Shown here one piece after another: positions 1-64,000 of a stretch of 64,000 nt of DNA. A program made the translations under genes and the position numbers. The notes under the pieces were generated by a model. That model had not been told where the DNA came from, did not search any database, and saw only the letters and a program-made list of their open reading frames with translations. Origin of the DNA: Corynebacterium propinquum DSM 44285 (GTDB lineage: Bacteria > Actinomycetota > Actinomycetes > Mycobacteriales > Mycobacteriaceae); NCBI RefSeq assembly GCF_000375525.1, contig NZ_AQXC01000003.1, forward strand, positions 124,001 to 188,000, written 5' to 3'. How positions within the stretch are numbered: position 1 is the stretch's first letter; each line of letters begins with the position of its first letter.

Positions 1-549
1 ACGAATGCACCGCATTCGCTTGCCGACGGCCAGTACGCCTCACGTCGCGCCGTCGTCGATGGCGTGACTGCTGACTTGCAGGTGACGAGCCTGCGGTATG
101 CCACTGATGCCGAGGCCGCATCTGCGCGCTGGGCGGAGGCCAACACCCCGGATGGGGTGGATGCTGCTGCGTGGCAGGAGGTCGTCGGCAAGCGGGTCCG
201 GCATATCGTCAGCGAGATTGCCCGTACTGCCACTGCGATCGAGCAATTGCAGCGTGGTGATCTGGCCGGTTTTGGCGAATCCATGCAGGCCAGCCACGCT
301 TCGCTACGTGATGATTACGAGGTCAGCGTGGCGCAGTTGGATGTTTCGGTCGACGTCGCGATGGAACACGGTGCACTTGGTGCGCGCATGACCGGCGGCG
401 GTTTTGGTGGCTCATCGATTGCGTTGTTGCCTTCCGAGAAGGTGGAACAGGCCGCGGAGGCAATCGCGCGGGCTTTTGCCGAGGCAGGTTTTGCCGAACC
501 CGAATTTGCGGTGGCTCTTCCGGGTGCGGGTGCGCGTCGGGAAGCGTAG
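1..549 (+). CDS. galK: Galactokinase, C-terminal part (cut by window edge)
   Basis: The frame is open from base 1 and gives the last 182 residues of galactokinase, the cytosolic GHMP kinase that phosphorylates galactose to galactose-1-phosphate in the Leloir pathway. The visible part holds the family's LADGQYASRR segment, the SHASLRDDYEVS region and the GHMP motif 3 (GARMTGGGFGG). The N-terminal galactose signature and the GHMP ATP loop lie outside the window. Nothing in the visible part suggests decay. The next gene is convergent, 14 bp away, so galK is the last gene of its transcript here. The assignment is firm; the operon partners to the left cannot be seen. Confidence 0.93.
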   Translation, partial: TNAPHSLADGQYASRRAVVDGVTADLQVTSLRYATDAEAASARWAEANTPDGVDAAAWQEVVGKRVRHIVSEIARTATAIEQLQRGDLAGFGESMQASHASLRDDYEVSVAQLDVSVDVAMEHGALGARMTGGGFGGSSIALLPSEKVEQAAEAIARAFAEAGFAEPEFAVALPGAGARREA

Positions 550-563
550 CGTGAACTGCGGCA

Positions 564-1889
564 CTAGCCCAATAATGCGAGAGGAACAACTGCGCATCCG
601 TCGGCACGCCGATACGCATGACTTCCCGTGGTGACCACGATTTTGTCGACAAGCCGGGAACCAAGTTGTTCCCCCAACCAATTCAGATGCCGCACGTCGC
701 GGTCTGTGGGGACCGGGTTGAGTTTAACCTCAAAAGCAATGACCTTGCCGTCGTAACGCTCCAGAATCAGATCGACTTCTCTGCTTCCGCCTTGCAACCG
801 CAGGTGTGCTGTCTCTGCCTCGGCTGCCTGGCCGGCTGCGCGAACCGTCAGGGTAACCAAAGATTCAAACAGCTGACCGAACAGCTCCCAGCTGCCCGGA
901 TCACGCGAGACCAACATTTCTGCTGTGACGCCCAGCAAGGCTGCTGCGATTCCCGGATCAAAAATCTGATGTTTGGGCCCTACGGTCAGGCGTTTCAACG
1001 GCGTGCGGTTCGGGTGCCACGCCGGAACGGGATCAAGCAACCAAAGTTTCTGGAGCATATCGCGGTAGCCCTGGGCGGTTTCTTTGGAAGTTTTGTTGCT
1101 GTCTCCTGCCGTCGCCGCATCGAGTATTTTGTTGTATGCCGTCGGCGTCGACGATGCTGCAGCGTAGGCGCGCCACCAGGCCCGCAAGGATTCCGGTTTG
1201 CGCACCAATAGTCCTTGCTCCGGAATATCGCGGTCAATCACCCGGTGGATATAAGACGCTACGTGCTGCCTGCGGGCGCGCGGCGGCAGCGTGCAGATGC
1301 CCGGCAGCCCGGTCGAACAAATAGCTTCGGCGTAATCGGTCAACTGCCAATCGGTTGCACCACTAATTTCTGCGCGGGAATCATTGTTCTGCTCGAATAG
1401 TTCCGCTATCCGGACGCTAGGCTGCGTGTTGTCGCGTTCTGCCACCGATAGCGGGCGCATGCGCAATGACAGAATCCGACCTGCACCGGAGTGCGTGTCG
1501 ACGCCACTTGTGGGGGTAGCGCTACCAGTCAGCAAATACCTGGTAGCCACGTGCTTATCGACGTTGCGCCGCACCGCGTCCCACACCTGCGGGACATGTT
1601 GCCACTCATCTAGACAAATTGTGCCTGGACCCTGCAAGATGTTATCCATCTGGGCGTAGAGCAATTCGCGCTCGTTATCCCGGTCTAGATGCCAGGTTTC
1701 ATCTGCACGACGGATGCTGGTTTCGGACTTGCCGACGCCTTTTGCCCCATCGATCGCGATCGCTGTCAGACCATCCAGTGCTTCCAGTTCGTCATCGATG
1801 TAGCGCCAAAGGTAGTTCTTTGTGTTGCTTGTTTTGGCGCTGCTACTTGAATTTTCGTGGCCGTCTGATTGATACCCGCTAAGAGCCAT
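564..1889 (-). CDS. DUF4143-type AAA ATPase
   Basis: A 441-residue protein of the large AAA_14/DUF4143 ATPase family, whose cellular role is not settled. Walker A is GAKGVGKS (about 48-55), Walker B is ICLDEWQ (about 91-97), and a sensor-like LTGSAT follows near 120. The C-terminal domain has VDLI followed by FEVKL (about 372-389), the D...ExK layout of a PD-(D/E)XK nuclease-like fold. The first 25 residues are Ser/Asn-rich and probably disordered. The ATG start lies 29 bp from an array of GTTTATC-type repeats with 23-bp spacing (1918-2028). It is about the same length as the second ATPase at 35796-37046 and shares its domain order. It is convergent with galK and divergent from panD. Function unknown; anti-invader, toxin-like or regulatory roles are all possible. 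Confidence 0.8.
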   Translation of the reverse strand: MALSGYQSDGHENSSSSAKTSNTKNYLWRYIDDELEALDGLTAIAIDGAKGVGKSETSIRRADETWHLDRDNERELLYAQMDNILQGPGTICLDEWQHVPQVWDAVRRNVDKHVATRYLLTGSATPTSGVDTHSGAGRILSLRMRPLSVAERDNTQPSVRIAELFEQNNDSRAEISGATDWQLTDYAEAICSTGLPGICTLPPRARRQHVASYIHRVIDRDIPEQGLLVRKPESLRAWWRAYAAASSTPTAYNKILDAATAGDSNKTSKETAQGYRDMLQKLWLLDPVPAWHPNRTPLKRLTVGPKHQIFDPGIAAALLGVTAEMLVSRDPGSWELFGQLFESLVTLTVRAAGQAAEAETAHLRLQGGSREVDLILERYDGKVIAFEVKLNPVPTDRDVRHLNWLGEQLGSRLVDKIVVTTGSHAYRRADGCAVVPLALLG

Positions 1890-1917
1890 GACCTCGATAT
1901 TAGCACTGAACCCGACT

Positions 1918-2028
1918 GTTTATCACGGATCTACTAGTCTATTTATCGCTTTTCTACCCGACCATTCATCATCCCATTAGCACGCCGTTTATCACGCCGT
2001 TTATCACGCCTTTATCCGACCGTTTATC
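1918..2028. repeat. Phased short-repeat array upstream of the DUF4143 ATPase
   Basis: Seven copies of a GTTTATC-like word start at 1918, 1941, 1964, 1987, 1999, 2010 and 2022. The spacings are 23, 23, 23, 12, 11 and 12 bp, so the pattern is a 23-bp period that becomes a half period at the panD end. Four copies are exact GTTTATC (1918, 1987, 1999, 2022); the others are ATTTATC, ATTCATC and CTTTATC. The fullest unit reads CACGCCGTTTATC. The array fills the divergent space between the ATPase and panD. A period of 23 is not a multiple of three, so it is not coding. It looks like a set of protein-binding iterons or a repeated leader element of the ATPase mRNA. Confidence 0.75.
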
Positions 2029-2060
2029 ACCACACCACCACGACGACTAAGGTATGTGCC

Positions 2061-2477
2061 GTGTTGCGTACCATGCTGAAATCCAAGATCCACCGAGCCA
2101 CGGTCACCCAGGCTGACCTGCATTATGTCGGTTCCTGCACCATCGACGCCGCGCTGATGGAGGCCGCGGATATTCTCGAAGGCGAGCAGATCGACATCGT
2201 CGACATCAACAACGGCAACCGCCTGACCACCTACGCGATCACCGGCGATCGAGGCACCGGCGTCATCGGCATCAACGGTGCGGCCGCGCGGCTGATCAAC
2301 CCGGGCGATCTGGTGATCATCATCGCGTATGCGCAGTACAGCGACGAGGAACTACGCGACTACCGTTCTCGCGTAATCTTCGTCGACGAGCAGAACAGGC
2401 AGCTGGAGGCCGGCGCCGATCCCGCACATGCACCGGAGGGCTCGGATCTGCTGAACCCGCGGCACCCGGAGGGCTAG
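2061..2477 (+). CDS. panD: Aspartate 1-decarboxylase
   Basis: PanD makes beta-alanine from L-aspartate for pantothenate and coenzyme A. It is made as a proenzyme that cleaves itself to form a pyruvoyl cofactor. The cleavage site Gly24-Ser25 is present in the stretch [10 protein letters not shown], and the residues before it match the family's usual start ([13 protein letters not shown]), which supports the GTG at 2061 rather than the ATG at 2073. At 138 residues it has the normal length for an actinobacterial PanD. panB and panC are not next to it. It is transcribed away from the DUF4143 ATPase, and the repeat array lies just upstream, which could affect it. Identification is firm. Confidence 0.96.
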
Positions 2478-2489
2478 CTAAGACATCGG

Positions 2490-2526
2490 GCTCACATACG
2501 GCGTCGACAAGCCGCTGATGGTGAGC
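2490..2526. other. Imperfect hairpin between panD and the DASS transporter
   Basis: GCTCAC and GTGAGC pair around an inner CGGC/GCCG pair shortly after the panD stop. There is no T-run after it, so it is a weak terminator candidate at best. Confidence 0.3.
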
Positions 2527-2616
2527 TAACTCCCAGCCGAAAACCCTTCCCGACGCCTGCCCACCCGCGTAGCATGACCCGTGTCCAAAGCTTGAATAAT
2601 TGCGAAACGAACGGGC

Positions 2617-4089
2617 ATGAGCACCACTCCAGAAACAACACACGCGGATTCGTCGAGAAGCGCGAAGCCACAGTTTTCGAAGAAAACCGCCATCCACGTC
2701 GCGATCATCGTCGCCGTAACCGCCATCATCTATTTCCTGCCCGCACCCGAGGGCGTCGACCCGCGCGGCATGCACATGGCGGGGATTTTCGTCGGCACGA
2801 TTTTGGGCTTGATTTTACAACCCTTGCCGACGGCTTCTGTTGCGTTGATTGGCCTGGCAGTGGCCATGGTTACCGGCACGATGGATGCCAAGGAAGAGGC
2901 ACTGCAAGGCTTCGGCAACTCCACGATTTGGCTGATCGTCGCCGCGTTTTTCATTGCTGATGGTTTCTTGATCACCGGTTTTGGTCGGCGCATCGCGTTG
3001 TTGTTTGTGTCGGCGTTGGGGCGGAGTTCGCTCGGGCTGTCTTATGGCATGGCGCTGACGGATTTGGTGTTGGCTCCGGCGACGCCGTCGAATACCGCGC
3101 GTGCTGGTGGTGTGGTCTACCCGATTATTAAATCGCTGGCGCACGTGAATGATTCCCGGCCGGATACGGATGAATCGCGTAGGCGGCTGGGGTCTTACCT
3201 CTCGTTGACTGCATTGCAGGTCAACACGATTACTTCCGCGATGTTTATTACCGCTATGGCGGGCAACCCGGTGGCGGTGAATCTGGCTGCTGACCAGGGA
3301 ATTGATATAAGCTGGGGCACGTGGGCGCTGGCTGGTTTGGCACCGGGCTTAGTCGCGCTGATTGTGATGCCGTGGGCCATGTCGAAGGTGTATCCGCCGA
3401 CGCTGAAGAAAACCCCGAATGCTCCGGGTCACGCCCGCGATGAGCTGCGCGATCTTGGGCCAATGACCGCCGCCGAGTGGATCATGCTGGCGACGTTCGT
3501 GTTGCTGCTGGGGCTGTGGATGTTTGGTTCACAGTTGGGTGTTTCGGCGACTTCAGCGGCGTTTTTGGGTATCGCCATTTTGTTGGTGACGAAGGTGTTG
3601 ACCTGGAAGACGATGGCTGCGAATAATGGCGCGTGGTCGACACTGATTTTCTTTTCCGTGCTGGTGGGCATGGCTAGCCAGCTCAACGAGTTGGGCGTCG
3701 TCGACTGGATCGGGGAAGGTGTCGCTGGTGTGATCGGCGGAATGCACTGGATTGCGGCCTTCGTGGTGTTGGCGCTGGTGTATTTCTACGTGCATTATCT
3801 TTTTGCTTCGAATACCGCGCAGATCATCGCGTTGTATTCGGTGTTTTTGGGTGCGGCTGTTGCTGCGGGTGCGCCGCCGCTGTTTGCCGCGCTCATGTTG
3901 GGTTTTGCCAGCAACTTGATCGGCGCGTTGACGCACTATGCTTCCGGCCCGGCTGGTTTGATTTACGGTTCCGGCTTCGTGAAAACCGCGGAGTGGTTCC
4001 GCGTATCGTTTATCGCTTCGGTGATCAACATTGTCATCTTCGGCGTCGTCGGAACCGCCTGGCTCGCGTTGCTAGGCATGATGGGCTAG
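2617..4089 (+). CDS. DASS-family anion/dicarboxylate transporter
   Basis: A 490-residue, multi-pass inner-membrane protein of the divalent anion:sodium symporter group (SLC13/DASS), the family of 2-oxoglutarate, malate, succinate and citrate carriers. A short polar N-terminus (about 25 residues) is followed by hydrophobic helices from AIHVAIIVAVTAIIYFL onwards. Internal features typical of the family include the segment rich in small residues around APATPSNTARAGG and, in the second half, FASNTAQI and ASNLIGALTHYASG, which resemble the two SNT substrate-binding signatures. The ATG at 2617 follows an A-rich leader without a strong Shine-Dalgarno. It is convergent with the Dcu-type transporter only 17 bp away, so two different dicarboxylate carriers sit back to back. 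The exact substrate cannot be read from sequence. Confidence 0.85.
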   Translation: MSTTPETTHADSSRSAKPQFSKKTAIHVAIIVAVTAIIYFLPAPEGVDPRGMHMAGIFVGTILGLILQPLPTASVALIGLAVAMVTGTMDAKEEALQGFGNSTIWLIVAAFFIADGFLITGFGRRIALLFVSALGRSSLGLSYGMALTDLVLAPATPSNTARAGGVVYPIIKSLAHVNDSRPDTDESRRRLGSYLSLTALQVNTITSAMFITAMAGNPVAVNLAADQGIDISWGTWALAGLAPGLVALIVMPWAMSKVYPPTLKKTPNAPGHARDELRDLGPMTAAEWIMLATFVLLLGLWMFGSQLGVSATSAAFLGIAILLVTKVLTWKTMAANNGAWSTLIFFSVLVGMASQLNELGVVDWIGEGVAGVIGGMHWIAAFVVLALVYFYVHYLFASNTAQIIALYSVFLGAAVAAGAPPLFAALMLGFASNLIGALTHYASGPAGLIYGSGFVKTAEWFRVSFIASVINIVIFGVVGTAWLALLGMMG

Positions 4090-4106
4090 CAGCAGCCACC
4101 GAATAG

Positions 4107-5414
4107 CTAGATAATCACAGAACCGAAGAGGTATCCCAGCAGCACAGAGCTGGCAATGCTGACCACGCCGGGAATCAGGAATGGGTGGTTGAACACTGCT
4201 TTGCCGATACGCGTGGTGCCGGTGTCGTCCATTTCGACGGCTGCCAGCAGCGTTGGGTACGTCGGCAAGATAAACAGTGCCGATACTGCGGGGAAGGCTG
4301 CGACGGCTGTGACCGGGTTGACGCCGAGGGCAAGGGCCGCTGGCATGAGCGCTTTGGTTGTCGCTGCCTGCGAGTACAGCAGTGCCGCACCGAAGAAGAG
4401 GACCACCGCGAGCAACCATGGCGAGGATTCCAGGACGCCGCCGGCGAGGTTTTGAATGTCGTCGAGGTAGTGGTTGATCAGTGTGGTTCCGAGCCAAGCA
4501 ACACCCAGCACGCACACGCAGGCGGACATGCCGGATTTGAACACTGGCGTGTTGAGAACGTCGCCGGCCGGGATTTTCGTGAGCATGACGATGATTGTCG
4601 CGGCCGTCAGCATCACAGTCATGATGGCTTCATTGCGCGGCAGAGTTGGCTCGGAGATGAGTCCAACCTGGTCGGAAGTGATGGTTGCCCAGGCCATGAC
4701 GATGACGATGGCAGCGAGGAAGATCAGAACGGACGCTTTAGCACCGGAGCTAGGCTGGTAGTTTTTCGCACCAAGGGGTTCTGCCACCAAGCCTTGCGCT
4801 TTACGTTCGAGGTACACCGGGTCGTCGACAAGTTCTTTGCCAAATTTATTGGCAATCCAGGCAGCTGGGAAGATGGAAATGAAGGTAGCCGGGATGACGA
4901 CCGCGAGCACCTGCAGGTAACCGACGCCCATCGGTTCCAGCAGGCCAGCCAGCAAAACGACGGCGGCGGAGATCGGGGAGGCACAGATAGCCATTTGCGA
5001 AGCGACGACGGCCACCGACAGCGGGCGTGATGGGCGGACTTTGCCTTCTTTTGCGACTTCCACGATGACCGGAAGCGTCGAAAAGGCGGTGTGCCCAGTG
5101 CCTGCGAGGACCGTCATCAGCCAAGTAACGACCGGCGCATAGAAGGTAATACGCTTGGGGTGTTTGCGCAGGAAGCGTTCGGCGATATGCACGAGGTAGT
5201 CCATGCCGCCAGCGCGTTGCATCGCTGCAATGGCGGCGATGACCGTCATGATGATGGCGATGACGTCGAAAGGAATATCTTCCCGGGTGACGGGAATTCC
5301 AGAAAGGCCCAGCAGAACGACGCCTAAACCACCGGCCATACCGATACCGATGGAACCGATTCGTGCGCCAAGGAAGATGGCGCCGAGCACGATAGCAATG
5401 TGAACAATAACCAT
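4107..5414 (-). CDS. Anaerobic C4-dicarboxylate transporter (DcuA/DcuB family)
   Basis: A 435-residue polytopic protein of the Dcu family, which exchanges fumarate, malate, aspartate and succinate across the inner membrane. The start MVIVHIAIVLGAIFLGARIGSIG is the typical Dcu N-terminus. Downstream are hydrophobic helices, including the family-like TGHTAFSTLPVIVEVAKE and SPISAAVVLLAGL. I chose the ATG at 5414 because GGGAG lies 7 bases before it; the in-frame ATGs at 5420 and 5432 are too close to or before this site. Length agrees with DcuA/DcuB of other bacteria (about 430-446). It probably moves aspartate or succinate under oxygen limitation. Which of DcuA or DcuB it matches best is not decided here. 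Confidence 0.88.
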   Translation of the reverse strand: MVIVHIAIVLGAIFLGARIGSIGIGMAGGLGVVLLGLSGIPVTREDIPFDVIAIIMTVIAAIAAMQRAGGMDYLVHIAERFLRKHPKRITFYAPVVTWLMTVLAGTGHTAFSTLPVIVEVAKEGKVRPSRPLSVAVVASQMAICASPISAAVVLLAGLLEPMGVGYLQVLAVVIPATFISIFPAAWIANKFGKELVDDPVYLERKAQGLVAEPLGAKNYQPSSGAKASVLIFLAAIVIVMAWATITSDQVGLISEPTLPRNEAIMTVMLTAATIIVMLTKIPAGDVLNTPVFKSGMSACVCVLGVAWLGTTLINHYLDDIQNLAGGVLESSPWLLAVVLFFGAALLYSQAATTKALMPAALALGVNPVTAVAAFPAVSALFILPTYPTLLAAVEMDDTGTTRIGKAVFNHPFLIPGVVSIASSVLLGYLFGSVII

Positions 5415-5433
5415 GCCCATGCTCCCTTTCACT

Positions 5434-5988
5434 TATTTGTAGTTTATTTGTAGCTAAAGTGGCCCTTCCATTGTCTCGCACGCAGTTGCTTTCGTTTTCA
5501 CAATTAGTGCATTTGTGGTGCGCCCCATATGTGTTTTATCCCTCCCGCAGTTGGTTAATTTTTTGACTAGGCGTTTATCGCCCAATGACCAGGCGGTTGC
5601 AGCTGATTGCAGGTGATAGTGCAGACGATTCGGCAGTGACACCCTGATTCCCCGACAAAGCGCCACGCGGAAGCGATTCGAACATATATAATTTTTCACA
5701 AGCTTCATCTTAGCTGGAATACTCCCGCAATGCGAACACATCTTCCATACCTTTGGGCTTACTGCAGCGTAAGTTAATTCCCGCACCATACAGAACCAGG
5801 ACACAAAATCCCATCATTATTAGCGCTTATGTTGCACTTATATCCGACTACTCTCGACGTCATGAGGTTCCATAACGCACTGCCCCAAATTTTTAGGGCA
5901 CTACACCATTCGAACACCATTGCTTTTTTGAACATCCCCCACTAGACTGAAATCATCTTAATTAGCAATAACGTTCGGGGAGGGCGTC
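5434..5988. other. 555-bp AT-rich intergenic region
   Basis: Divergent space between the Dcu transporter and the DUF222/HNH gene. It is clearly richer in A+T than the flanking genes and holds the promoters of both. A minus-strand open frame at 5454-5804 has no family features and atypical composition, so I leave it out. I see no repeat, RNA gene or clear operator. Confidence 0.5.
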
Positions 5989-7593
5989 ATGACACAGAAC
6001 AACAACCACAGAAACCGTCACGGCGTCGAGCATTCTTCGGGCTCCCCGGAGGCATATTTCACCCACTGCAATCCACATAATAAAAATGCCATGGCAATGC
6101 TGGAGCTGCGTCGTCACGCGTACTTTGCGTGGAAACGAATTACTGATCTCGCCAGTGATGATTTCGATCTCATGCTGCGCGATATCACTGCAGCCAGTGG
6201 CATTAGCAATTACAAGGCCGGTGACATCGCCGCCGCGTTTTACCGCATGTCGGATCTTCCGAAGTTGCGCAAACTTGCAACCTCCATGTGGCAACTGGAT
6301 ATCGACCATTGGATCACCATTGACCGCGCACTGGACAAGGCAGGTGCCGTCAATGCCCACCTGTTTGCCGCCGTCGATGAGCTGCTCGTAGATCTTCTCA
6401 CTCCAACGAAACCGAACCAACAGATGGCGTCGAGAAGAACCATCAGAAACCGGATCACTCGCGAAATTGATGCCCTTGATTCTTCGGTGCGCAAGGACAA
6501 AAAGAAGGAATCGCCCAGGAAAACCTACGGTGTCAACGATATTCCCGATTTTGAGCGCAACGATACCGATACGCATGAAATTCGCTTCGATACCGACGCC
6601 GCCACCGCCGTGACCATTGATGCGCACATCCGCGAACATGCACAACAAACCGGCCTTTCGCTTCGCGACGCCACCATCGACCTACTTTTGGGAAATGCAC
6701 AAACGTCCGTGACGCTGAATTGCTACCGTGCGAACGACGTCGACGACGCCCCGCTGTTCGTGTCGACGACTACGGGCGCTGGCGAACAAACACTGTTCGG
6801 TGCGGCCGCCGACGCCCTTGCCGGTGAGGCAGCCAAGCACCACGACATGGACGCCGTAGCCAACCACGAAGTCGCAGGCTATACCACCACACCAACCATG
6901 CGCGCCGCAGTCACCGGCCGCGATGGACACTGCCGCTACCCAGGTTGTGAAGAACCAGCGACCACCTGCCAAATGGACCACGTCATCGAATATGACAACG
7001 GCGGCGCAACCACCCCGGCAAACCTCATCGCACTGTGCCAGCACCACCACAACATCAAAACTGATCGCCGCGCCCGCCCCATTTTCGAACCAGCCAGCGG
7101 AACCACTGTGTGGTTATTCGCCGACGGCACCTGGCAATCCACCGAAGCAGAAGGCCCATTGGCCAAACCGAACCGGCGCTGGGTACAAACCGTGGCACAG
7201 AAAATGGCGTGCTACCGCAATGCCCAGCGCGAAGAAGCGCAGAAGATGCAGCGTTTGACCGCAGAGAGCAACCAAGCACCTACGCCGGGGATGCCAACAC
7301 CGTCGGAGACACCGAGTACATCGAAAACAAAGTCGGAAGGCCAACAGCTCTGGTATAGCGATATCTTAAAGCTGCAGAGCATGCTGAATCACGATAGTTT
7401 CCGCGTGATCAAGATTGCCGCCTGCCGGAAATACTTCGACAAAATCCAAGAAGCAATTACTGCAATTCGACACCTCGAACCAGAGGTTACCGGGGAGCGC
7501 GCAGACCAGAGCTCAGCCGCTAACCACGCAGTTGAAGGCGACCCCTGGGTGGCGGCTGCCCAGCAAAAGTCTTACGCCGAGCCGCCGTTTTAA
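5989..7593 (+). CDS. DUF222 / HNH endonuclease domain protein (13E12 family)
   Basis: A 534-residue protein with an N-terminal helical DUF222 region and a central HNH nuclease motif (about residues 312-362: HCRYPGCEEP, then DHVIEYDNGG, then LCQHHHNIK). This is the layout of the 13E12 repeat family that is abundant in mycobacteria and corynebacteria and often present in several copies per genome. The Cys pair and the DH and HH residues expected for the beta-beta-alpha-metal fold are intact. GGGGAGGG lies just upstream of the ATG at 5989. The C-terminus after residue 410 is polar and low in complexity. The role is unknown; the family is sometimes linked to mobile DNA, but no mobile element ends are visible here. 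Confidence 0.82.
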   Translation: MTQNNNHRNRHGVEHSSGSPEAYFTHCNPHNKNAMAMLELRRHAYFAWKRITDLASDDFDLMLRDITAASGISNYKAGDIAAAFYRMSDLPKLRKLATSMWQLDIDHWITIDRALDKAGAVNAHLFAAVDELLVDLLTPTKPNQQMASRRTIRNRITREIDALDSSVRKDKKKESPRKTYGVNDIPDFERNDTDTHEIRFDTDAATAVTIDAHIREHAQQTGLSLRDATIDLLLGNAQTSVTLNCYRANDVDDAPLFVSTTTGAGEQTLFGAAADALAGEAAKHHDMDAVANHEVAGYTTTPTMRAAVTGRDGHCRYPGCEEPATTCQMDHVIEYDNGGATTPANLIALCQHHHNIKTDRRARPIFEPASGTTVWLFADGTWQSTEAEGPLAKPNRRWVQTVAQKMACYRNAQREEAQKMQRLTAESNQAPTPGMPTPSETPSTSKTKSEGQQLWYSDILKLQSMLNHDSFRVIKIAACRKYFDKIQEAITAIRHLEPEVTGERADQSSAANHAVEGDPWVAAAQQKSYAEPPF

Positions 7594-7617
7594 ATAACCA
7601 GGCGCAAAATCACGGAA

Positions 7618-9732
7618 CTAGTCGGCCCAATTCACAAAAGTAGTGTGTTCCTTTTCCACACCAGTAAGCACATCATAGGAAGCACACAACTCACCATCCT
7701 GGTTCAACAACTGCGCATCCCAATAAACATCGCCATAAATTTCGGTCTCACGGGGCTTAATCTGTTTACAAGTCAGCACCACCTGGATGGAATCACCAGC
7801 AGGAACCGGGGTCAAAAACTTCAGGTTTTCCAAGCCAATATTAGCCAGCACCGGGCCCGGCGCGGGTTCCACGAACAATCCAGCTGCCCAAGAAACCAGC
7901 AAGTAGCCATGCGCTACTTGGCTCGGGAAAAACGGGTTCGCTGCGGCAGCCTTCGCATCTGTATGAGCATAGAACTGATCACCAGTAGAATCTGCAAACG
8001 CGATAATGTCTTCCAACCGCACCTCACGGAAATCGGAAACAAACTGGTCACCAATTTCTAGCTCCGCAATCGATTTCCGGAATGGATGCACCCCGCGGCC
8101 GGACTCCACGTCTTCCCGTGACACACTGTTCACCTTCGCTCCCCGATGCCAAATTCCGGTAATGGCAGTCAGGTGATCAGGCGTTCCTTGGATCGCAACC
8201 CGCTGCATGTGGTGCTTGATGGAACGCACGCCACCTAATTCTTCGCCGCCGCCAGCACGACCGGGCCCTCCGTGAATCAAATTCGGCAGAGGAGCCCCAT
8301 GTCCAGTCGAGGTTTTCGCGTCGTCCCGGTCAAGGAAATGCAATCGACCATGGTGCGCCCCGATCCCACGAGCAAACTCAGCAGCAATTTCTGGGTCGTG
8401 AGTAACCACAGAGGCAACCAAAGATCCTCGACCAAGCGCAGCCAATTCAATCGCTTCCACGGTGTCCGAATATCCAACAATAGAAACCACGGGACCAAAA
8501 GCCTCAACTTCATGAACGGCCGGTGCATAAGCGTCATCGAAGGTGAGCACCGTAGGAGCAAAATATGCACCGTCTAATTCATCCGGTCCACCGCAGACCA
8601 ACTGTCCACCGGCATCTACCAAGCGAGTCACTGCCGTCGCGACATCAGCGCGCTGGTCCACAGAAACCAACGGCCCCATCGTCGCATTCTCGTCACGTGG
8701 GTCTCCGGCAATCACTTTCGCCACTAAACGCTCGCGCAATGCCTGTGCAACAGCACCCTTCAAGTGGTTTGGCACCAATACACGACGGATGGCGGTACAT
8801 TTCTGCCCAGCTTTTGCAGTCATTTCGGCGAAGACCGCCTTGATAAAGATCTCGAACTCAGGATCTTCCGGAGCTACATCCGCGCCCAAAATAGCCGCGT
8901 TCAACGAGTCAGCCTCAGAACTAAACTGCACACCGTTTTCGGAAACATTGCGATGCGCACGTAATTTCTGCGCTGTCGCTGCAGACCCTGTGAATGCCAC
9001 TTGGTCCCGGTAATCCAAATAATCCAGCAAATCCCGCGCCGAACCCGAAATCAATTGAAGCGCACCATCTGGCAAAATGCCGGACTCAACCATGAGCTTC
9101 ACACAAGCCTGGGTGACGTACCCAGAAGGAGTACCCGGCTTGACGATAGTGGGAACTCCCGCGATAAAAGCAGGAGCAAATTTTTCCAACATCCCCCATA
9201 CCGGAAAGTTAAACGCGTTGATCTGAACGGCAATTCCCTGCTGCGGAACGAAAATATGGGTGCCCAAAAATGAGCCGTCGGCCGAAAGCACTTCCGGTTC
9301 TGCCTCATCAACGATGACCTGAGAATTGGGTAATTCTTTCCGTGCTTTGGATGAAATAACCAGCGCGGTGGTAATCCCACCATCAACGTCAACAAAATTG
9401 TCCCGCTTATTCGCACCGGTTTTATGCGCGAGCGCGTTTAACTCATCCCGGTGCTTTTTCAGGTAAAGCCCCATCTCTTTAATCATCATCGCACGCTCAT
9501 GCAACGTGTATTTTTGCAGGTTACTTGCGCCTACTTCGCGTGCATAATCCACCGCGGAAGCAATATCCAAGCCTTTGGCGCTAAACCGGCAGACCACCTC
9601 ACTGGTCGCGGCATCTCGCACTTGCGTTGCATCAGAAACGTCTTCTGGTGTTACCCACTGGCCGCGGAGATAGCTTGGTACGACCTGAGCCGTTTCTTCC
9701 GGCGTGGAGGTATCTGCTGTTGTCGTAGTCAT
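7618..9732 (-). CDS. paaZ: PaaZ: oxepin-CoA hydrolase / semialdehyde dehydrogenase
   Basis: A 704-residue bifunctional enzyme of the phenylacetate pathway. The N-terminal three quarters is an aldehyde dehydrogenase with catalytic Cys in AGQKCTAIRR and Glu in FSSEADSLN. The last 160 residues are a MaoC-type hotdog hydratase with TGDQFYAHTD and FFPSQVAHGYL. It opens the oxepin-CoA ring and oxidises the resulting semialdehyde. Both active sites look complete and the length agrees with PaaZ of other bacteria (about 680). It has its own promoter region, divergent from the thioesterase at 9830, rather than being part of the paaA-H operon. I see no PaaR-like palindrome in its short upstream region. 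Confidence 0.95.
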   Translation of the reverse strand: MTTTTADTSTPEETAQVVPSYLRGQWVTPEDVSDATQVRDAATSEVVCRFSAKGLDIASAVDYAREVGASNLQKYTLHERAMMIKEMGLYLKKHRDELNALAHKTGANKRDNFVDVDGGITTALVISSKARKELPNSQVIVDEAEPEVLSADGSFLGTHIFVPQQGIAVQINAFNFPVWGMLEKFAPAFIAGVPTIVKPGTPSGYVTQACVKLMVESGILPDGALQLISGSARDLLDYLDYRDQVAFTGSAATAQKLRAHRNVSENGVQFSSEADSLNAAILGADVAPEDPEFEIFIKAVFAEMTAKAGQKCTAIRRVLVPNHLKGAVAQALRERLVAKVIAGDPRDENATMGPLVSVDQRADVATAVTRLVDAGGQLVCGGPDELDGAYFAPTVLTFDDAYAPAVHEVEAFGPVVSIVGYSDTVEAIELAALGRGSLVASVVTHDPEIAAEFARGIGAHHGRLHFLDRDDAKTSTGHGAPLPNLIHGGPGRAGGGEELGGVRSIKHHMQRVAIQGTPDHLTAITGIWHRGAKVNSVSREDVESGRGVHPFRKSIAELEIGDQFVSDFREVRLEDIIAFADSTGDQFYAHTDAKAAAANPFFPSQVAHGYLLVSWAAGLFVEPAPGPVLANIGLENLKFLTPVPAGDSIQVVLTCKQIKPRETEIYGDVYWDAQLLNQDGELCASYDVLTGVEKEHTTFVNWAD

Positions 9733-9829
9733 TTTGTAGTCCTTTCTATTCTGGGAAACGATCTCTAGTGAGAGCCCTATAGTGGTTGTGACGATCCACC
9801 GTTGTTATGAATTTTTGAAGGAGCCTATG

Positions 9830-10234
9830 ATGGCTGAAGATTCCACATGGAAAATTGTTCTTGGCGAATTAGATGAAAAGATGGGCGTAAAAGTTCTGGA
9901 AGAATCCCCAGAAACCGTCGTTGCGCGGATGCCGATTGACGGCAACCGCCAGTCTTTAGGCCTGTTACACGGCGGAGCCATGGTGTGTTTAGCAGAAGCG
10001 GTCGGTTCTTGGGCCGCAGTTATCCACGCCTCGCGGTTTGGCAAAGTCGCCGTTGGAGTAGACATTAATGCCACCCATCATTCGTCGGGAAGAAATGGTT
10101 GGGTAACGGCAACGGCAACGGCAATCAAACTGGGCAAAACAATGTGCAGCCACGAAGTCATCATCACGGACGACGTCGGCAAGCGATTGTGCACTGCGCG
10201 CATCAGCAATGCCATCGTTGATCCCCGAAATTAA
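9830..10234 (+). CDS. Hotdog-fold acyl-CoA thioesterase
   Basis: A 134-residue PaaI/YbgC-like thioesterase. The core is GLLHGGAMVCLAEAVGSWAA, in which HGG and the Glu ten residues later form the usual active site of the Arthrobacter-type 4-hydroxybenzoyl-CoA or DHNA-CoA thioesterase group. I chose ATG 9830 over 9827 because AAGGAG lies 6 bases before it. It stands between paaZ (divergent) and paaH (convergent; the two stop codons overlap). It probably rescues CoA from dead-end aromatic or ring-opened thioesters. The paa region holds a second thioesterase (18215-18652) that is closer to PaaI, so this one is left without a symbol. Confidence 0.82.
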   Translation: MAEDSTWKIVLGELDEKMGVKVLEESPETVVARMPIDGNRQSLGLLHGGAMVCLAEAVGSWAAVIHASRFGKVAVGVDINATHHSSGRNGWVTATATAIKLGKTMCSHEVIITDDVGKRLCTARISNAIVDPRN

Positions 10235-11115
10235 CATTGGGAATCACTGCTGTAATCGTAGAACCCTTTGCCTGCTTTTCGACCGAGCTCACCACGTTCC
10301 ACCATTTCCCGCATGAGTTTCGGTGGAGCGAACCGCTTGCCCAGGGTTTCTTCCAAATATTCCGCAATCCCCAATCGGACATCCAAACCGACGATGTCAG
10401 TCAATTCTAGTGGGCCTACTGGGAATTTGTAGCCGAGCACCATCGCGTTGTCGATGTCTTTCGGGCTCGCAACACCCTGTTCCACCATGCGGATAGCTTC
10501 CAACGCGATAGCAACACCAAGCCGCGAGGACGCAAACCCCGGTGCATCTTTGACCACCACTGGCGTTTTACCGAGGGCTTCTACCCATTCTTGAGCATCA
10601 CTCACCAGTTTCTCTGGGGTGCTCTTGGCGACGACGACCTCTACCAGTTTTGACGCTGGTACCGGATTGAAAAAATGTAGTCCGATCACATCGTTCGTGA
10701 CCACGTCGGCAAGTTCTGTGACTGACAGCGACGACGTGTTAGTAGCAATCACAGCTTCGGGCGCTGCTTGTGAAATCGCGTTAAAGGCTTTAGTTTTCAG
10801 CTCCATCGACTCGGGCACTGCTTCAACAACGAGACGACAGTCAGCAAAATCGCCAGCATCCGTACTGAGCTGTACACGCTGCATCCATTCCTCAGCGGTT
10901 CCGGGAGCACCACGGTCGATCGATCCGGTAACAGATTTGGTGATGCGATTGCGTGCAGCTTCTAAAGCATCATCATTAATGTCGACGACTATGACGGTTG
11001 CGCCCGCGGACAAAAATGCATGCGCAATCCCTGCACCCATTCGTCCGCCTCCCATGACACCGACCCGATCTGGGAAGCTCTTCGCTGTGGTTGGTGACTC
11101 TGCGGTTTCACTCAT
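10231..11115 (-). CDS. paaH: 3-hydroxyacyl-CoA dehydrogenase PaaH
   Basis: A 294-residue NAD-dependent 3-hydroxyadipyl-CoA dehydrogenase. The Rossmann motif GVMGGGRMGAGIAHAF starts near residue 20, and the catalytic region NTSSLSVTELADVV...IGLHFFNPVPASKLVEVV carries the conserved His and Asn. Length fits the single-domain 3-hydroxybutyryl-CoA dehydrogenase type (about 285), shorter than the PaaH of Escherichia coli (475). It is the last gene of the paaABCDEGJFH run, 24 bp after paaF. It acts between PaaF and PaaJ in the beta-oxidation part of the route. Confidence 0.92.
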   Translation of the reverse strand: MSETAESPTTAKSFPDRVGVMGGGRMGAGIAHAFLSAGATVIVVDINDDALEAARNRITKSVTGSIDRGAPGTAEEWMQRVQLSTDAGDFADCRLVVEAVPESMELKTKAFNAISQAAPEAVIATNTSSLSVTELADVVTNDVIGLHFFNPVPASKLVEVVVAKSTPEKLVSDAQEWVEALGKTPVVVKDAPGFASSRLGVAIALEAIRMVEQGVASPKDIDNAMVLGYKFPVGPLELTDIVGLDVRLGIAEYLEETLGKRFAPPKLMREMVERGELGRKAGKGFYDYSSDSQC

Positions 11116-11139
11116 TGTATTTTCTCCTGACTCCAGTTT

Positions 11140-11916
11140 TTATCGCTTATTCTTGCGGTCTAAAAATTCCTGCATACGTTCAAATTTGGCATCGGATTCA
11201 AATAAAATTGCTTGTGCCAAGTTATCGACCTGCGGATGAGCGGCCTCAGGCATGTCCAATACTCGCTTCGTGATGCGTACTGCTAAAGGATCCTGCTTCG
11301 CGATTCGTGCCGCGAGATCGTGCGCTCCTGCCACTAATTCGTCTGCTGAATACAATTCATTGACCAGATGGGTCTCTTTTGCTTCGGTCCCATCCAGAAT
11401 TCGCCCGGCGAGCAGGATCTCCTTTGCGACGGCTTCACCCACCAAATTTTTCAATCGGTAAGTCCCACCAGCAGCAGCGATGATTCCGAGCTGTGCTTCT
11501 GGCTGACCAAATTTTGCTTCCGGGGTCGCAATCCGGAAATCAGCAGCTAATGCCAATTCCAGGCCGCCACCCAGTGCAACACCATCAACGGCAGCAATGA
11601 CGGGAGCAGGTAGCTGCGCGATCCGTTGGAAAATCGTGGAATTGATACCGCGCAGCGCGTCGTCACGGCGTCGTTCACGCAATTGAGCAATATCTGCACC
11701 CGAGGCAAAGACGGCTTTTTCCCCATGGGAAGTCTCCACGGTACAACCAGTGATGACCAAAGTCTGCGGGTCTTTTTCCACAATCCCGCATAACTCATGC
11801 AACTCGTCGACCATGACCTGGTCTATGGCATTACGCACCTGTGGCCGGTCAAGCTGCGCAACTACGCAGTCGTCGTGCTGCTGGATTCGGAGGGTCCGGA
11901 ATTCTGGAAAAGTCAT
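11140..11916 (-). CDS. paaF: Enoyl-CoA hydratase PaaF
   Basis: A 258-residue crotonase-fold protein that should hydrate 2,3-dehydroadipyl-CoA to 3-hydroxyadipyl-CoA. Both catalytic glutamates of true hydratases are present, one in GGGLELALA and one in FGQPEAQLG, which separates it from the isomerase PaaG in the same operon. The oxyanion-hole segment FASGADIAQL is also intact. It lies 42 bp after paaJ and 24 bp before paaH, so it is well inside the operon. Confidence 0.92.
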   Translation of the reverse strand: MTFPEFRTLRIQQHDDCVVAQLDRPQVRNAIDQVMVDELHELCGIVEKDPQTLVITGCTVETSHGEKAVFASGADIAQLRERRRDDALRGINSTIFQRIAQLPAPVIAAVDGVALGGGLELALAADFRIATPEAKFGQPEAQLGIIAAAGGTYRLKNLVGEAVAKEILLAGRILDGTEAKETHLVNELYSADELVAGAHDLAARIAKQDPLAVRITKRVLDMPEAAHPQVDNLAQAILFESDAKFERMQEFLDRKNKR

Positions 11917-11958
11917 ATCGCTTCTTTCCTTATTTGTACTGGTCAGAACTTTGGCTGA

Positions 11959-13164
11959 TCAGACTCGTTCAATAGCTATCGCACAGCCCTGCCCAACACC
12001 GACGCACAACGTGGCAATACCTCGTTGTTCCTGGGCATCTTCCAACCTGTGCAGCAAAGTAGTGACAAGCCGTGACCCAGAGGATCCAAGTGGGTGTCCA
12101 AGAGCAATTGCCCCGCCCCAGGCATTGACTTTCGCCTCAGCAAGGCCCAACTCCCGGATGCAGGCAAGGGATTGCGAGGCAAAGGCCTCATTGAGTTCGA
12201 TTGCATCAACCGAAGATAATTCCCACCCGGTGACATCCAAGAGTTTCTTTGTTGCTGGCACCGGTCCAATTCCCATAATTTCCGGTGCTACGCCAACAGC
12301 TGTGGAGCCTGCTATACGAGCGCGCGGGCGCAGACCATATTTATCAATTGCTGCTTGTGAAGCCACAACCACCGCTGATGCGCCATCATTCAAGGACGAT
12401 GCATTACCTGCCGTTGTGACTTCTCCGCCTGCCACAACCGGAGATAACCGGGATAAGACTTCGGCCGTTGTACCCGGCCGTGGTCCTTCGTCTGTATCAA
12501 CGACCGTCACCGCACCTTTGCGTCCAACAACGCTAACTGGCACTATTTCCCGATCGAATTTTCCAGCAGCAATCGCTTGCAAAGCACGTTCGTGCGACTG
12601 TACAGCGAATTCATCAGCATCTTCCCGGGAAATATTTCGCTGCCGCGCGACTTCCTCAGCCGTTTCCGGCATGGAATAAGTCATTTTGTCCTTCGCAGCG
12701 AATTTTTCGTTGACAAATCGCCATCCAATCGCAGTATCAAATACTTCACCTGGTTTGGCGAAACCTTTGGTCGGCTTTTCCATCACCCAAGGCGCACGGG
12801 ACATCGATTCCACTCCGCCTGCAATAACAACGTCGGCTTGTCCTGATTGCACCATGGCGCTGGCAACCGAAATTGCGGACATGCCTGATGCGCACAGCCG
12901 ATTAATCGTCATGCCTGGAACAGATTCATCACCACCGGCAAGTAACCACGCCATTCGGGCCACGTTCCGGTTTTCTTCTCCTGCACCGTTGGCATTGCCA
13001 TAGACCACTTCATCCACCGCCGTGGTTTCAAGCCCGGTGTCTTCAAGTACGGCTTTGACAGTCAATGCGGCGAGATCATCCGGACGCACAGCAGATAATG
13101 CCCCACCGTAGCGCCCAACCGGGGTGCGTTTCGCAGATATCAAAAAAGCATCGTTAGTAGCCAT
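11959..13164 (-). CDS. paaJ: 3-oxoadipyl-CoA thiolase PaaJ
   Basis: A 401-residue thiolase that cleaves 3-oxoadipyl-CoA to succinyl-CoA and acetyl-CoA, and in the phenylacetate route also the earlier dehydrosuberyl-CoA intermediate. The nucleophilic Cys is in NRLCASGMSA, followed by NEAFASQSL, the catalytic His in GGAIALGHPLGSSG and the second Cys in CVGVGQGCAIAIE. All four thiolase signatures are intact and the length is normal. It lies between paaG and paaF in the same direction. A thiolase of a 3-oxoadipate (beta-ketoadipate) route would look similar, but the context settles the name. Confidence 0.94.
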   Translation of the reverse strand: MATNDAFLISAKRTPVGRYGGALSAVRPDDLAALTVKAVLEDTGLETTAVDEVVYGNANGAGEENRNVARMAWLLAGGDESVPGMTINRLCASGMSAISVASAMVQSGQADVVIAGGVESMSRAPWVMEKPTKGFAKPGEVFDTAIGWRFVNEKFAAKDKMTYSMPETAEEVARQRNISREDADEFAVQSHERALQAIAAGKFDREIVPVSVVGRKGAVTVVDTDEGPRPGTTAEVLSRLSPVVAGGEVTTAGNASSLNDGASAVVVASQAAIDKYGLRPRARIAGSTAVGVAPEIMGIGPVPATKKLLDVTGWELSSVDAIELNEAFASQSLACIRELGLAEAKVNAWGGAIALGHPLGSSGSRLVTTLLHRLEDAQEQRGIATLCVGVGQGCAIAIERV

Positions 13165-13228
13165 GTTTATTGCTCCTTTATTCGTGTGTTCATCTATTCA
13201 TGCGTCCATTGACTGCCTACGCAGGGTT

Positions 13229-14005
13229 TTACTGACCAGTAAATTTCGGTTCACGTTTTTCGTTGAAGGCCGCAAATCCTTCCTTATAGTCCGCTGATGC
13301 GCACAATTGAGCTTGTAGCTTGTTTTCTTTATGCAGGCTGTCCCACAAACCCATTCGTCGGTCACGGATATCAGACACAAGCTCACGCGATGTCATAAAA
13401 GCTTGGGTAGCCCCTTGTGCTGCGGTTTTCGCTTGCCGATGTGTAAACTCCAACAATTCTTCTTCTGGCAGCGCCCGTGAGAACAAACCAAGTTTGACCG
13501 CTTCTTCCCCGCTTATGAGATCACCGGAAATAATCAAGTCCATCGTCCGGTGCGCGCCCAATCTCTCGACAAAAAGTGCGTGACCACCGGAATCGAGGGT
13601 CGCGCCAAGTTTGGCAAACGGAGAGCCGATTTTGGCATTCTCTGCGACATAAACCACGTCTGTCGCAATAGCGAGTCCCAGCCCCACGCCCAGGCATGGG
13701 CCGTGCACCGCCGCGAATGTGGGAGCAGGAAATTTGCTCATTTGTTTCAAGACTGGTGTTAGCTGGCGTTCCAAATATTCATAGGCATCATCATTTTCCG
13801 GTTCAATGCCCTTGATGTTTCGTCCTGCGCAAAATCCTTTACCTTCGCCCCGGAGAATTAGCGCTCGCACTCCTGCATTCGCTGCATCTGAGTACGCGCG
13901 GCTTAATTCAGCAATGTCAGCTTCTTGTAAAGAATTCATTGCTTTGGGAATGTTGAGAACAACCTCGGCCAAATTGGCATCGTGATCGAGATGGAGATCA
14001 ATCAT
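13229..14005 (-). CDS. paaG: PaaG: ring-epoxide phenylacetyl-CoA isomerase
   Basis: A 258-residue crotonase-family protein that converts the ring-1,2-epoxide of phenylacetyl-CoA into oxepin-CoA. The segment corresponding to the active site reads CLGVGLGLAIATD and GATLDSGGHALF. The hydratase glutamates are missing and an Asp (in LDSGG) is kept, as in known PaaG isomerases. It follows paaE by 84 bp. An ordinary enoyl-CoA hydratase is unlikely because of the missing glutamates. Confidence 0.9.
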   Translation of the reverse strand: MIDLHLDHDANLAEVVLNIPKAMNSLQEADIAELSRAYSDAANAGVRALILRGEGKGFCAGRNIKGIEPENDDAYEYLERQLTPVLKQMSKFPAPTFAAVHGPCLGVGLGLAIATDVVYVAENAKIGSPFAKLGATLDSGGHALFVERLGAHRTMDLIISGDLISGEEAVKLGLFSRALPEEELLEFTHRQAKTAAQGATQAFMTSRELVSDIRDRRMGLWDSLHKENKLQAQLCASADYKEGFAAFNEKREPKFTGQ

Positions 14006-14089
14006 ACTGGGTCCTTAGTTTCTGTAAATGGGCGGTTCGCTATCTAGGCGTTTCTGTATTTGAGGTGGTTCTATATTTAAGGTGGCTAG

Positions 14090-15259
14090 TTATGCGTCGT
14101 AGTCAACAGTGATGGAATTTCCGGTGGGCCGGGTTTGGCAAGTAAGGACATAGCCCTGCTCAACTTCATCTTTTTCCAAAGCAAAATTTTCTTCCATCTC
14201 GTATTCACCCTCAAGAACCTTCGCTCGACAGGTACCGCAAACGCCTCCCGCGCATGCAAATGGCACATCGGAGCGCTGCCGCAACGCCGCATTAAGGACG
14301 GTTTCTTTTGCCGATTCAGGTGACTGAACAGAATCCGAAGATCCATCAAGAGTGAATTTCACCGTGATGTTGTTTCCTTCTGGGTCTTCTTTCACAGAAG
14401 CACCAGCATCAGGCCGCGGACCATCTGTAGGCTTACCGGTACTGAAAAGCTCGTAGCGAATAGCTTTGTCTGCCACCTCACGCTCTTCGAGTTCACGGCG
14501 CACCAATTGCACCAGCTCATACGGGCCACACAGGAACCATTCGGACACATCTTCTGTCTGGACGACGTGATCGAGGAGATCGTTGAGCTTCTCCTCATCA
14601 ATGCGCCCGGAAAACATGGGGTTCGGTCGTTGCTGGCGCGACAGGATGTGGTGAACTGAGAAACGAGTGGGGTACTTATCTTTCAGGTCGCCGATTTCTT
14701 CAGCGAACATGACGCTGTCACCGCCTTTATTGCCATAAATCAACTCAAAGGTAGCGTCGCTTGATTGCTGCAGTACCGACTGGGCAATAGCCATGATGGG
14801 AGTGATTCCTGATCCCGCAGCCACTGCCACGAGATGGGGGCTCGTGATCTGTTCAATTTCGTCGCTAATTTGCTGCGGATTATTCAGCCCGGTGACGCGC
14901 ACTTGCGATGTAAAAGCCCCCTGTGGGTTCATTACATCAATCTCGTCACCGACTTGTAGCTCGGTATTTGCCCACGTCGAAAACACGCCGCCGAAATCAC
15001 GCTTAATTCCGACCCTGATTACTCCTCCGCCTGGGGAATCGCAGATGGAATACGAGCGGCGCACTTCCTTTCCGCCAATCGTCGCACGCAGTGCCACATA
15101 TTGGCCGGGCACATAATCGTAGTCATCGCGTAAATCTTCGGGGACGGCAAAACTTACCTCAACCGAGTCGTCGGTCAGCGGCCGCACCTGGGATACCTGT
15201 AACGTATTGAACGTCGCCTTTTTCTTTTTGTTTGACTTGTTTGTTGGCGTGGAACTCAT
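14090..15259 (-). CDS. paaE: PaaE: reductase subunit of phenylacetyl-CoA epoxidase
   Basis: A 389-residue NAD(P)H oxidoreductase that feeds electrons to the PaaA di-iron centre. Order: ferredoxin-NADP reductase FAD domain (YVPGQYVALRATIGGKEVRRSYSI, about residues 47-70), nucleotide-binding domain (VAAGSGITPIMA) and a C-terminal plant-type 2Fe-2S ferredoxin domain with CAGGVCGTC and the fourth Cys in VLTCQTRP. The N-terminus has a run of Lys and Asn residues. paaE starts 2 bp after the paaD stop and is the last of the five epoxidase genes. Confidence 0.95.
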   Translation of the reverse strand: MSSTPTNKSNKKKKATFNTLQVSQVRPLTDDSVEVSFAVPEDLRDDYDYVPGQYVALRATIGGKEVRRSYSICDSPGGGVIRVGIKRDFGGVFSTWANTELQVGDEIDVMNPQGAFTSQVRVTGLNNPQQISDEIEQITSPHLVAVAAGSGITPIMAIAQSVLQQSSDATFELIYGNKGGDSVMFAEEIGDLKDKYPTRFSVHHILSRQQRPNPMFSGRIDEEKLNDLLDHVVQTEDVSEWFLCGPYELVQLVRRELEEREVADKAIRYELFSTGKPTDGPRPDAGASVKEDPEGNNITVKFTLDGSSDSVQSPESAKETVLNAALRQRSDVPFACAGGVCGTCRAKVLEGEYEMEENFALEKDEVEQGYVLTCQTRPTGNSITVDYDA

Positions 15260-15261
15260 TG

Positions 15262-15801
15262 CTAGTGCACCTTGAAATAATCGAATGGCTCAAAACATGC
15301 TTGGCAGTTATACAGCGCTTTGCAGGATGTTGAACCAAAATGGCTGATTTTTTGTGTCTTGGTAGAGCCGCAATGTGGACACGCCACCGGAGAGGGCATA
15401 CCAATTTGCAGAGGAATTGGACCACTGTTTACCGTGGCTGATTTACCGGTCGGAGGAGCGATCCCGTAGTCGCGCAAGTCTTTGCGACCCTGCTCAGTGA
15501 TCCAATCGGTGGTCCAGGCTGGTTGCAGCACGACGTTGACTTCTGCCTGGTCATACCCTGCATTATGCAACGCGGCTACGACATCATCTGTAATTGTTTC
15601 CATTGCCGGACAGCCGGAATACGTGGGAGTGATTGTGGCTACAGCTGTACCGTTGGACAATTGTGCGTCTCGCAGAATTCCCAGATCAGCAATGGAAATG
15701 ACGGGAATCTCCGGGTCAGTCACTTGCGCTGCCGCGTCCCATATTTTCGCGTCCGCCTGATCCTGCGGCCGTAATGGATGTGCAGTTTTCTTTCTAGACA
15801 T
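15262..15801 (-). CDS. paaD: PaaD: epoxidase maturation protein (DUF59, zinc site)
   Basis: A 179-residue protein with a DUF59/MIP18-like domain (ITDPEIPV-like segment VTDPEIPVISIADLGIL) and a C-terminal four-Cys zinc site (CPHCGSTKTQ..., then CKALYNCQACF). The family is thought to help iron-sulphur or di-iron assembly of the PaaABCE epoxidase. An ORF start at TTG 15810 is possible, but AAGGAG lies directly against it; the ATG at 15801 has the same site 9 bases upstream and gives the better N-terminus (MSRKK). It sits 34 bp after paaC in the operon. Confidence 0.92.
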   Translation of the reverse strand: MSRKKTAHPLRPQDQADAKIWDAAAQVTDPEIPVISIADLGILRDAQLSNGTAVATITPTYSGCPAMETITDDVVAALHNAGYDQAEVNVVLQPAWTTDWITEQGRKDLRDYGIAPPTGKSATVNSGPIPLQIGMPSPVACPHCGSTKTQKISHFGSTSCKALYNCQACFEPFDYFKVH

Positions 15802-15835
15802 AAACTTCAACTCCTTGCCCGCACCGCAGTACTAT

Positions 15836-16669
15836 TTACCACGTTGCACCCGGATGTTGCCGGGCAAGTGATTGCATTTCGGCCAAGATATAACCGCGTT
15901 GCTCAGAAAAACGACCAGTCCGCTGCCCGCTCATCGCTGGTTTCGAAGTCGGAACTTCCAGTCCAGCTTCACGCAGCACATACTGCACGCGCTCATCCCA
16001 TTCTTCTCGCAAACTGGAGGGCAAGACTGCAACCCCTGATGGCGAGAGCTCTTCGTGAATTGGAAGATTTTCAAACAGCTCATCAACGTACGGCCACATA
16101 TAGTAAAGACCGTCTTCAATGCGCTGCTTAGATTCTTCTGTGCCAAGACCAAGCCGAAGAATCCACTGATTCGCATGATCCACGTGATATTGCGCTTCCT
16201 TCAAAGCTTTCGCAGCGATAGCAGCAATAGTCGTGTCACTGCTATTAACTAAACGCGCATATAAGCCCAATTGGTAATAGCTAAACAAGAATTGTCGCGC
16301 AATGGTTTGCCCAAAGTCCCCATTTTCCTGTTCTACGAGCCGGGCCGAACGGAATTGTTCTTCATTACGAAAATATGCGAGGTCATCTTCGGTTTTATCC
16401 CAAGCAGTACCTGCGTAGCTCAGAAAAAAACGCGCATGCCCGATCAAATCCAACGCGATGTTCGCCAAAGCGACATCTTCTTCCATTTCAGGCGCCCGAG
16501 AAATCCACCACCCAAGCCGTTGTCCGAGCATCAGCGCATCGTCGCCAAGCATGAGTGCATATCGTGCGGTGGTCTCGTCGGCACGCGCATCGGATTGCTG
16601 AATGAACTCGGCCGTAATCCCTTCGCCTTGGTTTTGCTTCGTAGCGGATTCAGTATTAGCGAAACTCAT
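15836..16669 (-). CDS. paaC: PaaC: structural subunit of phenylacetyl-CoA epoxidase
   Basis: A 277-residue ferritin-like four-helix protein that pairs with PaaA. It shows the family's LGDDALMLGQRLGWWISRAPEMEEDVALANIALDLIGHARF region and the YHVDHANQWILRLGLGTEES helix. It is not expected to bind the di-iron centre itself. Its start ATG overlaps the paaB stop in an ATGA, so the two are translationally coupled. Confidence 0.94.
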   Translation of the reverse strand: MSFANTESATKQNQGEGITAEFIQQSDARADETTARYALMLGDDALMLGQRLGWWISRAPEMEEDVALANIALDLIGHARFFLSYAGTAWDKTEDDLAYFRNEEQFRSARLVEQENGDFGQTIARQFLFSYYQLGLYARLVNSSDTTIAAIAAKALKEAQYHVDHANQWILRLGLGTEESKQRIEDGLYYMWPYVDELFENLPIHEELSPSGVAVLPSSLREEWDERVQYVLREAGLEVPTSKPAMSGQRTGRFSEQRGYILAEMQSLARQHPGATW

Positions 16670-16965
16670 AGGTGGGCCACTCCTTCAGATTTTTCGTAGT
16701 ACGTCGCATGGCGGTAGTTCTTGCCAGAGGCCGATTCAAAAAATCCACCTTTGGAATCTGGGTCAGAAGAGGTAATTGCTTCTGAGGGCACCACCCAGAC
16801 AGAGGTCCCTTCATTCCGTCGCGTATACAGGTCACGTCCATTACGCAGGGCCATCGTGGCATCGGGGGCATGTAAAGACCCGGCATGCACATGGGATAGT
16901 CCACGGCCGGAACGAACAAACACTTCCCACAGCGGCCATTGGTTCTTCGTATTATTTTCAGTCAT
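16666..16965 (-). CDS. paaB: PaaB: small subunit of phenylacetyl-CoA epoxidase
   Basis: A 99-residue protein with the PaaB signature WPLWEVFVRSGRGLSHVHAGS near its N-terminus. PaaB bridges the PaaAC heterodimers in the epoxidase complex. I chose ATG 16965 because the family begins a few residues before WPL and AAGGAG lies upstream. The longer frame from 16992 would add nine residues and place AAGGAG inside the gene. It follows paaA by 60 bp and overlaps paaC by 4 bp. Confidence 0.92.
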   Translation of the reverse strand: MTENNTKNQWPLWEVFVRSGRGLSHVHAGSLHAPDATMALRNGRDLYTRRNEGTSVWVVPSEAITSSDPDSKGGFFESASGKNYRHATYYEKSEGVAHL

Positions 16966-17025
16966 GAGTTTTGCGTTCTCCTTAGAATTCATGCAACGGC
17001 GTTAGTAGCTCATCGCTACGCCCGA

Positions 17026-18009
17026 TTACGCGCTCAAAGCCATATCGACGTGTTGATATTTTTCGGCATAAGCAGCGGCTGCTTCTCGGACCCACGCTCC
17101 GTCACGGTGAGCTTGCCGACGACGTTGCATGCGCTGCGTGTTGCACGGACCAGAACCTTTGATCGTCGTGAAGAATTCGTCCCAGTCCAACTCTCCGAAG
17201 TCGTAATGACCACGCTCTTCATTCCATTTCAGGTCTGGATCTTCAAAGTGCAGCCCCAGTGCTTCAGCTTGGGGCACAATCATGTCGACGAAGCGCTGGC
17301 GCAATTCATCATTCGAGTGCCGCTTGATCTTCCACGCCATGGACTGTTGCGAATTTGGCGAGTTATCGTCGGTAGGACCAAACATCTGCAGCGCAGGCCC
17401 ATAGAACCGGTTAATTGCTTCTTGCGCCATCTGCTTTTGCTCTGGAGTGCCGTGCGACAACTCATACAAAATTTCCCAGCCTTGGCGTTGGTGGAAGGAT
17501 TCTTCTTTACAGATTCGCACCATCGCACGCCCATAAGGTGCATACGATGCACGGCAAAGCGGAACTTGATTGCAGATCGCTGCACCGTCGACAAGCCAGC
17601 CAATTGATCCAATATCTGCCCAGGTGCGTGCTGGATAGTTGAAGATTGAAGAGTACTTTGCACTGCCGTCGAGCAGTGCCTCGACCATGTCGTCCCGGGA
17701 AGTTCCAAGGGTTTCGGCTGCCGAATACAAATACAGCCCATGACCAGCTTCGTCCTGTACTTTCGCCATCAGAATAGCCTTGCGCTTCAACGACGGCGCC
17801 CGGGTGATCCAGTTGGCCTCCGGCTGCATGCCGATGATTTCTGAGTGTGCATGCTGCGACATTTGCCGCACCAAGGTCTTGCGGTATTTCTCCGGCATCC
17901 AGTCCGTCGGCTCAATGCGTGAATCGTCAGCGATGATCTGCTCGAAACGCTCTTGCCCCTGTTGATCCAACGTGGATGAGGTAGCCGTGTTGATGTCAGT
18001 TGCAGTCAT
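17026..18009 (-). CDS. paaA: PaaA: catalytic subunit of phenylacetyl-CoA epoxidase
   Basis: A 327-residue di-iron oxygenase subunit that makes the 1,2-epoxide of phenylacetyl-CoA. Iron-ligand motifs are visible as [14 protein letters not shown] and [15 protein letters not shown]. The length agrees with PaaA of other species (about 309-330). It is the first gene of the paaABCDEGJFH operon. A perfect-armed 18-bp palindrome lies 30 bp upstream of its ATG (18039-18056) and is a strong candidate for the PaaR operator. Confidence 0.96.
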
Positions 18010-18038
18010 GGTTTCGCTCCTAAACCGATGGGATATTA

Positions 18039-18056
18039 ACTGATCGTTCGGTCAGT
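18039..18056. promoter_or_regulatory. PaaR operator candidate at paaA
   Basis: ACTGATCGTTCGGTCAGT is an 18-bp inverted repeat with ACTGA/TCAGT arms and near-complete inner symmetry. It sits immediately upstream of paaA. The same arms and length return upstream of paaK at 19618. TetR-type PaaR regulators of corynebacteria are known to bind ACT...AGT palindromes at paa promoters. Confidence 0.75.
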
Positions 18057-18214
18057 ATATGTGATAAGTGTGATCTGCGTCAAGTAATTTGCTTCTACTT
18101 TGAAAACAAACTCTTGACCAGCCATTTCTGGAGCAAAGTTAAACAGACAGCTGCTATCCCACGGCCTGTGGCACCCCTAAAAAGTGCCGTTATCGTAGCT
18201 CAACATTGCGCGAG

Positions 18215-18652
18215 CTATCGGGAATCGATCTGCCGGAAAGTTCCCCGGAACTCCGCCACTGTTTTGCCTGCAGGGTTTTTCACCGTCACATCGACGATTC
18301 CATGTTTGCCATACGCTTCCTGCAGCTTCGCCGTCGCCGTAACGATCTCACCTTGAAATGCAGGCCGCGCATAATGGATCGAGCAAAAAGCAGCCACCGC
18401 GGTTTTTCCCGCCGCGTTTGCCATGGCCGCAAAAATGGAATCCGCAAAAGTAAAAAGCATCCCACCCTGCGCAGATCCAAATCCATTACACATGTCCGGT
18501 CGGATCAGCATCTCGCCCGCAGCTGTTTCAGCTGTAATCCCCGTCAGCTTCATCCCCATCATCGCGCTGCATGCGTCTTTTGCAAACATTTCCCTCACGT
18601 GGCGAAATTCTTCAGTTTCTGCAACTCCCTGCACGATAATTTCAGATGTCAT
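18215..18652 (-). CDS. paaI: PaaI: hydroxyphenylacetyl-CoA-type thioesterase
   Basis: A 145-residue hotdog thioesterase of the PaaI group. It has the family's CNGFGSAQGGMLFTFADSIFAAMAN segment, in which the residues around GSAQGGM and the Asp six residues later form the active site. It is thought to release CoA when the pathway stalls, for example on ring-hydroxylated phenylacetyl-CoA. It is divergent from paaR and separated from paaA by the 200-bp operator region. Confidence 0.9.
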   Translation of the reverse strand: MTSEIIVQGVAETEEFRHVREMFAKDACSAMMGMKLTGITAETAAGEMLIRPDMCNGFGSAQGGMLFTFADSIFAAMANAAGKTAVAAFCSIHYARPAFQGEIVTATAKLQEAYGKHGIVDVTVKNPAGKTVAEFRGTFRQIDSR

Positions 18653-18853
18653 TCGTTCAATTCCATTCTTTTTGCTAGCTAAACTTTTTCTGGAATGAAA
18701 CCTACCACATTTTGCGATCTACATCACTATTTTGCTACAGTGTCCCGCCGACAGGCCTCACATGACAGAAAACCCAATCCTGCACAGAACAGCCTCGTGG
18801 TCTAACCTAAATGATTGGATTACATACAATACATTGCTTCCGGAGTAGCCCCG

Positions 18854-19498
18854 ATGACCGATCATTCAACCGCCGCCACGCCATCTTCACGGAACTCGCA
18901 ACCAACTCGCGGCCGCCCCGGAAATTCCAAGGACGACATCCTCAAAGCTGGAGTTCGGGAATTTAATCACCACGGCTATGAAGCAACCAGCATGGGCAAA
19001 CTTGCTCAAGCGTTAGGTCTAACCAAGTCAGCGATTTATCATCACGTGAATTCCAAGGAAGAGATCTTGGAATACGCAATCGATGTCGCACTGGACGGAT
19101 TAGACGGCGCATTTCAGGCAGGCACAGAAAGTGCCGACCCCGTCGAAAATTTACGACAAATCATCCGACATTCCACAGAGGTACTGTGCGCCAACCCTGA
19201 GGAAGTAACTCTCTTACTCCGGCTACGCGGTAATTCGCCGGTAGAAAACCAGGCCCTGCAACGCCGCAGAAATTATACCCAGACATTAGTGACAATGCTC
19301 CGCGAAGCGCAGGACAACGGAGATGTCGCACCGTCATTAGAACCCGCAACAGTAGGACGCCTGATCTTCGGCATGATCAACTCGATAACCGAATGGTATG
19401 CCCCGAACGGAACTCTTTCGGCAGATGAATTAGCGAAGACCATTGAGTCAGTGGTCTTTTCAGGAATTTCCACCAGCAACCCCCATCCACAGACATAA
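18854..19498 (+). CDS. paaR: PaaR: TetR-family repressor of the paa genes
   Basis: A 214-residue TetR regulator. After a disordered start with TRGRPGNSKDDILKAG comes the helix-turn-helix region YEATSMGKLAQALGLTKSAIYHHVNSKEEIL (about residues 38-70). The rest is a ligand-binding domain of the usual size. In corynebacteria and other actinobacteria a TetR-type PaaR represses paa genes and is released by phenylacetyl-CoA. I chose ATG 18854 with GGAG eight bases upstream; the TTG at 18815 has no such site. The gene is divergent from paaI and followed by paaK. Confidence 0.9.
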   Translation: MTDHSTAATPSSRNSQPTRGRPGNSKDDILKAGVREFNHHGYEATSMGKLAQALGLTKSAIYHHVNSKEEILEYAIDVALDGLDGAFQAGTESADPVENLRQIIRHSTEVLCANPEEVTLLLRLRGNSPVENQALQRRRNYTQTLVTMLREAQDNGDVAPSLEPATVGRLIFGMINSITEWYAPNGTLSADELAKTIESVVFSGISTSNPHPQT

Positions 19499-19617
19499 GT
19501 CTCCGTCTCGTCTCGCATGACGGGCACTGCCAGCAGTTTTCCTTCACTAAGCAAATTTTTTCCGGACAGTGTTTGTAATCACAAACAAAATGTGTAAGCT
19601 GACTCACAGGCCAATTT

Positions 19618-19635
19618 ACTGATTGATAGGTCAGT
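19618..19635. promoter_or_regulatory. PaaR operator candidate at paaK
   Basis: ACTGATTGATAGGTCAGT is an 18-bp inverted repeat with the same ACTGA/TCAGT arms as the paaA site. It lies 82 bp before the paaK start, as expected for an operator of the paaK-permease transcript. Confidence 0.72.
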
Positions 19636-19716
19636 TAATGCAGTTGGCGGCTTGCTCCCGCTGTTCACTCGGCGTATGGAGCACATCGCACTATTCCCCA
19701 GCGTGAAGGAAATCTC

Positions 19717-21027
19717 ATGACAGTTGCTACACCAAGTGACATCTATTCAGATCATCACGGTCCGCAGATGGGCATCGAATATGCCTCGCGTGACGAAATC
19801 ATCGCGCTACAAACTGCGCGCGCAAAAAATACCTTGCGCCACGCGTATTACAACGTGCCTCATTATCGCCAAGCTTTCAACGAGCAAGGTGTTCACCCGG
19901 ATGATTTTAAAGAACTATCAGATCTCGCCGCATTCCCTTTCACCGAAAAGGAAACACTGCGCAGTAACTATCCCTTCGGCATGTTCGCTGTAGAGCAAAG
20001 AAATGTCGCACGTATCCACGCATCTTCCGGCACCACCGGCCGTCCCACCGTCGTTGGCTACACCGAAAATGACATCCGCGTGTGGGCCTCATTGGTAGCG
20101 CGTTCTCTCCGAGCCGGCGGGATCTCCGCACGAGATAAAGTGCAGATCACTTTTGGCTACGGTCTTTTTACCGGTGGTTTAGGAGCTCATTACGGCGTAG
20201 AAGAGCTGGGATGCACGGCTATCCCTACTTCTGGTGGTCAGACCGACCGCCAAATCCAAATTATGCAAGATTTTCAACCGGACGCCATCTTAGGCACGCC
20301 GTCATACCTCCTCAACGTTCTCGACCAGATGCGCGCAAAAGGCTTGGACCCGCGCGAATCCAGCCTGCGGGTTGCGATCTGCGGTGCAGAGCCCTGGAGC
20401 GAAGGAATGCGTCGTGACCTGGAAGAAGGCTTTGGCATCGACGCCACAGATATCTACGGATTATCCGAAGTGATGGGGCCAGGCGTCGCACAAGAATGTG
20501 TGGAGACCAAGGATGGTTTAACTGTGTGGGAAGATCATTTCTACCCAGAAATTGTCGATCCAAAAACTTTACAGCCCGTACCTGACGGTGAAGTGGGAGA
20601 ACTCGTGATCACCCCGCTCACCAAAGAAGCATTCCCTATTATTCGCTACCGGACGCGCGATCTAACCCGGCTTCTTCCTGGTACTGCACGCTCGATGCGC
20701 AGGATCGACCGCATTTCCGCACGGAACGACGATATGATCATTTTACGCGGCGTGAACTGCTTCCCTTCACAATTCGAAGAACTCATCGTCGAAGATAAAA
20801 CACTGCGCCCTCGGTATCAATGCGTACTCGAAAAGCAGGGCCGAATGGATGCACTCACCCTGCTCATCGAACATGCGCCCAACGTTTCTGAATCCGAGAT
20901 CACCGCAGCACGAGACCAGCTTGGCAAAAAGATCAAGGACCGCATCGGTGTTTCCGTCAAGATCGACATTCGTGACCACGTTGATTGCGGCGAAGGAAAA
21001 GCTAAACGCATCGTCGACAATCGCTAA
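19717..21027 (+). CDS. paaK: Phenylacetate-CoA ligase
   Basis: A 436-residue ANL-superfamily ligase that activates phenylacetate to phenylacetyl-CoA with ATP, the first committed step and the source of the inducer. The AMP-binding motif is SSGTTGRPTVVGYT. The IYGLSEVMGPGVAQEC and HFYPEIVDP segments are the A5/A6-like parts of the family. Length and motifs are typical of PaaK. It is followed 53 bp later by the permease gene, so both probably share the promoter with the 19618 operator. Confidence 0.95.
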   Translation: MTVATPSDIYSDHHGPQMGIEYASRDEIIALQTARAKNTLRHAYYNVPHYRQAFNEQGVHPDDFKELSDLAAFPFTEKETLRSNYPFGMFAVEQRNVARIHASSGTTGRPTVVGYTENDIRVWASLVARSLRAGGISARDKVQITFGYGLFTGGLGAHYGVEELGCTAIPTSGGQTDRQIQIMQDFQPDAILGTPSYLLNVLDQMRAKGLDPRESSLRVAICGAEPWSEGMRRDLEEGFGIDATDIYGLSEVMGPGVAQECVETKDGLTVWEDHFYPEIVDPKTLQPVPDGEVGELVITPLTKEAFPIIRYRTRDLTRLLPGTARSMRRIDRISARNDDMIILRGVNCFPSQFEELIVEDKTLRPRYQCVLEKQGRMDALTLLIEHAPNVSESEITAARDQLGKKIKDRIGVSVKIDIRDHVDCGEGKAKRIVDNR

Positions 21028-21080
21028 GTCAAAAATCCAGTTTTACCGCGCCTAGCGCCCGAACCCCATGAGGCACCATC

Positions 21081-22400
21081 ATGACAACACAAGCCCCAGC
21101 TTCATCAAAGAAGCTCACGAAAGAGCATAAGAAAGTGCTCGCCGGTTCCGTAGCTGGTACCACTATCGAATGGTTCGACTTCTTTATCTACGCACAAGCG
21201 GCAGGACTGGTTTTTGCCACCTTGTACTTCGATCCAGTCGGTAACAACAACCCATCTTTGGCGCAGATTATTTCCTGGGCCTCACTCGGAATCTCATTCC
21301 TGTTTCGCCCATTAGGCGCGGTTTTGGCTGGGTACCTCGGCGATCGATTCGGCAGAAAGATTGTCTTGGTCCTTACCCTCGCAGGAATGGGAGGAGCAAC
21401 TGTTGCCATTGGCTTCCTACCGACATACAGCTCAATAGGGATGGCTGCCCCGATCATCCTGGTTCTGCTGCGCATCCTCCAAGGATTATCCGCTGGCGGT
21501 GAATGGGGAGGCGCAGCAATGCTCGCTGTTGAACACGCACCTCAAGGCCGACGCGGATATTTTGGATCGTTCCCGCAATTCGGTGTACCTGCAGGAATGC
21601 TCTTGGCGACGATCTTTATGTTAATCCTTTCGTCTATCCTCAGCCAAGAACAGTTTCTTGAATGGGGTTGGCGTATCCCATTCATTTCTTCGATCGTCCT
21701 TATCGTAATTGCGTTTTGGATTCGCGCATTGGTTGCGGAGTCCCCAGTATTCGCTGAAATGCAAAAGCTGAAGCAGCGTTCCTCGGCCCCTGTCCGCGTA
21801 CTTTTCAAGAATCACACGCCAACCGTCATCAAAGCGGCCTTGATTTTCGCTGGTAACAACGCCGCTGGTTACTTGATCATCGCTTATTTCACCTCGTATG
21901 CAACTGGAGTTGTTGGACACAGCCGCACCTCCGCACTATTCGTTGCATTGCTTGGTGCTATCGCATGGCTCGTCGGCATGTACATCTCAGGTGGCCTGTC
22001 TGACCAAGTCGGCCGGAAAAAGCTCTTCACCATCGGTTACATCCTGCTGGCTTTATGGGCAGTTCCTACGTTCATGCTCATCGACACAGGATCACTATTC
22101 CTCTACGCCTTCGCGATCATTGTCATGGGTCTTCTGCTCGGGCCATCGTATGCTCCACAATCCGCGATGTATGCAGAAATGTTCCCCGTCAGCGTTCGTC
22201 TTTCAGGCGTATCCATCGGCTACGCACTCGGGTCAATCATCGGTGGCGCATTCGCTCCGATGATTTCGGAAATGGTCTTTAACGCCACCGGAACCTCGAT
22301 TTCTATCGGTGTCTATATTGCGGTGGTTTGTGTAATCTCCTTGATCGCCGTTCGCACTGTGCCAAACGGCATCCAGGATCGCGATCTCCACGCACACTAA
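21081..22400 (+). CDS. MFS permease (MHS group), probably for phenylacetate
   Basis: A 439-residue, 12-helix major facilitator of the metabolite:H+ symporter group. It has the group's start GSVAGTTIEWFDFFIYAQAA and the cytoplasmic loop GYLGDRFGRK between helices 2 and 3, repeated as SDQVGRKKLF between helices 8 and 9. Its position just after paaK, before a strong terminator, suggests phenylacetate uptake. Relatives carry shikimate, benzoate or proline betaine, so the substrate is inferred from context. It resembles the permease at 32324, which sits in the hydroxyphenylacetate cluster. Confidence 0.82.
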   Translation: MTTQAPASSKKLTKEHKKVLAGSVAGTTIEWFDFFIYAQAAGLVFATLYFDPVGNNNPSLAQIISWASLGISFLFRPLGAVLAGYLGDRFGRKIVLVLTLAGMGGATVAIGFLPTYSSIGMAAPIILVLLRILQGLSAGGEWGGAAMLAVEHAPQGRRGYFGSFPQFGVPAGMLLATIFMLILSSILSQEQFLEWGWRIPFISSIVLIVIAFWIRALVAESPVFAEMQKLKQRSSAPVRVLFKNHTPTVIKAALIFAGNNAAGYLIIAYFTSYATGVVGHSRTSALFVALLGAIAWLVGMYISGGLSDQVGRKKLFTIGYILLALWAVPTFMLIDTGSLFLYAFAIIVMGLLLGPSYAPQSAMYAEMFPVSVRLSGVSIGYALGSIIGGAFAPMISEMVFNATGTSISIGVYIAVVCVISLIAVRTVPNGIQDRDLHAH

Positions 22401-22409
22401 TGCTGCCCA

Positions 22410-22434
22410 GCTATTCACTTATTCTGTGAATAGC
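22410..22434. terminator. Hairpin after the paaK-permease transcript
   Basis: GCTATTCAC and GTGAATAGC pair around a 7-base loop just after the permease stop. There is no long T-run, so it may stabilise the mRNA end rather than stop transcription by itself. Confidence 0.45.
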
Positions 22435-22452
22435 TAACGGCTGCTGGCTTCA

Positions 22453-22493
22453 GGCTGCACTAGAACCCTTTCTCTAGTGCAGCCTTTTCGTTT
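22453..22493 (+). terminator. Intrinsic terminator of the paa region
   Basis: A perfect 12-bp stem (GGCTGCACTAGA with TCTAGTGCAGCC), an 8-base loop and a T-rich tail (TTTTCGTTTT). This is the clearest factor-independent terminator in this part of the window and ends the paaK-permease transcript. Confidence 0.85.
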
Positions 22494-22515
22494 TCGCAAG
22501 CCCGATAAAATTCGC

Positions 22516-23220
22516 TTAATTCCCCAAGTAGGTATATTCAAAGCGTTCGCCAATACTCACAGCATCAGTAATGATGTCCTGCGCATTGGCGGATCCCGCG
22601 CATATTGTCATCAACGGTAAATCAGGCGACTCCGACTGCATCTGTTGCCAGGCATAGCTTAAGGCACGTAGAGTTTCTGCATCGGCATCCTGCACGTCAT
22701 CAATTAACAGAATAGCTCCGCTGTTAACTACTCGCTCTTGTTCGCCAACGAACGAAATCACTTCTTGTAACTGTCGAGACAGACTAGCTCGAAAACGAGA
22801 CATAGGGGACTCAGCGATACCGGCAGCTTCCACGCCGCGATCACAGAAACTTTTAGAAGTTCGTTCCAGCAATTCCGAGAATGTCTGACGCGCCGATTCT
22901 GTCCAAGTGCCACTAATACGTCCACATTCCCGCAATAAGGAATCTAAAAATGCCCCATGAACAGCAGATACCCAGATTGTTGAGAAGTTCCGTTTCTCCG
23001 CCAATTTTTGCACGCCTCGAAGAAACATAGTCTTATCGGCGTCTCGAGCCCCTACGAAAACTTTAATGCGGCCCTCTAACCCCGGATCATCGGACATGAA
23101 GACGAGCGTGCGTTCTATATTTTCTAATTCACGTTGTCGGCTAGTTAGATGGTCAGCGTCATGCCTCGGCGCATGAGGGCCACGCTGCATCATCTTTCTC
23201 TCCGGTTTCTGGTTTGTCAT
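22516..23220 (-). pseudogene. Truncated AAA-type ATPase with degenerate Walker A
   Basis: A 234-residue frame resembling the N-terminal half of an AAA/ORC-like ATPase. Walker B looks fine (ILLIDDVQDAD), but the P-loop reads GARDADKT (about 57-64), where the conserved Gly before Lys-Thr is Asp. The frame ends right after ERFEYTYLGN, where I would expect the sensor and lid region to continue. It stands alone, between the paa terminator and the aldehyde dehydrogenase, without a repeat array like those of the DUF4143 ATPases. It may be a decayed gene or a short ATP-binding-dead regulator. Family placement is tentative. Confidence 0.5.
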
Positions 23221-23366
23221 TCAATGAATATCAATTTCATCAGATTAAACTTGAAGGCTCAAGTCTTAGGCAGGCCGTCGCCATTTCTGCACGCCCTGCT
23301 TACGCACTGTTCACCCTGTTGATAAAAAGGCAATCGAAACCGTTGAGCTCTGGTGAGAATGAACAT

Positions 23367-23380
23367 AATCATATATGATT
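23367..23380. promoter_or_regulatory. 14-bp palindrome upstream of the aldehyde dehydrogenase
   Basis: AATCATATATGATT is a perfect palindrome 47 bp before the gene start. Thirteen of its 14 bases recur upstream of the flavin hydroxylase (33779), and a variant lies in the hpaG/permease promoter (32160). Probable operator of the GntR-type regulator at 29901. Confidence 0.55.
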
Positions 23381-23427
23381 GACCTCACATAAATCGTGCT
23401 TCTTTTCTGGAAACTAAGGAGTTCCCC

Positions 23428-24852
23428 GTGTCTGAAACCCACACCCTCACCACCTACGACGCCATTATGAACGCCATCACCACCAATGATGGTGGTGGCA
23501 CCAAGATCCACAACCCCGCCACCGGCGAGCTGGTCGGCAGCTACCAGGTCCACGACAACAACGACCTCAACGACGCTGTGGCTGCCGCACGTGCCGCACA
23601 ACCAAACTGGGAAGCCCAAGGCGATCACGCCCGCTGCGAACTGCTCAACAAATTCGCCGATGCCATCGAGCAAGCCGCCGAGCCACTGGCCACACTGCTC
23701 TCACAAGAACAAGGCAAACCACTCAACGGACCCAACGCCCGCTTCGAGGTAGGCGCATGTGCCGCCTGGCTGCGGGCAACCGCCTCGTTTGAATCACCGG
23801 ATTACACCGCCGTTGATGATGACATCACCGCTACTGTGCACTACCGGCCCCTGGGTGTTGTCGGCGCGATTGGTCCATGGAACTGGCCGATGATGATCAC
23901 CATCTGGCAAATCGCCCCAGCGCTACGCATGGGCAACACCGTCGTCGTCAAGCCATCCGGCTACACCCCGCTATCGGTCAGTGCGCTGGTTGCTATTGCC
24001 AATACCGTGTTGCCGCAGGACGTGCTGCATATCGTTACTGGTGATGGTGGGGTTGGTGCAGCACTGACAACCCACCCAGGCATCGACAAGATCATGTTTA
24101 CTGGTTCGACTGAAACCGGCAAGAAAATCATCGAGGCTTCTGCCAACAACATCACCCGCCTGACCCTGGAGCTTGGCGGTAACGATGCTGCCGTAGTGCT
24201 TGACGACGTCGACCCGGAAGCGATTGCCGAAGACTTGTTCTGGGGTGCGTTTATCAACACCGGGCAAACCTGTGCTGCAGCTAAGCGTATCTACGTTCCG
24301 GATGCGATCTATGATGAGGTGGCCGAGGCCTTGGTGGCTATTGCGAAAAAGATGCCGATGGGCAATGGTCTGGATGAGAACAACGTGCTAGGCCCGCTGC
24401 AGAATAAAGCGCAGTTCGACATTGTCGACGGTTTGGTCAAAGCCGCAAAAGATGGTGGTGGGCGTGTGCTAGTTGGTGGTGATCCGGATTATGATGCGCC
24501 GGGGTTTTTCTATCCGGTAACGATCGTGGCGGATATTGATCCGGATAACCCATTGGTTGCGCAAGAGCAGTTTGGCCCGGCTGTGCCGTTGATTCGTTAT
24601 TCTGAGTTGGATCAGGCGATTGCGTGGGCGAATAGTTTGGATGTGGGGTTGGGTGCGTCGGTGTGGTCGGCGGATGCGCAGAAAGCCCGCGAGGTGGCTG
24701 CCCGCCTGCAGGCTGGGACGGTGTGGATTAATAAGCATGGTGCGGTGGATCCGCGGGTGCCGTTTGGTGGTATTAAATCTTCTGGTTATGGGGTGGAGTT
24801 TGGTACTGAGGGGTTGAAGGGTTTGGCGTATCCACAAGCAATCAACACTTAG
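23428..24852 (+). CDS. NAD-dependent aldehyde dehydrogenase
   Basis: A 474-residue aldehyde dehydrogenase. Catalytic Glu is in TLELGGNDAAVVL and catalytic Cys in FINTGQTCAAAKRIYV. The NAD-binding GSTETGKKI and the PFGGIKSSGYGVEFG C-terminal signature are intact. The start is GTG 23428 with AAGGAG six bases upstream. The palindrome before it also occurs at the hydroxyphenylacetate genes 10 kb away, so a role there, for example oxidation of an aryl-acetaldehyde or of succinate semialdehyde from HpaI, is plausible. The substrate cannot be read from the protein. Confidence 0.85.
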   Translation: MSETHTLTTYDAIMNAITTNDGGGTKIHNPATGELVGSYQVHDNNDLNDAVAAARAAQPNWEAQGDHARCELLNKFADAIEQAAEPLATLLSQEQGKPLNGPNARFEVGACAAWLRATASFESPDYTAVDDDITATVHYRPLGVVGAIGPWNWPMMITIWQIAPALRMGNTVVVKPSGYTPLSVSALVAIANTVLPQDVLHIVTGDGGVGAALTTHPGIDKIMFTGSTETGKKIIEASANNITRLTLELGGNDAAVVLDDVDPEAIAEDLFWGAFINTGQTCAAAKRIYVPDAIYDEVAEALVAIAKKMPMGNGLDENNVLGPLQNKAQFDIVDGLVKAAKDGGGRVLVGGDPDYDAPGFFYPVTIVADIDPDNPLVAQEQFGPAVPLIRYSELDQAIAWANSLDVGLGASVWSADAQKAREVAARLQAGTVWINKHGAVDPRVPFGGIKSSGYGVEFGTEGLKGLAYPQAINT

Positions 24853-24908
24853 CACGAACCGCTACAGAGCTGAGAAACTAACCAGAAAACCAGCCATAAT
24901 GGGTTGGC

Positions 24909-25574
24909 ATGAAGGTCATCTCCACCAACGTCGCCGTCCGTCGTGCCGATCCGAGTGGGCGCCATGACTACACAGGCATCGACAAACAGCCGCAGCCCGC
25001 GATCGAACTCAAAATTCCCGGCCCACACTACGGCGATGGTTCGGGTATCCACGGTGATTCCATCGGCGACCACCAACACCACGGTGGCGCCGACAAGGCT
25101 GTGTACGCCTTCGCGCGCGAAGAACTCGATTACTGGGAAACCGCACTGCACCGTGAATTCCGTGACGGATTCTTCGGCGAAAACCTCACCACCAGCGGAA
25201 TCAACCTGGCGGAACTGCTGATCAACCAACAAATAAAAATTGGCGATGCACTGCTAGAAGTGTCTATCCCCCGCAGCCCTTGCGCCACGTTCGCCGGCTG
25301 GATCAACGCACAAGGTTTTCTGAAATCCTTCACCGACCACGGAGACTGCGGCGCATACTTCCGCATCATCACGCCCGGCACAATCGCCGCAGGTGACAGC
25401 ATGGAATTCGTCGGCAAGCCAGACCACGACGTGACCATGGGGATGGCCTTCCGCGCGAAAATGGGCGATATGGAACTAGCCCGCCACGTCGTCAAGATCG
25501 GCTGCCTGGCGCCAGTGCATCACGAACAACTGTGCGCAAAAGTCGCCAAATACGACGCGCGGCAGCAGCGCTAA
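24909..25574 (+). CDS. MOSC-domain protein (YiiM-like)
   Basis: A 221-residue MOSC-domain protein similar in layout to YiiM. These proteins bind molybdenum cofactor and some reduce N-hydroxylated compounds. The region DHQHHGGADKAVYAFAREEL, the GENLTT segment and the conserved Cys in PRSPCATFAGW are all present. It is a single-gene unit 56 bp after the aldehyde dehydrogenase and convergent with hpaI. Electron partners are not nearby. The family is clear; the substrate is unknown. Confidence 0.85.
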   Translation: MKVISTNVAVRRADPSGRHDYTGIDKQPQPAIELKIPGPHYGDGSGIHGDSIGDHQHHGGADKAVYAFAREELDYWETALHREFRDGFFGENLTTSGINLAELLINQQIKIGDALLEVSIPRSPCATFAGWINAQGFLKSFTDHGDCGAYFRIITPGTIAAGDSMEFVGKPDHDVTMGMAFRAKMGDMELARHVVKIGCLAPVHHEQLCAKVAKYDARQQR

Positions 25575-25587
25575 GGCAACCGCTTGC

Positions 25588-26367
25588 CTATTTCACAAAC
25601 TTATCCGCTAAGCCCCGGGCCGCACCAGCAAGCAGCTGCACGTCAGCGCCGACCAGGACAAATGACGCGCCGGCGTCCAAATAAGCTTGCGCCTGCTCCA
25701 AATTAAAAGCATTCACGCCAACGGGTTTGCCCGCATCCTGGCATGCCTTCATCGCACGGGAGACGGCATCCAGCACATCTGGGTGAGTCTGCTGGCCCAG
25801 CACGCCCATCGAGGCAGCCAGGTCAGAAGGCCCAATGAACAACTGATCCACGCCATCAACGGCGGCGATCTCTGCCGCGTTGTCCACGGCAGTCGCCGAT
25901 TCCAGCTGGATAGTCAGGCTCACCAGGTCAGATGCATTTTGCAGGTAATCTTCCACGGCATTCCACCGCGACGAACGTGCCAACGCGGCACCGACCCCGC
26001 GCACGCCTCGCGGCGGGTAGTGCATAGCGGCCACCGCATCGCGGGCTTGCTCAGCGGTATCCACCATCGGCACCATGAGATTCTGCGCACCGAGATCCAG
26101 GTACTGCTTAATCAAAGCGGTATCGCCCACCGGCACGCGCACCACGCGGGTCGCACCATACGCATCAGTGGCACGCAGCAGATCAGTGACGGTTTCCAAA
26201 CTATACGGCGAGTGCTCGCCGTCGACAAGCAGCCAATCAAAGCCTGCGGAAGCAACGATTTCTGCCGCGACCGGCGAGCCCGAAGAAATCCACGCGCCGA
26301 CCTGCGGGCCGGATTCTTGTTGCAGCTGCTGGGCAAACGTGCGGGGCAGTTTTACTGGAATCGGCAT
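25588..26367 (-). CDS. hpaI: HpaI: 4-hydroxy-2-oxoheptanedioate aldolase
   Basis: A 259-residue class II aldolase of the HpcH/HpaI family. It splits 4-hydroxy-2-oxoheptane-1,7-dioate into pyruvate and succinate semialdehyde, the last step of the homoprotocatechuate route. The catalytic His is in LLVDGEHSPYS, and the metal ligands are the Glu in TIQLESATAV and the Asp in FIGPSDLAASMG. I moved the start to ATG 26367 (AGGAA upstream); it overlaps the hpaH end by 16 bp, which suggests coupling. It ends the hpa operon. Confidence 0.92.
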   Translation of the reverse strand: MPIPVKLPRTFAQQLQQESGPQVGAWISSGSPVAAEIVASAGFDWLLVDGEHSPYSLETVTDLLRATDAYGATRVVRVPVGDTALIKQYLDLGAQNLMVPMVDTAEQARDAVAAMHYPPRGVRGVGAALARSSRWNAVEDYLQNASDLVSLTIQLESATAVDNAAEIAAVDGVDQLFIGPSDLAASMGVLGQQTHPDVLDAVSRAMKACQDAGKPVGVNAFNLEQAQAYLDAGASFVLVGADVQLLAGAARGLADKFVK

Positions 26368-27137
26368 GTGATGGTTCCTAGCTTTCCATAATCGGCGTGG
26401 ACGGTATCTCCTGGATGCACCCACATTGGTTTGGTGAATGATCCTGCCAAAATAATATCCCCGGCGCGCAAGTGCTCATCGTGCGCATGCAGCTTATTAG
26501 CCAGCCACGCCACACCCATGGCCGGATGATTCAGCACTGCCGCCGCAACCCCAGTGTCTTCAATCGCTTCGTTGCGGTACAACAACGCGGACACCCATCG
26601 CAGGTCCACAGCATCCGGTGCCACGGGGTTTCCCCCATAAATCATCGCGCCCAGAGCAGCATTATCCGAGATCGTGTCGACGATAGTGCGGCCCTGCATT
26701 TCAATCCGGGAATCCAAAATTTCCAGAGCAGGAACGACGTATTCGGTAGCGCGCAAGACATCAAAAATGCTTGCCGACGGGCCGTGCAGATCGTCTTTCA
26801 GAACAAACGCCAGCTCGACCTCGATTCGCACGCTGGAGAAACGGTCATGGTCGATCACGGAACCGTTTTCAAAAATCTGGTCTGCGAAAATCGCCCCGTA
26901 GTCTGGCTCGGTGATGCCGGTTGCCTCTTGCATCACCTTCGAGGTCAGCCCGATTTTCCTGCCGACGAGCTTACGGCCGTCGGCGATTCCGCGACGAACC
27001 CATTCTGCCTGCACCGCGTAGGAATCCTCCACGGTCATCTCCGGAAAGCGCTTGGTCAAAAGCTCCACTGGTTTGTGGTCTTTTTCCGCCTGCGCTAGTT
27101 CGTCGGCAATGACTATCTGCTGCTGTTTGCTCAACAT
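26352..27137 (-). CDS. hpaH: HpaH: 2-oxo-hept-4-ene-1,7-dioate hydratase
   Basis: A 261-residue member of the 2-keto-4-pentenoate hydratase family. It adds water to the oxo-heptenedioate made by HpaG. Typical segments are GRKIGLTSKVMQEATGI, the acidic FEN...RIEVELAFVL stretch that binds the metal, and EILDSRIEMQ. ATG 27137 is preceded by AAGGAGG at six bases, an excellent ribosome site, so the longer frame to 27224 is not used. It lies 47 bp after hpaD. Confidence 0.92.
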   Translation of the reverse strand: MLSKQQQIVIADELAQAEKDHKPVELLTKRFPEMTVEDSYAVQAEWVRRGIADGRKLVGRKIGLTSKVMQEATGITEPDYGAIFADQIFENGSVIDHDRFSSVRIEVELAFVLKDDLHGPSASIFDVLRATEYVVPALEILDSRIEMQGRTIVDTISDNAALGAMIYGGNPVAPDAVDLRWVSALLYRNEAIEDTGVAAAVLNHPAMGVAWLANKLHAHDEHLRAGDIILAGSFTKPMWVHPGDTVHADYGKLGTITCRFQ

Positions 27138-27184
27138 GACGTTCCTCCTTGTAGCCTGGTTCCTAGCCTGATCCCCGCCTAGGT

Positions 27185-28279
27185 TTACAGTTGGTTGCCC
27201 AGCTTGTATTCGCCCTTCTTCCAATCGGGAAGCTTGTCTTTATCGTCGTCCGGGCGAGTGTACGAGAAGCCGTCAGCACCAATGGTCTGCTCCATCTCGG
27301 AGGCGTCGGTACGCGAGGTCAGCGGAACCGGGTTGCCGTCTAAATCCAGAACGAGTGATCCCTCGCTATACCAGGACGGAACGACTGGCGTGCCCCACCA
27401 GTCGCGGCGCTGGTTATCGTGGACGTCCCAGGTCACGGCCGGGTTGTCTGGGTCTCCGGTGTAGTAATCCTGGGTGTAGATCTCGACGCGGTGTCCGTCT
27501 GGGTCGCGCAGGTACAGGTAGTACGCGTTGGAAACGCCGTGTCGGCCTGGGCCTCGTTCAATGCGGTCCGATTCACGCAATGCACCCAGCTTGTCGCAGA
27601 TAGCGATGATGTTGTGCTTTTCGTGTGTCGCAAATGCGATGTGGTGCATACGCGGGCCATCGCCACCGGTCATAGCGGTATCGTGCACGGTGGGCTTCCG
27701 GCGCATCCAGGCTGCGTAGACCGTGCCTTCGGAGTCCCGGATGTCTTCGGTGATGCGGAACCCGAGATCTTCCATGTAGCCCACTGCGCTCGGTACATCC
27801 GGGGTGATCTGATTGAAGTGGTCCAGGCGCACGATTGCACCCGGGATGTGTGCATCGTAGCTCCAGGCAAGACGCTCGCGGTGTTCTACTTCGTAGAAGA
27901 ATTCATAGGGAAAGCCCAGCGGATCCTGCACGCGCACGGAATCGCCAATGCCTTTGACGAATCCATCTTTGTTTCGTCGCACCTCACAGCCACGCGCTTT
28001 ATAGAATTCCTCGGCCAGGTCAAGATCTTCTGGGCTGCGCACACGGTAGGCAAACGCCGCCACCGCAGCCTGCTCACCTTTCCGCAACACCAAGTTGTGG
28101 TGGATGAATTCCTCATAGGTGCGCAGGTAGATCGCATCATCATCCTCGTCGGTCACGACAAGACCGAGCGTGTCGACGTAGAACTTACGGGAAGCTTCCA
28201 AATCCGTGACGACGATTTCCATATACGCGCAGCGCAGGATATCTGGTGCTTGAACTTTTGGAGATTGGGTATCAGTCAT
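27185..28279 (-). CDS. hpaD: HpaD: homoprotocatechuate 2,3-dioxygenase
   Basis: A 364-residue extradiol ring-cleavage dioxygenase of the vicinal oxygen chelate type, closely resembling the well-studied Brevibacterium fuscum enzyme in length and residues. Metal ligands are His154 (RLDHFNQ), His213 (MHHIAFATHE) and Glu266 (HRVEIYTQD). The second-sphere acid-base His is at 199 (TVHDTAM) and the active-site Tyr at 256. All are shifted by one relative to the Brevibacterium numbering. It opens 3,4-dihydroxyphenylacetate to 5-carboxymethyl-2-hydroxymuconate semialdehyde. It is not related to the HpaD of E. coli (LigB type). Confidence 0.96.
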   Translation of the reverse strand: MTDTQSPKVQAPDILRCAYMEIVVTDLEASRKFYVDTLGLVVTDEDDDAIYLRTYEEFIHHNLVLRKGEQAAVAAFAYRVRSPEDLDLAEEFYKARGCEVRRNKDGFVKGIGDSVRVQDPLGFPYEFFYEVEHRERLAWSYDAHIPGAIVRLDHFNQITPDVPSAVGYMEDLGFRITEDIRDSEGTVYAAWMRRKPTVHDTAMTGGDGPRMHHIAFATHEKHNIIAICDKLGALRESDRIERGPGRHGVSNAYYLYLRDPDGHRVEIYTQDYYTGDPDNPAVTWDVHDNQRRDWWGTPVVPSWYSEGSLVLDLDGNPVPLTSRTDASEMEQTIGADGFSYTRPDDDKDKLPDWKKGEYKLGNQL

Positions 28280-28370
28280 GATGACTCCTTAAAACAGAGG
28301 GCTAGCGCCAGATCAGGAGCTGACCTGGCACTGAAGCGGCATGAGGGGTGGGCGGCGCAGCTAAATGTGC

Positions 28371-29888
28371 TTAGTCCTGCTTGCCGAACACAGGGTTGTG
28401 GACTTTGTCCAGGTTGATGTGGACTGCTTGCTGGTCGGTGTAGAAGTCAATCGAGCGGTAGCCGCCTTCGTGACCGAGCCCGGAAGCTTTCACACCACCG
28501 AATGGGGTGCGCAGGTCACGGACGTTGTTCGAATTCAGCCACACCATGCCGGCTTCCACGTTTTGCGCGAAGTTGTGGGCGCGCTTCAGGTCGGAAGTCC
28601 ACACGTAGGCAGCCAGGCCGTACTTGGTGTTGTTCGCCAGTTCCAGGGCTTCTTCTTCGGTATCGAATGGGGTAATGGCGACGACTGGGCCGAAGATTTC
28701 TTCTTGGAAGATCTTCGCATCCGGTTTCACATCGATGAATACGGTTGGCTGCACGAAGTTACCCTCCGGGAATTCCTCCGGGCGCTCACCACCAGCGGCT
28801 AGGGTGGCTTCCTTCTTGCCGATTTCGATGTACGAGGTCACCTTTTCATAGTGTTCTGGGTGTACCAGCGCACCGACTTCCGTCTTCGGATCCGACGGCA
28901 GGCCAACCTTGACGCGCTTGGCCTGCGCAGCGTAGCGTTCGACGAACTCGTCGTAGATATCACGCTGCACCAGGATGCGCGAACCTGCGGTGCAACGCTC
29001 ACCGTTCAACGAGAACACGCCGAAAATGCAGGCATCGATCGCGGTTTCCATATCCGCATCATTGAAAACGATGGCTGGAGACTTACCGCCCAGCTCCATC
29101 GACAAGCCCTTCAGGTGTGGTGCGGCATTGGAGAAAATTGCCTGGCCGGTGCGGGATTCACCGGTAAAGGAAATCAGTGGTACATCTGGGTGCTTGACCA
29201 GTGGATCACCGGCATAGCCTTCTTCACCGTAGCCATTGACCAGGTTGAATACGCCCTTCGGCAAGCCTGCTTCCTCAAAGATTCCTGCCCACAGCTGCGC
29301 TGAAAGCGGGGTGAACTCGGCAGGTTTCAGCACCACGGAGTTACCCGTCGCAATAGCTGGAGCCAGCTTCCAGGATTCCAACATGAACGGAGTGTTCCAC
29401 GGGGTGATCAAGCCAGCGACGCCGATGGGTTTGCGGTTAACGTAGTTGATCTGACGGCCCGGCACCTTATACGCATCATCTGCCTGCGCGACGATGAGAT
29501 CTGCGAAAAAGCGGAAGTTTTCCGCGGCACGCTTGGCTTGGCCGGTGGCTTGCGTGATGGGCAGGCCGGAGTCAAAAGATTCCCAGGCAGCCAGTTTTTC
29601 CGCACGCGTTTCGACGACGTCGGCAATGTTGTTCAGCACGCGAGCCCGCTCACGCGGAAGTGCGTTGGACCACGTGCCATTGTCAAAAGCTTCCTTCGCG
29701 GCAGCGACTGCTCTATCGATATCCTGCGGCTTACCCGATGCTGCAGTGATGTACGTCCGGTTGGTCACTGGGTCGACAACATCGAATTCTTCGCCATCAA
29801 TGGATTCTACGAATTCACCATTGATGTAGTGCAGGATCTTTTCTGGAAGATCACTAGGTTTAGCTGCATCATTATTAATTGCGTTCAT
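28371..29888 (-). CDS. hpaE: HpaE: carboxymethyl-hydroxymuconate semialdehyde dehydrogenase
   Basis: A 505-residue NAD-dependent aldehyde dehydrogenase that oxidises the ring-cleavage product of HpaD. Catalytic Glu is in SMELGGKSPAIVF and catalytic Cys in SLNGERCTAGSRI; the NAD fold shows TGESRTGQ. The length and the ERCTAGSR motif match HpaE/HpcC. It lies 91 bp before hpaD and 12 bp after the GntR regulator in the same direction. Confidence 0.93.
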   Translation of the reverse strand: MNAINNDAAKPSDLPEKILHYINGEFVESIDGEEFDVVDPVTNRTYITAASGKPQDIDRAVAAAKEAFDNGTWSNALPRERARVLNNIADVVETRAEKLAAWESFDSGLPITQATGQAKRAAENFRFFADLIVAQADDAYKVPGRQINYVNRKPIGVAGLITPWNTPFMLESWKLAPAIATGNSVVLKPAEFTPLSAQLWAGIFEEAGLPKGVFNLVNGYGEEGYAGDPLVKHPDVPLISFTGESRTGQAIFSNAAPHLKGLSMELGGKSPAIVFNDADMETAIDACIFGVFSLNGERCTAGSRILVQRDIYDEFVERYAAQAKRVKVGLPSDPKTEVGALVHPEHYEKVTSYIEIGKKEATLAAGGERPEEFPEGNFVQPTVFIDVKPDAKIFQEEIFGPVVAITPFDTEEEALELANNTKYGLAAYVWTSDLKRAHNFAQNVEAGMVWLNSNNVRDLRTPFGGVKASGLGHEGGYRSIDFYTDQQAVHINLDKVHNPVFGKQD

Positions 29889-29900
29889 TGTTGGCTCCTT

Positions 29901-30596
29901 TTACTGGTAGCTATCCGTAGCTGAGTTGTTCGGTTCTGTAATTTCGCGGTAACTGCGTGCTGTCGCCATGCGGTGTTCCAGTGCTTTACGGCTGAGATAA
30001 TCCGCATCCGCACCCGCTTCCATGAGGTCGACGAGCTGCGCATGCTCGGCAACGGATTTGCTGGCGCGCTGCGGAACATAGCGAAACGTGGACACTCGGT
30101 GATAATTCAATTGTTGCCACTGTTCACGCAGTAACTTCATCAAGCGGCTATTCGGGCATTTATTGAATAACACCTCATGAAATTGTTGGTTAAGCCGCGT
30201 GAATTCCTCTGGTTCTGTAGCAATGTCGAGCTGCTGCATCTGGCGATTAAGCTCGCGGGCTGCAGCAAAATCTTCAGCGCCCAGGTGAGGTGCCGACAGC
30301 GCGGTGGCCGCGGCTTCCAACGTGGCGACGATTTCCATGGTTTCGAAATAGGCGTTGCGGTTATGCATCGTCACTTTTGCGCCCACATTGCGCTCATAAG
30401 TGACCATGCCTTCTGCTTCCAGCTGACGAATTGCCTCGCGGACAGGTACGACGCTGACCTGGAGTTCGTCGGCAAGAGCAGACAAGACTAAACGGTGACC
30501 TGGTTCAAATTCGCGCGTGCGGATCTTTTCGCTGATCCATGCATAAGCGTGCTGCGATTTGGACTGGACCGCCGAGTCCCTCAGGGAAGTTTTCAT
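29901..30596 (-). CDS. GntR-family regulator (FCD subfamily), likely hpa regulator
   Basis: A 231-residue regulator with an N-terminal GntR winged helix (about 15-80: YAWISEKIRTREFEPGHRLVLSALA..., SVVPVREAIRQLEAEGMV) and a C-terminal all-helical FCD effector domain with the HAQLVDLMEAGADADYLSRKALEHR segment. Its ATG overlaps the hpaG stop (ATGA), so it is co-transcribed with the pathway. FCD regulators usually bind organic acids and short AT-rich palindromes. The AATCATATATGAT palindromes at 23367 and 33779 and the variant at 32160 are the best operator candidates, so it probably controls itself and the whole set. Confidence 0.88.
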   Translation of the reverse strand: MKTSLRDSAVQSKSQHAYAWISEKIRTREFEPGHRLVLSALADELQVSVVPVREAIRQLEAEGMVTYERNVGAKVTMHNRNAYFETMEIVATLEAAATALSAPHLGAEDFAAARELNRQMQQLDIATEPEEFTRLNQQFHEVLFNKCPNSRLMKLLREQWQQLNYHRVSTFRYVPQRASKSVAEHAQLVDLMEAGADADYLSRKALEHRMATARSYREITEPNNSATDSYQ

Positions 30597-32101
30597 GCCC
30601 CCTCACTATCACGGAATTGCTGATAGGCCTTTTTGTTTTCCCCAGTCGGCGGGAACAAACCGTCGAGGCTGGCGCCTTCAGCAACCCGGCCTGCGACCCA
30701 TTCATCTTCGTGCTCTTTCGCCAGCGCGCCGTCGGCGATTTCTTCGGCTAGTTCGCGTGGAATCACGATCACCCCATCATCATCACCGACGATGACGTCA
30801 CCAGGAACAACAGTGGCGTTACCACAGGAAATAGCGATATCGCTGTCCCACGGCACGTGTTTGCGGCCAAGCACGCACGGGTGTGCACCTTGTGTAAAGA
30901 CGGGCAGCCCGATTTCACGTACTGCTTCATAGTCACGCACTCCGCCGTCAGTGACCACGCCTGCAGCACCGCGGGTTTGTGCCCGCAGCGCCAGAATATC
31001 GCCGAGCGTGCCCGAACCTGGTTCTTGGCGGCCTTCGATGACGATGACTTCGCCTTCGCGAACGGTATCGAAAACTTTCTTTTGCTCGTTCAGGCCGCCG
31101 CCGTGCTTTGTAAACAGGTCTTCGCGGCCTGCCACAAAGCGCAGTGTACGCGCACGGCCAACCAGCTTGGTGCCTTTTGTCTGTGGGTATACGCCCTCGA
31201 TCACGGACTGGTTGATGCCATGTTTGCGTAATTGCGCAGACAGCCCGGCGGTTGGGGTTTTCTTGAGCTTGTCGACGAGTTCTGCGGGCAGAGCCGGCCC
31301 GGATTCTGCTGTGTTGTCGCTGTCTTCTTGGCCGACAGGTGGTAATCCTGCTGATTCACGGTCGCCGAATGCATCTTCCCGAAGTTTGTCGTCGGTGTGC
31401 GGCAGGCTGCCAACCTCTGCATTGAATTCGCCTGGGCCTTCGACAACGGTGGTGCGCAAACGACCACTGCTCATTGTCGTTTTGGCGCTAGGAACATCAA
31501 CTTCTACTTCCACGACGTCGCCAGGCACAATCACGCTCGATCCACGCGGGGTGCCAGTCAAGATGATGTCGCCAGGCTCTAGTGTCATGTGCTGCGATAA
31601 GTCAGCGACAAACTGCGCAAGTGGGAAAATCAGGTCTTTTTCTGTGGTGCTATCTTCCTGCACAACGTCACCATTCACCCAGGTGCGCAAGCGCAGCGTG
31701 GCTGGATCAATAGCGGAAGCATCCAGTAGCTCTGGACCGATCGGGGTGTATCCATCGCGCGATTTGGAACGGGTATTAGACCCTTTATCCTGCGATTTAT
31801 AGTCATACAAACCAAGGTCATTCGATGCGGTGACATAACCGACGTAATCCCAAGCGTCGGCAAGAGAAACGTTGCGGGCTGACTTTCCGATGATCAGCGC
31901 GATTTCACCTTCAAAAGCCAACAGTTCAGTCCCCGCAGGGCGCTCCACCTCCGAGCCAGAAGCCGCAAGAGTGCTCGTGGCTTTCAGAAAATAGCTGGGC
32001 TGTTTCGGACGACGACCGCGCTGAGCCGCACGGGACTCGAAAGCGACGTGGACGGCAATGACTTTGCCCGGTTTCTCCGGAAGGATGTCAGGAATAGCCA
32101 T
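30593..32101 (-). CDS. hpaG: HpaG-like FAH-family enzyme fused to an RraA-like domain
   Basis: A 502-residue fusion. Residues about 1-280 are a fumarylacetoacetate-hydrolase-fold enzyme (FEGEIALIIG metal-ligand region, YVTASNDLGLYDY, GDIILTGTPRG), expected to act as decarboxylase/isomerase on the HpaE product. After an acidic linker, residues about 300-500 are an RraA/HMG-aldolase-like domain with GTLGDILALRAQTRG and the VTDGGVRDYEAV motif. In E. coli, HpaG is instead two FAH domains. I chose ATG 32101 (AAAAGGA upstream) over 32152. It is the first gene of the hpa operon and overlaps gntR by 4 bp. Confidence 0.85.
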   Translation of the reverse strand: MAIPDILPEKPGKVIAVHVAFESRAAQRGRRPKQPSYFLKATSTLAASGSEVERPAGTELLAFEGEIALIIGKSARNVSLADAWDYVGYVTASNDLGLYDYKSQDKGSNTRSKSRDGYTPIGPELLDASAIDPATLRLRTWVNGDVVQEDSTTEKDLIFPLAQFVADLSQHMTLEPGDIILTGTPRGSSVIVPGDVVEVEVDVPSAKTTMSSGRLRTTVVEGPGEFNAEVGSLPHTDDKLREDAFGDRESAGLPPVGQEDSDNTAESGPALPAELVDKLKKTPTAGLSAQLRKHGINQSVIEGVYPQTKGTKLVGRARTLRFVAGREDLFTKHGGGLNEQKKVFDTVREGEVIVIEGRQEPGSGTLGDILALRAQTRGAAGVVTDGGVRDYEAVREIGLPVFTQGAHPCVLGRKHVPWDSDIAISCGNATVVPGDVIVGDDDGVIVIPRELAEEIADGALAKEHEDEWVAGRVAEGASLDGLFPPTGENKKAYQQFRDSEGA

Positions 32102-32159
32102 GAAAAATCCTTTTCTGTGACGAGCATTTTCGACGAGCTTTCGGACAAGCACTTGCCCA

Positions 32160-32173
32160 AATCGTATATTATC
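32160..32173. promoter_or_regulatory. Operator-like site in the hpaG/permease divergent promoter
   Basis: AATCGTATATTATC matches the AATCATATATGATC site of the hydroxylase promoter (33779) at 12 of 14 positions. It lies between the two divergent starts (32101 and 32324), as expected for one operator serving both. Confidence 0.45.
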
Positions 32174-32323
32174 CCTACCATCACTGCAAGTGGTTCAATT
32201 CACACCATAGTGGTATATATAAGTCTCCACACACCACCGCGTTGGTGCCCACGCAGGCAGCAAGGCAGGATCAACTAATCCCACACTCCGCCTACCTCCC
32301 ACAACACCCCCGAAAGGACGTTT

Positions 32324-33688
32324 ATGTCGGTAACGCCCACCTCTGCCACGATCTCGGCGAAAGAACGTCGCCGCGTCGTTGCGGCGACCACCATCGGTAC
32401 CGCGATCGAATGGTACGACTACTTCCTCTACGCCGCCGTCGCTGGCCTGGTGTTCAACCAGCTCATGTTCGGCCCGCTCGAAGGCGGTTTGGCGACGATC
32501 GTCTCCTTCGCCTCAGTCGGCCTATCGTTCCTCTTCCGCCCGTTGGGCGCATTCTTGGCTGGCCACTTCGGAGACAAAGTGGGGCGACGCACCGTTTTGA
32601 TGGTCACGCTATTCGCCATGGGTGGCGCCACCACCCTGATTGGCTTGCTGCCGACGTATGACACCTGGGGAATCTGGGCCCCGATTTTGCTGATCACCTT
32701 GCGCATCATCCAGGGAATTTCTGCCGGTGGCGAGTGGGGATCAGCAGTTCTGCTGGCCGTTGAACACGCCCCGAACGATAAGCGCGGCTTGTACGGCGCC
32801 GGTCCGCAGATCGGTGTACCTATCGGCCTGCTGATGTCTTCTGGCGTGCTGTCCATCATGAACACCGTCGCGCCCGGCGATGCCTTCCTGGAATGGGGCT
32901 GGCGCATACCGTTCTTGTTCAGCATCGTGCTGGTCATTGTCGGTTACGTCATCCGCATGGGGGTTGACGAATCCCCGGTTTTCCAGGAAATCTCCGAACG
33001 CAAAGACGCGGAAGCGTCCAACCCCATCGGCATTTTGTTCAAGCGCTACCTGCCGCTGGTACTGACCGCGGCACTCGTTTTCGCTGGTAACGGCACCGTT
33101 GGATACATGACTACGGGCGGTTACATCCAGAACTACACCACTAACCCTGACGGCCCCATTGGCCTAGCACGCGGCGATGTCTTGAACGCCGTGACACTGT
33201 CGGCGGTGACCTGGATGCTCTCAACCCTGTTCGCTGGCTGGGTCTCGGACTATATCGGTCGCCGAATGACCTACCTGATCGGATTTATCCTCCAGGGCAT
33301 CGGTGCCGCCGCGCTGTTCCCGCTGGTCAATACCGGATCACTGGGCATGCTGTACCTGGCATTGATTGGCCTCACCGTCGGCTTGGGCCTGACCTACGGT
33401 CCACAGTCCGCGCTATACGCGGAGCTATTCCCGGCCTCGATTCGCGCCTCCGGTGTATCCATCACCTATGCCATCGGATCCGTGCTTGGTGGCGCATTCG
33501 CACCCATGATCGCCGCAGCGTTGTTAGAAGCAACCGGTACGACTTTCGCCATCTCTGGTTACCTGGTCAGCGCTTGTATCGTCGGTTTCATCTGCGTATT
33601 CCTTTTGCGCGAACGCAAGGGAATCCCGCTGGGGCCCGAGCATGAGCACGAGCAAATGACTGGGCATTTCACGTTCGGCACAAAGTAA
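32324..33688 (+). CDS. MFS permease (MHS group), probably for hydroxyphenylacetate
   Basis: A 454-residue, 12-helix metabolite:H+ symporter with TTIGTAIEWYDYFLYAAVAGLV at the start, the loop GHFGDKVGRRTVL between helices 2 and 3, and SDYIGRRMTYL between helices 8 and 9. It is a close structural relative of the permease after paaK. It is divergent from hpaG over a 220-bp promoter region. Context suggests uptake of 3- or 4-hydroxyphenylacetate. Specificity is inferred only. Confidence 0.83.
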   Translation: MSVTPTSATISAKERRRVVAATTIGTAIEWYDYFLYAAVAGLVFNQLMFGPLEGGLATIVSFASVGLSFLFRPLGAFLAGHFGDKVGRRTVLMVTLFAMGGATTLIGLLPTYDTWGIWAPILLITLRIIQGISAGGEWGSAVLLAVEHAPNDKRGLYGAGPQIGVPIGLLMSSGVLSIMNTVAPGDAFLEWGWRIPFLFSIVLVIVGYVIRMGVDESPVFQEISERKDAEASNPIGILFKRYLPLVLTAALVFAGNGTVGYMTTGGYIQNYTTNPDGPIGLARGDVLNAVTLSAVTWMLSTLFAGWVSDYIGRRMTYLIGFILQGIGAAALFPLVNTGSLGMLYLALIGLTVGLGLTYGPQSALYAELFPASIRASGVSITYAIGSVLGGAFAPMIAAALLEATGTTFAISGYLVSACIVGFICVFLLRERKGIPLGPEHEHEQMTGHFTFGTK

Positions 33689-33778
33689 GTAGCCAGCAGC
33701 CAGTAACCGGCAATCAGTAATCAGCAATCAAGAGACGTGCATATAACACTTCCAAAAAACTGTTGTACAGATCGCAAT

Positions 33779-33792
33779 AATCATATATGATC
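33779..33792. promoter_or_regulatory. Operator-like palindrome upstream of the flavin hydroxylase
   Basis: AATCATATATGATC contains the 12-bp perfect palindrome ATCATATATGAT, 137 bp before the gene start. The preceding bases (ATAATC) also agree with the site at 23367. Confidence 0.55.
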
Positions 33793-33929
33793 CTTGGATA
33801 AGACCCAGTTCACAGATCAAAGGATTATTTGATCTAGCTCATAAATTCTCCCACCGCTATCTCATGCGATCACCTTCCCGGAACCGATTACGCACACGCG
33901 GTGTCGAATAAGCAGCAAGGAGCAAAACA

Positions 33930-35786
33930 GTGCAGTTTCACCACAATGGCTACGTCTCTCAGGATCCACGCGTTCTCCCTGCCGCAGGATATGGCATTAA
34001 TCGTGCAGAAGAACTCCCGGAGACCATGGACGTGCTCATCGTCGGCTCTGGCCCAGCCGGCATGATTGCCGCTGCCCAGCTGTCAAGGTTCCCGAATATC
34101 AATACCCGCATTATCGAACGCCGCCCGCACCGTCTTGAGCTCGGCCAGGCCGATGGTATTCAGGCACGTTCCGTAGAAACCTTCCAGGCTTTCGGTTTTG
34201 CTGCTGAAATCACCGAAGAAGCCTATACGATCACCGAGATGTCATTCTGGAACCAGGACCCAGAAAATCCAGATGCCATCACACGCGGTGCGCGCCCCAT
34301 TGACGACGAACATGGCATTTCCGAATTCCCGCACCTGATTGTGAACCAAGCCCGCGTCTTGGATTATTTCGCCCGGGAGGCTCAGCGCGGGCCAGCGCGG
34401 ATTACACCGGATTACGGTTGGAATTTTGTTTCCTTGGAAGTTGGCGGCTTGTCCGAAGAGTACCCAGTAACCGCCGTGGTTGAAAATGCTGCGGGCGAGC
34501 AGCGTACCGTCCGCGCCAAGTACGTCGTGGGTTGTGATGGTGCCCGTTCCAAGGTGCGCAAATCTATCGGCCGCAGCTTCCAAGGCAACCAGGCAAACCA
34601 TGCTTGGGGCGTGATGGACGTCGTCGTCGATACGAACTTCCCGGACTGGCGGACAAAATGTGCAATTCATTCCAAAGCCGGCTCCATCCTGCACATTCCG
34701 CGCGAGGGCGGATACCTCTGCCGGATCTATGTGGACCTCGGTGAAGTTCCAGAAAATGACAATCACAAGATCCGGGAAACCCCGATTGAGAAGATCATTG
34801 AGAAGGCAAACGAGATCTACTCGCCATATTTCATCGATGTGAAAATGGTTGCCTGGCACTCCGTCTACGAAGTAGCACACCGGCTTGTCGACGGCTTCGA
34901 CAATGAAAACACCACCCCGCGCGTATTTTTGACCGGCGATGCCTGCCACACGCACTCCGCAAAAGCAGGCCAGGGCATGAACGTGTCCATGCAGGATGGT
35001 TTCAATATCGCCTGGAAACTCGGGCATGTTCTCGACGGACGCGCCCCGGAAGAACTGCTGTGCACCTACCACGGCGAACGCCAACCAGCCGCGGAAAATT
35101 TGATTAACTTTGACCGCGAATGGTCTACCTTGATGGCTACCCCACCAGAGCAGCTGGAGTGCCCTGACGCGGTGGAAAAATACTATGTTGAAGCCGAGGA
35201 GTTTGCAGCCGGTTTCCGGACCCAGTACGAGCCCAACATGATCGTCGGCGACGCTACCCATCAGGATTTGGCGACCGGCTTCGACGTCGGCAAGCGTTTT
35301 AAATCCTATGAAGTACTGCGCCGCTCCGATGCCCTGCGCACGCATTTGGGTCACCAACACACAGCAGATGGCCGCTACCGTATTTACGCGTTCGCGGATC
35401 GGCCACAGCCCGGCGCAGAATCACAGATGACTGCCTGGGCGGACGCAGTCGAGGCGATCGTCGCCAAGTTCACCCCGACTGACCAGGATGAAAACGCCTA
35501 TTTTGATATCAAGGCGATCTACCAGCAAACAAACCACTGGGATTGGGAAATCCTGGATGCGCCGCGGCTGTTCCGTCCGCGCAACGGCAAGTTCCAGGTC
35601 CCAAACTGGGACAACGTCTTCGGGGTGCTTTCCGAGGAGCATGACATCTTCGAAGCCCGCGGAATCTCGCGTGATGGCGCGGTGGTCATCGTGCGCCCGG
35701 ACCAGTACGTCGGTGCGGTGTTGCCGCTGGATAAGCCCGAGGCCGTGGAGGAATATTTCGCCCAGGCTTTGCGCCCGCAACGGTAA
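33930..35786 (+). CDS. FAD-dependent aromatic hydroxylase (MobA/phenol hydroxylase type)
   Basis: A 618-residue class A flavin monooxygenase. The FAD-binding motif is VLIVGSGPAGMIAAAQL (about residues 35-51), the DG motif is VGCDGARSKVRKSIG and the GD motif is FLTGDACHTHSAKAGQGMN. The last 170 residues form the thioredoxin-like C-terminal domain found in phenol 2-monooxygenase and 3-hydroxybenzoate 4-hydroxylase (MobA). Start GTG 33930 has AAGGAG upstream. It sits beside the hpa cluster and shares the palindrome, and no HpaBC-type hydroxylase is visible. So it may be the enzyme that makes homoprotocatechuate from 3- or 4-hydroxyphenylacetate. It could equally act on a hydroxybenzoate. Confidence 0.85.
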   Translation: MQFHHNGYVSQDPRVLPAAGYGINRAEELPETMDVLIVGSGPAGMIAAAQLSRFPNINTRIIERRPHRLELGQADGIQARSVETFQAFGFAAEITEEAYTITEMSFWNQDPENPDAITRGARPIDDEHGISEFPHLIVNQARVLDYFAREAQRGPARITPDYGWNFVSLEVGGLSEEYPVTAVVENAAGEQRTVRAKYVVGCDGARSKVRKSIGRSFQGNQANHAWGVMDVVVDTNFPDWRTKCAIHSKAGSILHIPREGGYLCRIYVDLGEVPENDNHKIRETPIEKIIEKANEIYSPYFIDVKMVAWHSVYEVAHRLVDGFDNENTTPRVFLTGDACHTHSAKAGQGMNVSMQDGFNIAWKLGHVLDGRAPEELLCTYHGERQPAAENLINFDREWSTLMATPPEQLECPDAVEKYYVEAEEFAAGFRTQYEPNMIVGDATHQDLATGFDVGKRFKSYEVLRRSDALRTHLGHQHTADGRYRIYAFADRPQPGAESQMTAWADAVEAIVAKFTPTDQDENAYFDIKAIYQQTNHWDWEILDAPRLFRPRNGKFQVPNWDNVFGVLSEEHDIFEARGISRDGAVVIVRPDQYVGAVLPLDKPEAVEEYFAQALRPQR

Positions 35787-35795
35787 ATACCTGAA

Positions 35796-37046
35796 TTATT
35801 CCCCCAGCACAGTCAGCGGGACGACGATGACACCGTCGTCTCGGCGGTACGCCAGGCCGCTCGGGACCACCACGACGAGTGCTTCCGGCGGCCGGATGAT
35901 TTTTGCGCTGACGCGTAACAAGTTTTCCGCCGCTGCATCGATGGCGTGCTGGCCAAGTTTCACCTCACACCCGATCCACGCACCATCGGCTGCTTCCACA
36001 ACCGCGTCGATTTCATCCCGGCCTTTCGCATCACGGTAATGAAAAACCCCGCGCGCTTTATTTTTTTGCGTATACACTCGCAAGTCATGGACCACCTGGC
36101 TTTCAAATAAAAATCCGAGAGACTCGGGCTCTGCCAATAATCGATCGGTATTCGCCCCGAGTAGTGCGGCTGCCAGCGAAGGATCGCACAAGTGCCGCTT
36201 CGGTGTTTGTAATGCGGCAGTCCGTGAACGCAGTTTTGGTGCCCAGGCTGGTTGATCCTCGGTTAAAAACATACGCTCTGCGAAATCATGTAGCGCCGAT
36301 GGCGCAGTTTCGCCGATGGGCAGTGCCGCAGCATCATTCATCCTGCGGCCAATCGCACTAAAAGTAGCAGGTTGCGCCGATAAACCAGCGATCGCCTCCA
36401 GAAACGCGCGGATCCGACGTGGATCCCGGCGCGGACCAGCAACAGAAGGAAAATCGTGCTCACACGTGTCGTCAAGATACGAGTGGTTCATCTCTACTGC
36501 GGCCTCGTGCGACATATTCAAAGCGCCCGGCCAGCCACCTCGGACAACACGCGCGATGAGTTCGGAAAAATCACGTTCCGATTCCGCGATCGCAGGTGAT
36601 TCCCCGCGCAATAACGCCCCCAAAGAAACCTCCCCGGTGGAATCGCCAGTTTCCTGCAGCGTCATCGTCCGCATGCGCAAGCGACGAAACCGCCCCGCCC
36701 CAGAATGGCGCATTGGATGCTCATCGGGAGTAGCGGAACCAGTCAATAAAAATTGCCCTGCTTGCCGACGACGGTCCACCTCGTGGCGCACTTCATTCCA
36801 CACTTCCGGCACTACTTGCCACTCGTCCAGCAAGCGCGGAGTTTCGCCGTGCAGCGCGGTGGCGGGTTGTTCGCGCGCAAGCACTGCCCGTTTATCTGCA
36901 GAATCGAGATAAATTTGGGAAGCCGAAAACTGCGAGGCGCTTTCGGTTTTCCCGCAAGCACGTGGACCTGCGATCACTACGGCCGGCGCAGACTCCAGCG
37001 CCGTCGAAATTGACTGGTCAAGATGGCGTTTTTGATAATCATGCAC
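35796..37046 (-). CDS. Second DUF4143-type AAA ATPase
   Basis: A 416-residue AAA_14/DUF4143 protein. Walker A is GPRACGKT (27-34), Walker B RLLDEWQ (71-77) and the sensor-like LLTGSATP near 100. The C-terminal domain has DEIDAVVEAADG followed by GCEVKLG, a PD-(D/E)XK-like D...ExK set. It ends in RRDDGVIVVPLTVLGE, very close to the end of the protein at 564 (RRADGCAVVPLALLG). The start is GTG 37046. An array of ATTTCTCC repeats with 23-bp spacing lies 25-101 bp upstream (37071-37147). Function unknown. Confidence 0.82.
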   Translation of the reverse strand: MHDYQKRHLDQSISTALESAPAVVIAGPRACGKTESASQFSASQIYLDSADKRAVLAREQPATALHGETPRLLDEWQVVPEVWNEVRHEVDRRRQAGQFLLTGSATPDEHPMRHSGAGRFRRLRMRTMTLQETGDSTGEVSLGALLRGESPAIAESERDFSELIARVVRGGWPGALNMSHEAAVEMNHSYLDDTCEHDFPSVAGPRRDPRRIRAFLEAIAGLSAQPATFSAIGRRMNDAAALPIGETAPSALHDFAERMFLTEDQPAWAPKLRSRTAALQTPKRHLCDPSLAAALLGANTDRLLAEPESLGFLFESQVVHDLRVYTQKNKARGVFHYRDAKGRDEIDAVVEAADGAWIGCEVKLGQHAIDAAAENLLRVSAKIIRPPEALVVVVPSGLAYRRDDGVIVVPLTVLGE

Positions 37047-37070
37047 ACCCCCAGCCTAGCAGCCTGCGGC

Positions 37071-37147
37071 ATTTCTCCACTTCTGCCTACTGGATTTCTC
37101 CATCATTGGGTAATGGATTTCTCCACCAGAAGGTGCGGCATTTTTCC
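37071..37147. repeat. 23-bp-phased repeat array upstream of the second DUF4143 ATPase
   Basis: ATTTCTCC starts at 37071, 37094 and 37117, and the variant ATTTTTCC at 37140, so the spacing is exactly 23 bp three times. On the ATPase strand the units read as GGAGAAAT. Two inner units are flanked by GG and A (GGATTTCTCCA); the outer units have GGC before the word. The bases between units differ, so this is a regularly spaced motif rather than a simple tandem repeat. It sits where the array of the first ATPase sits. Confidence 0.75.
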
Positions 37148-37148
37148 A
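37100..37148. repeat. Left copy of a 49-bp direct repeat
   Basis: Matches 37798-37846 with one difference (CCACCAGAAGG against CCACCTGAAGG). It overlaps the second half of the repeat array of the ATPase and lies 698 bp from its partner. Confidence 0.85.
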
Positions 37149-37182
37149 CACATCAGCCGCAGTTACGTCAGGTCGATTCCAG

Positions 37183-37204
37183 CACTATCTCGCCACTATC
37201 TCGC
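37183..37204. repeat. Short tandem duplication
   Basis: CACTATCTCGC occurs twice in a row between the repeat array and the end of the small membrane protein gene. Confidence 0.6.
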
Positions 37205-37225
37205 GCAGACTTCATAGTCGCGGAG

Positions 37226-37609
37226 CTATACACTTGAGTTATTATTCCGCGATTCTTCCTCGGACAGTTTCTTGCCAAATGATCGTGTCTTGTACTCGCG
37301 CAGCAACACCAGGACCACGGCGCCAATTACAAAACCTAGGCCAACTGTCTGAGTAATTCCCCAGACATCAAAAATTGACAGTGCTTGCAAAATGCAGCCT
37401 GCGAGCACTATGCCAAGTGTATTACTGGAATGAGGAATAGGGTTTCGTACCAAGTACAACAGAACCGCGGCTGCTAAAGCGAATACCAAAAGGTTTTCAA
37501 AATTCAGACCACCCCCAAAAACCGTTGCCAGCATTAAAAACAAAATTAGACAAGCAACGAAGAGTGACTGTTTTCGAACTTTTTCATGCTCTACATCATG
37601 CTTGCGCAT
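37226..37609 (-). CDS. Small four-helix membrane protein, unknown
   Basis: A 127-residue frame with about four predicted membrane helices (SLFVACLILFLMLATVF, LLVFALAAAVLLYLV, LGIVLAGCILQALSIF, TVGLGFVIGAVVLVLL), a charged N-terminus and a charged C-terminal tail (EEESRNNNSSV). I do not recognise a family. It lies between the two copies of the 49-bp direct repeat. Its base composition is more A+T-rich than the genes around it. It could be an accessory gene that arrived with the repeat. Confidence 0.55.
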   Translation of the reverse strand: MRKHDVEHEKVRKQSLFVACLILFLMLATVFGGGLNFENLLVFALAAAVLLYLVRNPIPHSSNTLGIVLAGCILQALSIFDVWGITQTVGLGFVIGAVVLVLLREYKTRSFGKKLSEEESRNNNSSV

Positions 37610-37797
37610 GCATCTACCTGTGCGTACCTGTAAACTGCGTACACTATCGAAGACCTAGTCACAGAGGAAAATGCGGCCACTATAATTCGAGGAAACAGAG
37701 ACCGCATAATCACTACCCTTGCGTTAGTCACTTACGTTCATGATAATCACCAAAGTACCCAATGACTCATGTCGCGCCAACACCTTTCGTCTGAGAT

Positions 37798-37846
37798 CCA
37801 TCATTGGGTAATGGATTTCTCCACCTGAAGGTGCGGCATTTTTCCA
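37798..37846. repeat. Right copy of the 49-bp direct repeat
   Basis: Holds two of the phased words (ATTTCTCC at 37815 and ATTTTTCC at 37838, again 23 bp apart). No ATPase gene follows it; the neighbour is the VOC protein gene, which ends at 37874. Confidence 0.85.
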
Positions 37847-37873
37847 GCCAGGGTGCAGTAGGCGCCGCACCCT

Positions 37874-38704
37874 CTACAGCAGGTCGATGCCGTCCAACGG
37901 GTCTTCCTCGCGGCCTTCCTCTGGGGCTTCTTCTACCTCGCATAACGTGACGGTGGCACCGGTCGGGTCCGCGATCAAGCACAGGCGCCCAAACGGCGAA
38001 TCCCACGGCTCACGGATTACTTCCCCACCCAGCTCGGCACAACGACGCGCGGCCGCATCGGCATCGGCAACGCCCAAATACGTCTGCCAAAACCCCTTGA
38101 CCTGCGGCGGGAACTGCCCTTCAGCCTTCCACAAGCCCGCGAACGGCGCACCGTCGGCCATCGCCGCGGCATAGGTCCCATTCGGGTACACACCGTCGGC
38201 ATCGGGTTCCTCGTCGGTCAGCGTGCGGATGCCCCAGTCAAACAACTCGTGGTAAAACTCCACCGCGTCCTCGAAACCGGCATTGCAGGTCAGCTCATGC
38301 CACACCGGGGTCGACGGCTCACCAGCGGCGATGAACTTGTCCTCGCCCGCGGGCTGCAGCAGCCCAAACAGGCCACCGGCGGCGTCGGCAAGCACGGTCA
38401 TGGTGCCTAACTCCACCTCACGCGGGTCGGCCAACACACTGCCGCCGAGCTTTTCCACCTTCGCGATGTCACCGGCGATATCGGCGCTCAAGAAATACGT
38501 CACCCACGTATCCGGCGCATTCGTGCCCTCCGGCTGCGGAATCAGCCCAGCAACCGGCAAGCCCTGCAGGCGCGCGATGCGGTAATCATCACCGCTGATC
38601 TCCCACCCCAACAGCTCGGAATAAAACTCGGCCGCGGCCTGCGGGTTCGAGGTGGTCAGGTCCGCCCAATACGGCATGCCAACTTCAGCAATAAACGCGG
38701 GCAT
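37874..38704 (-). CDS. VOC (glyoxalase-like) protein with two domains
   Basis: A 276-residue protein of the vicinal oxygen chelate superfamily with two repeated domains. Each has the WADLTT.../WHELTCNAGFEDAVEFYHELFDWGI type of start (about residues 12 and 140). The function in this subgroup is unknown; relatives include glyoxalase-like and bleomycin-resistance-like proteins. I chose ATG 38704 because GGAGG lies eight bases upstream; the stop of the S4-domain gene overlaps this start (TAATG), so the two are co-translated. Confidence 0.8.
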   Translation of the reverse strand: MPAFIAEVGMPYWADLTTSNPQAAAEFYSELLGWEISGDDYRIARLQGLPVAGLIPQPEGTNAPDTWVTYFLSADIAGDIAKVEKLGGSVLADPREVELGTMTVLADAAGGLFGLLQPAGEDKFIAAGEPSTPVWHELTCNAGFEDAVEFYHELFDWGIRTLTDEEPDADGVYPNGTYAAAMADGAPFAGLWKAEGQFPPQVKGFWQTYLGVADADAAARRCAELGGEVIREPWDSPFGRLCLIADPTGATVTLCEVEEAPEEGREEDPLDGIDLL

Positions 38705-39024
38705 TACAGGTTCCTCCACTTCTCGGGATCAAAATCGTCGTCGGCGGTAGCCTCGTCGAAGTAATCATCGTCGGCAAGATCGTCGGCAAGATCATCTGCC
38801 GCAGCCACCAGCACGCATTCGTCGTCAATGCAGACCACATCGCCGGGGTGCAGGGCGGTGCCACGCTTGTCGACGGGCGCGCCGTTGACAGTCACCGCAC
38901 CGGCGGCGATCAGCTCTTTCGCCTCCCCGCCGGTGGCGACCAGGCTGGCCAGTTTGATGAATTGGCCGAGCTTGATCGACGCACCACTGATGGGGATCGA
39001 GGGGTAATTATCCGCAGTCGTCAT
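38704..39024 (-). CDS. S4-domain RNA-binding protein
   Basis: A 106-residue protein whose first 75 residues form an S4 RNA-binding domain (IKLGQFIKLASLVATGGEAKELIAAGAVTVNGAPVDKRGTAL), as in YbcJ and the ribosome-associated RqcP group. The tail is very acidic (DDLADDLADDDYFDEA). It probably binds ribosomal RNA or tRNA. It is the first gene of a pair with the VOC gene. Confidence 0.82.
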   Translation of the reverse strand: MTTADNYPSIPISGASIKLGQFIKLASLVATGGEAKELIAAGAVTVNGAPVDKRGTALHPGDVVCIDDECVLVAAADDLADDLADDDYFDEATADDDFDPEKWRNL

Positions 39025-39057
39025 AGCGGTCAGGTTACCGAACCGCGGCGGTGTTCC

Positions 39058-39777
39058 TTACACCTGGTCGCGCGGGGTGATCTGCATGGTGTCGATGTTC
39101 ATGTGCGCTGGCAACGCCGCAACCCAACGCACGGCCTCGGCAATATCCTCGGCGCTCAGGTTCAGCTTGTCGGCGTAGACCTCGGCGGCTTTTTCGGCAT
39201 CGCCGCGGAAACGATTCAGCGAAAACTCCTCGGTGGCCACCCGGCCGGGATCGATCTCGGTCACCCGCAGCGTACCCGGGTGTTCCAAGCGCAGCACCCG
39301 GTTGAACGCGCGCACCCCGTGCTTGGCGGCGTTATAGCCCGCGCCACCGGCATACGGGGTCCAGCCAGCAACCGAACCAATATTGACCACCAGGCCAGCG
39401 CTACCTTCCACCGCCAGCAGTGACGGCAAAAACGCCTTGGTCACGCGCACGGTACCGGCGACGTTGATCTCATACATGCGGTCCCAATCTTCCAGCGACG
39501 ATTCCGCGATCGATTCCAGACCAATCGCCCCGCCGGCATTGTTCACCAGCAGGTCGATGCGCCCAACGCTGGCGGCCAGCTTGTCGACGCTGTCCTGGCT
39601 GGTCACATCCAGCTGGTGCGCGGTAGCACCGATTTGTTCTGCGAGTTTCTCCAGCCGGTCCATGCGCCGGGCGGCAATGACCACGCGCCAGCCGTCGTCG
39701 GCAAGAGCTTTCGCGGTGGCGGCGCCGATCCCCGAGGACGCGCCGGTGACCAGGGCGGTTTTCTGCTGAGTAGTCAT
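39058..39777 (-). CDS. Short-chain dehydrogenase/reductase
   Basis: A 239-residue classical SDR. The NADP-binding motif is ALVTGASSGIGAA, followed by NNAGG; the catalytic Ser lies in VNIGSVAGW and Tyr-Lys in YNAAK. It resembles YdfG, which oxidises serine and 3-hydroxy acids. The start could be 39777 or the ATG at 39786; neither has a good ribosome site. It is divergent from the AbrB-family gene. Confidence 0.83.
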   Translation of the reverse strand: MTTQQKTALVTGASSGIGAATAKALADDGWRVVIAARRMDRLEKLAEQIGATAHQLDVTSQDSVDKLAASVGRIDLLVNNAGGAIGLESIAESSLEDWDRMYEINVAGTVRVTKAFLPSLLAVEGSAGLVVNIGSVAGWTPYAGGAGYNAAKHGVRAFNRVLRLEHPGTLRVTEIDPGRVATEEFSLNRFRGDAEKAAEVYADKLNLSAEDIAEAVRWVAALPAHMNIDTMQITPRDQV

Positions 39778-39831
39778 GGCACACATGGTAGTGGACGCGC
39801 GGGGGCTGTGCGGAGGGCTACAGTGGAAGCG

Positions 39832-40899
39832 ATGACTCTGTTTCCCTGGACACCGCATTCGTGGCGTTGGTTCCTGCTCGCACCGGCGTCCGTGGCGCTC
39901 GGTTGGGCGCTAGATGCGGTGGGGTTGCCCGCGGCGTGGATCATTGGCGCGATTGTGGTGGCTGGCACGTGGAGCTTGTCGACGGGCGAGCAGCTGGATG
40001 TGCACCCGCTGTTTTATCGGTTTGGGCGCGGGATCATCATGACGTTGGCGGCGGTGCCGTTGACGCAGATTCCGGCGGCTGACCTGCTGCATTTCCTGCT
40101 TCCCGGGTTGTTTGTCACCGCGTTTACCGTGACCGTCGGCGTGGCTGGTGGCGTGCTGTTATCGCGTGCGCAGCCGCGGCATATCAGCCCGGAAACGGGT
40201 GTGCTGTCCATGTTGCCGGGTGGCGCGTCGGTGGTATCCACGCTGGCGATCGATTTCGGGGCGAATTTCCGCTACGTCATGCTCACGCAGTATTTGCGGG
40301 TGCTGGTGCTGTCGCTGACGCTGCCGGTGATCGTGCATCTGTTTATGAGTGGGCAGCTGCACGAGGAGGGTTTGAGCAACGATAGCCCCTGGTGGATGCT
40401 GCTGGTTTTCACCGCGATCGCCCTGGGCGCTGAGCCGGTGGCGCGGAAGTTGCGTGTGCCTGCGGCGACGGCGTTGGGGCCACTCTTGGCGACGGTGTTG
40501 GCGGCCGCGCTTCTTCCCGACGACGTCGAGGTGGCACCGCCGGCGTATTTGGCGATTGTCGCGTTTTTGTCCATCGGCTGGGTCTGCGGTGGTTCTTTGC
40601 AGCGCGATACGCTGGCGTTTTTCGCGAAGCAGTTGCCCGCGACTTTCGCGTTCTTGGGTGCACTGATGGCGGTGTGCGCGCTGAGTGCGTGGCCGCTGAC
40701 GGGGTGGCTGGATATTTCGTATTTCGAGGCCTACCTGGCCACCAGCCCTGGTGCGCTGGAGACGGTGCTGGCGTTGTCCGCGGAAGGTAGCGCGGGCGCC
40801 GAAGTAGTGGCGATCCAGATCATCCGCCTTTTGGCCGTGTTATTGCTGGCTAGCTGGTTGCCGCAGGTGTTGCATGGGGTGCGGAAACTGCGGCGTTAG
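39832..40899 (+). CDS. AbrB-family membrane protein
   Basis: A 355-residue polytopic protein of the AbrB (putative ammonia monooxygenase/AbrB-duplication) family, which has two homologous halves of about five helices each. Duplicated glycine-rich segments are visible: GLPAAWIIGAIVVAG and, later, RVPAATALGPLLATVL. The signature SPETGVLSMLPGGASVVSTLA is typical. A GTG at 39823 with GGAGGG five bases upstream is an alternative start that would add three residues. Function unknown in bacteria; the family name is historical. Confidence 0.82.
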   Translation: MTLFPWTPHSWRWFLLAPASVALGWALDAVGLPAAWIIGAIVVAGTWSLSTGEQLDVHPLFYRFGRGIIMTLAAVPLTQIPAADLLHFLLPGLFVTAFTVTVGVAGGVLLSRAQPRHISPETGVLSMLPGGASVVSTLAIDFGANFRYVMLTQYLRVLVLSLTLPVIVHLFMSGQLHEEGLSNDSPWWMLLVFTAIALGAEPVARKLRVPAATALGPLLATVLAAALLPDDVEVAPPAYLAIVAFLSIGWVCGGSLQRDTLAFFAKQLPATFAFLGALMAVCALSAWPLTGWLDISYFEAYLATSPGALETVLALSAEGSAGAEVVAIQIIRLLAVLLLASWLPQVLHGVRKLRR

Positions 40900-41020
40900 G
40901 TGCGGTTCGGCCGGTGGGCGCAGTATGAACTGAGGCCAGAGTTAACAAAAGATGATAAGCGCTTCAGTCTCGTGAAAGCTGCTATCGTTCACTCAAGACA
41001 CGTAAAGTAAGGAGCGGCTA

Positions 41021-41230
41021 ATTATCTATAAGGCGTTACTCAATGGGCTACTTGGAATAGCCATTGGCGGAATTGCGATCCTTATAGTGTGGGTCACACT
41101 TCCCTCTCCTGAATCTCCTTGGTTCTTCTTTGCCGCTTTTCTAGCAATAACCGCTATCAGTGCTGTAGCTGAAATCATCCAAGGTTTAATAAAAAGAAAG
41201 AGAAGCAAGCCGGACTCAGACCCAACCTGA
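41021..41230 (+). CDS. Small membrane protein with a possible ATT start
   Basis: An open frame of 69 codons with two membrane helices (LLGIAIGGIAILIVWVTL and FFFAAFLAITAISAVAEII) and a basic tail (KRKRSKPD). GGAG lies six bases before ATT 41021, at ideal distance, but there is no ATG, GTG or TTG near it. So either ATT is used as a rare start or an original start codon has mutated. No family recognised. It is followed directly by the inverted repeats at 41230. Confidence 0.45.
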   Translation: MIYKALLNGLLGIAIGGIAILIVWVTLPSPESPWFFFAAFLAITAISAVAEIIQGLIKRKRSKPDSDPT

Positions 41231-41387
41231 ACATAACACTCAACATAACACCGGTGTTATGTTATGTGGGAAGTTAAGGTGTTATGTTCGCTCAGTATAC
41301 TCATTTTTGGCGACATCCTACCCCTTTGACCAGTAGATTTAGCTCACCCGGCGCAACATAACACTACTTAACACAGGGTGTTATGTT
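41230..41387. repeat. Cluster of AACATAACAC inverted repeats
   Basis: AACATAACAC occurs at 41230, 41242 and 41355 and its complement GTGTTATGTT at 41254, 41279 and 41378. Copies 41242/41254 form a perfect 22-bp palindrome, 41230/41279 enclose it, and 41355/41378 form a second hairpin. GTGGGAAGTTAA follows both hairpins, so the unit as a whole is duplicated. It lies between two convergent small membrane genes and may act as a two-way terminator. Confidence 0.75.
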
Positions 41388-41405
41388 GAGTGGGAAGTTA
41401 AAATT

Positions 41406-41708
41406 TTACTCATCACTTCCACTACTCATTTGCCGCTCCCGATACGCACGAACCGCATCTTCATTCGCCGCTTTCGCAACGATTTCCATAATGACAAATA
41501 TGGCGTAAGCTACCCCGCCCGCAAGTATTGCGCTGACAATCACAGTGGCGGAAATGAGAAGGCCAGCAATAGCGCTTCCAGTGTCGTCTAAAGCAATAAA
41601 GAATGCGAGCACCCCGACAATCACGCCGGCGCCAGTAGCGTAGCTGGCAACTTTTTGCAGCTTCTCAGCAGTTTTGGTGTGGTGGACGAATGGTGCATTG
41701 AACGCCAT
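41406..41708 (-). CDS. Small membrane protein, unknown
   Basis: A 100-residue protein with a hydrophilic start (FVHHTKTAEKLQK), two membrane helices (YATGAGVIVGVLAFFIAL and GLLISATVIVSAILAGGVAYAIFVIMEIV) and a polar tail. AAGGAG precedes the ATG. No family recognised. It converges with the small frame at 41021 across the inverted repeats. Confidence 0.65.
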   Translation of the reverse strand: MAFNAPFVHHTKTAEKLQKVASYATGAGVIVGVLAFFIALDDTGSAIAGLLISATVIVSAILAGGVAYAIFVIMEIVAKAANEDAVRAYRERQMSSGSDE

Positions 41709-41867
41709 ATTGCGGCTCCTTATCGTTGGTTTATTTTCTCACCATTAAGCCTACGAGAACAGTGCACATACACCACACCCACATCGAACAATCAAGCGAA
41801 TAAGCGCCATTAAGTAGGGCAATCCCGCCATTCCGTACCGTTCTGTCTATACTTTTTGAACTATTTG

Positions 41868-41884
41868 GTCTACTGTGTGTAGAC
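41868..41884. promoter_or_regulatory. Palindrome upstream of metQ
   Basis: GTCTAC and GTAGAC pair around TGTGT, 74 bp before metQ. The site suits a dimeric repressor of methionine transport. Its arms are those of the corynebacterial McbR motif but in the opposite order, so I do not assign a regulator. Confidence 0.5.
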
Positions 41885-41957
41885 GTACGATTTCCTGCCA
41901 AGAAATCAGGACGAAACCAAATCAATTCGAAAAACGACCTCGGACAAGGACCTACAA

Positions 41958-42788
41958 ATGAAACCAACATTCTCCAAGATCACCGCAACAGTGGCAGCGG
42001 CTGCCGCCGCCCTTAGCCTCAGCGCGTGCGCCGGTGGTGACGCCGACGACGAGAACACAATTAAGGTCGGCACCTCCCCTGGGCCATATTCAGAACTGTT
42101 CAAAGACGGCATCGCGCCGATTTTGAGCGATGAGGGCTACACCATCGATTACACGGACTTCTCTGAATTGCGCCAGGCCAACGTCGCATTAACGGAAGAC
42201 CGGGTTGACCTTAACGTCGACCAGCACATTGCTTATATGGACGTCTACAACAATGAAACTGGCTCGGACCTGATCAACCTGACCGACGTGCCTACGGTGA
42301 AAACCAAGATCTACTCGAAGTCCATTGACTCTCTCGACGGCGTCGACAAAGGCCAAACCGTGGCCATCCCACAAGATGGTTCTAACCAAACCCGCGCATT
42401 CCGTATCTTGGTTAAGCTCGGCTGGCTGACCATGAATGATGATGCCGACGAGAAGCTCCTCACCGTTAATGACATCAAGGACAACCCACACGACCTGAAA
42501 ATCCAACCGATGGATTCGGCCACGATCCCACGCGCCCTGGACGACGTTGATTGGGGCATCATCCCGGGTTCCATTTCCTATTCTTCCGGTGTGGACCCTG
42601 CGTTTGCCCTGGAAAGTGAAGATCTTAGCGACGACCTGATCTTGCAGGCAGTAACCACTGAAGATAAGAAAGATGCCAAGTGGGCACAGGCTGTCATCGA
42701 TGCATACAGGTCAGAAGAGTTCCTTGACTTCCTGGAGGGACAGAATGAGGACGACTACTGGTTCATCCCAGAGTCCCTCACCAAGTAA
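41958..42788 (+). CDS. metQ: MetQ: methionine-binding lipoprotein
   Basis: A 276-residue NlpA/MetQ-type substrate-binding protein. The signal sequence ends in the lipobox LSLSAC (Cys about residue 23), followed by an Asp/Gly-rich spacer, so it is lipid-anchored outside the membrane. The mature part has the family's GTSPGPYSELFKD start, DQHIAYMDVYN and TKIYSKSIDSLDGVDKGQTVAIPQDGSNQTRA. It captures methionine for MetNI. It is the first gene of metQNI. Confidence 0.93.
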   Translation: MKPTFSKITATVAAAAAALSLSACAGGDADDENTIKVGTSPGPYSELFKDGIAPILSDEGYTIDYTDFSELRQANVALTEDRVDLNVDQHIAYMDVYNNETGSDLINLTDVPTVKTKIYSKSIDSLDGVDKGQTVAIPQDGSNQTRAFRILVKLGWLTMNDDADEKLLTVNDIKDNPHDLKIQPMDSATIPRALDDVDWGIIPGSISYSSGVDPAFALESEDLSDDLILQAVTTEDKKDAKWAQAVIDAYRSEEFLDFLEGQNEDDYWFIPESLTK

Positions 42789-42818
42789 CGCTGCCACACT
42801 CTCACCCTAATTCCCGTC

Positions 42819-43877
42819 ATGGCTGAAGTATTATTTCGCGATTTACATAAAACATTCACCAGTAAATCTGGTGAGATCAAGGCGCTGCAAGACATCAACC
42901 TGGAAATACCATCTGGTTCGATCTTCGGGGTCGTCGGCACCAGTGGCGCTGGCAAGTCCACGCTGCTGCGCGCCATCAACGGCCTGGAAAAACCAACCAG
43001 CGGTACGGTGCGCGTACTCGACCAGGACCTTAGCGCACTGTCGAAAAAGCAGTTGCGTGGTCTGCGCAGCGAGGTCTCCATGGTCTTCCAGCATTTCAAC
43101 CTGCTAGAGACCCAAACGGTGGCGCAAAATGTCGCCATGCCGCTGGTACTCGCGAAAGCGAAAAAGCGTGAAATTGACCAGCGCGTCACCGAAGTCCTGG
43201 AGATGGTGGGGCTAGCAGAACGCGCCGATCACCTGCCCAAACAGTTATCTGGCGGGCAAAGGCAACGCGTCGGCATTGCCCGTGCGCTAGTGACCAATCC
43301 GAAGATCTTGTTGTGCGACGAACCTACGTCTGCACTGGACCCGTTGACCACCGGCCAGATCCTCGATCTGATCATGCGGGTCAACGAAAAGCTTGGGATC
43401 ACCGTCATCATCATTACCCACGAGATCGGCGTGATTGCCCGGATCGCCGACACCGTGGCGGTTATGGAAAACGGCCGGATCATCGAAAAAGGCTCGGTGA
43501 CGGAGGTTTTTGCACACCCGCAGCAGCCGCTCACGCGCCGGTTCGTGGAAAATGTTCTGCCGCATTCGCTTCCCGACGCCGTGCAAGAAGTGACCGACGA
43601 TGCCGGTTACGGGGCAGTCGTTCGCTTGGTTCACAGGCACGGTGCTGCGAAAGACCTGGTTAATCACCTGGTCAACAAAGGCATTTCTACCGATATCATT
43701 CACGCCTCCGATACCCTGCTGCGCTCGGGAACCGTCGGGACTCTGGTGCTGGGGCTCACGGTCCACAAGGCTGCGCACAAGACCACGGGCAACGATGCAC
43801 AGGCCTCCAGCCTGCTCGACGAGGCGGTGCGGTGGATGAATGAGCAAGCCGATATTGATGTGGAGGTAGTCGGCTAA
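42819..43877 (+). CDS. metN: MetN: methionine ABC transporter ATPase
   Basis: A 352-residue ABC ATPase. Walker A is GTSGAGKST, the Q-loop VFQHFNLLE, the signature LSGGQRQR, Walker B ILLCDEPTSALD and the H-loop IITHEIG. The C-terminal 100 residues are a NIL domain, the methionine-sensing domain that inhibits transport at high internal methionine. It starts 30 bp after metQ and its stop overlaps the metI start (TAATG). Confidence 0.95.
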   Translation: MAEVLFRDLHKTFTSKSGEIKALQDINLEIPSGSIFGVVGTSGAGKSTLLRAINGLEKPTSGTVRVLDQDLSALSKKQLRGLRSEVSMVFQHFNLLETQTVAQNVAMPLVLAKAKKREIDQRVTEVLEMVGLAERADHLPKQLSGGQRQRVGIARALVTNPKILLCDEPTSALDPLTTGQILDLIMRVNEKLGITVIIITHEIGVIARIADTVAVMENGRIIEKGSVTEVFAHPQQPLTRRFVENVLPHSLPDAVQEVTDDAGYGAVVRLVHRHGAAKDLVNHLVNKGISTDIIHASDTLLRSGTVGTLVLGLTVHKAAHKTTGNDAQASSLLDEAVRWMNEQADIDVEVVG

Positions 43878-44554
43878 TGGATATTACGCAGATCCTGGAT
43901 ACCAAGGTCACCCTGGAACAATATGCCGAGGCGGGCTGGCAAACCTTATACATGGTGGGATTTTCCCTGCTGTTGGGCACGCTGGGTGGTATCCCGTTGG
44001 GCATCATTTTGGTGCTGACCCGCCCACACGGTTTGTACCCGCAGCGCGTTCTTTTCCAGGTCACTAACTTCCTAGTGAATACGGTACGTTCGCTGCCTTT
44101 CGTGATTTTGATGGTGGCGATCATCCCGTTCACCCGCGCATTGGTAGGCACTTCGATTGGCATGACTGCCGCGCTCGTGCCGCTGACGGTCTTTATTGCG
44201 CCGTTCATGGCACGTCTCATCGAACAATCTGTGCTTGAGGTCAACGAAGGTATTTTGGAAGCCGCCGAATCCATGGGTGCATCCCTGTGGCAGACGATCC
44301 GCTACTTTTTACTGCCCGAAGCCAAAAGTTCGATCATTTTGGCGCTGACCACGTCGACAATCACCCTGATTTCCGCCACGGCTATGGCCGGCACCATCGG
44401 TGGTGGTGGTGTCGGTGACCTGGCGGTGTCCTATGGTTACCAGCAGTTCGATTCTGTAGCGATCATCCTCACCGTGATCATCTTGATCATCGTGGTGCAG
44501 GCGATCCAGGCGTTGGGCAATAAGCTCGCGCAGCGTGCTCGTAACGACGCCTAA
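43877..44554 (+). CDS. metI: MetI: methionine ABC transporter permease
   Basis: A 225-residue permease with five to six helices and the ABC permease EAA-like loop (LEAAESMGASLWQTIRYFLLPEA). It forms the membrane channel of the MetNI complex. The ATG overlaps the metN stop. It ends metQNI; just after it begins the decayed region. Confidence 0.94.
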   Translation: MDITQILDTKVTLEQYAEAGWQTLYMVGFSLLLGTLGGIPLGIILVLTRPHGLYPQRVLFQVTNFLVNTVRSLPFVILMVAIIPFTRALVGTSIGMTAALVPLTVFIAPFMARLIEQSVLEVNEGILEAAESMGASLWQTIRYFLLPEAKSSIILALTTSTITLISATAMAGTIGGGGVGDLAVSYGYQQFDSVAIILTVIILIIVVQAIQALGNKLAQRARNDA

Positions 44555-44586
44555 CCGCTCGCGGGGACAGCCGCGCAGATTCTGCC

Positions 44587-44705
44587 CTACCCAGCGATGT
44601 GCTCCGCAGCGCGCGAATCATCCGGCAGCAGCGCGCTTGCTTCACCGTGGGTGGTGATCACCAGCGCATCACGCGCACGCGAGGAAGCCACATACAGTGA
44701 AGTGC
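44587..44705 (-). pseudogene. C-terminal fragment of a UvrD-type helicase
   Basis: A 39-codon frame translating to SLYVASSRARDALVITTHGE... and ending HIAG, which matches the C-terminal motif VI region of UvrD/RecB-like helicases (LYVAxTRARDAL). The rest of the gene is missing: a stop and then AT-rich DNA follow upstream. It is a relic. Confidence 0.6.
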
Positions 44706-44738
44706 CCTAAGAATTATTACTGGGCATACCAAGGTATT

Positions 44739-45005
44739 TCAGTCCGGAGTTCTATAGTTTTGACGCGTATACCCTGAGGAAAATATCAAAGCTCCAAAAA
44801 GGAAAACACCGTACGGTATATACGATTTCACCATTACATATATCGCCAATCCGTAAAGAATAGATGACAAAATATACAGTGCTGGACTTAACCTATCTAT
44901 ACCATTTGAAAACAGCTGAAATATTTTTTTACAAAGGTTGCAAATGTTAGAAATAGGGAAAATATCGTCGTACAGAAAAGTGGTACAACGGGGAATATCA
45001 AGTAT
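44739..45005 (-). pseudogene. AT-rich hydrophobic frame without start codon
   Basis: An 88-codon open stretch in strongly AT-rich DNA with hydrophobic segments (SPALYILSSILYGLAIYVMV and PYGVFLFGALIFSSG). No ATG, GTG or TTG stands near its beginning, so it looks like the end of a membrane protein gene that has lost its front. Base composition is unlike the surroundings. No family recognised. Confidence 0.4.
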
Positions 45006-45052
45006 TCAAAGTTCCTTATTTTAATCCCAAAATCTAAAACTGCTCCTGCGGA

Positions 45053-45081
45053 CCACTCATCCCCGCATGCGCGGGGAAAAC
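45053..45081 (-). CRISPR. Lone type I-E CRISPR repeat
   Basis: A 29-base segment whose minus strand begins GTTTTCCCCGCGCATGCGG and ends GGATGAGTGG. It has the central hairpin CCCCGC/GCGGGG and the length of type I-E repeats. No second repeat follows at the distance expected for a 32-33-base spacer on either side, so it is a solitary relic. It directly abuts the truncated cas2. Confidence 0.65.
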
Positions 45082-45082
45082 A

Positions 45083-45397
45083 GCTGGACTACGCGGTGAC
45101 CTAACAAAATGGCTGACAGAGGTCAGCCCAGGGGTATTTGTCGGCACCCCGTCTGCACGCATCCGTGAACTGTTGTGGGCAAGAACAGTGGAACTTTGCA
45201 AAGACGGGCGTGCTCTACTAGTACAAGCAGCCAAGAATGAACAAGGAATGGAATTCCGTACTCACCGACATGATTGGGAGCCCACGGATTTCGATGGCCT
45301 CACCCTGTTTATGCGGCCCAAAACCCGAAAGCCCGGACCCCGCCGAACCAGTTGGAGCAATGCCCGACGACAGCGACGTTCCTATAAGCAGCATTAA
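45083..45397 (+). pseudogene. Type I-E cas2 (cas2e) lacking its 5' end
   Basis: The frame begins GLRGDLTKWLTEVSPGVFVG and continues with SARIRELLWARTVELCKDG, NEQGMEFRTHRHDWEPTDFDGLTLFMRP, the clear pattern of Cas2e. The first ten or so residues (the conserved start that ends in ACPxGLRG) are gone and the lone CRISPR repeat sits there instead. No normal start codon precedes the conserved part; a TTG at 45173 would give only the C-terminal 74 residues. No other cas gene is in the window. Confidence 0.75.
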
Positions 45398-45469
45398 CAA
45401 AAACGGACGCGCCGTCGACAGTCGACATTAAGTTCCCGCCTGCAGCATTTTGACGCAGATTTCTCGAAC

Positions 45470-47185
45470 CTAGTCCAGGATCTGCTCCCGCAGAATCGAC
45501 ATCGGGATCGAGCCATAGCTCAACGCCTCCGCGTGGAAATGCGGCACACTCATGCCCTGCTTAACAGCAGCATCGCGCAGATCCGACCACATACGCTGGC
45601 CCAACGCATACGACGGCGCCTGGCCCGGCCACCCCAGGTAGCGGTCCAGCTCAAACGAGAGCGTCGCCTCATCCAACGCGCAGTTATCGCGCAAGAAGTT
45701 CTTGGCGTAGCACACATCCCAATGGCCCGGACCATCCGGAACCTTCTTGCCCAGGTGCATACCAATATCCAGCACCACGCGAGCCGCACGCAGACGCTGC
45801 GCATCCAACATGCCCAGGCGGAAGCCCGGATCATCCATATAGCCCAGGTTCGCCATCAACTGCTCGGCATACAACGCCCAGCCCTCACCATGGCCGGAGT
45901 TCCAGCAGGCCACACGACGCCACAGGTTCAGGTTGTCCCGTTCCATCAGCGTCTGCCCCAACTGCAGGTGATGCCCCGGAACTCCTTCGTGGTACACCGT
46001 CGTCAATTCCTGCCAGGTGTGGAAGGTGGTGGTTTCCTTCGGCACCGACCACCACATGCGGCCTGGGCGCGCGAAATCATCCGACGGCGGGGTGTAGAAA
46101 ATACCGCCGGTGCCAGCCGGATCAATCTTGCACTCGATAGTGCGCACCGGCTCCGGAATATCAAACTCCGTGCCATGCAACGCGGTAACCGCGGCGTCGG
46201 CCTTCTCCTGCATCCACTCGACCAACGCGTCGGTGCCACGCAGCAGGTACTTCGGATCCTGATTCAGCCGACGGAAAACCTCGCGGCAATCCGTCTCGTC
46301 GTCGTAAATCTGCGCTGCGGTCTTGCTCTGCGCCTCGCTGATCTCCCGCAGCTGCTCTAGGCCCCACTGGTAGGCCTCATCCAAATCGACGCTATCGCCA
46401 ACGAACAACCGGGAAAAACGCTCGTAGCGCTCACGGCCCACCCCATCACGGGAGCTGGACTGCGGCACCACCTCCAGCGTCAACCAATCGGCAAACTCAC
46501 CAAACGCGGCTTTCGCTTCCTGCACCTCTTTACTGTGCGAATCCAGCCCCAGATCCTCCAACAGCGAACCCGGCTGCGCCAGATCCTCACACTGGTTCAC
46601 CACGGCATCCACCTGGCGATACTTCGGCGCATGCCCATGCGCGCAGGCATCCTTCAGCGATTCGCGGTACCCATCCAAGCTGTTGCGCACCAAGCTCAAA
46701 CGCGAACGCAGATTATCCAGATCCTCGGTGGACTCATTAGGCATAAGCACCAAGGTGTCGCGGATGGTCTGGACCGGCGAGGCAATATTGTTCAGCGCCG
46801 CCTCAGTCTCACCGGCATGGTGCAGGTCCAACTCCAACAGCAGCCGATCGCGCAGCACATTCGCGGTGACGTAATCGACTTCGTCGAAATCGTCGTCGTC
46901 ATCCGACTCATCGGTGGCTTCGTCGAGCGCATTGACGTCCTCGATCATCTCGCGGGTGCGGTCAGCGACAGCCTCGTAATACTCCGGGGAGAAATCCTCC
47001 AGCTTGTCGTCGTAGCCCGCGATGCCCCACGCAGTGGCGTCGGTGGGGGAAAGTTCTGCTAAGTCATAGACAAAATTCTCGCAGGAAGCATCCAGCAACG
47101 ACGGCGGACGCGGCTGGGTGCGGTCCTGGGTCCACTGCTGCCCGGCGCGGTTTTCGCGCACGTCTGCGGTCGGTTCGCTACTCAT
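45470..47185 (-). CDS. DUF885 protein (putative metallopeptidase-like)
   Basis: A 571-residue member of the DUF885 family. It carries the zinc-site-like TTVYHEGVPGHHLQLGQTLM and, further on, NSGHGEGWALYAEQLM, both hallmarks of the family and similar to the HExxH-plus-Glu layout of M3-like peptidases. Cytosolic, with no signal peptide. ATG 47185 is likely; TAGACT seven bases before it could be a -10 box for a leaderless mRNA, which is common in corynebacteria. GTG 47224 is the alternative. Substrate unknown. Confidence 0.85.
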   Translation of the reverse strand: MSSEPTADVRENRAGQQWTQDRTQPRPPSLLDASCENFVYDLAELSPTDATAWGIAGYDDKLEDFSPEYYEAVADRTREMIEDVNALDEATDESDDDDDFDEVDYVTANVLRDRLLLELDLHHAGETEAALNNIASPVQTIRDTLVLMPNESTEDLDNLRSRLSLVRNSLDGYRESLKDACAHGHAPKYRQVDAVVNQCEDLAQPGSLLEDLGLDSHSKEVQEAKAAFGEFADWLTLEVVPQSSSRDGVGRERYERFSRLFVGDSVDLDEAYQWGLEQLREISEAQSKTAAQIYDDETDCREVFRRLNQDPKYLLRGTDALVEWMQEKADAAVTALHGTEFDIPEPVRTIECKIDPAGTGGIFYTPPSDDFARPGRMWWSVPKETTTFHTWQELTTVYHEGVPGHHLQLGQTLMERDNLNLWRRVACWNSGHGEGWALYAEQLMANLGYMDDPGFRLGMLDAQRLRAARVVLDIGMHLGKKVPDGPGHWDVCYAKNFLRDNCALDEATLSFELDRYLGWPGQAPSYALGQRMWSDLRDAAVKQGMSVPHFHAEALSYGSIPMSILREQILD

Positions 47186-47354
47186 AGCAGGTGAGTCTAA
47201 ACCTAGTAGCCTGTAAGTTTCCACCCAGGTTGGTGTTAGTCATCCCACCGTATGACCTAGCAGCTCACCCATCGGTCAACCCGGCCGGGGCTTTGTGGTG
47301 TTTTCCCCTGGTCAGTAGGCGCTTGGCAGGGTGTTCATAGTATCCTGTAATGCC

Positions 47355-48590
47355 ATGGACGCACCCGGACAAGCTACTGGCAAAGCGACTGGTAAAGCTA
47401 CTGGCAACGCGGGCAACGCAGCCGAATCTTTCCCGCAACCCCAAGCATTCGGCCAACCTACCACCCCGGCTGCGAAATGCCTGTACGTGATCCGGCAGAA
47501 CTCGGTGATCAGCCGCGCGGACCTGATCACCGCCACTGGTTTGTCCCAACCGACGATCACCCGGGCCATTACTACTTTGTTGGCCGAAGGCTACGTCGTC
47601 GCGCGGGAGGATCTCGCCCGCTCACACGGCCGTGGCCGGCCCACCACCCCGGTGGAACTCGCCAAGCCGCAGTGGATGCTCGCGGGTATCGCGGTGGGCA
47701 CGAAAGAAACGTTCCTGTCGGTTTTCGATATCCGTGGCCGCACGATCCGCGAATCCACCATCGACACGCCCGTCGCACAGTTGAGCGAAAGCGATTTCAT
47801 TCAGCACATCATGGCTGGGTTGCACCGCCTGGTCACGGGCTTGGAGCACACGTTGTTGTCCGTGGGCGTGACAACATCCGGCCAGGTCAGCCGCGACGGT
47901 GTGGTCAGTGCGCCGAACCTGGGCTGGGAGCAGGTCGACGTCGCCGCCGCATTGCGTTATCAGTTCTCGGTGCCGGTGTCGGTCTCGTCGGCGGTGCCAG
48001 CAATCCTGGGTTCTGAGATGCAGGCCGGTGACCTATTAGTGACGGACGACGCCGACCGCACCCTGGTGCTGTTTGCCGACGACTCCCTCGGTGCCGCATT
48101 CACCAACACCCTGGGCGTGCACCCCATCGAAATCTTGCCGACGGTCAGCGATGACACGCTCGGGTTCGCGGAAGCCGCCCCGGAAAAATCGCTGATCACC
48201 AGCTCCATCCTGGCGCGTATCACGGAGAAATTCCCGGAGTTAGATCCCGCACCGGCCACCCTGGCGCAGGCCGTCGCACTGGCAGCCGACAACGAAGGCG
48301 TGCGGGAAATCCTGGATGCGCGCGCTAGTGCGTTGGCGCGGCTGACGGTGGATCTGGTGAAAAAGTACAGAATTTCCACCGTGGTGGTGGCTGGTTCGGC
48401 TTTTGTGGATGATTCACGTGCGCCGAAGCTCTTTGCCGCTACCGTGCGCGAGATCATGACCACCGCCAAAGCCCCGAAGATGCGCATGATCCCCACCCAC
48501 GAAGAAGTGGTGCGTTCGATTACGCGGGCAGCCGCACTGGATCAGATGCTGCGCGAGCCGCTGGATCTGGTGCCGAGCGATACAGAATAG
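47355..48590 (+). CDS. ROK-family-like transcriptional regulator
   Basis: A 411-residue protein with an N-terminal winged helix (about residues 45-100: SVISRADLITATGLSQPTITRAITTLLAEGYV, then SHGRGRPTTP) and a C-terminal ROK-type sugar-kinase fold (IAVGTKETFLSVFDIRG). The ROK zinc signature CxCGxxGCxE is absent; there is no second cysteine in the protein. The N-terminus holds three GxAT repeats. It probably represses sugar or carbon genes, but the effector may differ from classical ROK repressors. Neighbours give no clear target. Confidence 0.78.
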   Translation: MDAPGQATGKATGKATGNAGNAAESFPQPQAFGQPTTPAAKCLYVIRQNSVISRADLITATGLSQPTITRAITTLLAEGYVVAREDLARSHGRGRPTTPVELAKPQWMLAGIAVGTKETFLSVFDIRGRTIRESTIDTPVAQLSESDFIQHIMAGLHRLVTGLEHTLLSVGVTTSGQVSRDGVVSAPNLGWEQVDVAAALRYQFSVPVSVSSAVPAILGSEMQAGDLLVTDDADRTLVLFADDSLGAAFTNTLGVHPIEILPTVSDDTLGFAEAAPEKSLITSSILARITEKFPELDPAPATLAQAVALAADNEGVREILDARASALARLTVDLVKKYRISTVVVAGSAFVDDSRAPKLFAATVREIMTTAKAPKMRMIPTHEEVVRSITRAAALDQMLREPLDLVPSDTE

Positions 48591-48640
48591 GCCGGAGTGC
48601 GCAGCGTAGCCGCAGCGTCATCGCACGGCAGGCGGCTTTG

Positions 48641-49159
48641 CTAGCCGTTGATTTCCTTGTGCGCCGCGGCGGTCTCGACATATTTCGCGGCGTGCGGGAT
48701 GAACGCCTGGGATTCGTCGTCGGCAAGCTCCCGGCGCACCTTCGCAGCAACCCCGGCGGCCAAGGCTTTATCACCAATTTCGGCGCCTTCCAGCACCACC
48801 GCACCAGCGGCAATGAGCGAACCAGAACCGATCACGGAACGCGACAACAGCGCGGATTTCATGCCGATCAGCGTGCCATCCCCCACGTGCGCGCCGTGCA
48901 CCAGCGCCATGTGACCGATGGTGACGTCGTCGCCAAGCACGCAATCAGCGTCGGCGTCGACATGCAGCACCGAATTGTCCTGGATATTAGTGCGCGCACC
49001 GACCTTGATGCGGTTAACATCCGCGCGCAGCACACACCCGTAAAACACGGAGGCCTCCGGGCCGATCTCCACATCACCGATCAGGGTGGCATTCGGCGCG
49101 ATGAACGCAGACTCGTGCACGCGCGGGGTTTTGCCGTTAAAAGGAAGAATAAGTGCCAT
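48641..49159 (-). CDS. Gamma-class carbonic anhydrase-like protein
   Basis: A 172-residue left-handed beta-helix protein of hexapeptide repeats (NATLIGDVEIGPEASVFYGCVLRADVNRIKVG). The three zinc-binding histidines of the gamma class appear to be present (SVLHVD, TIGHMALVHGAHV). It has the length of the YrdA/PaaY/CaiE group. CO2 hydration is the expected activity, but many members of this subgroup have little, and one group member (PaaY) is a thioesterase. Divergent from nothing; convergent with the ROK regulator. Confidence 0.85.
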   Translation of the reverse strand: MALILPFNGKTPRVHESAFIAPNATLIGDVEIGPEASVFYGCVLRADVNRIKVGARTNIQDNSVLHVDADADCVLGDDVTIGHMALVHGAHVGDGTLIGMKSALLSRSVIGSGSLIAAGAVVLEGAEIGDKALAAGVAAKVRRELADDESQAFIPHAAKYVETAAAHKEING

Positions 49160-49223
49160 GCCACCATGCTAGTGGGGCTGGGCTTGCCGACGGCGTGCCG
49201 CCGCACGCCTGCCGACGGCATGT

Positions 49224-49844
49224 TTAACGTGAAACATTCTCCACGAGCTCGCAGAACTGTCCCACCCCCAGATACACCCGCGCGTGCATCCCGAGACCCG
49301 AAGCAGCCGCCAGGTGACCCTCGTTGGAGCTGATAAACATGGTTTCGCGGGCATTGGCGCCCATCGCGTCGACGGCGACTTCCAGCATGCGTTCGTCGGG
49401 AAGCGCCACCCCGATATCACCGGAAAGCACCAGCGCATGCAGCTCTTCCAGCTGCGGGTACTGGCGACGCAGGTTCTGCGACTGGCTCAAAGAACAATTC
49501 GCGGTACCACCGACGGTGATTCCAGCCCCCAGCAAACTATCGATGCAACCCCACACTTCCGCGTCCAACTGGCTGCGCGGGTGGGTATCAGCGGCGATGG
49601 CCTCTGCAATATCGCAGTCTTCCAGGCCCACGCGGGCGATCATCTGCTGCCAAAAGCGCTGGTCGCCGAGGTCGCCGCTGAAATATGCGGGGCGGAGCTC
49701 GCTGAAAACCTGCCAGAATTTTTGTGCCTGCGGGGCGGCTGGATCGTAAATACCGGCAGCGCGCAGCAATGCCTGGTCACGCCGCTCACGCGGAGTGTGC
49801 ACCAGCGTGCCTGGCAAATCCACCAGCAGTTTCATCTGTGCCAT
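49224..49844 (-). CDS. HAD-superfamily-like protein with altered motif I
   Basis: A 206-residue HAD-like protein. The N-terminus reads MAQMKLLVDLPGTLVHTP, where HAD motif I is normally DxDGT; here Asp9 is kept but the second Asp is Pro11. Motif IV is weakly visible as ISSNEGHLAAASGLG. Phosphatases of the family need the second Asp as acid/base, so this protein may not be a phosphatase. I chose ATG 49844; the longer frame to 50141 has no family features. Followed by a membrane protein gene on the same strand. Confidence 0.65.
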   Translation of the reverse strand: MAQMKLLVDLPGTLVHTPRERRDQALLRAAGIYDPAAPQAQKFWQVFSELRPAYFSGDLGDQRFWQQMIARVGLEDCDIAEAIAADTHPRSQLDAEVWGCIDSLLGAGITVGGTANCSLSQSQNLRRQYPQLEELHALVLSGDIGVALPDERMLEVAVDAMGANARETMFISSNEGHLAAASGLGMHARVYLGVGQFCELVENVSR

Positions 49845-49885
49845 GCCCGCCCAGTATAGAGCGGGAAGAAAACACGTGCCGCAGA

Positions 49886-50395
49886 TTATGCGGGCGTATG
49901 TGGGGATACGGCTGCTACTTGTGCGGGTGAATCTTGCAAGCGGCGGTTCCATACCGGGTTCGCACCAGGCATAAACCAGATCAACACTCCGGAGATCGCA
50001 GCAATGACCACCCCGCCAATCACGGAATAATCGTGCGGGATCCACCAGAAGCCAGCCATGGCCATCGCGATGATCACCAACCAAATCAGCGGAATATACA
50101 GGTGCAAATTCAGCCGACTGGCGGTGCGGTATTCGCTCCAATCTTCAGCTGGGAAGCGATTTTTAGCTTCTGCCCGGATGCGCCGCGCCGTTTTTTGTGA
50201 TTGCACCACGACGGCGAACAGTGTCAGAGCCAAGCCGACACCAGCAATGATCAATTCCCCGTTCACACACCCGTAGATCAGCACCATACAAGCAACTACT
50301 AAGGACACTCTTTCCACACCATTGAGGGGTAAACCATTAGTAGGGTTCACATCGGGATACAGACTGCGAAAAGGGCTGGCAGCGGGGGAATTCAT
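49886..50395 (-). CDS. Membrane protein with four helices, unknown
   Basis: A 169-residue protein with two hydrophobic hairpins (VSLVVACMVLIYGCVNGELIIAGVGLALTLFAVVV and LYIPLIWLVIIAMAMAGFWWI, then IGGVVIAAISGVLIWFM). The stretch between them is basic and charged (SQKTARRIRAEAKNRFPAEDW). ATG 50395 has AGGAG six bases upstream. No family recognised; it is divergent from htaA across a DtxR-like box. Confidence 0.65.
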   Translation of the reverse strand: MNSPAASPFRSLYPDVNPTNGLPLNGVERVSLVVACMVLIYGCVNGELIIAGVGLALTLFAVVVQSQKTARRIRAEAKNRFPAEDWSEYRTASRLNLHLYIPLIWLVIIAMAMAGFWWIPHDYSVIGGVVIAAISGVLIWFMPGANPVWNRRLQDSPAQVAAVSPHTPA

Positions 50396-50432
50396 GCTTT
50401 TCTCCTGGATAAAACGCAACAACGAGAACAAT

Positions 50433-50451
50433 TAGTTTTAGCCTAGCCTAT
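50433..50451. promoter_or_regulatory. DtxR-like iron box upstream of htaA
   Basis: TAGTTTTAGCCTAGCCTAT matches the corynebacterial DtxR consensus TTAGGTTAGCCTAACCTAA at about 13 of 19 positions, with a good right half. It lies 201 bp before htaA and 38 bp before the divergent membrane protein gene. Confidence 0.5.
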
Positions 50452-50651
50452 TATTTCTTAGGCTTTCCAGGTATTCTGCAGATACGCAAATTTCGGGCGC
50501 CTCCTCCAGGGCAATTCCTGCAGGAAAAACCCGCATTTCCCGCCGTTTTATCGCCGCGTCTTTCCACCGCCGCCTGCGCACACATCCCGCACAGGCCCGC
50601 ACGGGCCCGGAAAAGACCTGAAAGACACCTGTATGAGGTTAGGAGTCCATA

Positions 50652-52610
50652 GTGTCCCAGCAGTCGAAATCTCGACTACGCACACTGTCCCGTCGCGCTA
50701 TAGCCAGCAGTTTCGTTATATCTTTAGGCTCGCTCAGCGCAATGGCTGTCGCATTCGCCCCCGCTGCGCACGCCGCCGAGCACTGCACTTTCAACTGGGG
50801 CATCAAACAGTCCTACCGCAACTACATCCAAGGTCCAGTAGCCAAAGGCGGCTGGGGTGCTGATGGCATCGGGTTCACCGGAAGCGAAACCGGCCCTGAT
50901 GGAGCTTTCGTATTTACTCCAAAGAAGACGGAGGCCAACGGCAACAGCGTCACCTTCAATTTCAACGGCACACTCAAATTCAATGGTCACGGCCACCACG
51001 GTAAAACCAACGTCGACCTGCTGGATATGACGATCTCGGACTGGAAAGTTCGCGCCGAAGGCAACCGGGCAGACATCATCGTCGACTATGTTTCCTATGA
51101 CTCCGATATGGCCGACACCAGCAAGCGCGGCCCGCAAATCACCGGCGACGACGTCGCCATTGCCACCATCAACTTGCACAACCCGGTTGAATCCGGCACC
51201 AGTGAGGTGAACCTGGCTGGTACCACCAATCTGACTTCCGAAGGCCAGAAACTCTTCTTGGCTTATGACGCAGGCCAGGAAATGGACCCCACCTCCGGCG
51301 CTATTAAAACCGACGGCAGTTGCGATTCTGCAAGCGGCTCAGGTGGCTCAGGATCCGGCGGGACCAAGCGAACCCTGAACACCATCAAGGGCAACTTCAC
51401 TGGTTTCAACAAAGAAATCATGTCCCTGCTGCAAGAATCCAATGACACCTTGAATGCCTTTACCACGTTCATGGGCAACAGCCAGGCGTTTTTGGATGAA
51501 TACGAGTCATACCAAAAACGTTTCGGCGGCGGTGCTGGCACCGGGGGTAACGGAAACACCAGCGGCGGCACAACCTCCGGTGGCACCAGATCGGGCGGCG
51601 GCAATTCGAATTCCGCCCAGTCTCACTCTGGCGGCGCAGGCGGTCACAGTGGCGGTACCGGGGGCACCGGCGGCGGATCCACTGCGGGCGCAGGCGGAGC
51701 CAGCAACACTGCTGGTGGTGGCGGTACTGGGGGCGTCGCTGGAGGCAACTCAGGTGAAGCACACGCTGGCGGCGCCGGCGAACAATGCCACGCCACCGGG
51801 GTGACTTCTTCCACCCTGGGCTGGGGCCTGAAGAAATCTTTCCGCTCGTATATCACCGGTTCTATCGCCAAGGGCTCCTGGACGCTGCAGGGTAGTGACT
51901 ATGTCGACGGCCAATACCGCTTCAGCGGCAACACCGGCAACGTGGATACCGGCGCGAAAACCGGCAGCATCCGCCATAACGGTGCCGTGCAATTCGACGG
52001 CCACCACGGCGTGCTGGATTTGAACGTGGCTAACCCCGAGGTCACTTTCAATGGCAACTCCGGACAGCTGCTTGCCGACGTGCGCTCGTCGACCATGGAA
52101 GGCGAAAAGCTCAACTTCGGCCGCGTCGTCGTAGCAGATTTGCAGTTCGACTCCCTCAACGTTGATGCCAACAAAGCCAGTGGTAAGGCACGTGCATTCC
52201 TTACCGATACCGGTGCGAAGGCCTTCGCCGGTTTCTACGAACCAGGCATGGAACTAGATCCGCTGAACTTCGACGCCCAACTTGGCGGCGCCGGTGACTG
52301 CTCTGCAGCTGGTGGTGCCTCTGGTTCCGGAACCGCGGGTGGTGCCAGCGGCTCCGGTGGAGCTGGCGGAACCGGCAAGGTCGCTGGTGGTGGCACCAGC
52401 AACGTCGCAGGTGGTGCCGATAACCCACTGTCTGGGGATGGCGAAACCACCGGCTATGAAAACGGCTCGGGCAACTTCAAAATCAAATCCGCCGGCGCCA
52501 ACAACAACGGTGTGGGCGAGAACCCAGCCACCTACATCCTGCTATTGCTCGCCGGTCTGATCGTCGCTGGTGGTTCCATGAGCCACTTGGTCATGCGCAA
52601 CCCGGCCTAA
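50652..52610 (+). CDS. htaA: HtaA: surface haem-binding protein with two HtaA domains
   Basis: A 652-residue secreted and membrane-anchored protein. A signal peptide (about 1-38, ending AAHAAEHC) is followed by two HtaA domains, each opening with a shared motif (FNWGIKQSYRNYI near residue 47 and LGWGLKKSFRSYI near 393). Between them is a long Gly/Ser/Thr-rich stretch (about 290-375), and a second one (about 550-610) precedes the C-terminal helix ATYILLLLAGLIVAGGSMSHLV. HtaA of C. diphtheriae takes haem from haemoglobin and passes it to HmuT. GTG start; AGGAG upstream. First gene of htaA-hmuTUV. Confidence 0.93.
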   Translation: MSQQSKSRLRTLSRRAIASSFVISLGSLSAMAVAFAPAAHAAEHCTFNWGIKQSYRNYIQGPVAKGGWGADGIGFTGSETGPDGAFVFTPKKTEANGNSVTFNFNGTLKFNGHGHHGKTNVDLLDMTISDWKVRAEGNRADIIVDYVSYDSDMADTSKRGPQITGDDVAIATINLHNPVESGTSEVNLAGTTNLTSEGQKLFLAYDAGQEMDPTSGAIKTDGSCDSASGSGGSGSGGTKRTLNTIKGNFTGFNKEIMSLLQESNDTLNAFTTFMGNSQAFLDEYESYQKRFGGGAGTGGNGNTSGGTTSGGTRSGGGNSNSAQSHSGGAGGHSGGTGGTGGGSTAGAGGASNTAGGGGTGGVAGGNSGEAHAGGAGEQCHATGVTSSTLGWGLKKSFRSYITGSIAKGSWTLQGSDYVDGQYRFSGNTGNVDTGAKTGSIRHNGAVQFDGHHGVLDLNVANPEVTFNGNSGQLLADVRSSTMEGEKLNFGRVVVADLQFDSLNVDANKASGKARAFLTDTGAKAFAGFYEPGMELDPLNFDAQLGGAGDCSAAGGASGSGTAGGASGSGGAGGTGKVAGGGTSNVAGGADNPLSGDGETTGYENGSGNFKIKSAGANNNGVGENPATYILLLLAGLIVAGGSMSHLVMRNPA

Positions 52611-52665
52611 ATCGTTCTGCCCCGACTGCCCAAACCCGTAAACCAGACCCTGAAAGGACCAGCCT

Positions 52666-53769
52666 GTGCTGCCTACTACTTCTGCGCTGCCGAAAACCGG
52701 CGCCCGGAGCATGCTCACGGCGATCATACTGGCGGCTTCACTCGTACTAGCCGCCTGTGGCATCCAGGGCGAATATGCCCACACCGGCGATTCCCAACTG
52801 CGAGAACAGCTTCCCGCAGCAGGAGATCTCAACGATCCCCGGTCTTTCACCGGTGTCACCCACGTCGACGATTTCGAAGACGTCGTTCCCATCGTGGACA
52901 ACCCGGCACCGCAGTTGCCGGTCGAGTTAACTGACGCTGACGGCTACGATGTCGTCGTCGAGGATGTCTCGCGCATCCTGGCGCTGGATTTGTACGGCAC
53001 CTACACCAAAACCCTGACTGGCCTGGGCCTGGCTGATAATATCGTTGGCCGCACAGTCTCTTCCACGGAAGACATCATGGCGGATAAACCCGTCGTCACC
53101 GAGGGCGGTCACAACATCAACGTCGAGGCAGTTCTGGAGCTGCAGCCGTCGATCGTGATCGTGGATCACTCCATTGGCCCACCGGATGCCATCGACCAGA
53201 TCCGCAATGCGGGTGTAACCACCGTGGTCATGGAACCAACCCGCACCATTGATTCGATCGCAGAAGACATCACCACCCTGGGCGGAGTCGTCGGCTTGCC
53301 GGATGAGGCAGAAGAACTCGCCCAGCGTAGCGTCGACGAGCTAGAAAAGGACCTGGCCGCCATCCAAGAGCTCGTGCCAGAAGATCCAATGCGTATCGCG
53401 TTTTTGTACGCCCGCGGCACCGCTGGTGTTTTCTTCATCATGGGTGAGGGCACCGGCGCGAAAGACCTCATCGAAGGCGTCGGCGGTATTGACCTAGGCA
53501 CCGAGCACAACTTGTCCTATGTGGAACCCGCGAACGCGGAATCGCTCGCGAGAATCAATCCCGAGCTCATCATCATGATGACAAAGGGGCTCGAATCCAC
53601 CGGCGGCATCGAAGGTCTGATGGAAAGACCAGGCATCGCGCAAACCATCGCAGGACAGAAACAACGCATCGTTACGCTTCCCGACGGCCAGTCCCTGGCT
53701 TTCGGCCCCATGACCGGACAAACCCTTTTGCGTCTAGCACAGGCGATTTATGATCCAGAACAGCAATAA
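52666..53769 (+). CDS. hmuT: HmuT: haem-binding lipoprotein of the haem ABC transporter
   Basis: A 367-residue substrate-binding protein. The lipobox is LVLAACG (Cys about residue 28), so it is lipid-anchored. The fold region starts VVVEDVSRILALDLYGTYTKTLTGLGL and continues with the typical IDLGTEHNLSYVEPANAESLARINPELIIMMTKGL. It receives haem from HtaA proteins. GTG start after GAAAGGA. Its end overlaps hmuU by 20 bp. Confidence 0.93.
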   Translation: MLPTTSALPKTGARSMLTAIILAASLVLAACGIQGEYAHTGDSQLREQLPAAGDLNDPRSFTGVTHVDDFEDVVPIVDNPAPQLPVELTDADGYDVVVEDVSRILALDLYGTYTKTLTGLGLADNIVGRTVSSTEDIMADKPVVTEGGHNINVEAVLELQPSIVIVDHSIGPPDAIDQIRNAGVTTVVMEPTRTIDSIAEDITTLGGVVGLPDEAEELAQRSVDELEKDLAAIQELVPEDPMRIAFLYARGTAGVFFIMGEGTGAKDLIEGVGGIDLGTEHNLSYVEPANAESLARINPELIIMMTKGLESTGGIEGLMERPGIAQTIAGQKQRIVTLPDGQSLAFGPMTGQTLLRLAQAIYDPEQQ

Positions 53770-54871
53770 GACCACCACTGCCCCGTCGGCTGCGCGCACG
53801 GCTACGGCAACGACAACGCATACCGCACCGCCGACGCAGCGCAGCGACGTCTTCGCCCAACGCCACCGCTTGCGTGTGGGCACCTTCGTCGCGTTGCTTG
53901 TGCTGCTTATCGGCTCGGTTCTCGTGTCGACGGCACTGGGTCAGTATTACCTGTCGTTGCCGGACTTGCTCCGCATTTTGGCTTCCCGGTCCAGCGCAGA
54001 GACTGATATTGCCGCCAGCGTGGTGTGGGATATTCGCCTGCCGCGTATTTTCCTCGGGTTTTTGGTGGGTGCTGCCCTGGGTGTGGCTGGCTGTTTAATG
54101 CAGGCCGTGTTCGCCAACCCGCTGGCAGAACCCAGCATCGTCGGCGTGACCTCTGGCGCTGGCGTCGGCGCGGCGCTGGTCATCGTGTTTGAGGTCAGCT
54201 TTTTGGGTACGTTCACCGTCCCTGCCGCGGCTTTTCTCACCTCGTTGATCGTCACCGCCATCATTTATCGCCTGGCGCACAATCGTGGCAAGGTCGCCGT
54301 CGTCAACCTGATTTTGACGGGTATTGCCGTCAACGCGGTCTGTGGCGCACTGATTTCTTTCATGGTGTATTTGGCTCCGACAACTAGCCGCGAGCAGATC
54401 ATTTTCTGGCAAATGGGTTCGCTCAATGGTTCCCAGTGGAAACACGTGTGGGTGGTTTTGCCCATTGTCATAGTGGGTTTTGCCATTGCCTCACGCCTCG
54501 GCGCGCAGCTTGATGTCTTAGCGTTGGGTGAGAAAGCGGCTGGGCACACGGGCATTAATGTGGCCGTACTACGGCTGGTCGCTATCGTTGCTTCGGCGGT
54601 ATTGACTGCCGCGGCGGTCTCGTTCGCGGGCCTGATCGGCTTCGTCGGTTTGATTGTGCCGCACGTGTTGCGCACCATCGTCGGCCCGGAAAATAAAATC
54701 TTGCTTCCTGCCTCTGCCCTGGCGGGCGCGCTGTTGATCGCGCTTGCGGATCTCGCCGCCCGTACCATGATCCCATTTGCGGATTTACCGATCGGTATTT
54801 TCACCGCGTTGGTGGGTGGGCCCACCTTCTTCATTCTCTTGCGTAGGATGATGCGGAAAGGATCTGTGTAA
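53750..54871 (+). CDS. hmuU: HmuU: haem ABC transporter permease
   Basis: A 373-residue FecCD-type permease with about nine to ten helices after a 35-residue Thr/Ala-rich cytosolic start. FecCD signatures are visible: RLPRIFLGFLVGAALGVAGCLMQAVFANPLAEPSIVG and FAGLIGFVGLIVPHVLR. It forms the membrane channel for haem with HmuV. Its ATG lies inside hmuT and its stop overlaps hmuV, so the three are tightly coupled. Confidence 0.95.
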   Translation: MIQNSNKTTTAPSAARTATATTTHTAPPTQRSDVFAQRHRLRVGTFVALLVLLIGSVLVSTALGQYYLSLPDLLRILASRSSAETDIAASVVWDIRLPRIFLGFLVGAALGVAGCLMQAVFANPLAEPSIVGVTSGAGVGAALVIVFEVSFLGTFTVPAAAFLTSLIVTAIIYRLAHNRGKVAVVNLILTGIAVNAVCGALISFMVYLAPTTSREQIIFWQMGSLNGSQWKHVWVVLPIVIVGFAIASRLGAQLDVLALGEKAAGHTGINVAVLRLVAIVASAVLTAAAVSFAGLIGFVGLIVPHVLRTIVGPENKILLPASALAGALLIALADLAARTMIPFADLPIGIFTALVGGPTFFILLRRMMRKGSV

Positions 54872-55686
54872 TGAGTATCGTCGATATTTCCGGTCTGAGT
54901 GTGAAAATTGGCCATAAGACCTTGCTGCGCGATATCAACGTGCACGCAGAAGCCGGGCAGGTTACCGGCCTGATCGGCCCAAATGGTGCGGGTAAATCCA
55001 CGTTATTGGCTGCGATGTGCGGTGATCTGGAGCCCGCAACTGGCAGCATCAGCTTGGCAGGCGTCGATCCTGCACAGGCTTCACCGAAAGAGTTGGCGCT
55101 GATCCGTGCGGTGATGTTGCAGGATGTTTCGGTTTCTTTTGAGTTTTTGGTCCGCGATGTGGTGGCGATGGGGCGGCGCCCGTGGGCGAAGCGGGTGGAG
55201 CCGCACGTCGACGAGCAAGTCATCGATGCCGCGCTTGCAGCCACGGACACCACGCATCTTGCGGGACGCGATATTGCCACGCTTTCTGGTGGTGAGCGGG
55301 CCCGGGTGGCATTGGCGCGCGTTTTGGCGCAGCAAACTCCCATCGTGTTTTTGGACGAGCCCACTGCCGCCCTGGACATCAGCCATCAGGAGCAGGTGCT
55401 GGCGTTGGTGAAGAATCTGGCGCGTGAGGCCAATATCGCGGTTTTTGTGGTCATGCATGATTTGAATGCGGCCGCGGCTTATTGCGATCGCATCATTTGT
55501 CTTGCCGACGGCACCATAGCCGCCATGGGCGAGGTTTCTGAGGTTTATACAGATGAAATTTTATCTTCTGTCTATCAGTGGCCTATCGAAGTCACCTCGC
55601 ACAACGGTCACTTTTTAGTAAGCCCGGCGCGCCAACACCCTACCCCCGAACAGGACGATTTGGTCCAGTTGTTGGGTGCTCGTTAA
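54871..55686 (+). CDS. hmuV: HmuV: haem ABC transporter ATPase
   Basis: A 271-residue ABC ATPase. Walker A is GPNGAGKST, the signature LSGGERARVALARVL, Walker B IVFLDEPTAALD and the H-loop VVMHDLNAAAAYCD. It is the energy-coupling subunit of HmuUV. The start overlaps the hmuU stop. It ends the htaA-hmuTUV operon; htaB follows from a promoter of its own. Confidence 0.95.
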   Translation: MSIVDISGLSVKIGHKTLLRDINVHAEAGQVTGLIGPNGAGKSTLLAAMCGDLEPATGSISLAGVDPAQASPKELALIRAVMLQDVSVSFEFLVRDVVAMGRRPWAKRVEPHVDEQVIDAALAATDTTHLAGRDIATLSGGERARVALARVLAQQTPIVFLDEPTAALDISHQEQVLALVKNLAREANIAVFVVMHDLNAAAAYCDRIICLADGTIAAMGEVSEVYTDEILSSVYQWPIEVTSHNGHFLVSPARQHPTPEQDDLVQLLGAR

Positions 55687-55816
55687 ACGCTTGTCGACGG
55701 CGGGGTGTAACCCTATGACGCTATGATCTGCGCTTTCCGTCGTTTTCTTTTCCTCTTTACACGATTGTGCAAAGAGGCCATAGTTTGATTACCCCCATAA
55801 GTGACACCTTACCTAA

Positions 55817-55835
55817 TTAGGTTATTGTAAACCTA
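55817..55835. promoter_or_regulatory. DtxR-like iron box upstream of htaB
   Basis: TTAGGTTATTGTAAACCTA has a perfect left half of the DtxR consensus and a shifted right half. It overlaps the perfect palindrome ACCTAATTAGGT (55811-55822). The site lies about 60-80 bp before htaB. Confidence 0.55.
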
Positions 55836-55892
55836 CCCTGTCTCTTCTAAACTTTACCTTGTCTAAATTGGTCATTTCTTCGAGGAGAGTAC

Positions 55893-57131
55893 ATGAAGAA
55901 TAAATTTTCCCTGGGGGTTTCCCTCTGTGCTGGTCTGGCAGTCATCGGCGGCGCTCTGACGCCAGCAGCTTACGCACAAGAATCCCCGGGTAACGCCACT
56001 GCTACCTGTCAGAATCCAGGTGTTGAAATCGTTGACGGAAAGATCAACTGGGGAATCAAGCATTCCTACCGCAACTACATCTACAGCAATATTGCGCGTG
56101 GTTCTTGGACAACAGCAGGTGCTGTCACTGAGGACAGCACAGATGCAGCAGGACGACGTAAGCCAGATTTCCAGTTCCATTTTGACGTTGATCCGAACAC
56201 CTCCACAGTCAAGCTTGATGCACAAGGCAACGTCGTCGAATCTGACATCCAGACTCAAGATTCCACTCTGATCTTCGAAGGCCACCACGGTGCTCTCTAC
56301 AGCCAGATGAAATCACCGTATGTGAAAACCGAAGGAAACGTAGTTAAACCGGGCACTGGTTACGTCGGCTATTACGTCGAGGGTAAGCCAATGACTCAAT
56401 ATAAAGAATCCGATCGCACCGACGAAAACAAACGTACGGGTAAAGGTGAGTTCGGTGTTGGTAAGACCGAAGGCTGGAAGCTCGAAGGCAACAAACTAAC
56501 AATGTCTGGCACAAACCTGTTCTATACCCCGCAGCCAGGTTCAGATCGCTGGAAAGACATCCACGAAGGTATAGACGTCCTCTTCATGGGAGCCTACGGC
56601 AGCGAAGACCCACTCGATGATCTACAGGTAGAACTCAACGTCAAGAACACCTGCTTGGACGAGGAAACAGATACCACTACGCCTGGTGGTACCACTGAAG
56701 ACTCAACTCCTGGTCAGACCAACGAGCAGGGTGCCCAGCAGGAAAACACCAAGCCGCAAGGAGAAGCTACTCCTCCAGCTGCGCCGAAGAAGCCGGAAAT
56801 TAAGCAGCCAGAGAACAAGCAACCAGAAAAGAAGCCAGAGGCTGAGAAACAACCTCCAGCTGCAAAACAGCCCGGTGACAAGACCAATCCTGGTAAAACC
56901 AACCCAAGCAAAGAAGAAGGCACACCAAAAGCACCTGGTTCTTCTCTGGGCAAAGACTTCAGCAGCAATGCCGCTGAAAGCAAAGGCCTCAACAAGTTCC
57001 AGCAGGCCTTCAACGTCGCTCTCGGCCTGGTTACCTTCGCTGGCATGGCAACGATGATCGGCAATCTGTTCCACAAGGCATTTGGTCCACAGGTGCAGCA
57101 CTTCCTGAACAAACTGCCGTTTAAGTTCTAA
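55893..57131 (+). CDS. htaB: HtaB: single HtaA-domain surface protein
   Basis: A 412-residue protein with a signal peptide (about 1-29, ending AAYAQE), one HtaA domain starting INWGIKHSYRNYIYSNIARGSW near residue 52, a long Pro/Lys/Glu-rich stretch (about 265-360) suited to span the cell wall, and a C-terminal hydrophobic segment (FNVALGLVTFAGMATMIGNLF). HtaB in C. diphtheriae binds haem but its place in the relay is less clear than that of HtaA. GAGGAG lies upstream of the ATG. A strong terminator follows. Confidence 0.9.
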   Translation: MKNKFSLGVSLCAGLAVIGGALTPAAYAQESPGNATATCQNPGVEIVDGKINWGIKHSYRNYIYSNIARGSWTTAGAVTEDSTDAAGRRKPDFQFHFDVDPNTSTVKLDAQGNVVESDIQTQDSTLIFEGHHGALYSQMKSPYVKTEGNVVKPGTGYVGYYVEGKPMTQYKESDRTDENKRTGKGEFGVGKTEGWKLEGNKLTMSGTNLFYTPQPGSDRWKDIHEGIDVLFMGAYGSEDPLDDLQVELNVKNTCLDEETDTTTPGGTTEDSTPGQTNEQGAQQENTKPQGEATPPAAPKKPEIKQPENKQPEKKPEAEKQPPAAKQPGDKTNPGKTNPSKEEGTPKAPGSSLGKDFSSNAAESKGLNKFQQAFNVALGLVTFAGMATMIGNLFHKAFGPQVQHFLNKLPFKF

Positions 57132-57203
57132 CAATGCTGATACCGTGCTCGTGCCGCCACCTCCCGGCGCAGCATAACCGAGCAGTTTAGACGGTACGTA
57201 CTA

Positions 57204-57243
57204 GGCGGGTAATTCCCTCAACGTAGGGATTACCCGCCTTTAT
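57204..57243 (+). terminator. Intrinsic terminator after htaB
   Basis: GGCGGGTAATTCCCT pairs with AGGGATTACCCGCC (one bulged T) across a 6-base loop and is followed by TTTAT. Confidence 0.8.
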
Positions 57244-57289
57244 GCATACCTGCAAGAATCCCGGAACCCCCGCAGCCAGACCAGGGCAT

Positions 57290-57322
57290 GAAAAATCCGG
57301 GGCCTGTACTCAGACCCCGGAT
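57290..57322 (-). terminator. Intrinsic terminator of the coiled-coil surface protein gene
   Basis: On the minus strand, ATCCGGGG and CCCCGGAT pair around a 12-base loop and are followed by a T-run. It faces the htaB terminator, so the two transcripts end between the genes. Confidence 0.75.
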
Positions 57323-57387
57323 AGGAAACGTAGTAGCTTAGCTAGCAGCTCATGTCAGTGCTACTAGCATCGAGTCGTGCCTTAGAG

Positions 57388-58869
57388 CTACACCAAGGAA
57401 CGCAACCAACTAATGATTTGCTGGAAGATCATCGATACCGTGCCACCCAAGGCACCGAAGAATCCACCATTTTCATAGTACTTCGAGAGCATGTTGAAAA
57501 ATGGCTCCATACCAGTGCTCGAACCGGCGCCATTCTGCTGCACAGAAGAAGTCTGTACACCGGCATCACCAGTGCTAGAACCTGATTGAGCGTTGTTATT
57601 GGCTTCTGCGACCGATTTTTCCACCTCAGCCAGCTTCTGCGAAACTTTCTCCACTTCTTGCTTGGTGGTAGCAAGCTCGGTCTGTGCAGCCTGCTTCGCT
57701 TGCTCAGCGTCGGCAAGCTTCTGCTCCAGCGCTTGCTTCGCTGCTTGTTCTTGCTCCAGTTCAGCGGCTACTTCAGCAGCCTTAGATTGCTGCGCATCAC
57801 CAGATTCTTTGGCTTTGACATACTCGCTCTGGAGCTTTGCAATCAACTCAGCCTGGCTCTCGACCTGAGCTGCCAGTTCAGCAGACTTTTGCTGCGTCTC
57901 AGCCGCGGTTGCCTCCAGCTCCGCCAACTTAGCCTTTGCAGCTTCTGCATTGGTGACATATTCGGGGACGCTGATTCCTGCGCCGACAGCGAATGGCTCC
58001 GAAACAGTCTTGCCGAGGGGTTCCCATTTGCCACCACTCTGACGGTTGGCTTCAACCTCAGCGATATATACACCTGGGTCAGAATCCGCGAAAGTATATT
58101 CCCGGGCTACACCAGAGTTGACGTCATACTGCCGAGTTTTTTTGAAAATACGATCACAACTGGTGATGCACTGCAATGTCGTGCGCCAGCGCATATTCGG
58201 CAGATTGTGCTCAAACTCCCAGTTCAGCTTGACGTTATTCCGTGCGTCGACCTCTGCCTTCAAATTCGTGGGAGCAGCGATCTTGTCGATCTTCGGAGCA
58301 TCTGGAATTTTAATATTGATGCCGCGGTCGAAGTACCGTTCAGTCAAAACTGGGCCGTGTGCCGCCGCAACGCCTACGGTGTAGGTCTTGCCAGGCTGGA
58401 AGGTTTCAGGCGGAACAACAATTTCCTTTTCCCATTCCCCGTCTTTCATCTCTGCACGGGTAATCCACCGCTCGACCAAGCCATCGCCCTGGCCCGAAAT
58501 GCCCAGGCACTTGTTTAGCTTCCACTTCGCGTTATCAATGATGATGAGGTACACACCGTGCCGTGACGCAGGTTCATCTTGTGTATAGCCTTTGCCCTTG
58601 AAGTGGAACTTCGTTTCTCGCGTAGGGTCAATGGGCTCTGGCGAATAGGTGACGTCCAGTTGCACATTGGATTTCCTCTGGTCCAGTTTGTCTGGAACTT
58701 TACATCCGTGGTTGACGTCCGGTACAGAAGCTGGCTGTGCAGCCTGTGGGGCTACCGCATCTGGATTTGCTGCTGGTGCGGCTGTAGCAGCAGCGCCTGC
58801 ACCCAGCATGATGGATGAGGCTGTCAAGGCAGAAAGAACGATCCGTCCTGCCCGGAAGTTGGCTCGCAA
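57388..58869 (-). CDS. Secreted coiled-coil protein of the haem locus (CirA/HtaC-like)
   Basis: A 493-residue protein with a signal peptide (about 1-32), a folded part to about residue 300 with four cysteines in or after the signal region, and a long coiled coil (about 305-430; repeated AKLAELEATAAETQQKSAEL-like heptads). A Ser/Gly/Thr-rich spacer follows, then a C-terminal hydrophobic end (FFGALGGTVSMIFQQIISWL). No HtaA domain is present. The order after htaB recalls the chtA-cirA or htaC genes of C. diphtheriae, whose function is unclear. The start is TTG 58869 with AAAGGA six bases upstream. A DtxR-like box lies about 105 bp upstream. Confidence 0.65.
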   Translation of the reverse strand: MRANFRAGRIVLSALTASSIMLGAGAAATAAPAANPDAVAPQAAQPASVPDVNHGCKVPDKLDQRKSNVQLDVTYSPEPIDPTRETKFHFKGKGYTQDEPASRHGVYLIIIDNAKWKLNKCLGISGQGDGLVERWITRAEMKDGEWEKEIVVPPETFQPGKTYTVGVAAAHGPVLTERYFDRGINIKIPDAPKIDKIAAPTNLKAEVDARNNVKLNWEFEHNLPNMRWRTTLQCITSCDRIFKKTRQYDVNSGVAREYTFADSDPGVYIAEVEANRQSGGKWEPLGKTVSEPFAVGAGISVPEYVTNAEAAKAKLAELEATAAETQQKSAELAAQVESQAELIAKLQSEYVKAKESGDAQQSKAAEVAAELEQEQAAKQALEQKLADAEQAKQAAQTELATTKQEVEKVSQKLAEVEKSVAEANNNAQSGSSTGDAGVQTSSVQQNGAGSSTGMEPFFNMLSKYYENGGFFGALGGTVSMIFQQIISWLRSLV

Positions 58870-58972
58870 AGTAGTTCCTTTCTGAAAGGATGTGGATAAG
58901 GGGAATGTGCAGAGCGCACGTACTAATCATAGTTTATCAAGCTTTACCTAAGCTAGTTATTTTATTCACATA

Positions 58973-58991
58973 TTCGCTTAGGCTAGCTGTA
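58973..58991. promoter_or_regulatory. DtxR-like iron box upstream of the coiled-coil protein
   Basis: The minus strand reads TACAGCTAGCCTAAGCGAA, about 13 of 19 matches to the DtxR consensus with an intact core AGCCTAA. A partial second copy (TAGCTTAGGTAAA on the minus strand) lies about 20 bp nearer the gene. Confidence 0.45.
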
Positions 58992-59014
58992 ATAATAGCG
59001 GTCCGAAAATATGA

Positions 59015-59044
59015 AAAGGGCGCCGATGCTTACCGACGCCCTTA
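59015..59044 (-). terminator. Terminator of the large HtaA-domain gene
   Basis: On the minus strand AAGGGCG and CGCCCTT pair, with an inner CGG/CCG extension, followed by TTCATATTTTC. It lies 70 bp after the stop of the gene that ends at 59114. Confidence 0.7.
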
Positions 59045-59113
59045 GCCAGAACGGCTAGCTAGTGAATGTTACGTAAACCAGTAACTCTTGCGTTTACACC
59101 TCTATGTTCTGAG

Positions 59114-61315
59114 TTAGGAAGAGAACAGCACGCGCGGCAACGAGAACAACCAGTTGAAGAACTTGGCGATCTTCTCAAAGCCGTTCGAGAACAGGCCAGA
59201 GATGCGCTCCCAGATGGACTGCGACTTCTTACCGTCTTTGTCCTTCGTGGAATCGGCTGGCTTTTCTTTCTGCTCAGGCTCGGTGGTCGATTCTGCAGCG
59301 GAGTCGTCAGCTGGCTTTTCTTCTGTGGCCTGCTCGTCTGCTGGCTTGGCTTCCGCAGAAGGCTTACCGGACTCAGCTGGCTTTTTATCCTCAGAACCAG
59401 GCTGTCCGTCAGCTTCACTTTCCGGCTTTTCTGGCTCTGCAGGTGCCGGCGGCTCTACCTGGTCAGTGTGGTCGCCGACCTGTGGATCAGTGGAATCCAG
59501 ACGCAAAATCGCAGCGTGCTCCAAATAGGTCTCGTTATTCGTTTCAATAGAATATGCGAATAACTTATCTTTCCACGGCAACAGGTTGCGATGCTTTTTC
59601 GCGGTATCTTTTTGGTTCGGCAGTGAGATATTCTCAATGATTTCCCGGGTTTCTGGATTAACCCAGCTCAACTGCGAGGTTGCCTCATTAGTAACCAGCG
59701 CTTTGTCACCCACGAACGCAACCTCAGACACTTTCTTCAGGTCACCAACCACACCACGCTCAGACTGCGGTTTCAGTACGCCATCTTCATACCGGAAGAA
59801 CTGCATTCCAGAATTATGGTGGTCTTGACTATAAAATGCCACGTTATTGCCATCTGTCGCCATCTCGGTGGCGTAATTCGCACCATTTCTCGGCGTTCCT
59901 AGCTCGGTACCGCCGTCGACAAGCTTCGCCGTACCGTCTGGGTGAATCAATAGCGGCGGCACACGATAGCTTCCACTTTCCAAATTGACTGCACTGGCAG
60001 GCAAATAGAGTATATTGCCATCCGGCATCACACTCATCTGGGTAGGAAGTGCAATATTCCCGATTTCACCATAAAGATCCCGGTTGTAGCCCTTACCGTA
60101 AAGGAAAAGTTCTTCATCATGTGCCTTTACGACGTCCTGCGGCGCAGTTAGTGTCGCAGTCGTTTTTTCACCAGAAGCCGTGACCCACGTCAGCGTCGAG
60201 TCATTATCGTTGGTGCCGCGGGCAATGATTCCAACTCGATCATTGGCAGCATCGTACGCAATTCCGGCAGGCTCGATACCAATGCCTTCAGTAACGACCA
60301 CTGGATCAGACCAGCCCTCTGCAGACGCGGTTGCAGCCTTCAGGGTCTGCCCTTCAACCCAGTAAATCCGATTTCCAGCCCCCTTGGTATAAAGCTGAGA
60401 TTCATTAAATGAAAGCGGCCGTTGCAATTCCCCCAACGACTGCATCGTTGCAGGGTCAATGAGCTCCAGCACTGACTGGTCGGCACCTTTCCGCGTCGCA
60501 AGCACCACATAATCTTGCAGCCCAATCATGGTGTCTTCGTTAGCTTCTTGTGCAGAAACAAATTTGCCACCAATGGTCAATGGTGCCGTGTCGTTACCCG
60601 GACGTTCGCCCTTGCCCTCATATTCGAAGCTCAGCGGAGCCAGCGGGCCACCCAAATCGTAGAAATTAGAGAAGGTTCGCACGCCGTCTTCGGTCAGCGA
60701 GGTGTTGATTCCGCTCCAGGAGACCTTGCCATCTTTTTCTTCGAACTTGGCGGTCTTGGTCCAAGCATTCGCGATCTTAGCGTCTTCTTTTTCGAAGATT
60801 TCACCGCTTGGGTACTGCTTGGAGCGCACATCAGCTTCCACATACGAGCCTTCAGGGCTCAGCACGACGGTGGGATCTTTGATGGTCAACTCCAGTGCGC
60901 AGTTACCGCGCTCTGCTGGCTTGCCCTCACAGTACTTGAAATACTCGATGCTGCCTTCAAATTCTGCGCGAGTGATCTTCGTTGCGTCGTCGAAACCAGC
61001 ATTTTTCAAGTTGAACTTGTAGTACTGCTCAACGGTGTCGCTTTGCGACGATGGCGTGGTGGTTCCGTTGGAGTAGATCTTGCTGGCACCGCCGGTGACG
61101 TTGGTTGCTCCCAAGGAATAGCGCAGGAACGAATCACGCAATGCCCAGTTCAAGCTACCTTTTCCACTCTCGGCAGCGACACTGTGGGCTTGTTCGGCAC
61201 CAACGGGTGCTTGTTCCGTTTGCGCTCCAGCGATTGGCGAAAACGCAGGGACTAAACTGAACAGTCCCAACGCGATACCCACCGAGCTGATCCGGCGGGA
61301 TTTTTTAGCTGACAC
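59114..61315 (-). CDS. Large HtaA-domain surface protein (ChtA-like)
   Basis: A 733-residue protein. The signal peptide (ALGLFSLVPAFSPIAGAQ) ends near residue 31. An HtaA-like domain follows, starting LNWALRDSFLRYS near residue 54. Residues about 250-600 look like a repeated beta-propeller-type region (ETLxL..., VALATRKGADQSVLELIDPATMQSLGELQ). The C-terminus is Pro/Lys/Glu-rich (about 610-690) and ends in an amphipathic tail (RISGLFSNGFEKIAKFFNWLFSLPRVLF). GTG 61315 is preceded by GAGGAG at six bases and gives a normal signal peptide; the longer frame to 61450 does not. Probably captures haem or haem proteins. Confidence 0.75.
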   Translation of the reverse strand: MSAKKSRRISSVGIALGLFSLVPAFSPIAGAQTEQAPVGAEQAHSVAAESGKGSLNWALRDSFLRYSLGATNVTGGASKIYSNGTTTPSSQSDTVEQYYKFNLKNAGFDDATKITRAEFEGSIEYFKYCEGKPAERGNCALELTIKDPTVVLSPEGSYVEADVRSKQYPSGEIFEKEDAKIANAWTKTAKFEEKDGKVSWSGINTSLTEDGVRTFSNFYDLGGPLAPLSFEYEGKGERPGNDTAPLTIGGKFVSAQEANEDTMIGLQDYVVLATRKGADQSVLELIDPATMQSLGELQRPLSFNESQLYTKGAGNRIYWVEGQTLKAATASAEGWSDPVVVTEGIGIEPAGIAYDAANDRVGIIARGTNDNDSTLTWVTASGEKTTATLTAPQDVVKAHDEELFLYGKGYNRDLYGEIGNIALPTQMSVMPDGNILYLPASAVNLESGSYRVPPLLIHPDGTAKLVDGGTELGTPRNGANYATEMATDGNNVAFYSQDHHNSGMQFFRYEDGVLKPQSERGVVGDLKKVSEVAFVGDKALVTNEATSQLSWVNPETREIIENISLPNQKDTAKKHRNLLPWKDKLFAYSIETNNETYLEHAAILRLDSTDPQVGDHTDQVEPPAPAEPEKPESEADGQPGSEDKKPAESGKPSAEAKPADEQATEEKPADDSAAESTTEPEQKEKPADSTKDKDGKKSQSIWERISGLFSNGFEKIAKFFNWLFSLPRVLFSS

Positions 61316-61355
61316 AATCGTCTCCTCGAAATGCAATAGTGCGAACTTACATAAC

Positions 61356-61374
61356 CGAAGAAAGGTTAACCTAC
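61356..61374. promoter_or_regulatory. DtxR-like iron box upstream of the large HtaA-domain gene
   Basis: The minus strand reads GTAGGTTAACCTTTCTTCG; the left half TAGGTTA and the central CCT match DtxR boxes. AAGGTTAACCTA at its core is close to a perfect palindrome. It lies about 40 bp before the gene. Confidence 0.5.
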
Positions 61375-61510
61375 AGCTTAAAAATAAGTAAGGATTAGCT
61401 ATATTGAATACCCCCGATATGCCCCCTAAGTTGGGGCCATACGGGGACATTTCCGCTGTTCGGAGTGAAAGATGCAGCGTTGTGAAAACGAATTCTATTT
61501 CCAGGGAATT

Positions 61511-62515
61511 TTAAAAATCCCAGTCATCATCTTCAGTTTCCTCGGCCTTGCCGATGACATACGAAGACCCAGAACCAGAAAAGAAGTCATGGTTTTCATC
61601 CGACCCTGGTGTTAGCGCAGCCAAAATCTCCGGCTTCACGGTAGATTCTTCCTCACTGAACCGCTGTGGCAGCCCGAGATTCATCAGCGCCTTATTCGCG
61701 TTGTAGCAAATAAACTTCACGACGTCGTCGTAAAGCGCCAACGGGCGGTACAGTTCCTCGGAATAGGCCAGCTCCAGCTCGTAGAGTTCGTCGAGAAGCT
61801 CATAGACAAACTCTGTCACCTGCGCTTGCGTTGCTGCGTCGTAGGTTTCCAGGCCCCGCTGGAATTTATAGCCCGAATAATAGCCATGCACCGCCTTATC
61901 GCGCAGAATGAGCCGAACCATGTCCGCGGTATTCGTCAGCCTGCCACGAGAGGCGAAAAACAGCGGCAGATAGAACCCGGCATACAACGAAAACGACGAC
62001 AACAGGGTGGCAGCCGCCTTGCGTTTGAGCGTGTTATCGCCATAGTAGTGCTTGAGCACTGCTTTCGACCGAGCCTGCAACACGTCGTTGTCCACGGCCC
62101 ACTTATACGCCGCGTCAATTTCTGCAGTATTCGAAAGCGTGGAAAACACAGAAGAATAGGACTTCGCGTGCACCGCCTGCATGAACGCAATATTCGTATA
62201 CACAGCCTCTTCGTGTTCGGTGCGCGCATCCTGAATCTGGCTGACCTCGCCAACCGAAGCCTGCACGGTATCCAGCATGGTCAAACCAGTAAATACCTTC
62301 ATCGTCAGTTCGCGCTCCAGCTCGCTGAGATTGCGCCAATCAGAATGATCATTGGACAGCGGCACCTTTTCTGGCAGCCAAAAATTGGAGGTCAGACGGT
62401 TCCAGACTTCCAAGTCCTTCTCGTCTTGGGTCCGGTTCCAGTTCACCGGCCGTAGGCGCACCGTGGGGTCATCGCGAAACGCCGTTGGGGTGGCGGAATA
62501 GTCATAGATGGTCAT
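61511..62515 (-). CDS. nrdF: Class Ib ribonucleotide reductase small subunit
   Basis: A 334-residue R2 protein of class Ib ribonucleotide reductase, which houses the Mn or Fe tyrosyl-radical cofactor for deoxyribonucleotide synthesis. The NrdF start (PVNWNRTQDEKDLEVWNRLTSNFWLPEKVPLSND), the VGEVSQIQDARTEHEEAVYTNIAFMQAVHAKSYSSVFSTL helix with metal ligands Glu and His, and LILRDKAVHGYYSGYKFQ are all typical. It lies 3 bp after nrdI. nrdE and nrdH are not next to it. Confidence 0.96.
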   Translation of the reverse strand: MTIYDYSATPTAFRDDPTVRLRPVNWNRTQDEKDLEVWNRLTSNFWLPEKVPLSNDHSDWRNLSELERELTMKVFTGLTMLDTVQASVGEVSQIQDARTEHEEAVYTNIAFMQAVHAKSYSSVFSTLSNTAEIDAAYKWAVDNDVLQARSKAVLKHYYGDNTLKRKAAATLLSSFSLYAGFYLPLFFASRGRLTNTADMVRLILRDKAVHGYYSGYKFQRGLETYDAATQAQVTEFVYELLDELYELELAYSEELYRPLALYDDVVKFICYNANKALMNLGLPQRFSEEESTVKPEILAALTPGSDENHDFFSGSGSSYVIGKAEETEDDDWDF

Positions 62516-62518
62516 TAA

Positions 62519-62977
62519 CTACTGTTCCTTCCAGAATTTATCCAGGCCTTCGCGCACGACTACAGCGTCGCGGTCTGTGCCCAACAGCTCATAGTGGTAG
62601 AGCTCGGGGACCTGGCATTTAGATGAAATGATTGCTCCGGCAATGCAAAAATCAGAGCCGAAATTGGTGTTTCCCGACGTGATGACACCGCGGATGAGGC
62701 CACGGTTGGTTTCGTCGTTAAGAAACGCAATAACCTGCTTGGGTACGGCGCGACGACGATCGCCGCCGCCGTAGGTCGGGGTGACCAGGATATATGGACG
62801 CGAAACCCGAATCATGCCCTCTTTTCGTGGGTGCACGGGGATGCGTACTGCAGGACGGCCTAGTTTTTGGATGAACCGGTGCGTGTTTTCAGAAACACTG
62901 GAGAAATACACCAGGTCTGGCGATTCCTCCGGGGCAAGTTCGGCGAAAGTGAGGGGTACTTTCGCTGTGGAAGCCAC
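62519..62977 (-). CDS. nrdI: NrdI: flavodoxin-like activator of class Ib RNR
   Basis: A 152-residue flavodoxin-like protein with the NrdI start [26 protein letters not shown] and the loops VTPTYGGGD and [15 protein letters not shown]. NrdI supplies the oxidant used to form the Mn-tyrosyl radical in NrdF. The start is GTG 62977 with GAGGAGG seven bases upstream. First gene of an nrdIF pair. The promoter and terminator-like hairpin at 63123-63265 lie upstream on the same strand. Confidence 0.95.
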
Positions 62978-63122
62978 GAGAAAACCTCCTCGAGATAGAC
63001 ATATAAGGATTTACTTACTAGGCTTTTAGTTTACGAAAGAAGTATGACAGACGACGCTTGCATGCCACAAAAGCCCAGGTTTGCCTACCCTGAAGATTTG
63101 GCAGCCACGGTGAGGTAGAAGA

Positions 63123-63230
63123 CAAAAAAAGAAACAACCGCCGACTCTCGCCGACGGTTGTTCCTATTCCCATGACTGATTATTTTAGATGGTTGAGCCG
63201 GAGCCTGCCCCTCCATCACCCCTTGAGGTA
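63123..63230 (-). ncRNA. Putative small RNA or attenuated leader upstream of nrdI
   Basis: A promoter-like pair on the minus strand (TTGACA at 63265-63260, 17 bases, TAAAGT at 63242-63237) is followed about 105 bp later by a stem with arms AACAACCG/CGGTTGTT (63133-63162) and a T-run (63124-63130). A GATGG/CCATC hairpin lies between. So a short terminated transcript of about 105 nt is expected. It could be a stand-alone small RNA or an attenuator for nrdIF. A 43-codon frame (ATG at 63216) runs through the stem, so a leader peptide is also possible. No known RNA family recognised. Confidence 0.42.
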
Positions 63231-63252
63231 ATCCTTACTTTAAGCTCATAAC

Positions 63253-63271
63253 TTAGGGTTGTCAACCCCTA
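63253..63271. promoter_or_regulatory. Operator-like inverted repeat over the -35 box of the putative RNA
   Basis: TTAGGGTTGTCAACCCCTA contains the perfect GGGTTG-T-CAACCC repeat and overlaps TTGACA. It agrees with the DtxR consensus at about 12 of 19 positions, with symmetric ends, so a DtxR-like or another metal regulator is possible. Confidence 0.4.
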
Positions 63272-63474
63272 GTACTAAAACTTTCGTACTTTTTATTCAG
63301 CGGCAGACTACGCAAGGTAGATTTGGCACGTTTTCCCAGGCCAGAGCCATGACAAATAACAGCTGCCTATTTTCCCGCACTCCGCACTGCGCCCGGCACC
63401 TCAGCCCCCCAAGCCTCACCGCGTCTGAATCTACAATGGAGCCATCTGCAATCCCCGGAAGATGGATATTCGAT

Positions 63475-64000
63475 ATGGCACACGCGGAACGCAACACGGA
63501 ATCCTTCACCGAATCCGTCAGCAACTCACTCACCCGCCTGAAAAACTCGCTGCGCAGGCACCTTAGCCAACAGTGGACGGAACTGACCTCCCCGTCGTTC
63601 AGCGTGCCCACCTCGAAACTGCCCGAACCACTAGCGCATCACGCCACGGAAGTCAGCGCCAGCAAGATCCCGGAAAGCGTCGTCACGGAGATCGCGGAAT
63701 CACTCAACCTGCGCGGTAAACACGCCGACCACGATGCCACCGACCACAAATCGGATGACGCCGCACAGCATGCAGAAGAATCCGATTACAACTTCGATGC
63801 CTCCCGCCACCTGCCACTGGGTGCGCGCTTCAAACCACGCGGCGTTTTCGAAGACGATTGGTCCGACCGCCCCACCACAAACAAACCCTGGCCGGTGATC
63901 CTGATCCACGGCACCGTCGACACGAAAGGCGTGTGGCAAGAACTCGGCACCGAACTGCGTGCCGACGGCTGGTGTGTGTTCGCCCCGGACTACGGAAAGC
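63475..64000 (+). CDS. Secreted or cytosolic lipase/esterase, N-terminal part (cut by window edge)
   Basis: The frame runs off the right edge. After a long variable N-terminal region it reaches PWPVILIHGTVDTKGVWQEL...GWCVFAPDYGK, the beta-strand and oxyanion HG motif at the start of the alpha/beta hydrolase core of actinobacterial class-2 lipases. The catalytic GxSxG should lie outside the window. The start is uncertain: in-frame ATGs exist at 63349, 63436 and 63475, and none has a strong ribosome site. No clear signal peptide is seen with any of them. The ORF is continuous from 63301. Confidence 0.7.
   Translation, partial: MAHAERNTESFTESVSNSLTRLKNSLRRHLSQQWTELTSPSFSVPTSKLPEPLAHHATEVSASKIPESVVTEIAESLNLRGKHADHDATDHKSDDAAQHAEESDYNFDASRHLPLGARFKPRGVFEDDWSDRPTTNKPWPVILIHGTVDTKGVWQELGTELRADGWCVFAPDYGK

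Follow-up and report, generated by a model that had tools for sequence, protein, structure and literature searches.

ATPases that combine an AAA_14 domain with a DUF4143 domain make up the candidate defence system PDC-S01, which we take to be the same as COG1373. PDC-S01 is reported to be the fourth most common defence across all prokaryotes, and validation by experiment is pending for most such candidates (PMC12988326). The ATPases described here have the same domains, and the available part of the PDC-S01 description makes no mention of an array, an operator or a recognition code; the words promoter, direct repeat, iteron and autoregul are absent from the main text of that paper. No upstream array was described in the accessible parts of the literature on DUF4143, PDC-S01 and COG1373, and a literature search for 23 bp repeats upstream of an AAA ATPase found nothing, with preprints and most subscription journals outside the scope of both.

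Other systems share single features with the array-bearing ATPases. Plasmid Rep proteins and ParR/parC combine oriented tandem repeats, at a promoter beside the gene of the protein that binds them, with autoregulation. The array ATPases resemble such iteron systems in having oriented tandem repeats at their own promoter (66 of 76 forward, with -10-like boxes) and differ from Rep and ParR/parC in their make-up, a STAND-like ATPase joined to a nuclease-like domain, and in that no replication or partition role was seen. MalT, which acts at repeated sites and regulates other genes, and IniR are, like the array ATPases, STAND-type ATPases acting on promoter DNA; we know of no nuclease domain in either, and of no private array for each of their paralogues. 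IniR is described as having an ATPase domain like that of SSO1545 and as able to bind the iniBAC promoter; unlike the array ATPases, it carries its DNA-binding domain separately at the C-terminus and controls other genes (PMC5760070). The archaeal AAA+ proteins SSO1545 (2fna) and PABY2304 (2qen), CED-4 and the plant NLRs share with the DUF4143 ATPases a P-loop ATPase followed by a winged helix; unlike in proteins of the SSO1545/CED-4 type, the winged helix of the DUF4143 ATPases seems to recognise specific DNA and is followed by a nuclease-like domain. Type III toxin–antitoxin systems differ in their enzyme, as no toxin of the ToxN/AbiQ kind was found in Pfam and PADLOC scans of the ATPases studied here. 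Finally, published induction data exist for a single homologue, Thermus TT_P0211. We presume it to be TT_RS11170; this gene, the only match to the subfamily model (see below) in a 46.6 kb stretch, falls outside the subfamily and has no array. Because this presumed same gene lacks an array, the induction of TT_P0211 says nothing on the array.

We analysed a 64 000 nt stretch of the Corynebacterium propinquum DSM 44285 genome (the window), which contains the following features:

564–1889, minus strand: first AAA_14 and DUF4143 ATPase, P0002, 441 aa (Pfam, PADLOC)
1916–2017, minus strand: array of P0002, with words at 1916, 1939, 1962, 1985 and 2008, 23 bp apart
35796–37046, minus strand: AAA_14 and DUF4143 ATPase P0001, 416 aa (Pfam PF13173 and PF13635; PADLOC PDC-S01, 1e-69), laid out as AAA+ domain, winged helix (residues ~209–286) and PD-(D/E)XK-like C-terminal domain (alignment and AlphaFold model)
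37053–37058, minus strand: candidate -10 box TAGGCT (gene strand), picked by eye, between the array and the GTG start
37065–37149, minus strand: array of P0001, four 23 bp units (repeat search and four-copy scoring), with 10 bp words at 37071–37080, 37094–37103, 37117–37126 and 37140–37149
37226–37609, minus strand: small ORF, 127 aa, no assigned family, between the two array copies
37797–37846, minus strand: 50 bp near-copy (one mismatch) of 37099–37148, half of the P0001 array

The first-pass annotation had placed words at 37071, 37094, 37117 and 37140, 25 bp before the gene. A repeat search of the window confirmed the four copies, with spacings of exactly 23, 23 and 23 bp, and 24 bp (37047–37070) separate the array from the GTG start at 37046, the earlier distance being right within 1 bp. 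On the gene strand the words read GTGGAGAAAT, ATGGAGAAAT, GTGGAGAAAT and GTGGAAAAAT. The four-copy score of the array was 38 of 40, against at most 30 at period 23 in 2000 first-order Markov shuffles (480 bp) and at most 31 in shuffles scored at any period from 11 to 44 (n=300). GGMATTTYTCCA occurs six times in the host genome, three of them at the P0001 locus; the word pair of the array gave 0 matches in the viral contigs that were searched. The genes scanned with Pfam around P0001 have a metabolic look and do not resemble a defence island. The closest named relative found for this genome is Corynebacterium pseudodiphtheriticum, with 96% protein identity.

This 2.46 Mb genome has three DUF4143 genes, all over the cut-off in a profile search, and an exact 23 bp array is found at all three. 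Both domains of the window proteins exceed their Pfam cut-offs (P0001, DUF4143 96.9 bits and AAA_14 49.8 bits; P0002, 92.6 and 44.6 bits), and the PADLOC PDC-S01 model PDLC04790 matches the three ATPases at 1e-69, 7.5e-73 and 2.6e-68. At the third locus (L003, outside the window) the words start at 2605, 2628, 2651 and 2674 of that locus, again in 23 bp steps. The earlier observation that each window ATPase has its own word in a constant geometry held, the 23 bp steps recurring at 1916–2008. Its description of the two loci as unrelated did not, as the two genes are homologues and their words have in common the CAAAT core seen throughout the family. The P0002 array also contains extra, out-of-phase words at 1997 and 2020, 12 bp past regular copies.

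The 23 bp array is a trait of the family. DUF4143 genes were present in 74 of the 151 genomes of the genus, in up to 11 copies per genome. For 128 distinct Corynebacterium genes, we scanned a 480 bp region, from 520 to 40 bp ahead of the Walker A codons, at periods of 11–44; the best four-copy period was 23 in 92.5 of the 128 homologues, 22 in 9.5 and any other in at most 4.3. A score of 33 was reached by 79 of the 128 genes at 23 bp and by 10 at 22 bp, and by none of the simple shuffles of these upstreams (periods 20–25). The best period was also 23 in 18.6 of 57 order-level loci and 28.9 of 62 phylum-level loci, both sets including array-less subfamilies; like the Corynebacterium sample, these two started from Pfam DUF4143 and not from a profile of array-bearing proteins. 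In a set of 90 upstreams, drawn both from viral contigs and from named genomes across many phyla (Methanobrevibacter included), 23 was best in 81.5, a sample that was picked by likeness to array-bearing proteins, and hence is not random, and that counts L261, a duplicate of L257 left out from the unit alignment onward. Among further new genes the figure was 99.2 of 129. Proteins repeated near Walker A, loci with too little upstream DNA and proteins in which no Walker A could be recognised (7 of 141) were left out of the counts.

We defined a subfamily as proteins scoring at least 400 bits against a profile of array-bearing proteins, which is hence not a random sample. With three-copy detection, 23 was the best period in 285.8 of its 312 members, only 157 of which reached a strong three-copy score; copy number centred on three to five units (59, 61 and 25 of the 157). 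Scored for four copies at 23 bp, the 312 genes had 226 strong arrays, 39 weak and 47 none, and the 129 genes below 400 bits had 30 strong arrays, 10 with 22 bp, 6 weak and 83 none. The upstream of a Prevotellaceae gene (L303) carries a run of 13 units, far above the usual number.

All ten strong 22 bp arrays (L013, L014, L015, L016, L020, L021, L023, L025, L029 and L206) belong to a single 22-gene clade (support 0.997); of its other members, five have 23 bp and seven have no array. Spacing thus largely goes with the protein. One member of the clade, L020, has eight identical words at 22 bp steps. Arrays are absent from all 26 genes of the clade with L242, L243 and L235, and from 20 of the 25 genes of the clade with L182 and L190; array-less DUF4143 subfamilies may be controlled otherwise. 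Array-bearing ATPases are present on IMG/VR contigs classed as viral (L254–L260), and phages or mobile elements may therefore carry the array–ATPase cassette. Among ATPase_2 (PF01637) genes from the order of Methanobrevibacter, a very small sample of 3 loci (3 of 40 genomes), 23 bp was not the best period.

Strong arrays were all but confined to DUF4143 genes. In ~1 Mb comprising the loci and the window we found 61 distinct strong 23 bp arrays, 60 of them at DUF4143 genes. The 252 kb made up of DUF4143 genes and the 700 bp upstream of each gave 61 records, equal to 60 distinct arrays, one array being common to the overlapping loci L052 and L065. The remaining 747 kb held a single strong 23 bp array, abutting a DUF4143 remnant. 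The first-pass annotation had named arrays equally common before unrelated genes as a finding that would speak against it; none was strong at 23 bp, the sole outside match being the one at this remnant. Strong 22 bp arrays in the same ~1 Mb numbered seven inside the DUF4143 regions and one outside. The periods of strong arrays at DUF4143 genes were 23 (61 records), 22 (seven) and 44 (two), with no other in the range 13–44. At the remnant locus (L062, 1987–2340) the DUF4143 ATPase is cut down to its C-terminus and the full 23 bp array still stands in front of it.

The words of the two window ATPases had been described as sharing no sequence. They are in fact related, all being diverged forms of a single oriented element whose core is CAAAT. 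Arrays aligned without reference to their proteins gave a single oriented 23 bp unit, from 75 arrays and again from 153, with AAA at its start, CAAAT in columns 9–13 and TA at 21–22 (the register of the window array was one base apart between the two fits). Agreement within arrays was 0.84–0.90 in columns 6–19, 0.83 in column 21, 0.77 in column 20 and 0.64–0.76 in the rest; between arrays, information was at most 0.75 bit per column (153 arrays). The forward orientation scored higher in 66 of 76 held-out arrays.

Word similarity rose with protein identity, from 0.37–0.38 below 25% identity to 0.89 at 90% or more (Mantel test, 0/1000 among 77 representatives), a trend that is not telling alone because descent could give the same. 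Paralogues within one genome carry different words (86 pairs from the 29 genomes with assignable loci; here and in the next comparison, genome membership was recorded manually and covers some of the loci), and below 50% identity they are as different as pairs from different genomes. The proposal that words confer a separate identity within one genome was not supported as the product of selection: 19 paralogue pairs with 55–97% identity had a mean word match of 0.50, against 0.54 in matched between-genome pairs, and 469 of 5000 matched samples were as low. A first comparison in favour of enforced divergence (0.386 in 14 pairs against 0.571) was no longer significant once register slip was allowed for and identity was matched.

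The AlphaFold model of P0001 (pLDDT 92.9, pTM 0.93) is best read as a STAND-like ATPase that has a winged helix within its chain, followed by a PD-(D/E)XK-like domain. In the model, the winged helix comprises helices 209–221, 229–240 and 248–258 (the recognition helix) and a wing at 262–286. Residues 246–247 cap the recognition helix (N-cap), residue 277 lies between the wing strands, and residues 340–341 lie between two strands of the nuclease-like domain, next to the catalytic-type motif. VIA-align gave Z 15.1 to 2qen (PABY2304; 5.1 Å over 257), Z 14.3 to 2fna (SSO1545; 4.9 Å over 256) and Z ~12 to CED-4 and plant NLRs, with the structural matches mostly within residues 1–327; the part matching the archaeal ATPases spans residues 1–297. 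Foldseek whole-chain TM-scores were low: 0.44 to 2qen, and 0.27 to origin-bound Cdc6/Orc1, which ranked first. The nuclease-like domain, modelled as strands 333–339, 345–351 and 357–362 and helix 366–382, is barely covered by whole-model structural matches; a catalytic motif of the PD-(D/E)XK type (E/D...D...ExK) is present. G27, G32, K33, D74, E75 and R119 are found in 229 of 229 aligned rows, and E345, D347, E361 and K363 in 227, 226, 224 and 226 of them. Family proteins are likely to have ATPase and nuclease activity, because these residues are kept. A sequence search for a solved relative gave weak matches only (best E 0.0047, over the P-loop), and NCBIfam and PHROGs scans of the ATPases gave one chance-level ClpA match and otherwise nothing.

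The words co-vary with the ATPase type, as had been predicted, down to single residue–base pairs. We used arrays scoring at least 34 with 23 as best period, 153 of 335 upstreams and then 76 of 129; the held-out set was the 26 of the 76 arrays whose proteins shared less than 60% identity with each protein of the training set. To deal with phylogeny we relied on weighting, on close pairs and on the held-out arrays. The first mutual-information scan placed residue 246 with base 15 on top (Z 9.1; maximum of six permutations 6.5), and the prediction for residue 246 was written down before the new loci were fetched. In the 26 held-out arrays, R at 246 went with G in 9/9, K with G in 5/6 and other residues with G in 3/11; R went with T14 in 7/9. 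Two parts of the code were rejected, E with C (0/3 held-out arrays) and P with A (1/3).

With all 229 arrays combined, 246 × 15 (Z 11.06) and 277 × 8 (Z 8.58) were the only two pairs above the maximum of 60 permutations (7.01), and five pairs exceeded the mean permutation maximum (5.28). The next pairs were 247 × 16 (6.67), 247 × 17 (6.20), 340 × 7 (5.66), 341 × 6 (5.24) and 340 × 8 (5.21). The top seven of ~9400 pairs all fall at residues 246–247, 277 and 340–341, in three stretches amounting to 26 of 407 positions. The covarying residues lie in the winged helix and a nuclease-domain loop, not at the N-terminus, where the first-pass annotation had looked for the reading part. In weighted counts at 246 × 15, R went with G in 26.6 of 28.2 and K with G in 10.3 of 13.3; at 247, E went mostly with C and Q with A, and at 341, D or N with C. 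Such residue–base chemistry (R/K to G, E to C, Q to A, D/N to C) is textbook.

Thirty-six disjoint close pairs (at least 50% identity outside the recognition helix) differed in having R/K at 246: G15 was found in the R/K member only in 28, in both in five, in neither in three and reversed in none. With distant pairs added (n=94), the counts were 78, 10, 5 and 1. On the held-out arrays the whole code scored +1.96 bits per array, against -1.60 (sd 0.53) with shuffled partners (0/5000), and, for 21 of the 26 proteins, put the cognate array in the top quarter; random other residues matched it in 0/300. Single pairs that held were 246 × 15 and 277 × 8 (0/2000 each), 340 × 8 (1/2000), 247 × 16 (2/2000), 246 × 14 (18/2000) and 247 × 17 (21/2000), while 341 × 6 (89/2000) and 340 × 7 (383/2000) were unconfirmed on these data. 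The three ATPases of this genome, which belonged to the training set, fit the code (E246/C15, K246/G15 and K246/G15; all four units of each array used, 153-array register).

The last unit has its core a median of 54 bp upstream of a conserved tyrosine near the protein start. Boxes of the -10-like pattern TANNNT, assigned by pattern, were enriched +16 to +19 from this core (22.3 weighted against 6.4 shuffled), with a further excess at +28 (5.1 against 1.4); the highest single peak, at +11 (9.6 against 1.6), falls on the unit's own TA. Since -10-like boxes sit 16–19 bp past the core, the last unit tends to cover the -35 region. The position of the array fits an operator, with modest promoter evidence. 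Boxes such as TATATTTG or TATAAT could be seen by eye ~17 bp after the core at several loci of Bacteroidota and Clostridia.

We consider it probable that the STAND-like ATPase–nuclease encoded behind the array binds its units as a tandem series of sites at the promoter of its own gene. Direct binding of the array by its own ATPase is inferred from sequence and is well supported by the covariation. N-cap residues 246–247 of the recognition helix would read bases 14–17, and wing residue 277 and the loop 340–341 beside the nuclease motif would read bases 6–8, the shared AAA core of the protein lying between the two base-reading contacts. One subunit would bind each 23 bp unit, with successive subunits head to tail in a single orientation, and the ATPase may oligomerise on the array. 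By this reading the ATPase on the array would control expression of its own gene. Repression is the simplest direction of control and most likely, because the last unit covers the -35 region. Such autoregulation would suit a putative role in virus defence, in which the array holds a dangerous nuclease low or locked until infection; a defence role fits the patchy occurrence of the family and its up to 11 copies per genome. A more elaborate version, which we put forward tentatively and hold to be doubtful, is that the residue-to-base code ties each ATPase–nuclease to a private ladder of sites at its promoter, where three to five subunits line up head to tail in a complex that is locked yet poised. 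Such a ladder would serve as operator, stoichiometry counter and mark of self-identity, letting many nucleases coexist in one genome without cross-talk, and its loss or occupation would release or arm the nuclease.

The arrays might instead be bound by another host regulator, the ATPase gene being merely its target, and their place at the promoter is that of ordinary operators. We regard this as very improbable: paralogues in one genome carry different words (the 86 pairs above), near-identical proteins share them, the bases track residues of the ATPase's own winged helix, and no strong 23 bp array was seen at other genes in the ~1 Mb searched. The ATPase could also read the array mainly as a loading or assembly scaffold, or as a target of its nuclease, and not as an operator. 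Covariation of loop 340–341 with bases 6–8 (340 × 8 on held-out data), almost invariant catalytic residues, a copy number centred on three to five, and an insertion in the window flanked by a 50 bp duplication with both ends at the same repeat position all point this way, but the insertion is a single case and the position of the last unit relative to the -10-like boxes fits transcription control, which makes such a main role unlikely.

That the repeats act as RNA, like those restraining the downstream enzyme in type III toxin–antitoxin systems, is suggested by their tandem layout just ahead of, and on the same strand as, the gene of an enzyme. We give this idea very little credence, as the bases vary in step with a DNA-binding domain, at its recognition helix and wing, within-array conservation peaks at columns 6–19 and 21 instead of spanning the whole unit, and -10-like boxes are enriched between array and start; in addition, the window ATPases match AAA_14/DUF4143 and PDC-S01 and no toxN-type family in Pfam and PADLOC. 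Chance or descent, with ordinary tandem duplications and a covariation that is phylogeny, would account for the fall of word similarity with protein identity. It would leave unexplained array scores beyond the reach of shuffles, the confinement of strong arrays at DUF4143 genes to periods 23, 22 and 44 (range 13–44), and a covariation that clusters at three DNA-facing loops, persists in disjoint close pairs and held-out arrays and fails for random residues; its likelihood appears close to negligible.

Tandem binding sites for the encoded ATPase would give PDC-S01 an element in cis, a surface that probably reads DNA and a residue-to-base code expressed in numbers. The array separates an array-bearing subfamily from array-less relatives, and the code lets the cognate site be ranked from the protein sequence. 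The array also hints at how a STAND nuclease with toxic potential may be restrained and, if this reading is true, the family would constitute a natural set of orthogonal operator–regulator pairs.

Half of the P0001 array is duplicated in the window. The near-copy at 37797–37846 lies further upstream of the gene, separated from its counterpart (37099–37148) by 648 bp, and both ends of the 50 bp duplication fall at the same TCCA of the repeat. At the C. pseudodiphtheriticum locus (L262) the insert is absent and the array comes soon after the neighbouring gene. The duplication may reflect an insertion into the array or a break within it, and the ORF at 37226–37609 may have come with the insertion.
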